The notes under the pieces are model-generated. The model made no database searches. It was not told the DNA's origin and worked only from the letters and a program-made list of their open reading frames with translations. The position numbers were made by a program, and so were the translations under genes. A DNA stretch of 64,000 nucleotides from Amphiura filiformis (taxonomy: Eukaryota > Echinodermata > Ophiuroidea > Amphilepidida > Amphiuridae): contig NC_092636.1 in assembly GCF_039555335.1 (NCBI RefSeq), positions 56,909,706 to 56,973,705 on the forward strand, written 5' to 3'. Positions within the stretch are counted from its first letter, which is position 1. Each line of letters starts with the position of its first letter. This document shows positions 1 to 64,000 of this stretch, in pieces.

Positions 1-118
1 GTTTGACTTATAAATATTTTCAATTTAAGTACATACTCCAGGAGCATGTTTGACTACTTATAAATATTTTCAATTAAAGTAGATAGGGCCTACATGCCTC
101 TGGAGCATGCATGTTTGA
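1..118. repeat. Two-copy direct repeat at the window edge
   Basis: A unit beginning GTTTGACT and containing TTATAAATATTTTCAAT occurs at 1-47 and again at 48-112, each ending in GGAGCATG. The second copy carries about 15 extra bases including GGGCCTACATG. It may be part of a longer array that continues to the left of the window. No coding potential is visible. Confidence 0.6.
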
Positions 119-120
119 CT

Positions 121-1379
121 TTGGAGAGCGCTGCGGTACCCGGTATAGTTCCCTCGCCTTGCACTGAGGTCGCGGGTTCAGTGCATTTGGTTTATCCCGA
201 TTCCATGCTCGCTCATAGGCAGTCCGGGATCTCCGGTTTCCTCCTGCTTTCAAAAAATCGGTGATTACCGAAGTTGTTTGGCCGTATCAAAAACTCTTCA
301 CCCAATGGAATTTGGGGAGCTGCACAGAAAATTGGTGGATGTTACAATCTAAGTGTGTCTAAGGTCTGCGCCAGGTTCGGCTGCAACTGGTCTATGCGAT
401 CTGATTGTGATGATTCACCATGGCAGCGAATAGGAGAGAGCGGGGAGTGTTCGCCCTATTTTTTTCTGACCAGCCTAGCGATGTCAATTTTAAGTTTGGG
501 GATGACCTGATTAGAAAGCCCTATATGTCTTGGCTATATATGACAACAAGAACTAGGCCTTACAATAGCAACAGGATAGAGCAAACAAAAACTTGCAAAG
601 TGGCGAACTTGCACCAGTTAAAGTTAAATAGGGCCTATTACATAATAACAATAACATATTCAATGCAAACATTCAGCAAGAGTATATTAGGGCATTCATT
701 TTCTTCTGGGGAGTTACTAAATTTATTGCAGGGGTCGGGGTCAGTGTGAAATGTAGGGGTCTATAAAGTGAGGTAAAACATATTTGCTTAAAACTTCGGG
801 GGGATTTATAGGACATAAACGAGGGTATGAGTAATACTGATACTACATATAACTTGCTTTTCGGTAGTTTTATCTTGTTTAATGGTATAATTATTAATAT
901 TTTGCATAATATGCATAATATATAGGCCTACGCTTCAAACGGGGGAAGAACACGTACGAGGCTGAACTTTACCCACACAATTTCTCCTTTTTCAGGAGAA
1001 ATACGCATAAAAAAATTGCAGCAAGTGTCAACTTGTAATGTAATAATTATTCTCTTCGAACAGAGATAAACTTGTTTTTTGCTATAGACCTGCCCTTTAA
1101 TGTAAGAAAAAATTGCGTTTTGGTGTAATTTTTTTGTTTTGGTTGCAGTTCGATGAACATAATAATTATGTCACGTAGCTAATATGAGAAGTTTATAATG
1201 ACCTATGTCACCTAATTTTCCATCACCACCAACTTCCCCGATGGCCGTAGTGAATCACGTGCCGTGGGCGAACCTACCCTAACACTCCCCGCTCTCCCCT
1301 ACAGCGCTTTGAACCTTTCAAGATCTGGAAAAAGGCGCTATATAGGCCTATATCCGAAATTTATTATTATTTATTTATA
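121..1379 (+). mobile_element. tRNA-derived SINE, interrupted copy
   Basis: Segments 121-430 and 1302-1379 together align over their whole length with the uninterrupted SINE at 63245-63648 (opposite strand). The head is a degenerate tRNA-like region with a B-box-like GCGGGTTCAGTGC. The body includes a stretch around CCCAATGGAATTTGGGGAG, and the tail contains GGCGCTATATAGG followed by an A/T-rich end, like the 3' tails of CR1/L2 LINEs. The copy is split by an 867-bp TIR element at 433-1299. The short ORFs here are chance frames. Confidence 0.8.
433..1299. mobile_element. TA-duplicating non-autonomous TIR element (copy A)
   Basis: Ends are GGAGAGAGCGGGGAGTGTTC and its inverted counterpart ending CTCCCC, with TA on both sides (431-432, 1300-1301). 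The SINE at 63 kb supplies the empty site (GCGAAATTACAGCG), which supports a TA target duplication. It matches the element at 50926-51947 in reverse orientation, over both the terminal regions and the sequences just inside. No transposase ORF is present. The TA duplication suits the Tc1/mariner group, but the superfamily is an inference. Confidence 0.8.
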
Positions 1380-2418
1380 GTCGCTGAGGTAAAAATTCCA
1401 TCATTTATTATAAAAATGTTTTGATAAACTACCCTTTATAGCGCAAAAACCTAATACATCTCAATGCGCATGGACAAATTTCGAAAAAAACCCTAAAAAA
1501 CTATAAATGTTGTGGAAATCTCACATTGTGTTGAAGCAACACCTAAATATGACCCAAATGGCTTGCCATATCGGAGTTATCCCTGAATGAAAGAGTCATC
1601 TCGTCACTCGACAACAAAATAATTAAAATTGACAACGGGAAAATTTAATTGCTTTCGTAATTTATTACAAATGTAAACTTATAAATGTAATATACGCCTA
1701 TATATGTACTGTTATTTTGCAAGTATAAGCCTTATTTTCAACTTAATGATGAATAAGTCCCGGAATAAGTTCTCATGAAGTGCCACTGATCTGCGAAACC
1801 TCCCTCTACGTGCGCGCCAACACCCCCTGTTCATGTGCCAAAAATGATCTTTACCCCCTCCCCTTCAAGTTACAAATGCAAGATTTTGGGGAACCCAATT
1901 AATTCAAAAACCTTCCCATTCAGCATGTTCAGTGATCCCAGCGCGTTAAGTGTAAAATAATAATAATAATAATAAATAAATAAAATTGTTTGTAAATTAC
2001 TTCACTTTGAAGTGTCATTAGGGAGCATTGGGTGAAAATAGGCCTAGGCCTATGACCTTTTTAAAATTGGGTCTTTGGATGAGAGCCAAAAACCGCCTCG
2101 AAAATTAAATTTCTGGTTCCATATGGCTTTGTAACTTTGTTGGTTTCAAAAGCCAGTACCGGTAACAAAAGCTATAAATTTGCGTTTTTTGGGTAGGCCT
2201 AATGGTGAAAAATTGGTATACTGAGCATCCGAAAGTCGACGGTGTGGCCGGGCGGTGTGGCACCAGAAGCAGAGGAGTGTCAGAGGTATGAATGTGTGAC
2301 AATAATTGCTTGCCCCCCCGGCCCCCGCCACCTCTCGGCTTGTCAGCTTGCGCCTCCCCTCTCGGCTTTCCACCCCCCCTTTCCAATTATTTTTTACCCT
2401 TCCAGTATTAGGGGGCCT
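1380..2418. other. Unassigned AT-rich spacer
   Basis: No gene or recognisable element is seen. An (AAT/AAAT)n microsatellite lies at about 1957-1985. The overlapping ORFs on both strands around 2.1-2.45 kb are low-complexity proline- or glycine-rich frames without a family match. Confidence 0.4.
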
Positions 2419-2469
2419 AATCGTAAAATTATAGATGCGCAATAATTGCGCATCTATAATTTTACGATT
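2419..2469. repeat. Perfect 24-bp inverted repeat with 3-nt loop
   Basis: Arms 2419-2442 and 2446-2469 are exact reverse complements (left arm begins AATCGTAAAATTATAGATGC) around the loop TAA. This would extrude as a cruciform. The loop is too short for a typical pre-miRNA. It may be the core of a small palindromic element. Confidence 0.85.
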
Positions 2470-2924
2470 GCCCTGGATTGGCATTAACCAGGTTTAACCA
2501 GAGAAGACCTTTGGTTTATAATATTTTTATTGGTTAATAATGCCAAAGGTCATTTATCTGACCTTGTGATTTGTTTTTAAAATAAGGAGCACGTTACCAA
2601 AACATTAATCACTCACTCATAAGAATAAAATTCACCATCAACCAAGAAATCGAAGGATATCATGTAAGTCAACGTTAATCCTATTACAAGAGTGAAACAT
2701 TTTATGTTTTTTGACATGCAATGAAATAATAACAAATTTTATTTGTCTTTTATTTTATAGAAACACAATTAGTGCAGAATTCGGCAGATTTGATTTGTCG
2801 CATGCGTGTGAATTTTTACCTTGATCGAATGCCGGCACAGGAAGCAATTTATCACATTTTCCAATGATAAACGGAGTAAGTATAAATTGTAAAGTATGCG
2901 GTATATCATGATATGCATTTAAGA

Positions 2925-3000
2925 AATAAAGGGTAATGCTTTATCCTTTACACCCAAATAATGTGTCCGAGGCAGCCGGCAGTAAAATTAAACGTAAAAA
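2925..3000. repeat. Repeat fragment shared in inverted orientation with 6995-7065
   Basis: The sequence containing AATGTGTCCGAGGCAGCCGG and CAGTAAAATTAAACG is matched as reverse complement near 6995-7065 (GTTTTTACTGCCGAGGACAC and the following 50 bases). The two lie about 4 kb apart and bracket RT debris on both strands. Confidence 0.6.
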
Positions 3001-3029
3001 CGTCCCATGCAATGCATGCATGCATTGCA

Positions 3030-3240
3030 TGGGCATGGTCCGCGCACACTTGGACTACGCATCTGCAGCGTGTCTTGGACTACACATCTGCAGCGTGGGA
3101 TCCGTACACTGTCAAAAACATTACTGATCTTGAAAAAGTCCAGAATGCTGCAGCTACTGGCTAGATTCGCGCTTTTGCGCTGCCTTAGAAACAGAATCTC
3201 CTGCTTCCACAAGATCCTTCTTCAGTCTTCAGTGCGGTGA
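3030..3240 (+). pseudogene. Fragment of non-LTR reverse transcriptase (C-terminal part)
   Basis: Across two frames one reads SAAWDPYTVKNITDLEKVQNAAA (frame of 2961-3164), then an arginine-rich stretch with LLRCLRNRISC in the next frame. This is the region after the RT catalytic domain in CR1/L2/jockey-like LINEs (pattern LEYAS..WDP+....I..LE.VQ..AA). The preceding part repeats itself (TTGGACTACGCATCTGCAGCG appears as two near copies at 3048-3090). It is a dead fragment of about 200 bp; the clade cannot be fixed. Confidence 0.6.
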
Positions 3241-3581
3241 TCCCTTTGCAGCTAGATGAAGTTATATACCTCATATATAGATTCCTGTCATCTGATTGGT
3301 TGAAAGTGCAGTCATTGAATTAACTATGCCCGCAAAATGAACTATGGACCGGTCCATGGAAATGAACTATGGACCCGGTCGTCATGTGCGTCCACGATCA
3401 AACTGCGCGTTTTCCCAGCGTAAAATGATATTACGCACGCGTTAATGTTTTCACGCGCTACAAATACGCAGAAATCGCAGATTGTAATCTGTGTGCCGTT
3501 CGCATTGAAACTATTAATTTTTCTTCCCAAAATCGATGCTTTTAACCAAACAGATGACAAGAATCTTAAGATTTGTATAAA
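3241..3581. other. No gene seen; repeat-like spacer
   Basis: Contains a short local duplication of AATGAACTATGGACC (around 3337-3378) and the phrase CTGATTGGTTGAAAG, which recurs near other palindromic elements of the window (around 21880). No ORF of note. Confidence 0.4.
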
Positions 3582-3742
3582 ACAAATATTGACTGCTTTT
3601 TATTGGGCATGGTTAAAATTATAGGCCATGGTGATCTCAAAACCATGACTATGCCCTCGGCCACGCCTCGGGGCATAGTCATGGTTTTGAGATCACCTTG
3701 GCCTATAATTTTAACCATGCCCCTCATAGCAGTCAATATTTG
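3582..3742. mobile_element. Near-perfect palindromic MITE (hairpin)
   Basis: Arms of about 75 bp: AAATATTGACTGCT at the left end pairs with AGCAGTCAATATTT at the right, and the arms continue through GGGCATGGTTAAAATTATAG and CTCAAAACCATGACTATGCC to a centre near CTCGGCCACGCCTCGG. Nearly the whole 160 bp is self-complementary. The ORFs on both strands are mirror images of the palindrome. A related palindrome lies at 21709-21840. Confidence 0.85.
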
Positions 3743-3745
3743 TAT

Positions 3746-4770
3746 ACTATACTGGGATTGGTGCAGGTGCAGCGTCAGAGCCATAAAGGTGCAGGTGAAG
3801 AATAAGGTGAAGAACTAAGCAAAGTTGACAAAACAAGACGAAACCGAGGGTGCGTTAAAAAGCCTGGTATGGTGACTACATATACAAATGACTTCGTACC
3901 CATGCACAGCATGGGTACGAATAAGCAGTATACAAAGACAGTGTACATGGATATCCATGGAGGAGCTGTCAAAAATTACATATTTCAAAACCAGGATAAC
4001 TGCGCCCATTATGAAAATTTACACAAACCCATCATTTTCAAAATACAATGAAACCCTATATTCCATTTTTGAAAAATATGATCCCTAATGTTTACTTACT
4101 TTTGTTCAGCAAAAACCAAATTCCAGTTTGTCAAATTCATGTCTCAGAATGTTTATATTTTGTAGACTGATAAATGTTTCCATATATTGCACCCAAGTGT
4201 CAGTGCTAAACCCCTCATGTGGAGCAAATGATATTACAAGAAGTCAATTTGACCAACCACATTTATAGATTAGGCTGTTCTTCCCCACCCATAATGATGT
4301 TTTGAAGCATGACCAAGCAACACCTTTAATCTTCTCAAGGCTAGATGACAGCATGTCATGTTTTAATTGGCCAACACCAAACATGTGATACACATGGCAG
4401 ACCTAAGCCAAGCTCTTTCAGTGAGTATGAAATCTCTGTTACCAGTGTATTGAAAAGCACATGTTCGGTGAAGTGCATCAAAGAAATAAATTGTTTGTAA
4501 AGACTTGATACAGTCTATTAGGCAACATGCTGTACATAAAGGCCTACAGGCTGTAGTTTGCCAAATGAAAATGGTGGCAAGTTTGATCAGAAGAATTTAT
4601 GTTGTGGAATTAAAACATTTATACATCATTTTGGCAACAAATTTCAACCAAATTGTTATTTTAAAAGGATATTCTTACAGAAGGACTTCTCCTTATCAAG
4701 TTTAGCAACAAAAGACATTGGTGAGTAAGTAACTTGTTGTAAAAAAACCTGCTGCACATGGCCATGTCAT
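3746..4770. other. No gene or element recognised
   Basis: AT-rich sequence. A small palindrome (GTACCCATGCACAGCATGGGTAC, 3897-3919) is present. ORFs are short and have no family features. Confidence 0.4.
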
Positions 4771-4799
4771 GGAAATCATGATTTCCTAATTTCCATGTG

Positions 4800-5750
4800 G
4801 ATTGTTAATTGATACCATTTTCCGCGTATAGTGACTACAGCAGACTGGAACCCACAGGTACCCGCATCCCTTTGATGGCAGGCAGGGCGGCTTCCTTGAA
4901 GGCTATGGTGGTAGAGAGAGTACAGCAGCTGCTGGTAGCTGGTTCCAGATCTTAACTGTGCGTGGATAGTATGAGAATTTGTAGGGTCTATAGTTGCTTC
5001 AGGCAAGGAGTACTTTAGCTGGTGGTCATGCCGTCCAATGAATGATGCAGGATGAATGCCTGGTGGGAATCTGATGTTTATGAGTTGGTAGTGGATTTTG
5101 TAGAATATTGTAGCTTGAGAAAGTAGGCGTCTGGTGTGGAGAGGATCCCACCCCAAGGTGGTAATAAGGGGGTGACCGATGTTGTTCTTGGTAATCTCCA
5201 AACACAAAAGCGGGCTGCAGCTCTTTGTACTTGCTCAAGTTGGTCCACTCCTGTTTTGGTGTATGGGTTCCACGTCTCAGAGGCATATTCCAACTGCGGA
5301 CGAACAAGGGCTTGAATGTACGCCTTGGCCTTCACTTGTTGTTTACATTGTGTTATTTTTCTTTGTAGTAGTCCAAGTGTACGGCTAGCCTTCTGTCTGA
5401 TCTTGTGACAGTGGTCGTCCCAGCGGAGGTCATGCGAAATGGTCACACCGAGGTAGTCATGATGATCTACCCTCTCAAGGGGCTCACCAGAGAAAGGTGG
5501 TGGCTGATGTTAAGCTTCCTCGTTATTGTTAGGACAGCACACTTCTTGATGTTAAAAGACATCAGCCAGGTAGATGACCATTCGGTGAGAACTTCAAGAT
5601 CTTTTTGAAGAATGGCATGATCTTCTGGATTGGCAATTTCTCTATAAAGGATACTATCATCGGCAAAGAGTCTCATTTTGGATTGGATATGGTCTTGAAT
5701 ATCATTAATATATAAGAGAATGGCATCATGGACATTGACCACACCAAATA
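4800..5750 (-). pseudogene. Truncated non-LTR retrotransposon reverse transcriptase
   Basis: Read on the minus strand, a degraded motif-B region (GVVNVHDAILLYINDI) is followed by the catalytic motif C, RLFADDSILY, then the post-catalytic region DYLGVTISHDLRWDDHC, KASRTLGLLQRKI, RPQLEYASETWNPYTKTGVD and LEQVQRAAARF. A C-terminal signature (SYYPRTVKIWNQLPAAAVL) lies near 4920-4990 in another frame. At least two frameshifts separate these blocks. Motif A and the endonuclease are missing, so this is a 5'-truncated dead copy of roughly 950 bp. The arrangement fits CR1/L2/jockey-like LINEs; the clade is not settled. Confidence 0.8.
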
Positions 5751-6575
5751 CATCGCCCCAAAGCATGAAAGACAGAACGGACCAGAAGAGGACACAACAA
5801 CCAATACCAAATTTACCAGACCAACACCTATGCGTCGGAAATACAACCAATACAAGATAAGACAGAACAGGCTTTTCCATACAGTGAACAATAAACAAGA
5901 AATGGAATCCAATGTTAACATATAATTTCTGCACAAGCGACTGATATCCTATCTTTAGTATTGATGCTTTCAGCCTTTAAATGATAGCAAGAAATGGAAA
6001 TCGCCCCAAAGGAAAGATTTTAATCGTGAAATTGATCGCCACATCTTATGGATTCACATTATCCTCCGGCAGAAATGTCAAACTGTCAATTACAACGTCT
6101 ACTAGTGGACTGGTTTTGAAATCCACTCTCATCAAACTAATCAAAACTGTAAACTAAAATTTTATCGAAAAAATCAAAAGAAGAAATACTAAATATTGCT
6201 TAGTTTCAATGATGCTTACCGATCGAGTCGCCTTGATGGTGTATTTCCGATCATTTTGCAACATGGTTGAAAAATATTTCCAAGATGCGAGTATCGCCAT
6301 TATGCATGGCCCGGTAACCTGGATAAAATTTAACGCGCAATCTATCGTCCAATCCTAGTTCACCTGAGTGATCATGTGGTTTGCCGAATGAAACCGAATG
6401 AAGCCGAATGAACGGTATCGGTGTCGGAACAAGGATTGTTACTTGTAAACAAATCGTTCGCCGGCACGCGTTTCAAGAAATTAAATTTACGATCTTTTGA
6501 TAATTAGTTAGGGATCGTTTTATTTTAACCTCTGGCATGAGAGATTGAAAATGTGGGTTAAAGATAAGCCACTCT
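5751..6575. other. No gene seen
   Basis: AT-rich spacer between two RT fragments. No convincing ORF, RNA gene or terminal repeat was found. Confidence 0.4.
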
Positions 6576-6679
6576 GTGTTCTCATTTTGCAACCAAAATA
6601 GGCTTCTCATAAAGCTTAAATTTGCTGGGACATTATGCTGGCCATCCATGGATTTGAAACATGGCGGATATACCAAGCA

Positions 6680-6875
6680 CCCTCACTACGTTCGGGTCTG
6701 TGAGGGTGCTCGACCAGGCATAACCAACACCGACGCTTTCATCAACTCATTTTTCCCACGAACGACCAGAGAGTGGAACATCTTGCCTGCATCCACCATT
6801 ACTCATCAAACAAATTCAGCTTTCAAGTCTGCCCAGGCTGAATGTAGCGACGGAGGATCCCGACTCCAAAAATAA
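6680..6875 (+). pseudogene. C-terminal fragment of non-LTR RT
   Basis: The frame reads KHPHYVRVCEGARPGITN, then AFINSFFPRTTREWNILPAS. The FFPRT..EWN.LP signature is the conserved extreme C-terminus of many CR1/L2/jockey-like RT proteins. The preceding residues do not match, so only the last 60 or so codons survive. Its strand is opposite to the RT at 4.8-5.75 kb, so it is a separate insertion or an inverted piece. Confidence 0.65.
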
Positions 6876-6956
6876 GACCTCTCAATCACACCTCCAGTTA
6901 AAACTTCTGCAGGGAGTATTTGGAGGTATAGCATCCAAGATCCAAGATCGAACGTA

Positions 6957-7045
6957 AATAATGGGTGAGGCGCAGCCGAACCCATTATTTAAACGTTTTT
7001 ACTGCCGAGGACACATTATTTGCATGTAAAGGATAATGCTGCACC
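6957..7045. repeat. Hairpin-containing repeat fragment (inverted copy of 2925-3000)
   Basis: AAATAATGGGTGAGGCGCAG and GCCGAACCCATTATTT form a hairpin. Downstream sequence is the reverse complement of 2925-3000. CCCATTATT/AATAATGGG pairs recur at 7213-7231 and near 7275. Confidence 0.6.
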
Positions 7046-7316
7046 CTTTATTTCTATTCTATTACCAGAAAATAGTGCGATTTAAAGAGAAAATATCATT
7101 TTTTGGCACAAAAATTTTAAGTTGTTTACTTCAAGCTGGACAGCGCGTATCACGGAAATGTTGCACGCGTAACCAAGCGTAATGCTGTGCGTAGAATGTA
7201 TTACGGCGCTTGACCCATTATTGCAGAATAATGGGCTCTCACGTGACGCGTTTCAACAAATCACAGTGCGCGATTTTGAATAATGGGTCGTGGAGGTAAT
7301 AGAATAATAAATAAAG
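7046..7316. mobile_element. Small inverted-repeat element (MITE)
   Basis: TTTATTTCTATTCTATTACC at the left pairs with GGTAATAGAATAATAAATAA at the right. Internal hairpins are CCCATTATTGCAGAATAATGGG and flanking AATAATGGGTC. No coding capacity. Confidence 0.6.
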
Positions 7317-8155
7317 TGATTCTCAAAAAATAAAAGTTTTGAATTTTTATTTTTAATGGTAAATATAAACACGATAAACATGGCCGGTATGCACATTATG
7401 CATGGTATGGCTATGGCCATTCCTACCTAAATCATTGTAAATGAAATTAAAGACATATCTATAGATAAAAAGACTAAAGTTGATTTTTTATTACTTCCGT
7501 GGTCCAAGCTGTGCGCCAAGCGTAGACGACCGTACTACTACTACACACAGAAGAAATAAACAATCACGCTTATTCATTGGCTGATCAATGCACTAGACAA
7601 CAACCCGGTTGACCCATTGACTTATGTGTATCACATCCCAAGACTTGCGTAATGTACGGAAACAAATTTTTTGTGCATAACATTTTAGGCCTATAGCAAA
7701 ATGTATATTTTGTCCAATTGTACAGCTACCGTATCGTTTCTACCCTGACCTATAAAAGTTACCTGTTATCAAAGTGTCCGCAAAAAACTGGTCATCGCAA
7801 GCATCTTTGATGCTGAAAACTAAGGATATTCACGCAGGGACAGGCCGAAAACCTTACCTCGATCGTAAAATCCAGCCGATGCATGTTATAAATAATTCAT
7901 TAAATTCATTGTGTAAATGTCAGTGAATGTGTCCATGTATTGTTATTGCACCTGCGAGAGCAGTTGTCAAGCTGAATTTATACTCGATCGCTGGATCACC
8001 AGTTCACCACGTGAATTCGCCTCTCAAAAACCTCTACGAGGTTGTTAAGCATCCATTCGAGCACGCTGACTGGCTTAGCAATTGTCAAAGTAGTTTTGTA
8101 AACCAATCAGGTTAAACATACTTTACTGGCGGGGTCACATGGGGGTCACATAAAT
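7317..8155. other. No gene recognised
   Basis: Mixed-composition spacer. The 62-codon ORF at 7927-8115 shows no recognisable motif. Confidence 0.35.
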
Positions 8156-10920
8156 TGCTTACTTACTTGCTTAATTCGAGTGGTGTCCTCGAACTGTGAT
8201 GGCTTTCCACAACTTCCTGTCCTCCATTGCTGTCTTGAAGTCTGTTGCCTCCAGTCCAGTGTCATCTTCCAGAATGTCAATGTAGGTCAGAGCAGGTCTT
8301 CCAGGTTTCCGCCTCCCATGCTTGGGTATCCAATGATCCATTTTTGATGCGGGCTCCTCGCTTCTGGAACAGTGGCCAGCAAACCGGGTTCTTCTTTCCC
8401 TGATCTTGTGGCTTATTTTGGGAATATCTCCATATAGGTTTGCATTTGACATATGTTCCTTCCAATGTACATTCAGAACAGTTCTTAGCATGCGGGTGTA
8501 ACAGCCATCCAGACCCTTTGCAAGTTTAGGGGTGAGGGTCCATGCTGCGCATCCATGAAGCAGCACTGACTCCACTGTTGCAGCAAAGATTCGGAGTTTG
8601 AAACTCCTGGTAAGAGTTGACCTCCAGATTTTCTTAAGTTTACTGCACGCCCTCCATGCTGCTGCTTTACGTAACTTTACATCCCTTTCAGTGCTTTTCA
8701 TCCAAGCGCCTAGGTACTTGAAGTCATCTACCTCCTCTAGTACCACACCCTCATTTGTTGTGATGTTTTCTCTCCTGTTATTGTAGGACATATACTTTGT
8801 TTTACTTCCATTCATCTTCAGGCCCACTTTAGCAGCTGAAGTCTCCACTCTATGAAGCAGTTCTTGTGCTTGGTGTATTTCCTCAGACAACAGTGCAATG
8901 TCGTCAGCAAAATCAAAGTCTGTCACCACGACTGGGCCAACTCTCCTACTTCGTCTCTTTTCCAGATGAAATCCTAGCTCCTCTTCATTTCCTTCAATAG
9001 CTATTCTCAGTGCAAAGTCGAGGACAATCACGAACAGGTATGGGGCGAGGTATCCCCTGAAGTACTCCTGCTAAGATTTCAAACAATTCTGTCTCGCCAT
9101 CTGGTGATATTACTTTGGCTTTTGTGTTTTGGTACATGTTGCCAATAGCTTCAACAATGAGTTCAGGAATTCCGTAGGCATGGAGTATCTTCAACATCTT
9201 GCCTCTATGGATGGTGTCGAAAGCTTTCTTGAAGTCGATGAATGTTATTATCGCTGGCAGGTTATGCGCTTTTACCTCTTCAATCAGCCCACGCAGTGCA
9301 AGGATGTGTCCAACAGTCGTTCTACCAACTCTAAATCCATTCTGATTTGTTCTCAGATGCTGGTCAATTTCAGGTCTGATCCTATTAAGTATCATTCTGT
9401 TGTAGGTTTTGGCTCCGATGGAGGTTAGACTGCTCCCGCGGTAGTTGTTTCCGGAGCTAAGATCTCCTGTTTTAGGGATAGGAACAATATTAAGTATGGA
9501 CCATTGATCCGGTTTCTTCCCTTTGAGAAGTGCGTCATTGCAGAACCCTAACACAATGTCATCTAGGTTGCATCTCTTCAGCACTTCTGGAGGTATGTTG
9601 TCCTCTCCACAGCTCTTTCCCTCAACCAAAGATGCTTTAGCTTCTTCATATTCTTCTTTGTCAAATGGCCACACTTTAATATCAAGCTCGTCTAAAACTG
9701 GTGTTATTTCTTCTTCCTCATCATCGATGTCAGGAGGGCTTCCAAGAAGACCTTTGAAGTGGTTGTACCAATTGGTGACCCTTTCACTTTGTGTATTTCC
9801 CTTCAACTGACCTGTACTGCATGCCTTTCTACCAGTGATGTCGTTGATCAATTTCCAACTTTCACCATGTTTGGAGTTGACATGCGCTCTTTCAACCTCT
9901 TGCAACTTGCCATTTAGGTCTGCCTCGATGACTTTGTTGTATGCATCATCAAGGTTTTTCTTCGCCTTCTTGTACTCCTCTCTTTTACAATCAGTAGTGT
10001 CCAGTTGATATTCCTCATCGCCTCTCCCTGATATGGTCTCTTGCCTTTATGACTCTTGGATCACGAGAAAAGTTTGCCCTTCGAGATCGCTTCTTTGCAG
10101 GGATGATCTTCTCAGCTGCTTCCTTGTTGGCAGCGATAAATCGGCTGTACTTATCCGTGGCTGTTTCCTCCATGTCTTCAAGGATTTCAAACCTGTTGTG
10201 CACTTCTATGGTGTACATCTTTTGGATATTTCTATCAGTGCTCAGGGATTTCCAATCGAACTGGTTCTTCCTTGGTAAAGTCTTGCTCTTCCTGAGGCTT
10301 AGTCTTATTCTTGCCGACACTATTCTGTGATCGGAGCCCACACTAGCAAAGGTGTTGTATGCCTCAGCATTCTGCAGACTGTTCCTCCATTTTCTTCGTA
10401 TGAGTATATAGTCTAGTTGGTATTTATTGCCTCCTGGGCTTGTAAATGTCCATAATTTTCCAGCTTTCTTGCTTGAAACTGTGTGTTTGCAATGATGAGA
10501 TTCTTCTCTGTTGCTAGTTCCACAAGGTACTTTCCATTTCTGTTGGTGGTGTCATGGTATGTAAATTTAGTGTCTTCCAGTCCAACTCTAGCATTGAAAT
10601 CGCCCATCACTATCAAGAGGTTATGAGCTGGGATGGATTCAATGGCTCTCCTCATACTATCGTAGTGATTCTCTACTATGTCTTCATCAGCTACGTTGGT
10701 TGGGCAATATGTAACGATGACAGTTGTTGCTGGGTTACCCTGGAAGTTTGCGATGAGAATTCTGCTGTTGTGTGATCTCACACTGGCAAGTGAATTTTTA
10801 GCATTTTTGTTCAGTAGGATTCCAACCCCTCCAACTGCAGCTCCCGCATCGTTCTTAGTTGCTGATGTTGTAATCAGTGTCCTGCCCAGTATGTCTTCGT
10901 ATCTAATTGGTTCATCGTGA
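8156..10920 (-). mobile_element. 5'-truncated endonuclease/RT LINE (RTE-like)
   Basis: The element is read on the minus strand. The 5' boundary is near 10920, inside the AP-like endonuclease domain. The 3' end near 8160 runs into a short AAGT/AAGC-type tail (reverse complement of GCTTACTTACTTGCTT). It holds one degenerate ORF in at least four frame blocks. A short ATAATAAATTA duplication abuts the 5' end. The 3' microsatellite tail and single endonuclease-RT ORF fit the RTE group, but I cannot assign the clade firmly. Confidence 0.8.
8171..10920 (-). pseudogene. LINE endonuclease-reverse transcriptase, frameshifted
   Basis: In protein order: endonuclease pieces with GGVGILL and VMGDFNARVG (10413-10920) and MGSDHRIV (10341 downwards), which are the GDFN and SDH motifs of AP-like endonucleases. 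Next is an RT domain (9905-8994) with PIPKTGD, motif A FIDFKKAFDTIHR and GVLQG of motif B. Then comes the block 9031-8171 with motif C DFDFADDIALLS, the LHGCAAWTLT region and a basic C-terminus (KHGRRKPGRPALTYID). The frame is lost at about 9065-9080, inside motif B where two bases appear missing, and again between the endonuclease and RT blocks. The protein would cleave and reverse-transcribe at its target, but this copy cannot make it. Confidence 0.85.
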
Positions 10921-11087
10921 ATGATAATAAATTAATGATAATAAATTAATACCGTCAAAGGCAATGAATGGTTTTTGCAACCAATCACAAAACAGGTTAT
11001 ATGGCGCCCGTCGGAATTTTGCACACATCCATGACGTCATGCCCCAGTGACATGAGGCTTCGCTTGTATGTAAAAGCGAGCGAGTGG

Positions 11088-11093
11088 TATAAA
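11088..11093 (+). promoter_or_regulatory. Candidate TATA box of the mS38 gene
   Basis: TATAAA in the context GTGGTATAAAGTCAG lies about 30 bases upstream of a plausible transcription start near 11120 and about 560 bases upstream of the coding start. This is inferred from position and sequence only. Confidence 0.35.
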
Positions 11094-11119
11094 GTCAGTT
11101 TCACACCTGTGATTTATGA

Positions 11120-11221
11120 AGCGCATCCACAGCGCATTTGACTGTTCTTTGTGAAATTTTACGATTTTCAGCAACGGGATTCCATGAAATTGACGATTAT
11201 GTAAATTATTCTGCAGGATCG
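11120..11221 (+). other. Candidate 5' non-coding exon of mS38 gene
   Basis: A possible exon ends at GGATCG before the donor GTAATA (11222). The next acceptor, CTATCTATAG at 11641, is followed by GTAAACTGAGG and the ATG at 11653. A seven-codon upstream ORF (ATG 11184, stop ends 11204) would lie in this leader. The intron between contains iterated GAGTCC-type phrases (11390-11510). No transcript evidence is available. Confidence 0.35.
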
Positions 11222-11652
11222 GTAATAATTAATTTTTTGTTTATTTTGTGAGTAGTGCAAGTTGAAGTTAGTGAGTTTGTGGTTTTGTATGTTATGTGCA
11301 AGAGTGTTTTCAGGGAATTTAATGCCTGGGATATGTTTTGTTTAAATGGTTACCACACCCAATGTCAGTGTTGGAGTCGAGTCCTCATCATCCCAGTCCG
11401 AGGTGTCCGAGTCCTAGACTATTCCCTAATAATTTCTGATGTCCAAGTCTGAGTCCTCAGTGTCCTTGTCTGAGTCCGAGACCTCAAGTGTCAAATTTAA
11501 GTCCTAGGGTTTTCACCAATACAAGGGGCCTATATCAATGTATAGTTAATAAAAATTTGATTTTTCAGTTCTATATTTGTTTGTAAATCATATTTGCTAA
11601 TTCTCTAATTCGGGTGTTTCTCTCTGTATCTGTATCTATAGGTAAACTGAGG

Positions 11653-13678
11653 ATGGCAAGTCAGTTGAGTGGCCGGTGGATAATGAGATGGGTGTTATGT
11701 GGACATCACATCAAGGACACTAATAGTAAGTAGAAACTAGCCACTCTACAGGTGCAAATGCCTAGCAAGTGTATGTCCAGTCATTCAGACTTGTCATGTA
11801 GCCGCAATATTGATTAAAATAATCAAATTAAAGTCCATTACATAGTGATATATAGTAGAAGCAGTGGCCTAGCCAGATTTTCTGAATGGAGGGGGCATGG
11901 CTTGAAAAAGTGGGGAATTTGGGAAACTCGTTCCCAGGAAATATTGGTGTTTGAAGGGAAATTCTGGTATTTGGAAGGAAATTGTGTCTTTTTTTGTATA
12001 TAAAAACATGCTATACATTGTGGGAAATTTAGCTTGCTTCCTGGGATTTTTTCAATCGGGGTGAATGTACCTGCAAAATGACAAGTATTCATCCCAGTGA
12101 CATCTCCCTCCTTCAGCAGCTTTCAGTGACACACTGGGCAAAATTGCACAATAACTGAACTGGGACAAATGTGCATATTAATGTGCAATTTTAATGCTTA
12201 AATGGGCCAAAAAAGAACACAAAGATTTTGGCCAATTGTTTTTTTTTTATATGAGCTGTCGTTACACACAGTCCCTGGACTGTTGTGTACCTATGACCTG
12301 TAAATACTGCTGAACCATGATCACTGATATGTTTTTTTCAGCAGAAACAACATCCTTTTTAAATTTAGCTGGTAAAAGAGGACTAAGTTGACAAATAAAA
12401 ACCCTGTCTACAGGTGGGTGGACTTGCCATGTAGGGTCGGTCAGGTGTTTTTTTCTGGAAGATGCTAAATGACCCTCAGTCATCACAGAAAGCTTGACAA
12501 ATCTGAAAAAAAAAATTTTTACAAACATATTTTGAAAATTTCCTGTATTTGTAAGAAATCAATCCACATCAGCCAAAATCTGGCTGTTTGTAATTGCATG
12601 CAGCAAAAAACAAACAAACAAAAAACCCCACAAAATTCGAGTTGGTTAAGCATATAGAACATGTTTTTTTTTCTTTATGGCCTAAAAAATGTATAAAAAG
12701 TTTTTTTGCAAAACTGGCATGTAGTAAACACAGGTCATAGCAATTTCAAATTTCAATTGCTAATTTGCTATTATTTCATAGAATTCATATACAATATATC
12801 TGAAACCTTTTACCAGCAACTTGAGAAGTGTATTCAGCAGACATTTAATTCTTGGCATATATTTTTATCTTCTTCTTACAGATCTGCTCAAGTTGAAGTA
12901 TCATACAACCACTGCATGTCTATCTGACTCCTATATGAGCCATAAACATGACAGTCAAATCTCTTCCCAGCATGCACCTGTCTATACATCCCATCATACA
13001 CCTAGCAAGGAAGTGACGCAATCTAGAGTCAATAGAAGCTCTTATGCGAAGACAGTGGAAGAACTCCAGCACAAGATTTCACAGCTATCAGTAGCATCGC
13101 CTCTCCCTTCTGGTTTGTATTTATCACCACTGCCAAATGTACAATACAAATTACCAGCTCATGTTAAAAATGAATTGATAGAACAGATTATTGTCGATCC
13201 AGCTGTGAATAATGTAGTCCGAGAATGCCCAACTATTGTACCGGACACAGAAATTGAAGATCCAAGAAATATGGACAACATCATAGACATGCCTCCATTT
13301 AGAGAAGAGTCAACTAAACAGGCAAAAATAACTAATATCATTTTGATAAGAAGGAAAAAGATGAGAAAGCACAAACTCAAGAAGCTACGGAAGCGAATGA
13401 AGTACTTGACACGTCTGATTCTTACTCGTCGCAAGAAGAAGAAGCGCAAGTTGTGGGAGGCGCATCTGGAGAAATTCAAGTTTAAGGAACTTACGGATGA
13501 GATGATAGAGGAATACATGGCTAGGATCAATATTAAACGGGAGTACATGACAAGGTACATGAGGAGTGAAGCTGGCTTGTCAAAGAAAACTAAAGTGAAA
13601 GTTATTAAGCAACCACCACCACCTGCTGGTCCAATAACCCCTACCCCAATATTGCCTCCAGGGGCCATGAGAAAGTAG
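11653..13678 (+). CDS. AURKAIP1: Mitochondrial small ribosomal subunit protein mS38 (AURKAIP1 family), two coding exons
   Basis: Join 11653-11725 and 12882-13678 (289 residues). The donor GTAAGT follows phase 1, and the acceptor TTCTTCTTACAG restores the frame exactly. Exon 1 encodes MASQLSGRWIMRWVLCGHH, arginine-containing and without acidic residues, as expected of a mitochondrial targeting sequence. The diagnostic part is the very basic C-terminal domain: RRKKMRKHKLKKLRKRMKYL, then LTRRKKKKRKLWEAHLEKFK. This is the RRKKM.KHK..K..K pattern of mS38, which binds rRNA in the small mitoribosomal subunit. The protein is longer than the human one (about 199 residues), owing to its N-terminal half and a proline-rich tail (PPPPAGPITPTPILPPGAMRK in pieces). 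The final 60 bp is duplicated downstream. The exon structure is inferred from splice signals. Confidence 0.85.
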
Positions 13679-13738
13679 AAAATGCTAACAGGCCTAACAC
13701 CTACCCCAAGATTGCCTCCCAGGGCCATGAGAAAGTAA
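13634..13738 (+). repeat. 60-bp in-frame tandem duplication spanning the mS38 stop codon
   Basis: About 44 bases ending GCCATGAGAAAGTA at 13634-13677 recur at 13694-13737, with an offset of exactly 60 bases. The second copy stays in frame. Reading through the TAG at 13676 would add about 19 residues ending PRLPPRAMRK before TAA. Confidence 0.85.
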
Positions 13739-14031
13739 ACTATGATTTAATTAAGCCGAGATTTATTTAGTTGGAGGTATGTGACCTGACCTGATCAATA
13801 GCCTCATCCCCACTTTAATGTACCTTTTCGAAACTTTTGATATCAGAAGAAAGCTCATATTTTTCTCATTACCCCAGTAACATTTTACACCCAAGATATA
13901 TTTAGTTTAGATAGTGTGAATTATTAATGGGAAAATTGGTAACAAACCATCACCAGAAGAATATACTTTTGTAAAGGACATTGTTCATACACCTTCTTGC
14001 TTGTAATGTAGAACTGCTGGAGCGTGGGGTA
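13739..14031. other. Presumed 3' region of the mS38 gene
   Basis: No second gene is seen. No clear AATAAA lies directly downstream; the first good ones are at 14365 and near 14403, inside or beside MITEs, so the true 3' end is uncertain. Confidence 0.4.
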
Positions 14032-14287
14032 ATATGTGATGCGATCAAGCAAAATCAGTCGGAACTCGGATTCTTTTTTCAGTTTCTTATAGGATAGTAA
14101 AAAGTATTTACTAACCTGGATTTTGCAAAAAAAACCCCATTAAAATTGAAAAACCTTTTCCAAAGATATGTGCAATTAAAGAGTTTCCAAAACAAGAGGA
14201 AACATGAGGAAATAGTTCCTTGTTTGGCTATATCTCAAAATCAATATTTCCGAGTTCCGACTGATTTTGCTTGATCGCATCACATAT
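14032..14287. mobile_element. MITE with exact 39-bp terminal inverted repeats
   Basis: 14032-14070 and 14249-14287 are perfect reverse complements (outer end ATATGTGATGCGATCAAGC). The 178-bp interior has no ORF. No clear target duplication was identified. Confidence 0.8.
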
Positions 14288-14408
14288 AATTCTGCATTTG
14301 GTAACAGATTGTTTTAATGGTAGGCCTTAACGTAAGATATGAAAAAATGGGATAACCCACCAATAATAAATCTATGAATATTCTCAATCATCCAGGTAGT
14401 TGAATAAA

Positions 14409-14846
14409 GTTAGATTAGGTTATAAATCTTTGCAACTGGACTTACTGTTTTGTTCAAACTACACCTATCCGTTCTTTCTCTGGCAGCTTCATAACGCCTT
14501 TTATCCTGAAAAGTATGCTTATTGACTTTGAGGTGCGATAAAGGATGAATCACACTTAACCCTGAAAGAGGGGTGAAGGAAGCAATATATGTTCGCAGGG
14601 AGGAACCAACTTGAATCAAAGTTGGGGGACTACGCCACAACCTGTATTCACAGCTACGTAACCAACGATCAGGAAAACTCTATGTTCCAGTGTGACGTCT
14701 TTATCCTACCAGTATGTGACGCCACAGGTCAATAACACAGAGCCAATTCACATCACTAGGCCTGATGAAGCGTCAGAGATATGACGTGATACTGTAGTCA
14801 ACAAAAACAGTAAGTCCAGTTGCAAAGATTTATAACCTAATCTAAC
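14409..14846. mobile_element. MITE with about 45-bp terminal inverted repeats
   Basis: Left end GTTAGATTAGGTTATAAATC continuing to ACTTACTGTTTTGTT; the right end is the reverse complement with one or two changes. The 76-codon minus-strand ORF inside is not recognisable. Confidence 0.8.
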
Positions 14847-15265
14847 TCCACCAATAATAACTTCAAGGAGAATAGGAGACTATATTATTTGACATGTTAA
14901 TTGCAATTCTGGGTAAAAACCACATGTGCCTGCTAACGGTCAAAATTTTTTTATCGCATGAGGTGAAAGGGCTTTGGTAGTAGGTTACAAAAAGTCACAT
15001 CAAAAATTCCTCCGGAGCTTGTTGCTATAGCAACGGCAGATTTTATGATTTTGGCGATTTTTGCTTATTTTGGGGTGAAAATAAGGGAAAATATGTACTT
15101 TTTTGAATCGCTCCTGACTTTATATTTGAGGTCACATTAAAAAAGCAACCTTACCACCATAAAGTAATATCTTTGTGCTTTCCCCAGATGCAAAAAATAT
15201 TTCAATAATATTTCCCTATGTGCAATTTTAGGGCTGGGCAACATTGCCAATTTAGCACTTTTGAA

Positions 15266-15841
15266 ACAAGTACCGTCGGATCCGTAGCGGTCGCTGCGGG
15301 ACAAGGAATTCAATTTTGCAGTGTTGGTGTCTTTGAAGCAGGTTCAAGTTAAATTCGGGAAAAAAAAAATTTTAAAAAAAAAAAAAATTAGGAAAAAAAA
15401 AAATTTGAAAAAAAAAAATTTAAAAAAAAAAATTTTGGAAAAAAAATTTCAAAAAAAATTAAAAAAAAAAAAAAAAGGAAAAAAAAAAAAATTAAAAAAA
15501 AAAAAATTAAAAAAAAAAAAATTCGGAAAAAAAAAATTTGGAAAAAAAAAAAAAATTAGGAAAAAAATTTTCCAAAAAAAATTTCGGAAAAAAATTAAAA
15601 AATTTTCAATTTCCTTAATTCTCTTCAAATTTCCCCTCATTTTCCCAAATTTCGGATGAAACTCTTTTCCAGTATGGGGCGGTATAGGCCCTCCCCTCAC
15701 CGAGTATCATAGCCATGCGACAAACAATGTAGACGTAACAGCATTTTTTAGCGTTTGTTACTAACGGACTAACGGACGGACGGACGGACAGACTAACAGA
15801 CGGAGAGACATGGTGACTTATAGAGCTGCTACCCGCAGCTA
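15266..15841. mobile_element. Insertion within the left TIR, with A/G-rich tract and GGAC repeats
   Basis: The right arm of the same element is continuous at this point (GCACTTTTGAAAAAATGC), so these 576 bases were added later. They contain an extreme purine tract of A-runs broken by TT and GG (15358-15600), (GGAC)n-like repeats (15765-15800), and ends bearing GCTGCGGG and CCCGCAGC in opposite orientation. The lysine-rich 112-codon frame across the A-tract is a composition artefact. Confidence 0.7.
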
Positions 15842-16643
15842 AAAATGCAATTTTTACCCTATCTTTGAAGTCTAAAAACTAATTTTGCTTGAGCACCTAG
15901 AATTATTTCCTCTTTGTTGGTACTTGGGCAGACATTGCCCTTCCAAATTTGGTAAAAATCTCTGGGGCTATTTGACCTGTAAAGCCAGTGTTGCCAGAAA
16001 GTTTGATAATTTTCAAAAATGCATTTTTGAAATAATGCATTTTCTACATATTAACTCATGTAACCTTTAATACCACCAACTTAATTGAAATATTTACACA
16101 CTTTGCACACATGATTAGACACACATTGCAACGGAAGCAACACTTTGAGGCTGGGAACAAGTTCTGTCCTGCAAAATCCGGTATTGCCAGAAAATCATAT
16201 TTTATAAATCCAAATTTCCAATTTGTGCGTTTTACAATTATTTATTCGCTCAATTTTATACTATCAATGTTTAGTTGAATAGAATGTGCATTTAAACATC
16301 ATCTGATACAATAGAGATTCACATGGGCGAGTTTCTCGACAGGTGGCTTAGTAAGCCTTAGGCTTAGGCGTCCTTGAGGATACTAAGCTAGTTTTGACCA
16401 AAAATAGTACCGTAATTTTTACATGGGAAATTGTTTTGAAAAATGACATATGCATCTTGGAAAGTGTATCAGCTTACTAAGACATGTAAGATGGATGTTT
16501 GGATCAAAAAAGTAAATCACAACATTTTCCTTTGACCTATGGTTTTTGACCCATGACCTCTCTTGGAATTCATAAGTAGGCCTAAAATGCAGGTTTTTAA
16601 TGATTTTGGTCATTTTTGGCAAAAATGGACCCTTTTTAACAAC

Positions 16644-18721
16644 CATCTCAAACAGGTTTTGATGGTGTTACCAGATTATATGACAATTAATTTACCCATA
16701 CCCGTAATTTTTGAGTTCGTCAAAACATGCGTGCATTTGTTTAAAAATGTAGCCTGGTAAAATGAATGATACGCACAATAAAAACTTCAAACTCCCATGG
16801 GGGCATCAATATTGACGTTTGCATTATTTGACACCCTTATTTAATTTCTTCCCTAAATTTAGACATACGTTTGTTGTTCCGATGCCTTCAATTTGACTTC
16901 TACTTCTACGTTGATACAGGACCTGTTGTCCAGGGTGGAAAGGTAACATGACATGTGTTCACATCGAAACAACCGTGCAGACAATATTTATCATGTTTAC
17001 AATGCAAGTAAAAATCCAACTGGTGATGAAGCTAGAGGCCTGATGGGCTGTTGCAATTAAAACACTCCCTATTCCCCCATTTCCCCTAGTTTCTAACACA
17101 ATCCTCAAGATAAATCTATATCCGTATGTGTACATGCTATCAATTTGGTTAAAATTGCCATGTATCATGTTATCATGTCGGTGGTATCAAAGTATCATGG
17201 TATGATCATTGGGTGGGAGGGAGAAAAGATATAATACATATTACCCTAAAGGATGTTGAGGTTGAAGGTCATTTAGGGGTTGAATTTAAAATACCTGTGA
17301 TTGGGCTCAAAGTTGGTGAATATAAACCGAAAGGGGAACGTGTTAAAAATACAGCAGAGGTCACTTCAGGTCAAACATCATGCACGGGTCAAATTTCAAA
17401 ATTCCTCTGATTAATTTAATTGTGAATAATAAATTCCTAAATAACATTTGACACAAAAGAAGATCTCTCTTACTTCCATGTCCCTACTAAAGCTAGCTTC
17501 CCTTTGAAAGGTCTGATGTTTAACATTTGCCCTGAAAGACTCACAATTTACATTTTTCCTCCTCCCGGGATGCCCAGGATCAGGGATGTAAGGATGTGAT
17601 CAACTGTGGAAGATAACATTCGATGGTCTTTATAATAAAACATGAAGGATCTAAAGATTTACCAAATCCTGCATACCAGAAAAATATTTATGTATGTGGG
17701 CCTTGATCTTGGTCACATCCGGTCCACATTGAGGGGCGAATAAAGTGGGCCTATAGAAGACCGGGATAGAAGAATTCATTGAGCCAAGTGATGGTCACAA
17801 TTCAGTCGGCCATTACTGGGTCCCGTCTGCACCAAACTGGTGTTCTTACTGCCCAATTGGGCATTGATGGAATGTAGTTTCATATCCCCACCAAGGCCCA
17901 TGCAGGGATTCGGGGTAGACCCGCCCTCCTAGCCTTCCAGGAAAGAAGAGAAGAGAAAGGGGAAGGGGAAAAAGAGAAGAGAACAGGGAGGAAAGGCGAT
18001 TATTTTAAGCATTGTTTGAAGACGGGTCCTCGTCCTAAAAGCATGTGAAAATTACTATGGACTCGCCAATATGCAGGGCCCGTTACACTTTGCCACCAAA
18101 GTCAGTATTAAGACGGACTCCATACTGACTTCATCGATCTATGCATGCGAGTCTCAAGGTTTGTAAATTGGGTTGTTTAAATAATGCAAAAATCTGCAAA
18201 ATGGCTTGAATTGGACTTTCATTTTACAAAATTTTCCAACTTCTGACACCCCTGCGTAATCATATACAAGTGGCTATTTTCGCTCCTGCTTTCGCGCATT
18301 TGTCAATAATGTTTAACACCATTTATAGGCCTACAATAATAGGGAAAAACTTATCCACGAAAGGCTTCATGGACCGCTCATTTTACAAATTTTTGGCTTT
18401 TTAAAACTAAAATCATTAACAGGATTATCATAAAGCCTACAAAAATTGTTTGATTGGCATAACATTTTAAGCTATTAGGAGAATTCTAAGAGAAGACAGT
18501 TTCCATGGAAACAGCCATTTAAACCCATTTTTTGTTAATTTTACTGGGAAATATTAGCTCTATTTTACAGATATTTGCTTAAAATGAGCATTCATGGTCG
18601 CGTTGCCATGGAAACTGCATACTCGTTGAATTCTCTCAATAGCCTAAAATTAAAGAAGTCCTATTTATCAATAAAGTTAAGTATAGTTTAAACTTTTGTA
18701 ATACAAAAAATGGCTAAAAAT
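16644..18721. other. Core of the TTAA element
   Basis: No protein of note. The 65-codon frame at 17213-17410 has no recognisable motif. A G/A-rich stretch lies at 17938-17995. A segment with GTCGGCCAT and TGCACCAAACTGGTGTT (17804-17850) recurs at 41374-41415. Partly inverted segments with CCATGGAAAC lie near 18505 and 18605. Confidence 0.5.
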
Positions 18722-19863
18722 GGTTAAAAAGGGTCAATTTTTGCCAAAAATGACCAAAATCATTAAAACCTGCATTTTAGGCCTACTTATGAATTCCAAG
18801 AGGTCATAGGTCAAAAACCATAGGTCACAGAAAAATGTTGTGATTTACCTTTTGGATCTAAATAATTTTGGAGCTGATACACTTTCCAAGATGCATATTT
18901 TTAAATTTCCCATGTAATAATTACTATTTTTGGTCAAACTAGGCTTAGTATCCGCAAGGTCACCTAAGCCTAAGGCTTACTAAGCCACCTGTCGAGAAAC
19001 TTGCCCATGTGTCTGAACCTCTATTGTATCAGATGATGTTTAAATGCACATTATATTGAACTAACATTGATAGTATAACCTTCACGGAATAAATAATTGT
19101 AAACCGCACAAATTGGAAATTTGGATTAATAAAGTAAGATTTTCTGGCAATACCGGTTTTTGCAGGACTGGACTGGTCCCCAGCCTCAAAGTGTTGCTTC
19201 CGTTGCAATGTGTGTCTAATCATGTGTGCAAAGTGTGCAAATATTTCAATTAAGTTGGTGGTATTAAAGGTTACATGAGTTAATATGTAGAAAATGCATT
19301 ATTTCGAAAAATGCATTTTTTGAAAATTATCAAACTTTCTGGCAACACTGGCTTTACAGGTCAAATAGCCCCAGAGATTTTTTACCAAATTTGGAAGGGG
19401 CAATGTCTGCCCAAGTACCAACAAAGAGGAAATAATTCTAGGTGCTCAAGCAAAATAAGTTTTTAGACTTCAAAGATAGGGTAAAAATTGCATTTTTTCA
19501 AAAGTGCTAAATTGGCAATGTTGCCCAGCCCTAAAATTGCACATAGGGAAATATTATTGAAATATTTTTTGCATCTGGGGAAAGCACAAAGATATTACTT
19601 TATGGTGGTAAGGTTGCTTTTTTAATGTGACCTCAAATATAAAGTCAGGAGCGATTCAAAAAAAGTACATATTTTCCCTTATTTTCACCCCAAAATAAGC
19701 AAAAATTGCCAAAATCATAAAATCTGCCGTTGCTATGGCAACAAGCTCGGAGGAATTTTGATGTGACTTTTGTAACCTACTACCAAAGCCCTTTCACCTC
19801 ATGCGATAAAATTTTTTTGACCGTTAGCAGGCACATGTGGTTTTTACCCAGAATTGCAATTAA

Positions 19864-20700
19864 GTATGAAATGAAGTAATAATTATTATGATTTTAAAAT
19901 AATGGCAGTTTAAAATTCAAAATTTCCAATTGCCCGTCAAGCAAGTCCACTTTACTTAAAGCCCAAATTGATATTTTACTTGCTCGGCTCTTTGCATACA
20001 TTCATTCACCTTAAACCTTAAGAAGTTTTGGTCGTCAGACAAGTACAGTGTGGGGTATTTCTTTTTGAACAGGGATGTAAATCTTCCTGAAATTACCAGA
20101 ATTCGGAAAAAAAAATCCAGAAATGTAAAAAAAAACACATTCTTTTTCATTTCCGGAATTGGATGATGATAATTTGTCATAAAAAGAGCCAACATTTTTT
20201 TGGAGGGGTGATACCCTGCAGCGTATTCCCAGGACAAACCCCTCTAAATGTTCAATACTGCACGCAAGCCTTTGACCACCTGTACAAGGACCAGATGATG
20301 GATATGTCGCCCATTTACATCCCTGTTTGAAGGACACTTTATTGTTCATGTACAAAGATTAGTTTCAATAATACTATTTGTAAGTTTAAATCTAATTGCC
20401 CACCGGGCAGAGATGTGTTGTTGTTATTGGTCAAACGACATCTAATTTTGATAGTCCTGAGCTGCCCGGCATAGGATTCTTCAAGACCTGGTCAGAGTAC
20501 TTTACCTTTTTGGCCACTAGTGAGTCGGGCAGGTAAACAAGCAAAACAAAGACCAAATTGCTACCAGTGGACTTCAAAGTTATCAGGCATTGGCAGTATC
20601 ACTCATTAGATTGCAATGCTTCTGCTGGTAGCAGGCTGACTCTGTGTTATTAAGAAATGAGCTTGATTTTGGTCTGTCAGTGGTTCACCAGAGATATGAT
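19864..20700. other. No gene seen; one weak inverted repeat
   Basis: GAACAGGGATGTAAAT (about 20068) pairs with ATTTACATCCCTGTTTG (about 20312), suggesting a degraded MITE of about 260 bp. The minus-strand ORFs over it lack family features. Confidence 0.4.
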
Positions 20701-20870
20701 GGGGCTATTCCAGTTGAAATCCATATACCCCCTACAATCATGACCTTAATCTCCCACACAGGATTGTAGATTTCCAATCACCCATTCGGGTAAGCCCATT
20801 TGAAATTGACACTCCCTGTGTAGAAGATGAAGGTCATGCAGGGGGTGTATGGATTTCAATTGGAATAGCG
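20701..20870. mobile_element. MITE, GGGCTATTCC family (copy 1)
   Basis: Ends GGGCTATTCCAGTTGAAATC and its inverted counterpart ending GGAATAGC, with subterminal CCATATACCCCCT pairing with AGGGGGTGTATGG. Related copies lie at 49461-49801 and 57534-57709. Confidence 0.75.
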
Positions 20871-21009
20871 TATTGTACATGTATATTGGAGAGTTTAGAC
20901 CCAAAGCGAACAAACTCCATTTGTGTGTCGCTTATGAAGGGCAAAATAGCATGCCTTTGGATTATCAATTACGTTGCAAGTAGTGTGTTGTGCTGATTAC
21001 ATTAAAGCC

Positions 21010-21440
21010 ATAATGTGTGATTTGCTTCACAGCGACGCCTTCAATTTTACTCGGATTTCTACTTTTTTCATGATTATAATGCACAGTGGTGTACTAAAAT
21101 ACCACGTAAAAGACTAAGCCTGAAGTGCTTTAATAACAGTAAAATTTAACTTTTTATATTAAAACCGGGTATTCAGAGTTCATCGATTGACTGCTTGCTA
21201 ACATCTCCCATGGATGTCAGCTTATGAGCTCTTATGTGTACACACTTCGAGCGCGATGCTCCGTGCAACATTACATGTTATGATCGGCGAGCGTAGTACA
21301 CACATTGTAGGCGCTGGAATGAAATCGCAATTTTCTTCGTCATACCTCATTTGTTTGGCTCGAAATTAAAAGGGGATAATGTGATCAGTGAAAACAAACA
21401 TTTAAATAGGAATCTATTCTTTATGCAAATCACACATTAT
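21010..21440. mobile_element. MITE with short TIRs
   Basis: ATAATGTGTGATTTGC at the left pairs with GCAAATCACACATTAT at the right. The interior has no ORF. Confidence 0.6.
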
Positions 21441-21708
21441 TGCTATATGCACAAACCTTGTAAGTTGTAACGCTGATGATAAATGCTGGAGGTACCCTAT
21501 TTTCATCTCCAACTTTGACAAACCAATATGGCCAATAATAATGTTCCGCACAGGGCAATTCTAAGTATGTTCTCTTTGGGCTTGCCTTCTTGGTCTGTTA
21601 AATCAATCCTAGTCTATTAATTAAGGGTTTTTCTTAAAAAGCTAAGTGTAAAAATTGTACTTCTATTTCAGAATTTCAGAACGCAAAATGAGAAAGAAAT
21701 AACAGTAT

Positions 21709-21840
21709 ACAAATATATACTGCCATGAGAGGTTCTGGTTAAAACTATGGGCCCGAGGTGAGATCAATAGTATTAATTGATCTCAACGAGGGACCATAGT
21801 TTTAACCAGAACTTCGAATAAAGGCAGTATATATTTGTTT
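21709..21840. mobile_element. Palindromic MITE (hairpin)
   Basis: ACAAATATATACTGCC pairs with GGCAGTATATATTTGT, and the arms continue through GGTTCTGGTTAAAACTATGG to a centre at TAATTGATCTC. It resembles the palindrome at 3582-3742 in layout, with outer ACAAATAT and inner GGTTAAAA. Confidence 0.8.
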
Positions 21841-22282
21841 TATATACTTCAATAATATGTTCTTTGTTCATTGATTGGTTAAAAGAAAATTATTTGACGT
21901 TTGGACTCTCCAGCTTCTATCCTGAGTGAACAGCACGACCAATTTAAGTACAACCTATATTTTGCCCTTCAAAAAAATCGAATAGGCTAAAATCGCCTAA
22001 ACCAATTACAGCAGCGCAAAATCACGCTTATGACAGTTTCAAGGCGTGCGTGAACTGTTCCGTCGAACGAAGTGCGCGCATTAACGGAAGGCATGGTCAA
22101 AAGTACTATTTACGGCTTGGAGGTACTATTTATTACGGCTCATCCGGGACATTGAAAATACTATTTACGGCTTAGAGGTACTATTTACGGATAGGAGTAC
22201 TGATGATGGTAGAACTATTTTTGGTCATGTGATCCAGTTTTAACCAATCAATGAACAAGAATATATTAATGAAGTATATAAT
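21841..22282. repeat. Inverted-repeat segment with TACTATTTACGG iterations
   Basis: ATATACTTCAATAATATG and TTGTTCATTGATTGGTT at the left pair with their reverse complements at 22239-22282. Inside, GTACTATTTACGG is repeated about four times between 22100 and 22195. It directly abuts the hairpin at 21709-21840, so both may be one compound element. Confidence 0.6.
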
Positions 22283-22488
22283 ACAGTATATCTTGTTTAT
22301 CATTTTGCATCTCAAGGTCAGTGAGCAATATGTAGTGAAGAATACATTGACATTGAAGGGCACCAAGGCCATTCTAAGGGCAATGCCAGGAGGCCATGTT
22401 AATGCCTTTGTGGACTCCTTCAATTTTGAGGCTTGCTCAGAGTGCACTTTATCCATAGTAGCCTATTTGGTATTTTAATTCTCCTTAA

Positions 22489-23138
22489 GGGATCTAAAAT
22501 GAGCGTTTATTGTGTTTCGACAGTATTTTTTGTGGGACATGAGAGCACCTCAGACCTATCGAATTGCATTCTGAATCTGAAGCATGTCTTTCTGATATCA
22601 AATAATTTTCATTTTTGAAAATCACAATATGATACAAATTTTATGACAAATTATAAAAATTTGATATTTTTCAAATTTTTGATATATTACAGTCCTCAAA
22701 GTAATTATATAAATCTAATGACATATTTTAAAGTGTATGTAGCAGGGAGGAAAAGCCGACGGTCAATTGAAAATTTTGACCTTTCATATTGAAGATATGG
22801 ATTTTTTTCCAAAATTTTTTTTTGGTGTTTTGGAAAAAAAATCCATATCTTCAATACGAAATATCAAAATCATCAATTGATCGTTCGCTTTTCATCCCAC
22901 CTACATACAATTTAAGTATAAATCATCAGATTTATAAAGTTAACTTCAAGTACTGTTAAATATCAAAAATATCAATTTTAATGATTTGCCATAAAATGTG
23001 TATTAAATTGCTAATTTCAAAACATCAAAATTATTTGATATCAGAATGACATTCTTCGTATTCAGAATGCAATTCGATATGTCTGATGTGCTCTAATGTC
23101 CCAAAATAAATACTGTCCAAACGTTCATACCCCAGCCA
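22489..23138. mobile_element. Palindromic TTAA element (copy 1)
   Basis: Flanked by TTAA (22485-22488, 23139-23142), with ends GGGATCTAAAATGAGCG and the reverse complement of GGCTGGGGTATGAACG. Almost the whole 650 bp folds on itself around the centre AAAATTTTTTTTTGG, with GATATGGATTTTTTTCC on either side. Two further complete copies lie at 43501-44169 and 59591-60238. It encodes nothing. Confidence 0.85.
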
Positions 23139-23142
23139 TTAA

Positions 23143-24129
23143 AGATGCAAAGAAATATATGTATTGTATTTAGGTTCATACAAGATATTTTGTATGTGTC
23201 TGTTGAATTGCTTGCAATAAAGAATAATGGAATATAACTGGGGATCCATTATTGTTTCTTTAGAGTGCTTTTCTTGTACTACTGAGGTGTAATGAAAGAC
23301 AGAGATAAAAAGAATTTATCGCGTCTGATACTCTGATGTCACTGTCAATTACGATCCTTGATGGGTTTACACAGGTTAATAGCCGGTAATAGGATATGAT
23401 GATAATATTATTGATAATTATGCTTGATCTTTCATTACATCACTTGTTCCCTACATTGTAGACAAACTTCACTCATTACAAACATCCGCTATCACCCACA
23501 TCTTGAGGGGAGGGGGGAAATGGGAGGCTAAAATTTCGATTTTGAAGCCATTTTTCAAATGTCACCACGGTTAAGGTCAAGTCACATATTGAGATGGGGT
23601 TGTGTACGTGATGTGTGTTTTGGTCTATACGTCACACCATGGAAGAAAGAGATAAGAAGGAACCACAACGAACACATTCACTTTGTCCACTCCCTTTACC
23701 GACATTTAATTGACATTGTTATTCATGAGGATTTACTTTGATCAATACCCCGCGTTAAATAGGTGATTGGTATTGTACTGTATGTATTTGCATGTTTTCT
23801 GGAGCGTGTCTGAAGGATGATTTGAACTAATGACCTTCCGTGCAAGCACTCTATAGGATTTTCTCTGGTGACGTGATCATCGGTCATTGATGGCCTACAT
23901 CTTTTCTTCCATTTCGCCCAATTTTCCCGAACTTTGATGACTTTTTTCTCAGAGTTGGCAGTCTTTGGCACTGAAACGAGTTAGCTAGTTACGATTATAC
24001 ACATATAAACTATTAAATTACACAAGTTTCATGTACCGGACTCAACCGGAACATTGTGCATTATTTAAGAACATTTTGCATCTATTTTTCATCGAAAAGT
24101 CACCAAAATCTTACCTTATTTGCTAAAGA
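23143..24129. other. No gene recognised
   Basis: A 36-bp segment (ATGGAAGAAAGAGATAAGAA onward, 23639-23672) is matched in inverted orientation at about 24459-24493 and 25160-25194. The ORFs of 60 and 82 codons are not recognisable. Confidence 0.4.
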
Positions 24130-24720
24130 TGAAACTCAGCAAATAAACGGCCGATTTTGATGACCTGTGCGATGTGTTAAAGGACATTTTCTACACAACA
24201 CGATCAAGAAAACAGTTTGACTGTAGATCCCAAAACAAAGCTACTATACATGTTCAGAGCATCAGTGAAATTCCATAATCTTACTTCTGGGTAGCGTTTG
24301 TTTGTTCTTGGATGGGTTTGTTATAGTTTTTTTCCAGTAATGATTTCGCCAAGCATCGATCGCGGTAAATGGATCATACATGAAAGTAAGTACCATTGAT
24401 AGCTTTTCTCTTCATGCGTCAATGGATAAGCGGATTAAAACTTGGCCGATCGAAGTCGTTGTGGTTCCTTCTCATCTCTTTCTTCCATGGTCACACTAGT
24501 GGGTATAAGATGCCATGAATGTATCCCTGGGGTGGGGAAAGTTATTAATGAAACCACACAAAAGATGATCTCCCGGCCCCCTCCTCACATATCTGAGGGT
24601 AGGGGTCATAATTGAGCTCCCTATCCCTCCCTTAATAGTGCAACGTAATGCTAATGCATAAATGAATACTCTTATCAATTAGTAGGTTTTTAGCGGGTTC
24701 GCCGTCGGACAAGTTTAGAA

Positions 24721-24764
24721 CTGTCAAGCTTTCGTCAGGAGTAGCTCTGACTTCTTCAGGACAA
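24721..24764 (-). ncRNA. Hammerhead-ribozyme-like motif (left copy 1)
   Basis: The sequence is the exact reverse complement of the motif at 29811-29854 described below. It lies in the first copy of the 701-bp duplication. Confidence 0.4.
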
Positions 24765-25421
24765 AGTACCTAAGAATGAGACATGTAGACCGCCCCTTGT
24801 CTACTGATGACTCTGAAAAGAGCCGTTTGCTGAAACTCAGCAAATAAACGGCCGATTTTGATGACCTTTTTGATGTGTTAAAGGACATTTTCTACACAAC
24901 ACGATCAAGAAAACAGTTTGACTGTAGATCCCAAAACAAAGCTACTATACATGTTCAGAGCATCAGTGAAATTCCATAATCTTACTTCTGGGTAGCGTTT
25001 GTTTGTTCTTGGATGGGTTTGTTATAGTTTTTTTCCAGTAATGATTTCGCCAAGCATCGATCGCGGTAAATGGATCATACATGAAAGTAAGTACCATTGA
25101 TAGCTTTTCTTTTCATGCGTCAATGGATAAGCGGATTAAAACTTGGCCGATCGAAGTCGTTGTGGTTCCTTCTCATCTCTTTCTTCCATGGTCACACTAG
25201 TGGGTATAAGATGCCATGAATGTATCCCTGGGGTGGGGAAAGTTATTAATGAAACCACACAAAAGATGATCTCCCGGCCCCCTCCTCACATATCTGAGGG
25301 TAGGGGTCATAATTGAGCTCCCTATCCCTCCCTTAATAGTGCAACGTAATGCTAATGCATAAATGAATACTCTTATCAATTAGTAGGTTTTTAGCGGGTT
25401 CGCCGTCGGACAAGTTTAGAA

Positions 25422-25465
25422 CTGTCAAGCTTTCGTCAGGAGTAGCTCTGACTTCTTCAGGACAA
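25422..25465 (-). ncRNA. Hammerhead-ribozyme-like motif (left copy 2)
   Basis: Identical to the motif at 24721-24764, 701 bases downstream, within the left terminal repeat of the PLE. It points outward, away from the ORF. Confidence 0.4.
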
Positions 25466-25509
25466 AGTACCTAAGAATGAGACATGTAGACCGCCCCTTG
25501 TCTACTGAT

Positions 25510-25757
25510 GACTCTGAAAAGAGCCGTTTGCTGAAGACTGCCCCTTGTCAACAGAAACTAGCAGATCTCGCCTACCTGCTGATTTTGTAAGTTTTGGTGG
25601 CTCTGAAAAGAGCCGTTCAATGAAGACTGCCCCTTGTCTACAGAGAACTAGCAGATCTCGCCTATCTGCTAATATAAAGGTTTTGGTGGCTCTGAAAAGA
25701 GCCGTTTGCTGAAGACTGCCCCTTGTCTACAGAAACAAGCAGATCTCGCCTATCTGC
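25510..25757 (-). repeat. Left 89-bp repeat array of the PLE with histone-type stem-loops
   Basis: Stem-loops GGCTCTTTTCAGAGCC (minus strand) occupy 25599-25614 and 25688-25703. A variant ending GAGTC lies at 25510-25525, and its duplicate at 24809-24824. Spacing is exactly 89 bases. Each unit also has a second hairpin, AGCAGAT/ATCTGCT, with a 7-base loop. The array is the mirror of the one at 28185-28510. Confidence 0.85.
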
Positions 25758-25806
25758 TGAATGTACGTGATGTGCTGAATGTACGTGATTGCTGAATGTA
25801 CGTGAT
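25758..25806 (+). repeat. Three tandem copies of a 16- to 17-bp motif at the PLE ORF start
   Basis: GCTGAATGTACGTGAT occurs three times in a row. The last copy supplies the ATG (25796) of the first ORF block, so the natural start codon is ambiguous. Confidence 0.8.
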
Positions 25807-27995
25807 TGTCAGAGCCACGATTAATGAAAATCGACAGCAAATGCAACGTATATCCAATGAAATAAATCAAACGTACAATTGGCTTAAAGATAATATGAAT
25901 GAAATGGATTTTAAAACTGTATCACGTGTGGCCAAGATAGCAGCCGACAAAACATACTCACGTGTTAAGCAAGAACATCTTCAGAAATTTGCCCGTCTAA
26001 AACAAGAAAACCTGCCGGTCAACATCCTAAGGCGGGATTGGCGAAATAAGAGTGACTTTCCTCAAAATACAGTCCGCAATGAAAGTAGTAGGGAAAATCT
26101 GAAAATGCTATCTTAAGCAAAGGCATGAATTTCTCACCAACTCCAACGAGCATTCCGGTCAAAAAGTTAATAGCGGCGACCGAACACGGCTTAAAAGACT
26201 TATGTGAAGGTGAAGCCAACCTAGTGCGAAGTGATGTTCTCAGGGTTCTCAAGAAAGCCAAAGTTCCTCAACCAAATATATCTCGAGAAGAGAGAGAAGC
26301 GTTGAATTCACTCAAGAATGATGATTCCATAATTGTCCTTCCAGCAGACAAGGGCGGTCTACCGTTGTTATGGACAAAGATAAGTACCAAGAGAAAATGA
26401 ACAACTTATTGTCTGAAGGCGATACTTATCAGGTCATGAAGAAAGATCCCACCCTATCTCTTGAACGCAAGATAGGTAAGGCCATCTCTGAGTTGAAGGA
26501 ACAGAACAAGGTTGATAAGAAAAAGGCATCACATTTAACACCTAAGCACACTGTGCCTCCACGTATATATGGTCTACCGAAGATTCACAAAGAAAACATG
26601 CCACTTAGACCTATTGTCAGCTCAATCAATTCACCATGCTACAATTTAGCGAAACACCTAGCGGATATATTGACACCCTTATCAGGGAAAGGCACTTCCT
26701 ACATCAAGAACTCGCAACATTTTGTTGAAAAGGCAGGGCAAATACCCATAGAACCAGGTGACTTATTGGTCAGTTTTGATGTGGTATCATTATTCACTAA
26801 TGTACCAATTGATGATGCTAGTAAGATTATAGGAGATATCTTGCGTGATGATGATACACTTAAAAGCAGAACACGCATGACAAGCGATGAGATCGTAGAA
26901 CTTATGAAGTTATGCCTCACATCTACGTACTTCAAATGGCAAGGGAAATTCTATGAACAAAAAGAGGGTCAGGCAATGGGTTCACCCCTCTCCCCAATAA
27001 CATGTAATATCTTCATGGAACACTTTGAAACCAAAGCACTAGATACGTATCCTTTGAAACCCGTTGCTTGGTTCAGATTTGTTGATGACACATTCGTCGT
27101 CTGGCGACATGGCAAAGACGAACTGGTCAAATTCCTAAGTCATCTCAACAATCAACACAAGTGTATCCAGTTCACAATGGAGATTGAGGAGGCGGGTGGC
27201 ATACCTTTCCTTGATGTCAAAGTGCAGAGATCAGACACTAGCTTGAGTTTCGCCATATACCGAAAACCCACTCATACTGATCAATATCTTCATTTTAACT
27301 CTAGTCACCATATGTCTGCCAAGAACAGTGTTGTCAATACACTGGTTCACAGAGCACTGACTCTGTGTGATGAAGAACATCGAAAAGATGAACTCAAACA
27401 CATTGAAAAAGCGTTGAACAAGAATGGCTATCCCTCAAACCTCATTCACAAGGCAATCAAGAAACAGACAGGAGAACGATCAGAAGAATTGGTGGACGAT
27501 GAACACAAAGGCGTTACCTTCATGCCATATATCAAAGGTGTATCAGACAAAATCTGTCGGTTTCTAAACCGATCAGGGGTCAAAACATTCTACTCTTGGT
27601 CGGCCAAATTAAGAGACATCCTAAGCCACCCAATAGATCCTCTGCCCAAGGATCGTGCACCATGTGTGTACTCTATACCTTGCAGTTGTGGTGAGCAATA
27701 CATAGGCCAAACCAAACGACCACTAAAGGTCAGAATATCTGAACACCGAAGAGCCACAAGACAAAAGAAAGAAGAAGGATCGGCATTAGCTGAACATGCT
27801 TGCAAAGAAGGCCATGAACCTCTGTGGGACGAAACAACAAAACTGGCACAAGTTTCTCACTTGGGGATGAGGTTGACCCGTGAAGCGTTGGAAATCAGAG
27901 TTAATGAAACTTCTACTATCAATAGAAATGACGGCAAAGACATCAGTCGTATGTGGCGCTCTCTATTTTCAAACAACCAATCACAGAGCCGCTAA
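25796..27995 (+). pseudogene. Penelope-like RT/GIY-YIG endonuclease, two frameshifts
   Basis: Three frame blocks join to one protein of about 730 residues. The 25796-26116 block passes into the second frame near 26110 (NFSPTPTSIPVKK follows), and the second block passes into the third near 26350, after LPADKGG. Each junction is explained by one missing base. The third block (26370-27995, 541 residues) is intact, with YGLPKIHK at 67-74, motif A SFDVVSLFTNVP (Asp137), motif B GQAMGSPLSP (200-209) and motif C FVDD (237-240), where most PLEs have YVDD. The GIY-YIG domain starts at CVYSIPCSCGEQYIGQTKR (432-450), with R..EHRR and the later REALEI glutamate. It would nick the target and prime reverse transcription. 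Only two lesions suggest a fairly young copy. Confidence 0.92.
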
Positions 27996-28057
27996 TCTTA
28001 TCACATCGTATGTGGCGCTCTCTATTTTCAAACAACCAATCACAGAGCCGCTAATCT
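27948..28057 (+). repeat. 59-bp tandem duplication across the PLE stop codon
   Basis: CGTATGTGGCGCTCTCTATT through GAGCCGCTAATCT at 27948-27998 is repeated at 28007-28057. The first copy encodes the last residues (RMWRSLFSNNQ...) and the stop; the second is in the 3' region. Confidence 0.9.
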
Positions 28058-28184
28058 GTACCACGTCCGCAATTAAGTGATATAAACGCTCATCGTGCAT
28101 ACAATCAATCAATTGGTCCATGAGTGGCCAAACGGTTCCTGGTAAGCCGTATACTTCTATTACAGTATATGCAGTCTACATGTT

Positions 28185-28510
28185 CTCTGTTGACAAGGGG
28201 CAGTCTTCATTGAACAGCTCTTCCTCAGAGCGAACAAAACTTACAAATTCAGCAGATAGGCGAGATCTGCTTGTTTCTGTAGACAAGGGGCAGTCTTCAG
28301 CAAACGGCTCTTTTCAGAGCCACCAAAACCTTTATATTAGCAGATAGGCGAGATCTGCTAGTTCTCTGTAGACAAGGGGCAGTCTTCATTGAACGGCTCT
28401 TTTCAGAGCCACCAAAACTTACAAAATCAGCAGATAGGCGAGAGCTGCTAGTTTCTGTTGACAAGGGGCAGTCTTCAGCAAACGGCTCTTTTCAGAGTCA
28501 TCAGTAGACA
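28185..28510 (+). repeat. Right 89-bp repeat array of the PLE
   Basis: Four units, each about 89 bp, contain GACAAGGGGCAGTCTTCA, a histone-type stem-loop and the hairpin AGCAGATAGGCGAGATCTGCT (one copy has GAGAGCTGCT). The array begins about 190 bases after the PLE stop codon. It is the inverted counterpart of the left array. Confidence 0.85.
28306..28499 (+). promoter_or_regulatory. Histone-mRNA-type 3' stem-loops in the PLE 3' region
   Basis: GGCTCT-TTTC-AGAGCC occurs exactly at 28306-28321 and 28395-28410, with AAC before and ACCA after. A variant ending GAGTC lies at 28484-28499, and a degenerate one (AGCTCTTCCTCAGAGC) at 28216-28231. A 6-bp stem and 4-base TTTC loop with ACCA downstream is the canonical metazoan replication-dependent histone 3' processing element, bound by SLBP. 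No purine-rich histone downstream element such as CAAGAAAGA is visible after the loops. Function in the PLE is an inference. Confidence 0.8.
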
Positions 28511-28540
28511 AGGGGCGGTCTACATGTCTCATTCTTAGGT

Positions 28541-29803
28541 GGGTCATTCTTCGGTAAGGTGCACGTTTGAAGGTTTGGAAAATAGACATTTCAAAATGAT
28601 TTTTCTGTTAATTTTTTTACAGATTAAGAAAGAGACATGTCTCCAGTGTAGTAAAAAGTGTTTGGCCCAATCTTTATTAGCAGCTTGATGTAATTTTTTG
28701 GCTTTTTCTGCAGCTAATGTCATCTCCATCACCGTCGTCATCTCCGTCACAATTGCAACGAAGTTCAACTGATACCAAAAATGTGTCGCACATTGAACAT
28801 TTGTTTTTTACCTACAGAGGAAGGGAGTATAACCAAGAATGTGCAACATATCATTACATTTCCATTTGACCAGTTTTAAGGTCAAAGCAGGGCATTATCT
28901 GTAGAGTGACGGAGATGATGTCAAGGAATGGAAATTCTGCTGTATCATCTCCGTCACGTGACGGAAATGATTCTCTCATAGTGAAAATCACCTTCAAACG
29001 TCATATCCATCACACAATTGTGACGGATATGACGTGATGGTATATTACGAAATTAACAAACTTACGACCTAGTGGTACAACTATAACATACACATGGTCA
29101 ATAAAGGAGGTGAATAGAAATAAACGTACAACTGTTGTAATTTTGAAAAAAGTAAAATAAATAATGCAAACATTTTAGGTATCAGAAGCGTTCGGAGATG
29201 ATGATTAATAAAGGTACCCACCCGTATGAGTGAAGAAATGGTTATAGTTTTGATGAATTTATTGCGCCAACATGAGGAAAAAATGTCCAAATGAATTTAC
29301 TGCATATTGAATTGTGCTCTCTAGGTCAAATAAAGGACCTTACAAAATTGGTATTTTACTCCAGGCGCTTCTAAATTTTCGTGACGGTAGATGACACAGA
29401 CATAGGGACAGGAAATTTTAGACATATAGGGTGAAATTATTTGTACTCCTGGCTATGAAAGATGTGTTACAATAACTTTTTCTACAATATACAATAAATA
29501 ACTTGTCATTCCCGGTGCTTTTTACGATGGTGAAGTTATTCACTAAAAGATATCAGCATCAAAAATTTTGATGACCCCAATCGGGACATGGGGTTTTGCA
29601 GGGTGTGACACCCTGTATAAGCAATTTCCTCGAAAATAAGAACTTCTTTTAATAGTTTGATGTTTTGAGAGCTTTTGAGATATAAAAGGAACGTCAATAC
29701 TAAACAACTGCAAAAAATAAAATTCGAAATCATGTTTCGTATTTTAGTTATGACTCCTGAAAGTGGCGGGACTGCAAACGTGCACCTTACCGAAGAATGA
29801 CCC
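28541..29803. mobile_element. TIR element inserted in the right PLE arm
   Basis: Ends GGGTCATTCTTCGGTAAGGT and its exact reverse complement (about 29 bp of TIR, ending CACGTTTG) are flanked by AGGT (28537-28540, 29804-29807). The left PLE arms give the empty site CTTAGGTACTTTG (as complement), so the insertion and its 4-base duplication are directly supported. The interior has iterated TCATCTCCGTCAC and its complement, but no transposase. The superfamily is not identified; a 4-bp duplication limits the choice. Confidence 0.88.
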
Positions 29804-29810
29804 AGGTACT

Positions 29811-29854
29811 TTGTCCTGAAGAAGTCAGAGCTACTCCTGACGAAAGCTTGACAG
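29811..29854 (+). ncRNA. Hammerhead-ribozyme-like motif (right copy, sense with the PLE)
   Basis: TTGTC (stem I) is followed by CTGAAGA (core CUGANGA), one extra A, stem II GTCAG...CTGAC, then GAAA, a two-base GC, TT (positions 16.1 and 17), and GACAG, which pairs with the stem I strand. The minimal stem III is the layout reported for PLE hammerheads. Weak points are the extra A between core and stem II, and U instead of the usual C at the cleavage position. It is a candidate, not a proven ribozyme. Confidence 0.4.
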
Positions 29855-30683
29855 TTCTAAACTTGTCCGACGGCGAACCCGCTAAAAACATACTAATTGT
29901 TATGAATTCCCGTCGTAAAAGCCTATCCCACAATTTGAATACTCTTATGCTGGTTTCATACTTTCCTGCCGCTTGCCGCTTTGCCGCTCTGAAGATGATT
30001 TTACTTCACTGCGCAATCTCACTAAAAACGCTAGCGGTGACCAGCTAGATATGTGATGGAGTGGTTTGTTATCAGCAGTAGATGTGTGACGAAGTAGTGT
30101 GCTGTTAGTGTTAGCAGTAGATGCTCGATGAAGTAGTGTGCTATCAGCAGTAGATAGGTGATGAAGTAGTATGCTATCAGCAGTAGATAGTGGATGAAGT
30201 AGTGTGTTATCAGCAGTAGATCGGTGATGAAGTAGTGTGTTATCAGAAGTAGATATGTGATGGAGTGGTTTGTTATCAGCAGTAGATAGGCGACCAAGTA
30301 GTGTGCCGTCGGCAGTAGATACTGGATGAAGAAGTGTGTATCAGCAGTAGATATGTGATGAAGTAGTGTGTTATCAGCAGTAGAAAGGTGACGAAGTAGT
30401 GTGCTGTCAGCAGTAGATAGTAGATGAAGTAGTGTGCTACCAGCAGTAGATATGTGATAAAGTAGTATGTTATCTGTAGTAGATAGTGAGAGAAGTAGTG
30501 TGCTATCAGCAGTAGATAGTGGATGAAGTAGTGTGTTATCAGCAGTAGATATGCGATGAAATAGTGTGCTATCAGCAGTAGATATGTTTTGAAGTAGTGT
30601 GCTATAGGCAGTAGATAGTGGATGAAGTAGTGTGCTATAAGCAGTAGATAGGTGGTGATGAAGTAGTGTGCAATCAGAAGTAG

Positions 30684-30795
30684 ATTATCCAATCTTGTCT
30701 GACATTTTCAATTTAAGTATCACTACCGGCCGCACACCAGATGCTTGGAAGCTTTCTAGAGTCATACCAGTCTTGAAGTCCGGCGACCCTCACGC
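30684..30795 (+). pseudogene. Short RT fragment inside the satellite (copy 1)
   Basis: About 112 bp starting ATTATCCAATCTTGTCTG match 31529-31640. The frame includes TTGRTPDAWKLSRVIPVLKS, a motif-0/1 region of CR1/jockey-like RTs. It stops at CCTCACGC, where the satellite resumes, while copy 2 continues. Confidence 0.75.
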
Positions 30796-31528
30796 AGTAG
30801 ATATGTGATGAAGTAGTGTGCTATCAGCAGTAGATATGTGATGAAGTAGTGGGCTATCAGCAGTAGATAGGTGATGAAGTAGTGTGTTATCAGCAGTAGA
30901 TATGTGATGAAGTAGTGTGTTATCAGCAGTAGATAGGTGATGAAGTAGTGTGCTATCAGCAGTAGATAGTGGATGAAGTAGTGTGCTATCAGCAGTAGAT
31001 ATGTGGTGATGAAGTAGTGTGTTATCAGCAGTAGATATGTGATGGAGTGGTTTGTTATCAGCAGTAGATCGGTGATGAAGTAGTGTGCCGTCGGCAGTAG
31101 ATAGTGGATGAAGTAGTGTGCTACCAGCAGTAGATATGTGATAAAGTAGTATGTTATCTGTAGTAGATAGTGAAAGAAGTAGTATGTTATCAGCAGTAGA
31201 TATAGGTAGTGATGAAGTAGTGTGCTATCAGCAGTAGATAGTGGATGAAGAAGTGTGTTATCAGCAGTAGATATGCGATGAAGAAGTGTGTTATCTGCAG
31301 TAGATAGTGGATGAAGTAATGCAATATCTGCAGTAGATAGTGGATGAAGTAGTGTGTTATCAGCAGTAGATATGCGATGAAGTAGTGTGTTATCAGAAGT
31401 AGATATGCGATGAAATAGTGTGCTATCAGCAGTAGATATGTTTTGAAGTAGTGTGCTATTGGATGAAGTAGTGTGCTATAAGCATGCAGTAGATAGGTGG
31501 TGATGAAGTAGTGTGCAATCAGAATTAG

Positions 31529-32000
31529 ATTATCCAATCTTGTCTGACATTTTCAATTTAAGTATCACTACCGGCCGCACACCAGATGCTTGGAAGCTTT
31601 CTAGAGTCATACCAGTCTTGAAGTCCGGCGACTCTCACGCTGCTTCCAATTTACAGACCCATCTCCCTTCAACCCATCTGCAGTAAACTTCTTAAAAAGG
31701 TCATCCATGGCCATGTCCTCCGTCATTTCAGCTCCAACAATATCTTAACCGACAGAGAGTTTGGGTTTCTGCCTAAGTCCTCTACCACGGATGCTCTCAC
31801 TACTGCCCTTCGTGAATGGTATGGCCACCTGGAAGGACGCAGAAACATCGTCGCGATACTTTTCGTTCTGTCCAAGGCTTTTGACCGTGTGCCACATCGC
31901 CCTCTACTTCTCAAACTTAGGGCCGCCGGTGTTGCCGGACCGTTACTCTCATGGTTTAGGTCTTACCTTTCCTGTAGAACGCAGCTGGTTGCCATCCGTG
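31529..32000 (+). pseudogene. RT fragment inside the satellite (copy 2, longer)
   Basis: The fragment reads GRTPDAWKLSRVIPVLKSGD, then FSSNNILTDREFGFLPKSST, then LSKAFDRVPHRPLLLKL (motif A region, with S for the usual catalytic-neighbour D) and SWFRSYLSCRTQLVAIRG, with a frame change in the early part. It belongs to a CR1/jockey-like LINE distinct from the one at 34.8 kb. Both its ends join satellite monomers directly. Confidence 0.8.
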
Positions 32001-34770
32001 GTGATATGTGATGAAGTAGTCAGTATGTTATCTGTAGTAGATAGTGAGAGAAATAGTGTGCTATCAGCAGTGGATAGGTGATGAAGTAGTGTGCAGTAGA
32101 TAGTGGATGAAGTACTTTGCTGTCAGCAGTAGATAGGTTTTGAAGTAGTTTGCTATTAGCAGTAGATAGTGGATGAAGTAGTGTGCTATTAGCAGTAGAT
32201 ATATGATGAAGTAGTGTGTCATCAGCAGTAGAAAGTGCAGTTGTGTGTTATCATATCAGCAGTACACAGTGGACAAGTATTGTGTTATCTGCAGTAAATA
32301 GTGGATGATGTAGTGTGTTATCTGCAGTAGATAGTGGATGAAGTAGTGCGTTATCTGCAGTAGATAGCGGATGAAGTAGTGCGTTATCAGCAGTAGAAAG
32401 TGCAGTAGTATATGTTATCAGCTCAGCAGTAGATAGTGGACAAGTAGTGTGTTATCTGCAGTAGATAGTGGACAAGTAGTGTGTTATCTGCAGTAGATAG
32501 TGGATGAAGTAGTGTGCTATTATCAGTAGATATGTGATGAAATAGTGTGCTATCAGCAGTAGATAGATTTTGAAGTAGTGTACTATCATCAGTAAATAGT
32601 GGAGGAAGAAGTGTGCTATCAGCAGTAGATATAGGTAGTGTGTTATCAGATGTTATAAGTAGATATGTGATGAAGTAGTGTGCTATCAGCAGTAGATAGT
32701 GGATGAAGTAGTGTGTTATCAGCAGTAGATATGTGATGAAGTAGTATGTTATCTGTAGTAGAAATTGGATGAAGTAGTGTGTTATCTGCAGTAGATAGTG
32801 GATGAAGTAGTGCGTTATCTGCAGTAGATAGTGGATGAAGTAGTGCGTTATCTGCAGTAGATAGCGGATGAAGTAGTGCGTTATCAGCAGTAGAAAGTGC
32901 AGTAGTATATGTTATCAGCTCAGCAGTAGATAGTGGACAAGTAGTGTGTTATCTGCAGTAGATAGTGGACAAGTAGTGTGTTATCTGCAGTAGATAGTGG
33001 ATGAAGTAGTGTGCTATTATCAGTAGATATGTGATGAAATAGTGTGCTATCAGCAGTAGATAGATTTTGAAGTAGTGTACTATCATCAGTAAATAGTGGA
33101 GGAAGAAGTGTGCTATCAGCAGTAGATATAGGTAGTGTGTTATCAGATGTTATAAGTAGATATGTGATGAAGTAGTGTGCTATCAGCAGTAGATAGTGGA
33201 TGAAGTAGTGTGTTATCAGCAGTAGATATGTGATGAAGTAGTATGTTATCTGTAGTAGAAATTGGATGAAGTAGTGTGTTATCTGTAGTAGAAATTGGAT
33301 GAAGTAGTGTGTTATCTGCAGTAGATAGTGGATGAAGTAGTGCGTTATCTGCAGTAGATAGTGGATGAAGTAGTGCGTTATCTGCAGTAGATAGCGGATG
33401 AAGTAGTGCGTTATCAGCAGTAGAAAGTGCAGTAGTATATGTTATCAGCTCAGCAGTAGATAGTGGACAAGTAGTGTGTTATCTGCAGTAGATAGTGGAC
33501 AAGTAGTGTGTTATCTGCAGTAGATAGTGGATGAAGTAGTGTGCTATTATCAGTAGATATGTGATGAAATAGTGTGCTATCAGCAGTAGATAGATTTTGA
33601 AGTAGTGTACTATCATCAGTAAATAGTGGAGGAAGAAGTGTGCTATCAGCAGTAGATATAGGTAGTGTGTTATCAGATGTTATAAGTAGATATGTGATGA
33701 AGTAGTGTGCTATCAGCAGTAGATAGTGGATGAAGTAGTGTGTTATCAGCAGTAGATATGTGATGAAGTAGTATGTTATCTGTAGTAGAAATTGGATGAA
33801 GTAGTGTGTTATCTGCAGTAGATAGTGGATGAAGTAGTGCGTTATCTGCAGTAGATAGTGGATGAAGTAGTACGTTATCTGCAGTAGATAGCGGATGAAG
33901 TAGTGCGTTATCAGCAGTAGAAAGTGCAGTAGTATATGTTATCAGCTCAGCAGTAGATAGTGGACAAGTAGTGTGTTATCTGCAGTAGATAGTGGACAAG
34001 TAGTGTGTTATCTGCAGTAGATAGTGGATGAAGTAGTGTGCTATTATCAGTAGATATGTGATGAAATAGTGTGCTATCAGCAGTAGATAGATTTTGAAGT
34101 AGTGTACTATCATCAGTAAATAGTGGAGGAAGAAGTGTGCTATCAGCAGTAGATATAGGTAGTGTGTTATCAGATGTTATAAGTAGATATGTGATGAAGT
34201 AGTGTGCTATCAGCAGTAGATAGTGGATGAAGTAGTGTGTTATCAGCAGTAGATATGTGATGAAGTAGTATGTTATCTGTAGTAGAAATTGGATGAAGTA
34301 GTGTGTTATCTGCAGTAGATAGTGGATGAAGTAGTGCGTTATCTGCAGTAGATAGTGGATGAAGTAGTGCGTTATCTGCAGTAGATAGCGGATGAAGTAG
34401 TGCGTTATCAGCAGTAGAAAGTGCAGTAGTATTTTATCAGCTCAGCAGTAGATAGTGGACAAGTAGTGTGTTATCTGCAGTAGATAGTGGATGAAGTAGT
34501 GTGCTATTATCAGTAGATATGTGATGAAATAGTGTGCTATCAGCAGTAGATAGATTTTGAAGTAGTGTACTATCATCAGTAAATAGTGGAGGAAGAAGTG
34601 TGCTATCAGCAGTAGATATAGGTAGTGTTTTATCAGATGTTATAAGTAGATATGTGATGAAGTAGTGTGCTATCAGCAGTAGATAGTGGATGAAGTAGTG
34701 TGTTATCAGCAGTAGATATGTGATGAAGTAGTATGTTATCTGTAGTAGAAATTGGATGAAGTAGTGTGTC

Positions 34771-37700
34771 AAGGCCTACATTAGCACATATTGATTCCAG
34801 AGCAACAACATCCATCAATACAAGAGACTGTCTTAATATTCGTTTATGGAACCCCACGTCGGTCAGACATAAAACTACATCTGTATCTGACTGCCTTATT
34901 GGCGATAATGTTGACATTATGTTTATAACAGAAACGTGGTTAAATCAGAATGATAATGTTGTAATTGGTGAATGTAGCCCTCCAGGGTATTCGTTTGTTA
35001 ATGTACCCAGAGGTACAAGTGATCATGGTGGCATTGCAATAATCTCCAAAAGTTCTTTGAAACTGCACACTGTTCAGATTCAACATAGTGTTACCACCTT
35101 TGAATCTGCTTCTGTAATTGACCCGGCTTATGGCATTCAATATATTGTTATCTACAGACCCCCTCATTCCAAAAAGAATGGATTATTAACATCTACCTTT
35201 CTTAATGAGTTTGAGGATTTCATGGGTGAGATAGCCTTGTTCCCAAATAAGGTTGTGTTACTCGGGGATTTCAATGTGCATGTTAATAAACCATGGAAAT
35301 CTGATGTCAGACGATTTTTGACGTGCCTTGAGGTCTCTGGGTTTCACCAACACGTTAACCAACCCACTCACAGGTCTGGTAACATTTTAGATTTGATTAT
35401 TTCAAGACCTGAAGATAATCTTGTTCAAAATTGTGTTTCTCAAGGCATTTTCCTGCCGGACCATAGCATTGTTCATTGTTACCTGAATCGGAAAAGGCCA
35501 TCTCAAACCAAGAAACCCAGTAGAGTAAGGAATTATAAACTCATTGATAATGAGCAATTTAGAAGTGATCTTATTACTAAACTGGAATACTTTACTGAAC
35601 TTAATGATCCCATTGACAATTTGGTTATCTTATTTGATAGCAAGGTCCGGGATATTCTTGATCACCACGCCCCTGAGGTTGTTAAAATGCGCACGGTAAG
35701 AACCCGCTTTCCATGGTATAATAGTACTATCAAAGAAGAAAGGCAAGCGCGTAGAAAGTTAGAACGTAAATGGCGCAAGACCGGATCTGATGAGGATAAG
35801 CGAGCTTATCTTGATCAAAAGAATGCTGTTAATAATCTTATTGATTCTGAGAAAGCTAAATTCTATCAAAACAAATTTGCGAATAGCGATGTCAAGGGTA
35901 TGTTTCAGAATGTAAAAACCCTTCTCAACCAAAATACGCGTATCCTCCCTTCCTCAGACTCCACTGTGAGTTTGTGCAACCAGTTTGCCACTTTCTTCAA
36001 TGACAAGGTCACCACAATCAGAGAAGGTCTTGATTTGCATCCTGGTACCCAATCTCAATTTGTTGACTACTGCACTGAACATGTGTTCAGTGATTTCATG
36101 TTGGTCTCTGAAAAGGATGTTTGCAAACTTGTCAATGCTTCCTCCACCAGTACTTGTATTCTTGATCCAATCCCTACTTGGTTGATGAAAGACCACATTG
36201 AGCGTTTTATTCCATCAATTACTCATATCACTAATGTGTCTCTCTCATCTGGTATTTTCCCAGAACCTCTGGGCAAAGCTGTTATATCTCCTATCATTAA
36301 GAAACCTTCTCTTGATCATGATGAACTTAAAAATTACAGGCCGGTATCAAATGTGTCTTTTATATCCAAACTCATTGAAAAGGTTGTAACTCAGCAAATA
36401 ACAAATCATATCAATGACTGTAATTTAGGTGAAATCTATCAATCGGCTTACAAAGCCAACACAAGTACAGAAACCGCTCTCTTAAAGGTGAAAAGTGATG
36501 TGTTGAATGCCGCAAACAGGGGAAGTTGTCCTTCTTGCACTTTTAGATCTGTCTGCGGCATTCGATACCATCGACCACGGTATCATGCTCAAACGTTTAC
36601 AGGATAGAATTGGTTTGTCTGGTAATGTATTGCAATGGGTTCGTACATATCTTAATTGTAGAAGTAGTCGTGTATTTATTGATGGTTGTGTTTCCAATTC
36701 TAGCCCCCTTGTATTTGGTGTTCCACAGGGTTCTGTGATTGGGCCAATGATGTTTGTTATTTATACCTTGCCAGTGGGGGACATAATTCGTAAACATAAT
36801 GTCTCATTTCATATATATGCAGACGATACACAATTGTATGTTTCCTTTTGTCCTAACATCCCGGGTGCTGCTGAGAAGGCGTTGCAAAAACTTGAAGCCT
36901 GTATCCACGAACTGCAAAACTGGATGAATATAAATAAACTCAAACTGAACAGTGACAAAACGGAATCTTTCATTGCTGGATCCCATTATCGCCTTCAAAA
37001 GCTTCCGAATCTTGAACTCAAAGTTGGCCAAAGCATTATAAAACCATCTCCAAATGTTCGCAACCTCGTGGTGATTTTTGACAGTCATATGTCTATGACA
37101 AAACAGGTGAACTCCATCGTTTCCTCTGTCAACCTCCAGCTTCGCAACATCAGAAGAATACAGCATCATTTGGATACGGACACTAAACATCATGTTGTCC
37201 GGACCCTTATACTTTCGCGTTTGGACTATGGTAACAGCCTTCTCTACGGACTCAAGTCTCAAGATCTTCGCCGCCTTCAATCCCTTCAACACAAAGCAGC
37301 TAAGCTAATTTTCTCCGTTCCTAGACGTACTGATCCAAAACCTCTCATGAACAATCTTCATTGGCTTCCGATAAGCAACCGCATCCAATTCAAACTCTGT
37401 CTTTTGATTTATAAGTGCCTGACTGACTCTGCTCCACGATACCTCATCGATTCAATTAGTCTTAAGCCAACACCTTCCAGTGGCCCTGTTACAAGATCTG
37501 CCCTGGACAGAACTCTCCTAAACATTCCCATGTACAAGTTAACCTGTGGTGATAAGTCATTTACAGCTGCTGGACCGTCCATCTGGAACAGCCTGCCACG
37601 GAACATACGGGAAGCTTCTTCACTCACACAATTCAAAAAGCTGCTGAAAACTCACTTGTACAATTTTTAGTATTTTTCATTTTGTCTTTACATTGACTTT

Positions 37701-37805
37701 TCTTGTTTTCCACTGGCTGGTTATTGTTTGTTGTTGGTATTGTAGTTTTGTGCGTTTAGATCAATTTTTTGCATAAGCGCCTTAAATCACCTTTATGTAT
37801 GTATG
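34771..37805 (+). mobile_element. CR1/L2-like LINE inserted in the satellite
   Basis: It starts inside the ORF2 endonuclease N-terminus (5' truncated) and ends in TTAAATCACCTTTATGTATG with a (TGTA)n tail. A single frameshift separates it from coding competence downstream of the truncation. Satellite monomers resume immediately after the tail at 37806. There is no clear target duplication because both flanks are repeats. Confidence 0.9.
34772..37670 (+). pseudogene. CR1/L2-like endonuclease-reverse transcriptase, one frameshift
   Basis: Block 1 (to 36607) holds the AP-like endonuclease: MFITETWLNQ, VVLLGDFNVH, ILDLIISRP and LPDHSIVH, followed by a linker and the RT start (VISPIIKKPSLD, ELKNYRPVSNVSFISKLIEK). 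Block 2 (from 36507) holds motif A LLDLSAAFDTIDH, motif B GVPQGSVIGPMMF, motif C YADDTQLY, then SRLDYGNSLLYGL and the C-terminal AAGPSIWNSLP signature, ending at TAG after HLYNF. One base is missing near 36520 (AACAGGGGAAGTTG). The catalytic residues are intact. The N-terminal ORF1 is absent. Confidence 0.92.
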
Positions 37806-38627
37806 TATGTATCTGCAGTAGATAGCGGATGAAGTAGTGCGTTATCTGCAGTAGATAGCGGATGAAGTAGTGCGTTATCAGCAGTAGAAAGTGCAGTAGT
37901 ATATGTTATCAGCTCAGCAGTAGATAGTGGACAAGTAGTGTGTTATCTGCAGTAGATAGTGGATGAAGTAGTGTGCTATTATCAGTAGATATGTGATGAA
38001 GTAGTGTGCTATCAGCAGTAGATAGATTTTGAAGTAGTGTGCTATCATCAGTAAATAGTGGAGGAAGAAGTGTGCTATCAGCAGTAGATAGGTAGGGTGT
38101 TATCAGAAGTAGATATGTGATGGAGTGTGCTATCAGCAGTAGATAGTGGATGAACTAGTGTGTTTACAGCAGTAGATATGTGATGAAGTAGTATGTTATC
38201 TGTAGTAGAAATTGGATGAAGTAGTGTGTTATCTGCAGTAGATAGTGGATGAAGTAGTGTTCTATTAGCAGTAGATAGAAGATGAAGTAGTGTGTTATCA
38301 ACAGTAGATGTGTGGTGATGAAGTAGTATGTTATCAGCAGTAGATAAGTGGATGATGTAGTGTGTAGTGTTATCAGCAGTAGATAGTGGATACAGTAGTG
38401 TGCTATCAGCAGTAGAAAGTGGATGAAGTAGTTTGCTATCAGCAGTAGATAGTGGATGAAGTATAGTGTGTTATCAGCAGTAGATATTGGATGGAGTAGC
38501 GGCTAATCAGCAGCAGATAGGTGATGAATTACGTGCTTTCAGCAGAAGATGGTAGATGAAGTACTGTGTTATCAGCAGTAGAGAGTGGATGGTGTGTTAT
38601 TAGCAGTAGATAGTGGATATAGTAATA
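37806..38627. repeat. 33-bp satellite array, right part
   Basis: The same monomer and part of the 497-bp higher-order unit (marker near 37885) continue after the LINE. Monomers become more divergent towards 38600. Confidence 0.9.
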
Positions 38628-38671
38628 TAGCGGGACACGGATGAGTAAATGGGAGCGTTCACTAAAACAGG
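38628..38671 (+). repeat. Left inverted repeat flanking the LU gene region
   Basis: TAGCGGGA, 4 to 6 variable bases, then TGAGTAAATGGGAGCGTTCA and CTAAAACAGG. The reverse complement lies at 46211-46253. Weaker similarity continues inwards (TTTTTAGCTTCTTTC on both sides). Confidence 0.75.
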
Positions 38672-39515
38672 CGGAATAACTGAACCGGTAGAATCATTGA
38701 AAAGGTAAAGTTTATTTATCTGAACCTGACCCTCCTTATACTTAGGCCTACATTTCCTTTTTAGCTTCTTTCTTTTTAGTTATTAACGAAAAAAGATATT
38801 AACAAGTACCGAGCATCATCTTACATGCAAGCTTTCATTTTCAATATCGGGCAGATTTTCAAATTTGAACAAAACCTAAATGTTTTGCAAGGATTTCACC
38901 GAACAAAATATGAAATCCATTAACAGTTCGCATTGTGTTGAATGATCTTTCTTTCAAGCTTGGAATGAAGTGAATTGACGCATGCGTTATGTAATCACTT
39001 ATTTCTTCGCAATCAGTCAACCGATTTCAGTAAAATTAGCGCATAAGATGCAAAATAAGATGGGCTGCACGTTGATTTTTAGATTTTTGGATTCTGATGT
39101 CTATTTCACGAATGACTTCATGGACTGCTTATTCACAAATTTTCGGCTTTTCTAATCTAAAATTTTACACAATAATAGTTCCAAAATGGTCCACCAAATC
39201 GCTTCATTTTATTACTTTCTTCTATTTGGCCCTCCCATGTCTTCAAAAAACAAAAATAAAAAATACCCCTTGGGCAATGTTTTGGAACCCTTCAGAGGAA
39301 AAATTCACAATTGAAAGGGTCCAAAATTTTTTGAAAATACCCCTTCAGCAAAATGCTTAAAGAAACCCCTGGAAATTCCACTTAGGCCTACACCAAGTCT
39401 AACTTTAGACATGGTCTAACTCTTTTGTGCATACGGACCTCAGTGTTTCCTGTGAAAATGGATCAGATTTGATGAAGTCCTTTTTAATTAGGTAACACAT
39501 TTTTAATACTATTTA
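38672..39515. other. No gene recognised
   Basis: AT-rich spacer. The 87-codon frame at 39097-39360 shows no family features. Confidence 0.4.
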
Positions 39516-39519
39516 CAGA

Positions 39520-39668
39520 GTGTCCGTCCGTCCGTCCGTCCGTCCGTCCGTCCGCGCGCTATCGCGTCGCGCGGAGCGCTTTCGCTGAGTCCGCGCGCTA
39601 TTGCGTCGCGCGGATCGCTTGCGCTGAGTCCACGCGCTATCGCGTGCCGGCGGATCGCTTTCGCTGAG
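39520..39668. repeat. (GTCC)n followed by three CpG-rich 51-bp units
   Basis: About nine GTCC units run into three copies of a unit with CGCGCTATCGCGTCGCGCGG and GCTTTCGCTGAGT. CpG density is far above the surroundings. It lies about 700 bases upstream of the LU gene start. Confidence 0.85.
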
Positions 39669-40346
39669 TACCTACGGGCGCAGTGTGTGCAGCTGAAAGC
39701 ATTAGGCCTAACACTAACAGTGTGACTACCAGGTGCATCTCATCGGACCAATAGGCCTATTTTAAACCAATACGGAACGCGTGCATAGGCCTATTTCAGT
39801 TGAACATGATTATTTCCAGGGTCATCCAGATTAAATTAATCAGTTAAGGCATTATAACCCGTTATATTAGGCGTTATTGCGTTTACTAATTTCGGGGTAT
39901 TTTCGGGATCCTCCTTGGAAGACGTAGGCCTAGGCGCTAGGCCTATATCATAGTAGTTAAAAAGGTCAGGACAGGTATATTGGTAACGGGTGTTGGGCAA
40001 TTAGAGATAGGCCTATAACAAGAACTGTCCGACCCGAGAACCGCGAAATCTAGTTTTATATAAAGATCTGCGAAAAAAAGGGCAATGAGCAAAGAAAATA
40101 CGGAAAATACTCAAGCCTCTCACTTTTAAATGTACGCGTGTAAGAGGGTTACATGGCGCAGTGCGCACGCGTGACGCGGATCGCTCAATCCACTTACGCA
40201 ACGCGTGCGCCATGTTGCTAAGCGAACTCTCACGCAAAATTTATCAAGAACAACAAAATACGCTGAACACTTTTTTCCGCTTGACAGGAAGCAGAGCAGC
40301 AATTTGCCATACGGAAAGAGGACAAGAAGAGGAATTTTTTCTCAAA
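39669..40346. other. Upstream region of the LU gene
   Basis: The 5' untranslated region and promoter should lie here, but no TATA box or start site can be assigned. TAGGCCTA-like hexamers are frequent. ORFs overlapping 40161-40462 run in other frames over exon 1. Confidence 0.35.
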
Positions 40347-43300
40347 ATGCTGAAGTGGGTGGTCTTTCTAGCTGCCGTTGCGCTAGCAGGTTTGTTTTAA
40401 CTGAGCTTATTCTTGACATTTGTATTCAAAGATCTTTTACGAGTAAGATCCCGGCACGTTAACAATTTGACGGCGATCTTTTCGTTTAGACTACACAACC
40501 GTTTTCGCCAAACGTTTGTCAAACAATTGCCGAGCACAAACGTTTGTCAAACATTTTCGCAGACGCCCATAAACGTTTGGCAAACGTTTTGATCGCTAAA
40601 TGTTTGTCAAACGTTTGGCGAAAGCGGCTATGTAGGCCTACTGACTACCTCGCTAAATTATTACTTTTGCATCAATGTTTACTTTTGCATCAAGGTTTTA
40701 CAGTTGCCAAACACTTAGTCAAGGTTTAATGTATTCTTCGTCTTCTTGACAGTTGCGGTCCCCCAAACCGGGATCAGAAAATGCTTTACTTGTGAACGTG
40801 CCGACAGCAGCGAGGAATGCAATGGCGCCCATGTAAGTAATATTAAATACGAGTTATAAATATTCCTGGTTTATCTTGATTCAGTCTCAGAACATAGGCC
40901 ATTCTTGAGATGATTTTGATTGATCAAAAACAAAAATGAAATATGCGATATTCGCATGCTTGTTTACAAAAGGATTTTGCGCGAATTCTTTTTGAAGACA
41001 AAAATATTTAATATTTTTTGTTTATTACGCAACTCGAAAAAGGGCCCTTTGACTTTGTACCAATTTCGAGTCTGACTTGAAACTCAAAATTGGGAAAATT
41101 GACCAATTTTCGAGTCTTGTAAATATTTCTTTAATTTTGGAATGTTGTTTTGCATGTCATGCTACTCTTTTAAGCACATGAGCTGAGATGATAGGAACAA
41201 GCATCATTCTCATTCAGTTTGAAGCATACACGAACAGCGTCGTAACTTTCTTATCACCGCTCATGAGGCACTTTGTCAAAAGCTTTTGCAAAGTCCAATT
41301 ATTTTGCCATGTGGATGGTTGCACCTCCTGATTATGTCATGGATTCCAGTGCTTTAATTTGACCAGGATTTGGTCGGCCATTCTGGGTCCCCGCTGCACC
41401 AAACTGGTGTTTTGACCGCCATATTGCGACTAAAAGCCGCCTAACGCCTATGCAAGTACGAGGAGGGTTAATAATAGAGATAATTCCGCGGGGCGTCGCA
41501 TATTCATACATAGTCCTTTTGTTCGCAAGTAGGCCCTTCTATAGACATCCATTTGAAGTACCGTTTGATATGGTGCATGATTTTATTTTCTTTGTACCGC
41601 ACGTAAAAAGCAATAGACCATGTAGAAGCTGTGTGTTTTGCCGAAGGGAATTCTATTGTGTTGAAACTTTCATCATTCTTTTGTCTACGTGTGTTTTCGC
41701 CGCAGGTGTAAAACGGGTGATGGAATTCAGTTTAAAATTCCCGCCAAGGCCGAATCATTTCACATGTTGGGTGCATTGTAGCCGACGGGGACCCACTTAT
41801 GGCTGCCAGTGAGGTGTAGGAATGCGTGAAATGAGATTCGTGAATAAGAAAGCATCATAATAGTTGAAAGTGTCATGCATGTGAAATAAAATCTCTTAAA
41901 CTGCATCGTGAAGTTGTAAACATAATTAGGCCTATATTATCTTATTTGTCTTGCCGATCAAATATTTAATTCCACAAAATATGCAGGTTTTTAATTTTCA
42001 TCGATTCGTGTTTTTGTTTTTTTGTTTAGCTTGACCATTCCACAAGCCCACATGGCAACGGTACCTTGCATACTTGCCTCTTTGACAACCCGACATGTTT
42101 CTATCAATTCAAAATGAATGCAGCTCAAACTGGCGAAAGAATCTCCAAAGGCTGCATGGACTATGTAAGTACATTTATTTCACTAGGCCCGGTAAAATTT
42201 AAGAATCAGCTTATTATTGTTTAGGCCTGTAGCAAACAAATATGAAAGGTTGACATCACCGACTCGCCGAGAGAAGAACTAAAATCATTTCAAAATTATA
42301 TGCGAGGGTCATTCAAAAAGTTCTACCTTCTCTTTTATAAATTTGGTTCGGTACATTGCAGTTTCTTCAAACTTAGCATGCTTTTACATTGACTGTTAGT
42401 TGCAAATGTTTATTGAATGATACCCTTTCCAGATTTTTGTAGGTGACCTCAGAAGCAAAATGGAAATAGTACAAAATCGTACAACGTTTCCCTCCTACGA
42501 GATTTGCTCGATATGCAATGGTTATAAAATTCCAGTTAGTCATTTTACTCTATACAAACAATAACTTTTGGGCATCTAAAAAACCCACTAAATTTGATAA
42601 CCGTTCTTATCTGCTCTTAACTTATCTTTTCTTTGCTAACAAGCTCGACAGAATCTCGGAAGGTGCGGGTTGAACATGTTGAAGGGCCTTAGCTTATTGT
42701 ATTCAATTTCAAGTTTAACAATTTTTGTTATTGTCATGATCATTGTGTAATAAATACAAATTTATTTAAAGATGAAGTAAACTGCATTTCGCAAACTCTC
42801 AATTGATCTTTGTCGATCTAATCCTTCACAATATGAGGAAAACTCTTGACCTTTTATGAATCCACCTTTTCATCCCTCTTTTCCTTCTTTCCTAATCGCT
42901 GCATGCCCAGCCTTAAGTCATCTGATGTGACCAAATTGTATTTTATGGTCTCTTCAAGTTGGTCTTCTTATGGCTTCCTTGTAGATAGGCCTATATCATG
43001 TAGGCCTACAGATGTTCTCCATTTCCGCGGCGCTGAATCCTGATTTTCTTTTTACTTCGTCTACAACAGATGATAAAAGATATTCTCACGAGACATTAGC
43101 ATGATTAGGGAATAATCATGGAAAATTTGAAGAGGTTACTATTGGAAGAAACTATGGTGGAGGTAGAACTTTTTGAATGACCCTGTCACTTACTTTCGAG
43201 CTCGGGTACACTGTAAAAACAGTGTTTAGCGATTAAACACTTTTCTAAACAAAATTTTGCCACCACTTTGTAAACATGTTTAAAAGCTAAACATCATGTG

Positions 43301-45150
43301 TCAAATTTCTCAACATTGGTCAGTGATGGTGTTTAATTTCTAAACATCTGACATCCATATTCTAAACATAAAGTTTCTCAACACATTCTTGCCACCACTT
43401 TGTAAACACTGTTTATACAGTGCATTATTTTGATCTGTGAAAATTTCTCGATTTACACTGTCGACAACGGCGGGTCCCTAAATATTTCCCAGTCCCTTAA
43501 GGGATGGGGTATGAACAATTTGGACAGTATTTATTGTGGGACATTAGAGCACATCAGACATATCGAATTGCATTCTGAATACGAAGAATGTCCTTCTGAT
43601 ATCAAATAATTTTGATTTTTGAAATTCGCAATGTAATACACATTTTATGGCAAATGATTAAAATTGATATTTTGATATTTAACAGTAAACTACTCGAAGT
43701 AAACTTTATAAATCTGATGATTTATATTTAAAGTGCATGTAGGTGGGATGAAAAGCCGACGATCAATTGAAAATTTTGACTTTTCGTATTGGAGATAGGG
43801 ATTTTTCCCAAAAAAACAAAAAAAAATTAGGTCTTTTTGGGACAAAAATCCATATCTTCAATATAAAAGGTCAAAATTTTCAATTGATCGTCGGCTTTTC
43901 CTCCCAGCTACATACACTTCAAGAATATATCATTAGATTGATAAAATTTACTTCGAGGACTGTTATATATCAAAAATGTGTAAAATGTCAAATTTTTATA
44001 ATTTCTCATAAAATTTGTATTAGGCCTATATTGTGAATTTCAAAAAATTAAAATTATTTGATATCAGAAAGACATTCTTCGAATTCAGAATGCAATTCGA
44101 TATGTCTGATGTGCTCTCATGTCCCACAAAAAATACTGTCGAAACGCTCAAAATGCTCATTCCAGATCCCTTAATATTTCCCGTTTTGCACTGTCGACGC
44201 AGGCGGGGCCGGCCATATTTCCCGTTTTACACTATCGACATAGGCGGTTCCCCTAAATTTTTCCCGTTTTTGCACTGTCGACATAGGTGGGTCCCTAAAT
44301 ATTTCCCGTTTTGCATTGTCGAACTGTCGACATAGGCGGGGCACCTAAACATTTCCATGGTGGACATATAATTGACCGGTGTATCTCCATCTTTAACCCG
44401 AAAACACCGTGTTTTGGGACAATATTGGCTATAATTAAAAACGTTCATGCGCTCTGCTCAGACTGGCCCATGATCCAATACTAAAACTCACCTTCATTCT
44501 AGAATCAATATGCTTACTCCCCTAAATTGTAATGCTTCTGCCGCCACTGACCGTCGAAAAACCCTCTCATTACAATGAAATTAGATGTGAACAAAATACT
44601 GGTGGATAGCATTATTGACGGCGAAAAGTAGGGCAGTTTTGGAGCATCGTTGGATTGTTTTATTCTTTAAAAACTTCAATATAAGTCAAATGTTGCCGAA
44701 AACAAATGCTTGTTATTAATTCTGTGTACTTTCGTTTTTGTCTTTGCTTCACAGGAAGAATGCATGAAAACGTATATGTGGCAATGGGACGACTTCAATT
44801 TGATATCGTGCTTTTTTGGAAACCCAGACATAGGTCCCCAACCACAGGGGTTGAACATTACGGCTTGGCCGAACGCCGAATGCATCTACTGCTGCGCCTT
44901 ATGGCAGCAGGGTTACAACAACCAATTCTTTGACGGTTGCAACGTAAACCCTCCCACCAAACTCCCCCAGCTTCTATCAAACAATTGGGACGACGCGGTT
45001 GACTCTTGGGACATTTACCCTTCAAAAGTGGTCCAGGTTGAGCCTCCAGGCTACGCAGACAGTTTTAAACGCTCAGGTGCACAGCGCCACCTATTTGAAG
45101 TCACCGTGTTGGTTGCTGCAATTAGCATTGCTGGCGCTTCTTCTTTTTAA
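40347..45150 (+). CDS. Secreted, GPI-anchored Ly6/uPAR (LU-domain) protein, four exons
   Basis: Join 40347-40389, 40753-40832, 42030-42164 and 44755-45150; 217 residues, every junction GT-AG and in phase. Exon 1 is a signal peptide (MLKWVVFLAAVALA). Exon 2 begins the cysteine domain (KCFTCERADSSEECNG). Exon 3 carries TCLFDNPTCFYQF and ISKGCMDY. Exon 4 has EECMKTYMW, ECIYCC and, further on, DGCN, matching the CC...D.CN ending of three-finger LU domains. The C-terminus LFEVTVLVAAISIAGASSF is a short hydrophobic tail preceded by small residues (RSGA), typical of GPI attachment. One potential N-glycosylation site (NIT) is in exon 4. The ligand is unknown and I do not recognise an orthologue. Introns contain several MITEs. 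Confidence 0.82.
40491..40635. mobile_element. 145-bp MITE built of CAAACGTTTG palindromes (LU intron 1)
   Basis: The ends CTACACAACCGTTTTCGCC and the inverted GGCGAAAGCGGCTATGTAG enclose five near copies of AAACGTTTGTCAAAC-type sequence. It lies entirely in intron 1. Confidence 0.8.
41372..41812. repeat. Weak inverted-repeat element (LU intron 2)
   Basis: GGTCGGCCATTCTGGGTCCC and, inverted near 41783-41812, GGCAGCCATAAGTGGGTCCC are similar. The left part also matches 17804-17850. The 120-codon ORF inside has no recognisable domain. Confidence 0.5.
42305..43184. mobile_element. Mariner-like non-autonomous element (LU intron 3)
   Basis: The TIRs AGGGTCATTCAAAAAGTTCT and their reverse complement are typical in sequence of mariner-type ends. 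The 880-bp interior has no intact transposase. The target duplication is unclear. Confidence 0.65.
43209..43422. mobile_element. MITE with CACTGTAAAAACAGTGTTTA ends (LU intron 3)
   Basis: The left end CACTGTAAAAACAGTGTTTA matches the inverted right end (TAAACACTGTTTATACAGTG). TTGCCACCACTTTGTAAACA occurs twice inside. Confidence 0.75.
43440..44350. repeat. Minisatellite of CACTGTCGACATAGGCGGG units, split by a TTAA element
   Basis: Units with TTTCCCGTTTTGCACTGTCG and ACATAGGCGGGTCCCTAAAT run from about 43445 to 43496 and from 44174 to 44350 (about four units on the right). The palindromic TTAA element at 43501-44169 interrupts them. Confidence 0.8.
43501..44169. mobile_element. Palindromic TTAA element (copy 2)
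   Basis: Flanked by TTAA at 43497-43500 and 44170-44173. The ends GGGATGGGGTATGAAC and GCTCATTCCAGATCCC match copies 1 and 3. Self-complementary around the centre near 43815. Lies in LU intron 3. Confidence 0.88.
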
Positions 45151-45448
45151 GCACTGATTATCTTTTGTTTTTCAATTTTGAAGTTCCGGACTAAAAGACA
45201 TTGAGACTTAGTTTGATTTTACTGGTTTCCTTCGTTCCTGAAACGAATTGTCACATATTCTGATGTTTTAGTGAGGCACAATTTGCAAAAAAGGTTTAAT
45301 GTTGGAAACTGCATGGCTCTGGTCATTAATCAATGAATTATTTTCAAATTGCTTTTCATGAAAGGCAATCGGTTTGAAGCACTCTAGTAAACTTTGGAAT
45401 CTGTAATCAATCATGTGTAATTTATTCAATTGAATAGCATATTTATTA

Positions 45449-45454
45449 AATAAA
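45449..45454 (+). terminator. Candidate polyadenylation signal of the LU gene
   Basis: AATAAA about 300 bases after the stop codon, in the context ATTAAATAAACATCG. It is the first good match downstream. The cleavage site is not identifiable from sequence alone. Confidence 0.5.
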
Positions 45455-46210
45455 CATCGTTATACACAAGAAAATACATTTATAAAATATACATGTCTTG
45501 CAGTACTCTTGTTTTCAGTAAATCTTAGTGAAATGTTGTTAGGTGTGAGTGAGTGTGTATGTATACATGTCAGTTGAAAGGCTCCGCCAATTTGATGCAA
45601 ATGTCACCAAATTCATAAACGGGGGATTGGGGAATATATTCGGGAAATGCAATGAACTATTAAAAAAAATCGCATGTTGAAATTACTTTTTTGGGTCAAA
45701 ACTGCAAAAAACACATACAAAAAATGGCATTTCATCCATAAACCATATGCATTGAATTAAGTGATGGCTTTGCTCACATTTATTCATGTGTCATGTGTTC
45801 TGCACACCAAATAATTATGAAGTTTCTACTCCATTTAATTTTAAAGAAATGGCTAGTTAAAATGTAACATTTTTGGGTAAGAAATGACAAAAACCCTTTA
45901 ATAGCGTAACTTTTGCCACAGAAACGGAATTCTGGAATAGAACGTGCGGGATAAATTTGCCGATATGGCAGAAAAGATTCTCCAGACTCTTCTAAACATT
46001 TTGATATCTGATTTGTCCATTTGAAACATCTGTCCTATGAAACTGTTAAATATAGAGCACTTTTGGCTGCACGTCCTCTATACTGAAAGGACAGATAAAT
46101 TAATAACATAGAAACGGGAAATCACAAGCTAAGCAGCATATAAAAATGGACACAAAAATATCATGTAGAAAAAAAAAGAAGGAAAGAAGCTAAAAATAAA
46201 TTTAACTTAT
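45455..46210. other. No gene seen
   Basis: AT-rich spacer downstream of the LU gene, without recognisable repeats other than the approach to the inverted repeat at 46211. Confidence 0.4.
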
Positions 46211-46253
46211 ACCTGTTGTAGTGAACGCTCCCATTTACTCAATTATCCCGCTA
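46211..46253 (-). repeat. Right inverted repeat flanking the LU gene region
   Basis: Reverse complement of 38628-38671 with a few differences (CAGG, AGTGAACGCTCCCATTTACTC, TCCCGCTA). It is 7.6 kb from its partner. Confidence 0.75.
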
Positions 46254-46325
46254 GTTCAATAAAATTCTGTAACATAAACAGGACCCTTGTGGCTTGTGGG
46301 GGTTCGACACTCCTGGCGAACCCTA

Positions 46326-46412
46326 AAAAGGAAAGAAAGAGAGAAAGGGAGAGAAGAGGAGGGACGGGAGGGAGAGAGAGGGAGAGGAGAGGTGGAAGAG
46401 AGGTGAGAGTAG
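46326..46412. repeat. GA-rich low-complexity tract
   Basis: AAGGAAAGAAAGAGAGAAAG continuing as GGGAGAGAGAGGGAGAGGAG: almost pure purine on the plus strand. ORFs across it are artefacts. Confidence 0.9.
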
Positions 46413-46897
46413 TTCATGTGACGGGGGGTATAGAAGCTACAATAAATTGTTCATATACCTTATTGGACCGGTCTATTGGGCCTAAAATGTGATGTGCACA
46501 ATGATTTTGCAAGATACAAGTATATAATATGGTACGCGTTCCATCACCCCTTCGCACCACACCCTTCATGCGCACCAATTGACTATCGCCCTGGGGCAGG
46601 GTGAAAAGTTCTTCTGCCCTGCGACAGAAATGTTGTGACAAAATTTGATGACGATTTGCATCTTCCTTTTGGTCTATTTTAGACCCTAACCCCATTTAGC
46701 ATTAAAGTGCCCAATTTCTGCGCGCTTCGCGAGCATTTGTCCTCGTAAAGTCGTTCATTCGAACTTGTTAAAAAATGAGCGCATTTAGCTCATAATAAGT
46801 GCTATGCTGGGGCAGCTCCCCCAAATGCCTGGAAAAGGCCCAAACCTCGTGCATGTCGTGAGTTGGCTCAAAATACCGGGACATGGCAGTATTCTTT
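46413..46897. other. No gene recognised
   Basis: Mixed-composition spacer. The 93-codon minus-strand ORF has no family features. Confidence 0.35.
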
Positions 46898-47073
46898 TAC
46901 TCTCTAAATTCCTAAGATTTAAAAATAAGTCTAAGAGACTTGTTAGAATGACAAAACCTTCAGAGACTTAAAATTCAAATCTTTATTAGAGTAAAATTTA
47001 AATCCATTAGATTTGAATTTTAAGTCTTTTCAAGGTTTTGTCCTTCTAATAAGTCCCTGTAATTTAGAGTGTA
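46898..47073. mobile_element. Palindromic MITE
   Basis: ACTCTCTAAATTCCTAAG and AGACTTGTTAGAATGACAAA at the left pair with their complements at the right (TTTTGTCCTTCTAATAAGTC, AATTTAGAGTGTA). AAAATTCAAATCT and AGATTTGAATTTT flank the centre. Nearly the whole length folds. Confidence 0.75.
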
Positions 47074-47675
47074 TAGTACCGTAGCAGAACAGTGGGACGA
47101 TTGGAAATTTTGCTCGCTGGCTCGCCGCCATGGATTCCATCATGAAAGGGCCAAGGCGAACCCTCGAGCTGACACTTTGCGCTCAACACATACCAGTCAG
47201 GGCCGAATTTACCACAGTGCCTAGTGGGCACGTGTGCCCTGGGAAGGGGGCATAGTTTTGATAGGAAGATAATAATAATAAAACAAAAGTTGGAGTATTA
47301 TTATACAGTCAACCCCCATGACGCTTGGGACGGCTTGGAAAAAAACTTGGGTTACAGTTGTGGGCGCGCGAGGGGTGTAACACTTCGATCCGAAGAGCCA
47401 GGGGTGTCAATCATGTTGCCGCCCAGGGGCCATCAGCAAAAGGTAAACCCGGCTGTGATTTCTCCACACCCCCTGATGAGAAAATGGTCTAGCGACGGCC
47501 CACAGTGTCATCGCCCCGATATCTTCATGGCAGAAATCACCATGGTAGGTTGAATCCACCGCCATGCATGGCCATTTTGTTCCGACCTGTTTAATAGTTT
47601 TGAGACGCATAATGGGCCGAAGGACATCTGACTAAGGCTACTGCCGGTGACTGACCTCGCTGCGTGTGAGTCGAG
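47074..47675. other. No gene recognised
   Basis: The 109-codon plus ORF and the minus ORFs overlap each other and lack motifs. Part of the sequence (AGGGGGCATAGTTTTGATAG) looks repeat-derived, but I could not find a second copy here. Confidence 0.35.
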
Positions 47676-48080
47676 CATGGTACCCGGGGGGGGCACTCAA
47701 CACAAATGACCATACGGGTATGCTCCCCGGAAAGACCCCCCTTTTGGGTTTCGCAGCTCCGAAAGACCCCCTATATGACCAAAATAAAGCTCTGAAAGAC
47801 CCTTGATTTTGATAATTTCAGCTCTAAAAGACCCAAAAATTGCTCATTCCTCATATTTCTTGTTTTTTCAGGCGATTTTCAACCAAAAAGCCAAGAAAGA
47901 CCCTTGATTTTGACTTTTCGCAGCTCCAAAAGACCCCATTTTACTTGTTCACAGCCTGGTTCGCAGCTCCGAAAGACCCCTTTATCGGTACGCCGTCAGC
48001 TCCCAAAGCCCCACCACCTCAAAATTCCGGGGGAGCATACCCACCAAAATTTTTGATGTGCCCCCCCCGGGGCATGGTAC
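47676..48080. mobile_element. TIR element with iterated GCTCCGAAAGACCCC
   Basis: Ends CATGGTACCCGGGGGGGGC and the inverted GCCCCCCCCGGGGCATGGTAC type. Inside, GCAGCTCCGAAAGACCCC and variants occur about seven times. I recall similar sequences from other marine invertebrate genomes, but have not checked this. Confidence 0.7.
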
Positions 48081-48121
48081 GCCATGGGTCATATGCTTTT
48101 AGACTACCCACGATTGACCTA

Positions 48122-49155
48122 AACTACGCAAAAAAAGTTTCTTTATGGTTAGCAAATTTACCCAATATTAAAATCTAGCAACCAATTTTGTGCGTTTGCT
48201 CAATAATCGCATGTGGGTGATTGTCCTGCGCATTTTGACACCTCAATCACTACTCTACGACACTCCTGAGAAAAGATATGAATGTTTAAGTAACACGAGG
48301 TCGAAAATGAAAATTGCAAAGAGGCCTATTCAGCGATTTTAGAGCTGATTCACTGATCCAAGACGGTTTCATTATTCCTGCCTTTTAAATTTTAATTTAA
48401 AGCGTTTTCCTTGATGCATGTTGGATAATCCTTTGCTTATTATGCAGATGAATGATTAAAGACAAAGGTGAGTGGGTACTAAGACATTTACGTTTTGAGA
48501 GATGGATTTGGAAAAGGGATTCAAAACAGGTCATGGTCTGGAAGCAGAAGGAATTGAGACACTAGAACATAACATAACATAGAGTGGCCCTCCAGAAGCC
48601 CTGATCTTAATCCCTTGGAGAACCTTTGGGATCAGCACAAGAAACGAGTCAAAAAGAAGATAAAGGCAGATAACGCTGGTGGGATTGCGTCGCATCGTTA
48701 TCAACGAGTGGAACGGGGTTGAGCAAGGTAACATTCGACTCCTCATTAGGAGTATGAGACGCCGCGTGGCTGCTGTAAGGGAAGCCAACGGTGGACACAC
48801 AAAGTATTGAATGACGGGTAAAGAAAGAGATTAATCTCAAGTGAAGTTGGAAGCGGCAGTATGATGCCTGAAATGTACTCAGCAATTACACAAAAAATGT
48901 TATCTGCATGTTTGTTGTTTTTGTGTTCTTTTATGCTGAAAACTTGAATAGGCCTCTTTGCAATTTTCATTTTCGACCTCGTGTTACTTAAACATTCATA
49001 TCTTTTCTCAGGAGTGTCGTAGAGTAGTGTTTGAGGTGTCAAAATGTGCAGGACAATCACCTGCATGCGATTATTGAGCAAACGTACAAAATTATTCGCT
49101 AGATTTTAATAGTGGGTAAATTTCCTAACCATAAAGAAACTTTTTTTGCGTAGTG
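48122..49155. mobile_element. Tc1-like DNA transposon remnant with about 210-bp TIRs
   Basis: The ends (C/A)ACTACGCAAAAAAAGTTTCT are flanked by TA (48120-48121, 49156-49157). Arms of about 210 bp include ATATGAATGTTTAAGTAACA and its complement. The interior retains only the C-terminal part of a Tc1-type transposase. Confidence 0.85.
48582..48810 (+). pseudogene. Tc1-like transposase C-terminal fragment
   Basis: [20 protein letters not shown] is the hallmark around the last DDE residue (the E of NPLEN) of Tc1 transposases. After a frame change it continues [20 protein letters not shown] and ends NGGHTKY before TGA, the usual C-terminus. The DNA-binding part and the first two catalytic aspartates are deleted, so it is non-functional. 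Confidence 0.88.
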
Positions 49156-49157
49156 TA

Positions 49158-49457
49158 TATACACTGCGCTATATAATTCGGCACATATAAAATCAGAATT
49201 ATTGTCAGGTTTTGAGTTCAAGACGCACGCTTCTTTCTCAAGATGCAAGCTAACGACTATCATATCTGTTCAACACATATATTCAAGTGCAAGGAACCAC
49301 ATCTGGTTTCTTTAGACGAAATCATTTACGGGAGATATTCATCATTTTCTACCCCGGTATGCAAAGATTTTCGTCTGAATATCAAAATCGTGCATAGCAC
49401 ATTCACGTGTATCGATCCCGGATATTGATTTTAGTATCTCTGGTGTACCAAGTAATT
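49158..49457. other. No gene seen
   Basis: The 61-codon frame 49243-49428 has no recognisable motif. Confidence 0.35.
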
Positions 49458-49460
49458 ATT

Positions 49461-49801
49461 GGGCTATTCCAGAAAATAAGTGCACACCCTCTATAGAGGA
49501 GTAAATTTTCAATCAGAGAAATGTCCGGATTTCCAAGTCTGCTTTCTTAAAACGGCTGGATTTCCAGTTGCCAATGTTACTGGAAAAAGCTTGGAAATCC
49601 AATCAAATGAAGGAAAAATCACGGAAATGTTAAAAATGAGCTCTCAAATTGAGGATTTCTGATTTTCAACCATTTTTCTGCCAGATTTTTTTGCCTTTGG
49701 GCACTTTAAAAGTCTGGATTTCCAACAGTCACGATTGGACAAAAAGTCCAGATATCCGAACTCCTCTATAGGGGTTGTGCATCTATTTTCTGGAATAGCC
49801 C
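49461..49801. mobile_element. MITE, GGGCTATTCC family (copy 2)
   Basis: GGGCTATTCCAGAAAATA and its inverted counterpart TATTTTCTGGAATAGCCC lie at the ends, with ATT on each side (49458-49460, 49802-49804) as target duplication. Subterminal CTCTATAGAGGAGT pairs with ACTCCTCTATAGGGG. Confidence 0.82.
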
Positions 49802-50629
49802 ATTAGCCAGGCGATGTCGGTGTGCGGCCCTGAACACAAAACAGAATACGTGTGAGTTTTCATGTTCATGTTTTCAAACAATAGAGGAGAGTCATGCATT
49901 TCAGCACTTGCTGTCTTCCTTGGGCGTCCATGCATGTTTCCTATGGATGGCGGAAACCTTCAAAATACGCCTAAGAATACGCCTAAGAATACGCCTAACC
50001 TTAGACGTCTAAGATGCATTCTTAGGCGTCTAAGATGCAATCTTAGGCGTCTAAGAAATTCGCGGTAGACTTAAATCAACGAATCACAGGACTAGAAATC
50101 CCAAACAACCAATCATCTTAGGCGTATTCAATTATTGACCAATGAAATCTTAGACGCCTAAGATTTTACACGCCTAAGAATTCTTACACGTCTAAGATTG
50201 ACCATTTGACCGTGACTAGTGATGGACGGTATCGCAAATTCGATCAAAACGTACAACGGACGCTGTGCGTTAGAGAATATTTCGAACAATGGCTGGGTGG
50301 TGTGTTTTTAATAAACTCCTTTTCTCTCCATAGCCACCGCGTCAATCCCAAAGAGAAAGGGGGTGATGGGGTGGGAGGGGGATAGGGTACATGTTCCCCC
50401 ACCTTTCGGCACAATGGCCCATTGTTTTGTTCTTTTCAGCCACTTTTTGACAATTCAGGCTGAACAATGTATTTTACATAATAGGTTTTTTTTTCATTTG
50501 AACATAATCTAGCAGCTGATGTTGTTGTTGCAAACTGATAAAACTTTAATTTGTTTTAAATAGTTTGTTTTTCTGATGACTTGCAGTTAATGTAAGATTT
50601 CTATTTGTGTGGCTATAGTGTAAATGATG

Positions 50630-50750
<121 letters not shown>

Positions 50751-50925
50751 ATACAAATGATGTCAGATGATTATTAGAGTCGTGGTGGTGATGATGATGG
50801 CAGTGATGAAGGATTAAATTTAGTATGAAATTTTCATGAAACATTAATGTTTGCCACTCATGTTACTTGTAATGCTTAAACAAAGAGCACGTGTCTATGA
50901 TGTCACCCTGCTCACTTTTCATGTA

Positions 50926-51947
50926 GGGGAGAGCGGGGAGTGTTCGCCCTAGGGGCAGGTTCGCCCACCCCTTGTTTCTCAGCACTACGGCTATCGGGGA
51001 ATTTGGTGATGGCAAAATTAGGTGACATAGGTCACTATAAACTTCTCATATTAGCTACGCAACATATAGGGACGTGTTCATCGAACTGCAGCCAAAACAA
51101 AAAAATTACACAAAAACGTAATTTTTTTCTTGCATTAATAATGTTGTTTTATCATTGATACATAAATACAGATGGTTTTAATGGAAATCTGTTTTTGGAA
51201 CATATGGGATTTGTTAAAGATTTAATATAGTTATAAACTCCTTATTCGATTTGTTATTTGCATACCCTAAACAAAATATAAAAATGTGTACAAGGGGCAC
51301 GTTCGCCCTTTTGAGGATGGGACATGTTCGCCCTATATCTTCCCCGGGCGGACTTGCCCCAAACTGGAGGGCGGACCTGCCCCATCAGCGTATTATGCAA
51401 AATATTGATAATTATACCATTAAACAAGGTAAAACTACTGAAAAGCATATTTTTTAAAGTTAGGCCTATGTGGTATCAGTATTACACATACCACCGTTTA
51501 TGTCCTAATCCATAATCCCCCCGAAGTTGTAAACATGATACGTTTAAGCTTACTTTGGAACCCTACGATTTTTATATACCTTGACCCGACCCCTGCAACA
51601 AATTTAGTGATTCCCCAGAAGAGAATGAATGCCCTGTATACTCTTGCTAAATGTTTGCATTGAATATGTTATTGTTACGCAATGTTTAAACCTTTTTTGT
51701 GATTGGGGTGAACTTACCCCACCATATGGGCGAACCTGCCCCAATATGGGGCAAGTTCGCCACTTTGCAAAACTTTTTTGTTTGCTCTATCCTGTTGCTA
51801 TTGTAAGGCCTATAGTTCTGAGATTGTGGTCGTATATAGCTAAGACATAGGGCTTTCACATGGGCTAATCAGGTCATCCCTAACCTTAAAAGTGACATCG
51901 CTAGGCTGGTCAGAAAAAAAATAGGGCGAACACTCCCCGCTCTCCCC
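50926..51947. mobile_element. TA-duplicating TIR element (copy B), nested
   Basis: Ends GGGGAGAGCGGGGAGTGTTC and inverted, with TA at 50924-50925 and 51948-51949. Same family as 433-1299. Inside, GGGCGAAC.TGCCCC and inverted forms occur about eight times (for example around 51300-51385 and 51710-51765). Confidence 0.85.
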
Positions 51948-52861
51948 TATATATGTTTTTTCTTAACACGTATGGTATGACTGAGCCAAAATACACAGTT
52001 AAGAGACCTCGATACCTCCATTCAACAAGAAAGTTAACCTGACGGTGTAGGGTATGATGTGTTTATAACTCGAACAGCGTGTGACATATTTTCGCTAAGG
52101 CCCCCGGGCCAAGGCCAAATCGTCTTTTATAATTGAAGAGATCAGATATGCATAATTTCAGTCTGCAAAGTGCAAGAAGACAAGAGGTCAAATTTGCTAT
52201 GTTAAAAATAGAATCATGGAGGTATATAAATATATGCTAGGCATGTTTGTTCCTCTTTGTTGTTTGTGTATTAATTTTCATCATCATCATCATCATCATC
52301 CTCATCATATCATCATCGTCGTCATCGTCGTCGCCGTCATCATGCTCATCAACTACTCCTAGCCACACCAACAGCACACCAAACCAACGAAAATAAAATC
52401 AAACCAATTAATCAATTTTGCTGCAAGTCCTCAGAGAAAATCACATTGGTGATACCGTCCATCACTAAAATATCAATCTTAGACGTGTAAGAATTCTTAG
52501 GCGTGTAAAATCTTAGGCGTCTAAGATTTCATTGGTCAATAATTGAATACGCCTAAGATGATTGGTTGTTTGGGATTTCTGGTCCTGTGATTCGTTGATT
52601 TAAGTCTACCGCGATTTTCTTAGACGCCTAAGATTGCATCTTAGACGCCTAAGAATGCATCTTAGACGTCTAAGGTTAGGCGTATTCTTAGGCGTATTCT
52701 TAGGCGTATTTTGAAGGTTTCCGCCATCCATAGTTTCCTTCCCGGGGTTTCCTCTTTCCGTGGGTTGGTTTCCAGACTTGCGGTTCTCACCCATTCTTAG
52801 TTATTTTTGTCTTACGGTTAGTGTGAAACCAATATATTTTAGTATCGGGAGAAATATTTTA

Positions 52862-52908
52862 TATCAGGAAAATTAATTGATATCAGAAGGACTTTCCTCG
52901 TATTCAGA
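52862..52908. repeat. Fragment of the palindromic TTAA family
   Basis: AATTGATATCAGAAGGACTT and TCGTATTCAGA match the end region of the elements at 22489, 43501 and 59591. The rest is cut off by the MITE that follows. Confidence 0.6.
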
Positions 52909-52910
52909 TA

Positions 52911-53162
52911 CAGGGTGTCTCTGAAAGAACTGTATCGTCGGAAACTTAATTATTTGGGTATTTTAACGCCACAACTAAACATAAATAAATAGCTCACGAT
53001 CACACAAATAGGCACTGAGTCCTTATTAATGGTCACACGCCAGTGATTTTACAGTTATGGGAGGACAAGATATTGATTCAGCTGTCAGTTATAGTAGTTT
53101 GACCAAATACCTCATACTTAATGGCATTTTTCAAACTGTATACTTTATTTTAATACACCCTG
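52911..53162. mobile_element. Mariner-type MITE with CAGGGTGT ends
   Basis: CAGGGTGT at the left and ACACCCTG at the right with TA on both sides (52909-52910, 53163-53164). Further pairing is short. 252 bp, non-coding. Confidence 0.7.
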
Positions 53163-53164
53163 TA

Positions 53165-54415
53165 TAATGCATTTAAAGTGTTAGATTCATTATATTAAAA
53201 CAGCATTACCAGTTTTTGGAAGTATATTAGTAATTAAAAATGTACTTAAAATTTGTTCCTACATAACATATTCCTATATTCAAGGCGCAAAAGAAACAAG
53301 AAAACGCTGTTCAAAGTTTCTACTCACAAAACGAAATTGAACCGCAAAGGTTTGGTGTTTGGTAGGAAATTAAACATCTGAAGAATTTTGAAGGAGTAAT
53401 TTACCGCGTAAGGAAATGATTAAACAACATTTACAAGGCCGTGGTTGCAATGGGCAGGTAAGGCAGTTGCCACGATATTGTTTAATAATGGTTAAAAGGT
53501 ATAAATTAAACGAAATACAAAAGAAAATAAATCAAGAAGAAGAAAGGAAAATAACAGGCCAAAATGCAGACCTGTTGTAGGCCCTATGAAAGGAAATTAA
53601 AAGCTATACTGAAACAGTTCTCTAATTTTAAGTAATTTAACTACAAATTCAAAAGTAGATCTAATAAGAATATATGACAAAAAAATAAAGCAATGCCAAA
53701 AATATCATCAAATCACGGACACTATTTAAATTTTGATGATATGATCTGCATTGTATCGAATTATTACTCCGAATCGACCACTATACCTCGGCTCGATTCA
53801 CGTTAATTTGCATACACGGTATATCCAGGCGATAAAAGAAACCAGCCAAATTGATTGGATTCAAGGCAGAGGAGCACTATATGAGTCAACCTGTTTTGCC
53901 CATACACGGCGTATGGTGTGTAGGTGTAATCTGCTTCTATTGGACTGGCTAAGTGAACGTACAGGGAAACCATTATATCTTTATAGAATAATATACTTTG
54001 ATTGGTAATATTGGATTCCAAACATTCTGACATATATTTACTTCTTTATACCTGGATTCAAGCGGATATATCTTATTTTGGATCTTGAAACAAAGCAAGG
54101 ATTACATTTGAAAGGTAAGTGCAAATGTTTATGTATAATTTCAAAAAGTTTTTATCCAATAGTGCTTCAGACAAATGTGATCATAATTTGGTGTTTGTTT
54201 CAAGTTATTATTTCAAGAATGAAGGTTTGGAGATAAGTATATTGCAACCAACCATGAAAGTACTTTCTAAAAGTTATTTTTTAGCGTATTCTTAAGCGCT
54301 GTGATTTTATTCTAAATACAATATTTTCACAAACAGTGGAAAGTATAGCATTTTAACTCCTAATGCGCGGCTACTGCAGTTTTAATGCAAGCAATATATT
54401 AAAGCAATGTAGATT
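53165..54415. other. No gene recognised
   Basis: AT-rich. The 85-codon frame 53751-54008 and its minus-strand partner have no known motif. Confidence 0.35.
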
Positions 54416-54870
54416 TACCACTTACCGGAATACCCGTGTTCGTCTAGCATTCAAAGCCGACGACACGCGCTGTGGCTCACAATATCGAAAACACATGCAC
54501 ACAACATAATAAACACGCACAACTACCACAAACACACCCCACACACCCCGCATAACAAACACACCCCAACACACCCCGGCCCGACAGGACAAACTTGCAA
54601 GCAACATTAAAAATGTGTTTTTCCCACTTACCGGAACACCTATATACTATAGTATCGTATTAGACTATAGCGTGCACGCACTGTAACGGGCAATGCCAAG
54701 TTACGAACACACCCACCCCACATCCATATTCACACCCCTACACGCACCCCTGCTCACTTAATCCCCACACTGACCCGGAACCCATGCATACAGCATGTAC
54801 CCATACCGACAGACATACCAACCCCTATCTACGCACAAATCCCCATGCACACACCACACCCATTGTGGAT
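54416..54870. repeat. CA/CCCA-rich tract with CCACTTACCGGAA modules
   Basis: ACCACTTACCGGAATACC (54418) and CCACTTACCGGAACACC (54628) each precede about 150 bp of CACACCCCAC-type sequence. Similar C-rich tracts follow TTACCACT(T/G)CTCGCAATACC-like phrases at 58075, 58245 and 62490 and near 54960. Confidence 0.65.
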
Positions 54871-57175
54871 AAATAAATGGGTAGAACCATTTCATAAAAA
54901 AAAAAAGAAAGAAAAAAGACTGACAATAATACATTAAGCAATGGTGCGAGTAATGGCATTTTACCATTTCTCGCAATACCACTGATTACCACATCAAATT
55001 CACCGAAAACTATCATACATGGCAATGATTTGAATGCATAATAATAGTAACATGATAGTGTTTATGATTTATTAGTATCGTGGCAATGTGAAAACAACAT
55101 ATCGGGTCATTGTAGCTAATAAACCCTCGCAATTTAAGAATTCTAAGCAGCAAATGCTGTTCCAAACTTATTTTTATATACTGTGGTCTAAACGAGAAAG
55201 AGCGCGAGAGAAAAATAGTACTTTGGTCTAAAGGAGAAAGTGAGAGAGAGTGAGAGGTTTACGCAACGCTGCCTTCACATGAGCTACCTGCATCAAGTGT
55301 CTGTCTAATGGATTCAATTTAATAACACCCAGGGAAATAACACAGCCCTTTGTACAAAACAAATCCTTGTTCTCTGCTTAATTACTATTAATTTATATTC
55401 ATCAGACCATCACTTGCCCTTAAGTTAATCATGGTCGCGAGTTCATTAAACTATGGTACCTTCTCTTTCTACATGTTCTATAAAAGCTTCACCTACGGAC
55501 ATATGGTCAAAATAATATGAACTCGAGCCCCGGCCCGAGGTCGGGTTGCCTACCTTAAGGACGAAAAGTCGTGAATAATTATGAAAGAAATATGGTTTTT
55601 AAGCATTGTGAATTAGTGTAGTATTCAAGCTGTCGTATCAGGTTATCAATTGATATCATGTTTTTGTTGTTATTAATTTTCAAAAAACTGAGTCATAATA
55701 ATAATGTTATGAAATGTTGGATTGATCATATTGAGCATAATATGGCACACACCACATGTCACTTAAATCAATTTATATCAGTCACATCAATCGTATCGAC
55801 TTTAAGGGTAACTTCGGTTTAAACAATTTCATAATACAGGAACAATAATCGGCAAGACATGTTACTTATTTCCAATGTTAAAAACAATGATTGTTTTGCA
55901 TTAAATAAATGAAAGAAAACCCCGGCCTACTTCACGATCAACCCCTACGGTACATGAACATGATGGAGTATTCACAGGTTGTATATATTTACATCTCACA
56001 AGGTGCAACTGTCCTATGTTTTCTAGTGACAACATCCCAATATGGCAGGGAGCACGTTTTAGATATGTATGGGCTAATTGCCTTCACCAAAATCATTGAT
56101 ATTTTCTATCGATTGAACCTGATTATCGCTGGTACTAAGTGCTAAACTCTAAAATGATTTCACCACAAATATATGCATGCTCATATATTAAGCTTAATAT
56201 TGTGCGGGTAATAATATGACTGTTTTTGTAATGATCAGTGTTGCGTAATGCCACGGATGCAGCGGTTCATTAGGCGTAGAATGAATATGAAATACAAGTT
56301 AATAATAACTGAAAGCTACAAATTAATATATTTCAAAGGTAAAAATTGATATATTTATAAGTTGAATGCACGCGGTATATAACATTGCCAGTGGGGTAAT
56401 TTATTTTCTGAAATATTTGAATGTGCATGTTCATCTTATATTTAAAAGGATCAAATACATTTTGTAACATCGAATTTAATTCAGGAAATTACGTGAAATG
56501 TGCACATCTGTCTGTTGTTATAATCATCTCATACATGTATGGTGTCAATTTAACAGTATAATTTCCTTTTGGTTATACATGTACTTACTGATGTAAATAT
56601 AATAGAATATGATTAGGAAATGAATTGATGCAGAAACTCACTTCAATATATATATCAATTAGAGAGTGATTTAATAAGATAGGTGACACGATTGACAACC
56701 TCGTCCCTAAATTCAAATGTAGTACAATTTTAGGTCTGATATATTTTTCGTACATACCTTTTAGAAGTATGAAAGTGAACGTGGCTTATAAATAGTATGG
56801 CGGTGTCCTATACCCGAACCGCATTATGGACCACTGCAATACTCAGGTTTTCCTTCTGGAGCCGTTCTAACTCAAAAGTTGGAAAAGAATGTTTGGGTGA
56901 TGTGCCTCCATGAAAAATAGAAAACGTTAAGTGATCGGACCATCCATCTTTAGACTTTTATGATACAACATTTTAAAAGTGTAAAATCGAATTATGAGCT
57001 AACTTGCTGAACCATATCATTTAATCAAATTACCAGTTGCCGATAAACATCTGCCATTGTTAGTAATTAGATTTCGTTTTAGGCTACAAAGTGATCTGAT
57101 TATTGGTCTGAATTAGACACCTATGACTACACTGCCTCCATATTTCATCCACGTACTTATTCCATTTTATGGCAT
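54871..57175. other. Long AT-rich region without recognised features
   Basis: No ORF with motifs, no tRNA-like sequence and no terminal repeats were found. A short GA-rich stretch lies at 55195-55258. The 78-codon frame 55909-56145 is not recognisable. Confidence 0.4.
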
Positions 57176-57310
57176 GCTATTAAATATTTAACAGTCCTCG
57201 AAGTAAAACTATATCTAATGATATGTACTTAAAGTGTATGTAGCTGGGATGAAAAGCCGACCATCATATGAAAATTTTACCTTTCGTATTGAAGATAAAC
57301 ATGAAGTTTC
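57176..57310. repeat. Partial copy of the palindromic TTAA family
   Basis: The sequence with TTAACAGTCCTCGAAGTAAA and GATGAAAAGCCGACCATCAT through TTCGTATTGAAGATAAA matches the left halves of the complete copies, then stops at the position of their centre. Confidence 0.7.
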
Positions 57311-57533
57311 CAAAAAGACCTACAAGTTAAAGGTCTTTTATTTTCCTTGCGACATTCAAATGTCATTCTTTGACTGTACAAATGTATAGGCTTTAGAACT
57401 GCGTCCTGACAAATGAGCATGTTTGCAACCCTAGTCTTCTGTGCATGACAGATCGTGACCCATATATCGTAAAACAGCCAACAAAACCGAGGAGGCAAAG
57501 AGGATGCAAATGCATCATCGGCTCACAAAATGA

Positions 57534-57709
57534 GATATTCCGTTTGAAATCCATACACCCCTATGGAATACTTGACCTTAATCTTTACACATACAAATTG
57601 AGTCACCTGAATGGGTGATACCATTTGAAGTATACTCACTGACCCCTGTGTAAAAGATTAAGATCATGTCTTCCATAGGGGGTGTATGGATTTCAGATGG
57701 AATAGCCCA
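57534..57709. mobile_element. MITE, GGGCTATTCC family (copy 3)
   Basis: ATATTCCGTTTGAAATCCAT at the left and ATGGATTTCAGATGGAATAG at the right are inverted, with the subterminal ACACCCC/GGGGTGT pair as in the copy at 20701. The left terminus is mutated. Confidence 0.7.
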
Positions 57710-57960
57710 GCCTCCTTCCTGGCAGCATAGCTTCCGTCTCTACCTACTGATATGCTCAGATGCACAGATTGCATTAAAGATGTTATTAATGGATTAGTGT
57801 ATAGGTGTTCAGTTTGTGTAAAAAGTTGACCGGGTAGAAAATGTGACCTTTTTAGCTAACTGGTTATTGTTAAAGGTAGCACCATAACACAGAGGCACAG
57901 TATCATATGATATTATTATCTGATTTCTTCAATATGGTTGAAACTTATCATTTAGTGCAA

Positions 57961-58380
57961 TATCGATGACCACCAATCAGACAATACACACACTTCACCC
58001 ACACCACCCACCCAGCACACCCCATACACGCGTGAGCTTGAGCATGAATATATCAAATACTGAACAATGTAGTTTTACCACTGCTTGCAATACCTTGCGT
58101 GATACTCTCTTGTATGTGCATACAGTAACAAACACACACCCCCCTCATTTAACACTCCAACGCAACACTTACATCCCGACGCACCCGACTCGCAAACGCA
58201 TGCATATATATTAAATCTCACAAGAATATGTGCAATACTGTTTTACCACTTCTCGCAATACCATAAGACTTCCGTAAATTATATGAACACCCATCCTACC
58301 CACCCCACCCACACATCCCCACAGACTCATCCCACCACCACACCCACACAGTGACACCGCAAAACATTAACAAACAAACA
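57961..58380. repeat. CA/CCCA-rich modules
   Basis: Three CACACCCACC-type tracts (57980-58025, 58130-58200, 58285-58355) alternate with TTTTACCACT.CT(C/T)GCAATACC phrases (58073, 58240). The ORF at 57966 reflects composition. Confidence 0.65.
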
Positions 58381-58419
58381 ATATCTAACTAATCCGTTGA
58401 TTCATTATGCCGTCACTGC

Positions 58420-59226
58420 ATTAGGAAACGTGAGCAAGCTCAATGTCGGAACGTGATGAGTGGTTCAATATTCCGGCCATCATTCTCATGACACAGATTG
58501 TGATATATCACGAGCCTTCTGTCAAATATGTTATTAAAATACCGTCATGCGATATGCTTTAGAATGTCATTAAACTGTGCCCGTCAATGGTGTGGTCGAG
58601 TGTGACCCGTCCACCTTGCTTAAAGCAACAAAGAAAATGTTTCAGTGCTCCTTTTTAGGACAAATTATTCTAGACACAGTTTTCAACAAAGCAATGTACA
58701 ATATCAACCAAGACCAAAGTTTCAAATTTCTAAAGAGCTTTTAATCATGTTAACTGGCGATGAGCTCACAATGGTGAGATGAAATAAAAATTCAATGGGT
58801 GTCGACCACAGTGGTGTCGACCACTAGTGGTGTCGACACTTTGAATTCGTTGAACATAAAACAGGTGTGTAAAATGTAACCTGTTCCAAATGCGTTTCGA
58901 TCTAGGGGTCCAACGTTATGATGTCATGTGACTTAAAATAGCTCATGCTGCTATGCTGATTTTAACGTAAAACAAAGAAATCAAACTTATTCTTACCCGA
59001 TGTCGATCTTAAATTTCTGACACCTCAAGATACGATATCATTGCATACTAATTCAGAAGAAAAAATGAAATAAAATGGGTAGCTTGCAATATCGAGTTGT
59101 GTGATCAAGTTTCATTTTTACTCTGTATGTAAATGAAATAATATTAATCTTGTCGGCTTTTTACACTCTCGATGATTGATGAGGTTTGGTAACATGACAG
59201 ATTCTTGTGGTTAAAATCATGCTACA
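58420..59226. repeat. Segmental duplication, copy 1
   Basis: From TTAGGAAACGTGAGCAAGCT through CGGCTTTTTACACTCTCGAT to ATCATGCTACATG, this matches 62748-64000. About 330 bp at the start is nearly identical. This copy lacks the SINE and has an expanded GTGTCGACCACT palindromic stretch at 58798-58840. Confidence 0.88.
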
Positions 59227-59586
59227 TGAAACCCGGGGGTGCGGATACATTGAACGGCAAGGGAAAAGAAAAACTGGCGTAATAGGAATTCGCGGACACC
59301 TGTATCCGCGTATAGCAGGTGTGCATCGCAATTGCCTGAAACGATGAAAATAGGTCGTCTTGCCGACCTGTTTACAATTATTTATGATAGAAAAACAGCT
59401 CAAATTAAAGCTATGTTCTTACGGAAAGGGTTGTATCACAATGTTAATAATGCCTGCAATGTGTTGTTCTTTGCAATGTGGATCTGGGTAGGCTTTAGTC
59501 CGCGTATTATCTTTAAGCTTTTCACATTCGATGTCGTTATATGAATTAAACAAACCCAGCTCAGCTGCGTGTTTTCAGCCATTTGA
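59227..59586. other. No gene recognised
   Basis: The plus ORF 59332-59544 (70 codons) lacks motifs. Confidence 0.35.
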
Positions 59587-59590
59587 TTAA

Positions 59591-60238
59591 GGGATGGGGT
59601 ATGAACGTTTAGACAGTATTTATTGTGGGACATTAGAGCACATCAGACATATCGAATTGCATTCTGAATACGAAGAATGTCCTTCTGATATCAAATAATT
59701 TTGAATTTCTGAAATTCGGAATGTTATACACATTTTATGGCAAATGATTAAAAATTGATATTTTTGATATTTAACAGTACTCGAAGTAAACTTTAGAAAT
59801 TTGATGATTTATACTTAAAGTGTATGTAGGTGGGATGAAAAGCTGACGATCAATTGAAAATTTAGACCTTTCGTATTGAAGATATGGATTTTTTCCCCAA
59901 AACACCAAAAAAATTAGGTCTTTTCGGGAAAAAATCCATATCTTCAATATGAAAGGTCAACATTTTCAATTGATCGTCGGCTTTTCCTCCCAGCTACATA
60001 CACTTAGAATATATCATTAGATTTATAAAATTTACTTCGAGGGCTGTTATATATCAAAAATGTGAAAAATATCAAATTTTAATAATTTGTCATAAAATTT
60101 GTATTATATCGTGAATTTCAAAAATGAAAATTATTTGATATCAGAAAGACATTCTTCGTATTCAGAATGCAATTCGATATGTCTGATGTGCTCTCATGTC
60201 CCACAAAAAATACTGTCGAAACGCTCATTCCAGATCCC
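59591..60238. mobile_element. Palindromic TTAA element (copy 3)
   Basis: TTAA flanks at 59587-59590 and 60239-60242. The ends GGGATGGGGTATGAACG and CGCTCATTCCAGATCCC are those of copy 2. Centre near 59910, where GATATGGATTTTTTCCCC meets its complement. Confidence 0.9.
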
Positions 60239-60340
60239 TTAAAACAATTGCATCTCGACACTGGAACTTTGTTGTAAATATAATGATATTTTATAGGGAT
60301 TGGACAGAATGTCGCTTTTTATAAGCCAAACATTTGTTGA

Positions 60341-60784
60341 ATGTTGAATTCAAGCTTTGGTAATAACACAGCCTATAACAATATAGCAGTGGTGCGGACT
60401 TCCTCCTTTCCAATTATTATATTATTAATAACAACAGGTTCAATCCCCGATGACGTCATTGTGTTGCGCAAGTCTTTCCCCTCATATGTCTCTCTCCACC
60501 CAGGTGTGTATTTAAATGTCTGCGCTGGGAAACTCGTTGGGTTTTTTGAACTGAGGAGCATGACACAGCGGCCATGCCGTTATATTGAACTCGGCTTTTC
60601 AATGACAATTATTATCTTTAGATTCATTATAGTTGTAGGCACGGTGTTTATGGATATGAATGAAAACGAAAGTGAAAAAATATACAATTTACAAAACCTC
60701 AAAGTACACCGATGCATGCCACCATATCCTATTATGACGCTATACGATCCGAGACGTCTTATAAAGCAGTTATATAAGTTTTAA
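60341..60784 (+). CDS. Unrecognised 147-codon ORF
   Basis: It begins MLNSSFGNNTAYNN and has two hydrophobic stretches (SFPIIILLITTGSIP, then SMTIIIFRFIIVVGTVFM). I recognise no family. It is long for this AT-rich setting but has no splice context, no similar copy in the window and no Kozak-like start. It may be a chance frame or an exon of an unseen gene. Confidence 0.15.
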   Translation: MLNSSFGNNTAYNNIAVVRTSSFPIIILLITTGSIPDDVIVLRKSFPSYVSLHPGVYLNVCAGKLVGFFELRSMTQRPCRYIELGFSMTIIIFRFIIVVGTVFMDMNENESEKIYNLQNLKVHRCMPPYPIMTLYDPRRLIKQLYKF

Positions 60785-61742
60785 TGTGAAATTTAGCCCC
60801 TGAAGCGAATCAGTATCAGACCCTTGATTAGGAAATCACGTTGGATCTATAACGCAGACTCTCGTACCATATAGATGAAAATTGAACGCTATATTTTGCA
60901 TGACCAATGTTTTGCTGGGTTCAAATGTTGTTGCCAGAAGCATTTAATGCAAGGACTGGGATGGAATGGAATCAAAATATTGAAATTAGTTTGAATACTA
61001 CGTCAATCAATGGTGAATTGACGGCTTGGATGATATACCGTTCCGGTGAATTGATAGTGGGTTAGCTTTATACATTTCTTCTTTGCTTTTTTACTCACGT
61101 TTGATAATGTTTATGTTTAAGTGAAAGTAATAATCATGGTGCATATTTTCGTACGCTTTGTTGCATATGAATAACAACGATTTAGCAAGCTTTTAGGTTT
61201 GGGTTACTTATGTATTTGCAAGTTATGATAATGGTATTATTATTTTAAAATATTTGAATGAAAACATCAAAATAAACATAAACTTGATTACCATAAGTGG
61301 GACACTACGAATGTGCCGTAAAGTCGGCAAATTGTATTCTGAGTTACAGTGTAAAATGTGCGCGAAGGTCGTATTCATATGTACCTCGATTTGGTGCGAC
61401 ACGTTTCTCATTTGATAGCGCGAGTCAAACATCGTCTTCTACCTATTTCTATAGAATCATTAAATAGCTCTAGTCTTTGTTTGCTTTGTCTAAATCCTGC
61501 TCAAGTGGTGGTTTACAAAGCATTGTATTTTGTCTAGGTATGTATAAACAACAATTAAACAATGAGATGACTTGAAATGACCACCAATTATGACTGTTTG
61601 ATATTCATTACCATCAGCAAATTATGTGGAAAAAGAGACACATGTAGAACCGAAAAAGGTGACATTTTGTTGAAGGAGCAGAGTTCAACAAACCATAACC
61701 CCGCTTCTGGATATCGTTTGAAGTCAAATGATATACCATTTT
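60785..61742. other. No gene recognised
   Basis: AT-rich spacer with no convincing ORF or repeat. Confidence 0.4.
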
Positions 61743-61746
61743 AAGG

Positions 61747-62102
61747 GGTACTACACCCCTGTGGTAAATTTGTGGCTATTTTTGCATTTTTCTCAAAACC
61801 TAATAACACACTGGTAACAAAAGTTATGTATATTATTGGGGCAAGGGATCCAATTACTACGCTAAAATTTCAGTGACTCAAGACAAGCGGTTCAGTATAT
61901 ATGATAGGAAATGAGGTACATCTTAGCGGTAACTTATTTCTTATCATAAATAACGAACCGCTTGTCTTGGGTCACTGACATTCCAGTGTAATAATTGGAT
62001 TCCTTGCCCCTATATTATACGTAACTTTTGTTACCAGTGTGTTATTATTAGTTTTGAAAAAATGCAAAAATAGACACAAATTTATCGAGGGTGTAGTACC
62101 CC
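61747..62102. mobile_element. Palindromic TTAA element, second small family
   Basis: Ends GGGGTACTACACCCCTG and inverted GGGTGTAGTACCCC with TTAA at 61743-61746 and 62103-62106. The arms pair over about 150 bp each (AACACACTGGTAACAAAAGT; GACAAGCGGTTC) around a centre near 61925. Non-coding. Confidence 0.88.
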
Positions 62103-62289
62103 TTAAGGCTTATGATATATATTTGCTAGACACGAAATAAAACAAAATTGGCCGGGCCGCCTTTACGACTGATTCGTGCTGTACGATCACATTATATTGT
62201 CTATGATGCTCTTGATATGCTAATTCTAAAAAGGCGGCTTATTCTACGGCGAAAACTCTTGTGATATTGTATGTAAGCTTTTGTACAAA

Positions 62290-62700
62290 AATATCAGTTA
62301 CAGACACACAAATCCCACCCACCCACAGCTACCCACCCCACATGTACACAACCATCCCCACACATCAAGCATTCCACGCATCGGTGAGCATGACAATCGA
62401 TTTATATAAATGAGGATGCGAAGTATCTAAATTTGAGTTTAACCTCTGCTTAATAATTTGTATGCTTGTGATATCCTACATTGCACCCTTTTACCATTGT
62501 TTACATGTACAAAATCTATCTAGCAAGAAATATGTGCAACCTACTATTTATCGCAGTACGGCGTACCATTGAATTCTATGACACATATCAATTACGATAC
62601 CCCTACCTCGATCAGCACACACGCTCAGATCCACCCACCACTATCATACCCACACACCTCGCACACAAACAAACACACACCTAAACAAGCAAACACATTC
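62290..62700. repeat. CA/CCCA-rich modules
   Basis: CCCACCCACCCACAG-type tracts at 62308-62365 and 62620-62690, separated by TTTTACCATTGTTTAC and TCGCAGTACGGCGTACC-like phrases. They correspond to the modules before the first segmental copy at 58.4 kb, so the duplicated unit probably begins here or earlier. Confidence 0.6.
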
Positions 62701-62747
62701 ATATTCAACAAAATTATCCTTTGTCATATGCAGTCGTGAAATATGGA

Positions 62748-64000
62748 AATTAGGAAACGTGAGCAAGCTCGATATCGGAACGTGATGAGTGGTTCAATAT
62801 TCCGGCCATCATTCTCATGACACAGATTGTGATATATCACGAGCCTTCTGTCAAATATGTTATTAAAATACCGTCATGCGATATGCTTTAGAATGTCATT
62901 AAACCGTGCCCGTCAATGGTGTGGTCGAGCATGACCCGTCCACCTTAATTTAAAGCAACAAAGACAATGTTTCAGTGCTCCTTTAAAGACAAAATCATTC
63001 TTGACAGAGTTAGTTTTCAACAAAGCAAACATACACAAACTGTCTAAACCAAGACCCAGTTTTTAAATCTCCAAAGGGCTTTTAATTGGCGATGGAATGA
63101 GCTTGCACAGGTGAGATGAAATGAAAATTGAATGGATGTCGACACTTTATATTCTTCGAATATAAAACAAGTGTGTCAAACGTGACCTATACCAAAATGT
63201 ATTTCGATCTCGAGGTTCGACGTTATGGGTCACGTGACTTATAAATAAAAAATAAATTAAAAAAATAAATTTCGGAATTTATATAGCGCTTTTTCCAGAG
63301 GATTAAAAGCGCTGTAATTTCGCTGCGTGGTGAATCATCACAATCAGATCGCATCAACTAGGCTAGTTGCAGCCGAACCCGGCGCAAACCTATCCGCACT
63401 TAGATTGTAACATCCACCCATTTTCTGCAGCTCCCCAAATTCCATTGGGTGAAGGAAGTTTTGATAACGAAACAACTAATCACCGATTTTGAAAGCAGGA
63501 GGAAACCGGAGATCCCGGAGAAAACCTGCGAGAGCGAGCATGGATCGGGATAAACCAAGTGCACATGAGTCCTTGGGCCGCGCCGGGGCTTGAACCCGGG
63601 ACCTCAGTGGTGCAAAGCGAGGGAACTACCGCTGCGCTAACTCGCCCTCCCTTATATATAATCATGCTGATAGGGAGGCAGATTGTTTGGTGGCGCATAA
63701 ATAACTTGTAAAAACTAGACTACTTGTCTAAATTTTACAAGTTGTCCTTACCGAAGTCGAACTTAAATTTCTTACACCTCAAGACAACTTGAAGTTTTCT
63801 TCTGAATTCCATACTATTCAGAAGAAAAAATGAAACAAAACGGTAAGCTTGTACTCTCGAGTTTCGTGATCAAGTTTCATTTTTACTCTGTATGTAAATG
63901 AAATAATATTAATCTTGTCGGCTTTTTACACTCTAGTTACTCGATGATTGATGAGGGTTGGTAGCATGACAGATTCTTGTTGTTAAAATCATGTCACATG
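62748..64000. repeat. Segmental duplication, copy 2 (runs off the window)
   Basis: Matches 58420-59226 with an offset of about 4.3 kb at its start. A SINE (63245-63648) and about 100 further bases separate the two matching parts. The last match, ATCATGTCACATG, reaches the window end. Confidence 0.88.
63245..63648 (-). mobile_element. tRNA-derived SINE, complete copy
   Basis: Read on the minus strand, it begins GGGCGAGTTAGCGCAGCGGT, with an A-box-like TTAGCGCAGCGG (63626-63641) and a B-box GGTTCAAGCCC (63587-63597) at tRNA spacing. A roughly 290-bp body follows, then AAAGCGCTATATAAATTCC and an A/T tail. TTATAAATAA before and TTATATATAA after are plausible target duplications. The tail resembles CR1/L2 3' ends, suggesting mobilisation by such a LINE. 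Transcription would be by RNA polymerase III. Confidence 0.88.

Follow-up and report, generated by a model that had tools for sequence, protein, structure and literature searches.

A Penelope-like element (PLE) in the window, the whole 64,000-base stretch of DNA analysed here, carries tandem stem-loops of the histone mRNA type in its 3' region. We tentatively favour, as the best explanation, a recent 5'-truncated fold-back PLE whose 3' array of captured histone stem-loops would act as an SLBP-binding tag and not as an efficient cleavage site; the tag is preferred because the RNA that templated the insertion appears to have been cut at no loop. The evidence comes from one PLE copy, and its hairpins suggest, but do not by their sequence prove, the borrowing of host cell-cycle-linked RNA machinery. 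The features are listed in Table 1.

Table 1. Positions of the inserted element, its stem-loops and neighbouring features in the window.
Feature	Position	Strand	Evidence or remark
Whole inserted element, fold-back PLE	25472..28539	+	self-BLAST and empty-site alignment
PLE coding region, RT and GIY-YIG motif	25805..27995	+	tblastn of P0001, Pfam RVT_1, alignment
Left arm, inverted copy of element 3' end	25472..25762	-	inverted repeat; 2.8 units of 89 bp
Right arm, element 3' end in sense orientation	28247..28539	+	inverted repeat
17-mer, 3.1 copies, where left arm meets truncated ORF	25755..25808	.	TRF
Array of 3.5 tandem 89-bp units	28186..28497	+	TRF, unit alignment; histone-type or degenerate stem-loop in each
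First stem-loop, degenerate, 5-bp stem	28215..28232	+	eighth position
Exact histone-type stem-loop	28306..28321	+	flanks CAAAC / ACCAA; Rfam and motif count
Exact histone-type stem-loop	28395..28410	+	flanks TGAAC / ACCAA; Rfam and motif count
Stem-loop with one G-U pair, then ATCA not ACCA	28484..28499	+	outermost unit
Exact stem-loop, left arm	25688..25703	-	motif count, Rfam
Exact stem-loop, left arm	25599..25614	-	motif count, Rfam
One-mismatch stem-loop, outer unit of left arm	25510..25525	-	motif count, Rfam score
Duplicate of outer stem-loop	24809..24824	-	carried by 701-bp tandem duplication; not a separate array unit
Tandem duplicate of left flank and outer end of left arm	24130..24834	.	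pairs with 24831-25535
Minimal type I hammerhead motif in target, left of insertion	25427..25460	-	motif scan
Second hammerhead copy, inside duplication	24726-24759		motif scan
Paralogous empty target site, 134 nt	29772..29905	-	alignment; same hammerhead motif at 29816-29849 +

The coding region contains a PLE-type reverse transcriptase (RT) domain (Pfam RVT_1, 7.1e-11) and is the only ORF of at least 120 aa within the element. Of 8000 scored candidates, at least 2281 proteins had E≤0.001. Among the best 120 of the 2281, the top match is P0001 (83%, covering 99%) and the closest named relatives are from Amphiura filiformis: P0006 (96%, covering 49% of the query) and P0002 (87%, covering 71%). 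The C-terminal GIY-YIG residues Y434, C438, Y444-I445-G446, T448, R450, R455, E458-H459 and E505 are invariant in nine aligned proteins, which take in P0043, P0059 and P0097, these three with PF01541; the Pfam GIY-YIG model itself was not called at E≤1 for the PLE protein, P0001 or P0110. The PLE-type RT, the C-terminal GIY-YIG residues and the pseudo-LTR structure with 5' truncation are those of an EN+ PLE. Poseidon of Anolis carolinensis (PMC11167929) and Pen2 of Adineta vaga (PMC3846280) likewise have an RT with C-terminal GIY-YIG motif residues and, like the present element, are 5'-truncated, carry inverted 3' repeats on either side and show little or no target duplication. The coding region lacks the 78 N-terminal residues of P0001 (tblastn) and has frame changes near 26095 and 26350; judged by this truncation and these frame changes, the copy examined is dead. 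A PDB sequence search with the ORF gave no matches, and of five stretches in viral contigs that fitted the pattern of the PLE protein none codes for a relative. A promoter in 27947-28110 (CCAAT in a 52-bp duplication, TATA-like 28081; by eye) was considered but is not proposed, as the CCAAT falls in the ORF end.

The two arms form a single inverted repeat (25469-25762 and 28247-28540) with two mismatches in 294 nt. In the paralogous empty site the flanks of the element join as ...AAAGTACC/TGGGTC..., giving a target-site duplication of 0-1 bp (T). This paralogue shows a single insertion bounded exactly by the two arms and, on that alignment, the loop array belongs to the PLE. The original prediction had placed loops on both sides of the ORF, as is indeed seen; however, this two-sidedness is no trait of the loops, since it is the ordinary outcome of PLE insertion. 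We infer a fold-back insertion in which cDNA made from the element RNA became attached to each of the cut ends, which would give a long copy (truncated ORF and 3' region) and, in inverted orientation, a short copy of approximately the 290 nt at the 3' end. Near-zero target duplication would follow from cDNA synthesis primed on both cut strands, and the 17-mer repeats probably arose by reverse transcriptase slippage. A PLE form with inverted terminal repeats, a 5'-truncated ORF and no clear duplication is already described (PMC3846280). The insertion site here is not of the AT-rich ATT type of the Anolis PLE (PMC11167929), and by eye the element end lacks an ORF start, whereas the Adineta vaga Pen2a pseudo-LTRs include one (PMC3846280). 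The empty-site comparison is also a clear example of a PLE that inserted as a fold-back and duplicated next to none of its target.

Tandem repeats form part of the inverted ends of fold-back elements, and likewise of the 290-nt ends described here, and a fold-back DNA transposon or minisatellite with loop-bearing terminal repeats might later have been invaded by a PLE. We consider this very improbable: the left arm is separated from the truncated ORF only by the 17-mer repeats, which resemble RT slippage, no ORF of at least 120 aa other than that of the PLE is present in the element, and the structure is the PLE form of PMC3846280. Debris of a histone gene cluster would account for the loop sequence, but its likelihood is negligible. 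The four core histones gave no coding match in the window (best tblastn E 0.39), and arms that are the termini of an insertion make both such debris and an independent minisatellite unlikely. The loop at 24809, originally taken as the fourth unit of the left array, is instead part of a tandem repeat (24130-24834 and 24831-25535; period 701, 701/705 identical), and on this alignment it is a by-product of the 701-bp duplication.

At up to three mismatches GGCTCTTTTCAGAGCC occurs at seven sites in the 64,000 bases, four of them exact and three with one mismatch; the shuffle mean is 0.28 and none of 100 shuffles reached seven. Together with the degenerate hairpin at 28215-28232 these sites account for all eight predicted positions on both sides of the ORF, including the four exact 16-mers (25599 and 25688, minus strand; 28306 and 28395, plus strand), but because each arm repeats the other, inverted, over 294 nt they represent only about four independent units. 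All four exact copies are enclosed in the 23-mer AACGGCTCTTTTCAGAGCCACCA, which we take to be the echinoderm histone consensus, at 28303 and 28392 (plus) and 25595 and 25684 (minus). It confirms the AAC before and ACCA after the right-hand exact copies and extends these flanks to the left pair. At equal base frequencies 1.8e-9 exact 23-mers are expected in 64 kb. Identification as a histone 3' element was upheld by the covariance model: Rfam Histone3 (RF00032) scores 34.9, 34.9, 34.8 and 34.8 bits at four sites in the window, two per arm, above its gathering score of 34, with E = 2.3e-6 per site (whole window, all Rfam families), and 19.9 for each of the three one-mismatch copies. As in the histone mRNA 3' end (RF00032), there is a 6-bp GGCUCU stem, a UUUC loop and ACC behind; in contrast to it, the element has tandem copies and no histone ORF. 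The stem-loop may have been acquired from a host histone mRNA end and would then have spread within the array.

The predicted 89-bp period was detected by TRF at 28186-28497 and, in 2.8 copies, at 25512-25762. Across the four aligned units one loop is broken and another altered, so the four units are no proof of selection on the loop; unit columns 1-24, outside the loop, are 23/24 identical, better than the loop itself. The broken and altered loops also fit an explanation by coincidence, in which a stable hairpin unit, an inert passenger or perhaps of use as an antisense GAAA tetraloop or to the PLE protein, matches the histone loop by chance. We regard this as unlikely, though it deserves serious weight. 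Read in antisense, the hairpin has a GAAA tetraloop of the GNRA type, as is common in RNA, and pairing probabilities on that strand are 0.98-1.0 for the two canonical hairpins and 0-0.11 for the outermost. The 18-mer GGCTCTTTTCAGAGCCAC has eight exact matches in 257 Gb of prokaryote contigs, where 7.5 are expected by chance; Histone3 scores 21.2-33.1 bits at seven of the eight loci, none reaching 34, and is absent from the Rfam listing at the eighth (L007). That chance matches score up to 33.1 bits indicates that the model score mostly reflects the stem itself. The window is, moreover, one of an unspecified number read, which introduces a search effect. Against coincidence stand the minute expectation for the exact 23-mer, the E value against all Rfam families, and the sense orientation of the right-hand loops behind the ORF (28306-28499 and 25805-27995, both plus), which was as predicted. 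The best-scoring prokaryote locus (L004) is AT-rich DNA. Viral contigs searched with a 22-mer gave no matches. ORFs read through the array, used as protein queries, gave no candidate with three shared words, and a second protein search gave one candidate, with none at E≤10.

The loops might alternatively be true histone-type processing signals, at which SLBP and the U7 snRNP would cut PLE transcripts a few nucleotides after the loop to give non-polyadenylated mRNA, with read-through RNA as the template. The exact loop with its flanks and the sense orientation are consistent with this, as is the lack of AATAAA or ATTAAA ahead of the element end: of AATAAA, ATTAAA, AGTAAA and TATAAA, only TATAAA (28081) occurs between the stop codon and that end, and the first AATAAA, at 29100, lies in the flank. 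The two canonical loops are predicted to fold within the 545-nt 3' region (pair probabilities 0.82-0.99), and the outermost hardly forms (predicted 0.27-0.32). Other evidence leads us to judge processing improbable. As had been noted originally, no clear U7-type purine element is seen downstream: GAAAG, AAAGA, AAGA and GGAGA do not occur in 28270-28560, although such simple patterns may not fit the host's U7. CAAG is present at 28284, 28373, 28462 and 28509; not counting the stems, AGAG occurs at 28441. The only purine block to follow a loop closely is GACAAGGGGCGG, and it stands after the altered loop, past 28499; unlike the histone mRNA 3' end, the element has no clear U7-type purine element behind its canonical loops. 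A U7 core 9-mer paired weakly (-4.1 to -4.3 kcal/mol) with the three stretches tried. Furthermore, both arms begin 40 nt past the last loop and hold two canonical loops uncut. Since the arms run past all loops, the templating RNA was uncut there, provided that the template was the sense RNA. In vitro data for Anolis indicate that insertion uses mainly unprocessed RNA and does not require hammerhead cleavage (PMC11167929), so an uncut template is compatible with cleavage of the mRNA. In our preferred reading, that of a putative SLBP-binding tag on the PLE sense RNA, the stem-loops could affect RNA stability, translation or nuclear access in a manner tied to S phase. If so, a retroelement would be another user of SLBP, its retrotransposition would be coupled to S phase through a defined RNA element, and the case could help explain the purpose of small ribozymes in PLE repeats.

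A hammerhead is usual but not universal in PLE pseudo-LTRs. Minimal type I hammerheads were reportedly described there by Cervera and de la Pena (2014). They are also placed in PLE pseudo-LTRs by PMC7761336; like the loops here, these are small structured RNA motifs, often tandem, in the repeat region. In contrast to those pseudo-LTRs, the examined element bears histone-type loops and the hammerhead motif sits in the target repeat. Neither Rfam (E≤5) nor a motif scan covering both strands detected a hammerhead in the element, whose own 5' end is missing and may have carried one; this absence, and the tandem histone-type stem-loops in its 3' region, distinguish it from Poseidon and Pen2. Antisense core-like boxes in two of the 89-bp units were rejected as a hammerhead, none having stems in the motif scan. 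A broader proposal, which we think doubtful, is that this PLE lineage swapped its usual pseudo-LTR hammerheads for tandem captured histone stem-loops; SLBP would then handle RNA 3'-end formation or fate, with the mRNA tied to S phase and read-through RNA as the transposition template.

Rfam was silent on the target hammerhead at 25427-25460 (E≤5) and on that of the empty site (E≤10). The motif scan gave three matches in the window, compared with a mean of 0.02 and a maximum of 1 in 100 Markov controls, and by this motif the target, a short repeat, contains a minimal hammerhead like those reported from PLE pseudo-LTRs. The element end matches the target beside the insertion at 16/20 nt. Of 500 shuffles, 4 did as well when the last 67 nt were compared and 36 when the whole arm was, and a kinship of the element end with the target is only suggestive.

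The histone-type hairpins reported around the Penelope-like element (PLE) ORF are real. Four exact copies of GGCTCTTTTCAGAGCC are present in the window, all within the 23-mer AACGGCTCTTTTCAGAGCCACCA, which we take to resemble the histone 3' consensus of echinoderms closely, and in a covariance-model scan all four exceed the threshold of Rfam Histone3 (RF00032, gathering score 34); three further copies carry one mismatch and one additional unit of the array has a degenerate hairpin. At up to three mismatches GGCTCTTTTCAGAGCC occurs 7 times against 0.28 expected, a count reached in 0 of 100 shuffles, and the expectation for the 23-mer in 64 kb is 1.8e-9 at equal base frequencies, values to be read with a search over an unknown number of windows in mind. 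For comparison, the prokaryote collection contains the control 18-mer GGCTCTTTTCAGAGCCAC 8 times (7.5 expected). Seven of these loci give a Histone3 match at its place (Rfam, E≤0.5) with 21.2-33.1 bits, indicating that the score mostly reflects the stem itself; none of the eight reaches 34 bits in the Rfam scan, and the eighth (L007) has no match at E≤0.5. The 33.1-bit near-match, at 637-682 of the Clostridiales MAG contig L004 (AT-rich DNA), is at chance level.

The 89-bp tandem period was confirmed on both sides: the right-hand array has 3.5 units and the left-hand one 2.8. All eight arrayed positions of the original prediction are present, but the two arrays form a single 294-nt inverted repeat with 2 mismatches, and a 705-bp tandemly repeated stretch (left flank plus outer arm end, 701/705 identical) includes the loop at 24809, leaving about four independent units. 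Two of these have canonical loops, one has a G-U variant with ATCA after it, and in the last the loop is broken. Conservation within the array does not favour the loop over the rest of the unit: in an alignment of the four right-hand units, 23 of the 24 leading columns, which lie outside the loop, are invariant, but one unit has a broken loop and another an altered one. The 701-bp tandem duplication (24130-25535) was made after insertion or is possibly an assembly effect, and its junction shares a few bases (TGAA).

An empty paralogue of the target repeat (29905-29772, minus strand) lacks the element, matches the left flank at 99/102 nt and the right flank at 32/33 nt, and joins them as AAAGTACC/TGGGTC. 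The inserted unit is thus 25472-28539, with 0-1 bp duplicated, and its exact ends are the stem-loop arms. Histone-cluster debris or an unrelated minisatellite is therefore an unlikely source of the array; there is also no coding match to the four core histones in the window (best E 0.39). The element end (28521-28540) and adjoining target (28540-28555) are alike at 16/20 positions, suggestive of target homology.

By its sequence relationships the ORF is assigned to a PLE. Pfam detects RVT_1; it does not call GIY-YIG, whose motif residues are invariant with relatives carrying PF01541. Among the matches listed, the best is the protein P0001 (83% over 99% of the query), and the closest named relatives are the Amphiura filiformis proteins P0006 (96% over 49%) and P0002 (87% over 71%). 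As that species is a brittle star, the window is probably of ophiuroid origin. The copy is dead, and relative to P0001 it lacks 78 N-terminal residues and has frame changes near 26095 and 26350. At the inner junction, 3.1 copies of a 17-mer look like slippage. A 52-bp direct repeat (59-bp period, 27947-28057) covers the last ORF codons and the stop.

The arrangement seen here, in which inverted pseudo-LTRs enclose a 5'-truncated ORF and target duplication is lacking, is one described for Adineta vaga Pen2 (PMC3846280). The PLE protein of Anolis cuts both strands and extends them, and its start sites in the RNA do not appear to differ between the two (PMC11167929); such a reaction would, by analogy, give the inverted ends seen here. 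There are two misfits to these models: the insertion site is not AT-rich, unlike that of the Anolis PLE, and by eye the element end contains no ORF start, whereas the Pen2a pseudo-LTR includes one (PMC3846280).

Both arms begin 40 nt past the last loop, so the copied RNA ran through all arm loops plus 40 nt and, if sense, was uncleaved at them. Antisense templates have also been considered for PLEs (PMC3846280), and with such a template this argument would fail. The two canonical hairpins are predicted to form in the fold of the sense 3' region (pair probability 0.82-0.99; outermost mostly unformed, 0.27-0.32) and also on the antisense strand, as GAAA hairpins. No clear purine element lies behind the canonical loops by simple patterns in 28270-28560, as originally noted: GAAAG, AAAGA, AAGA and GGAGA are absent, while the stretch does contain CAAG and, outside the stems, a single AGAG. 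Pairing with a U7 core is weak. Neither AATAAA nor ATTAAA lies between the stop codon and the end of the element; the flank has AATAAA at 29100 and 29119. Given the uncut template (if sense), the lack of a clear purine element and the weak U7 pairing, we prefer to regard the loops as a putative SLBP-binding tag rather than an efficient cleavage site, a reading drawn from the sequence identity and position of the loops in one dead copy in one window. Its two rivals are cleavage in a fraction of transcripts and an inert or antisense hairpin. In the open-licence literature we found no paper that mentions PLEs together with the histone stem-loop, the stem-loop together with a transposable element, RF00032 together with a retrotransposon, or Penelope together with Amphiura filiformis; two papers mention the histone stem-loop along with a transposon, and seven mention SLBP along with a retrotransposon.

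All three window copies of the target repeat, two of them at the filled site owing to the duplication, contain CTGAAGA, a 5-bp stem II, GAAA and a 5-bp stem I. The motif scan gives 3 matches in the window, against a mean of 0.02 and a maximum of 1 in 100 Markov controls. This candidate motif agrees with a form of hammerhead described for PLEs, the minimal type I lacking helix III (PMC7761336). Rfam does not call a hammerhead in the target repeat, and the motif scan finds none inside the element.

Predicted hammerhead motifs in copies of the target repeat
Feature	Position	Strand	Location
Predicted minimal type I hammerhead motif	29816-29849	+	Empty target repeat (~134 nt)
Predicted minimal type I hammerhead motif	25427-25460	-	Target repeat at filled site
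Predicted minimal type I hammerhead motif	24726-24759	-	Target repeat at filled site, duplication copy

A second fold-back structure (49941-50201 and 52473-52733) has 261-nt inverted arms that are 99% complementary and separated by 2271 nt. Short tandem repeats of the CTTAGGCG type occur internally. Long 33-bp minisatellite arrays occupy 30046-31459, 32003-34769 and 37810-38618, flanking on both sides an ORF pair (34766-37670) that by eye is non-LTR retrotransposon-like.
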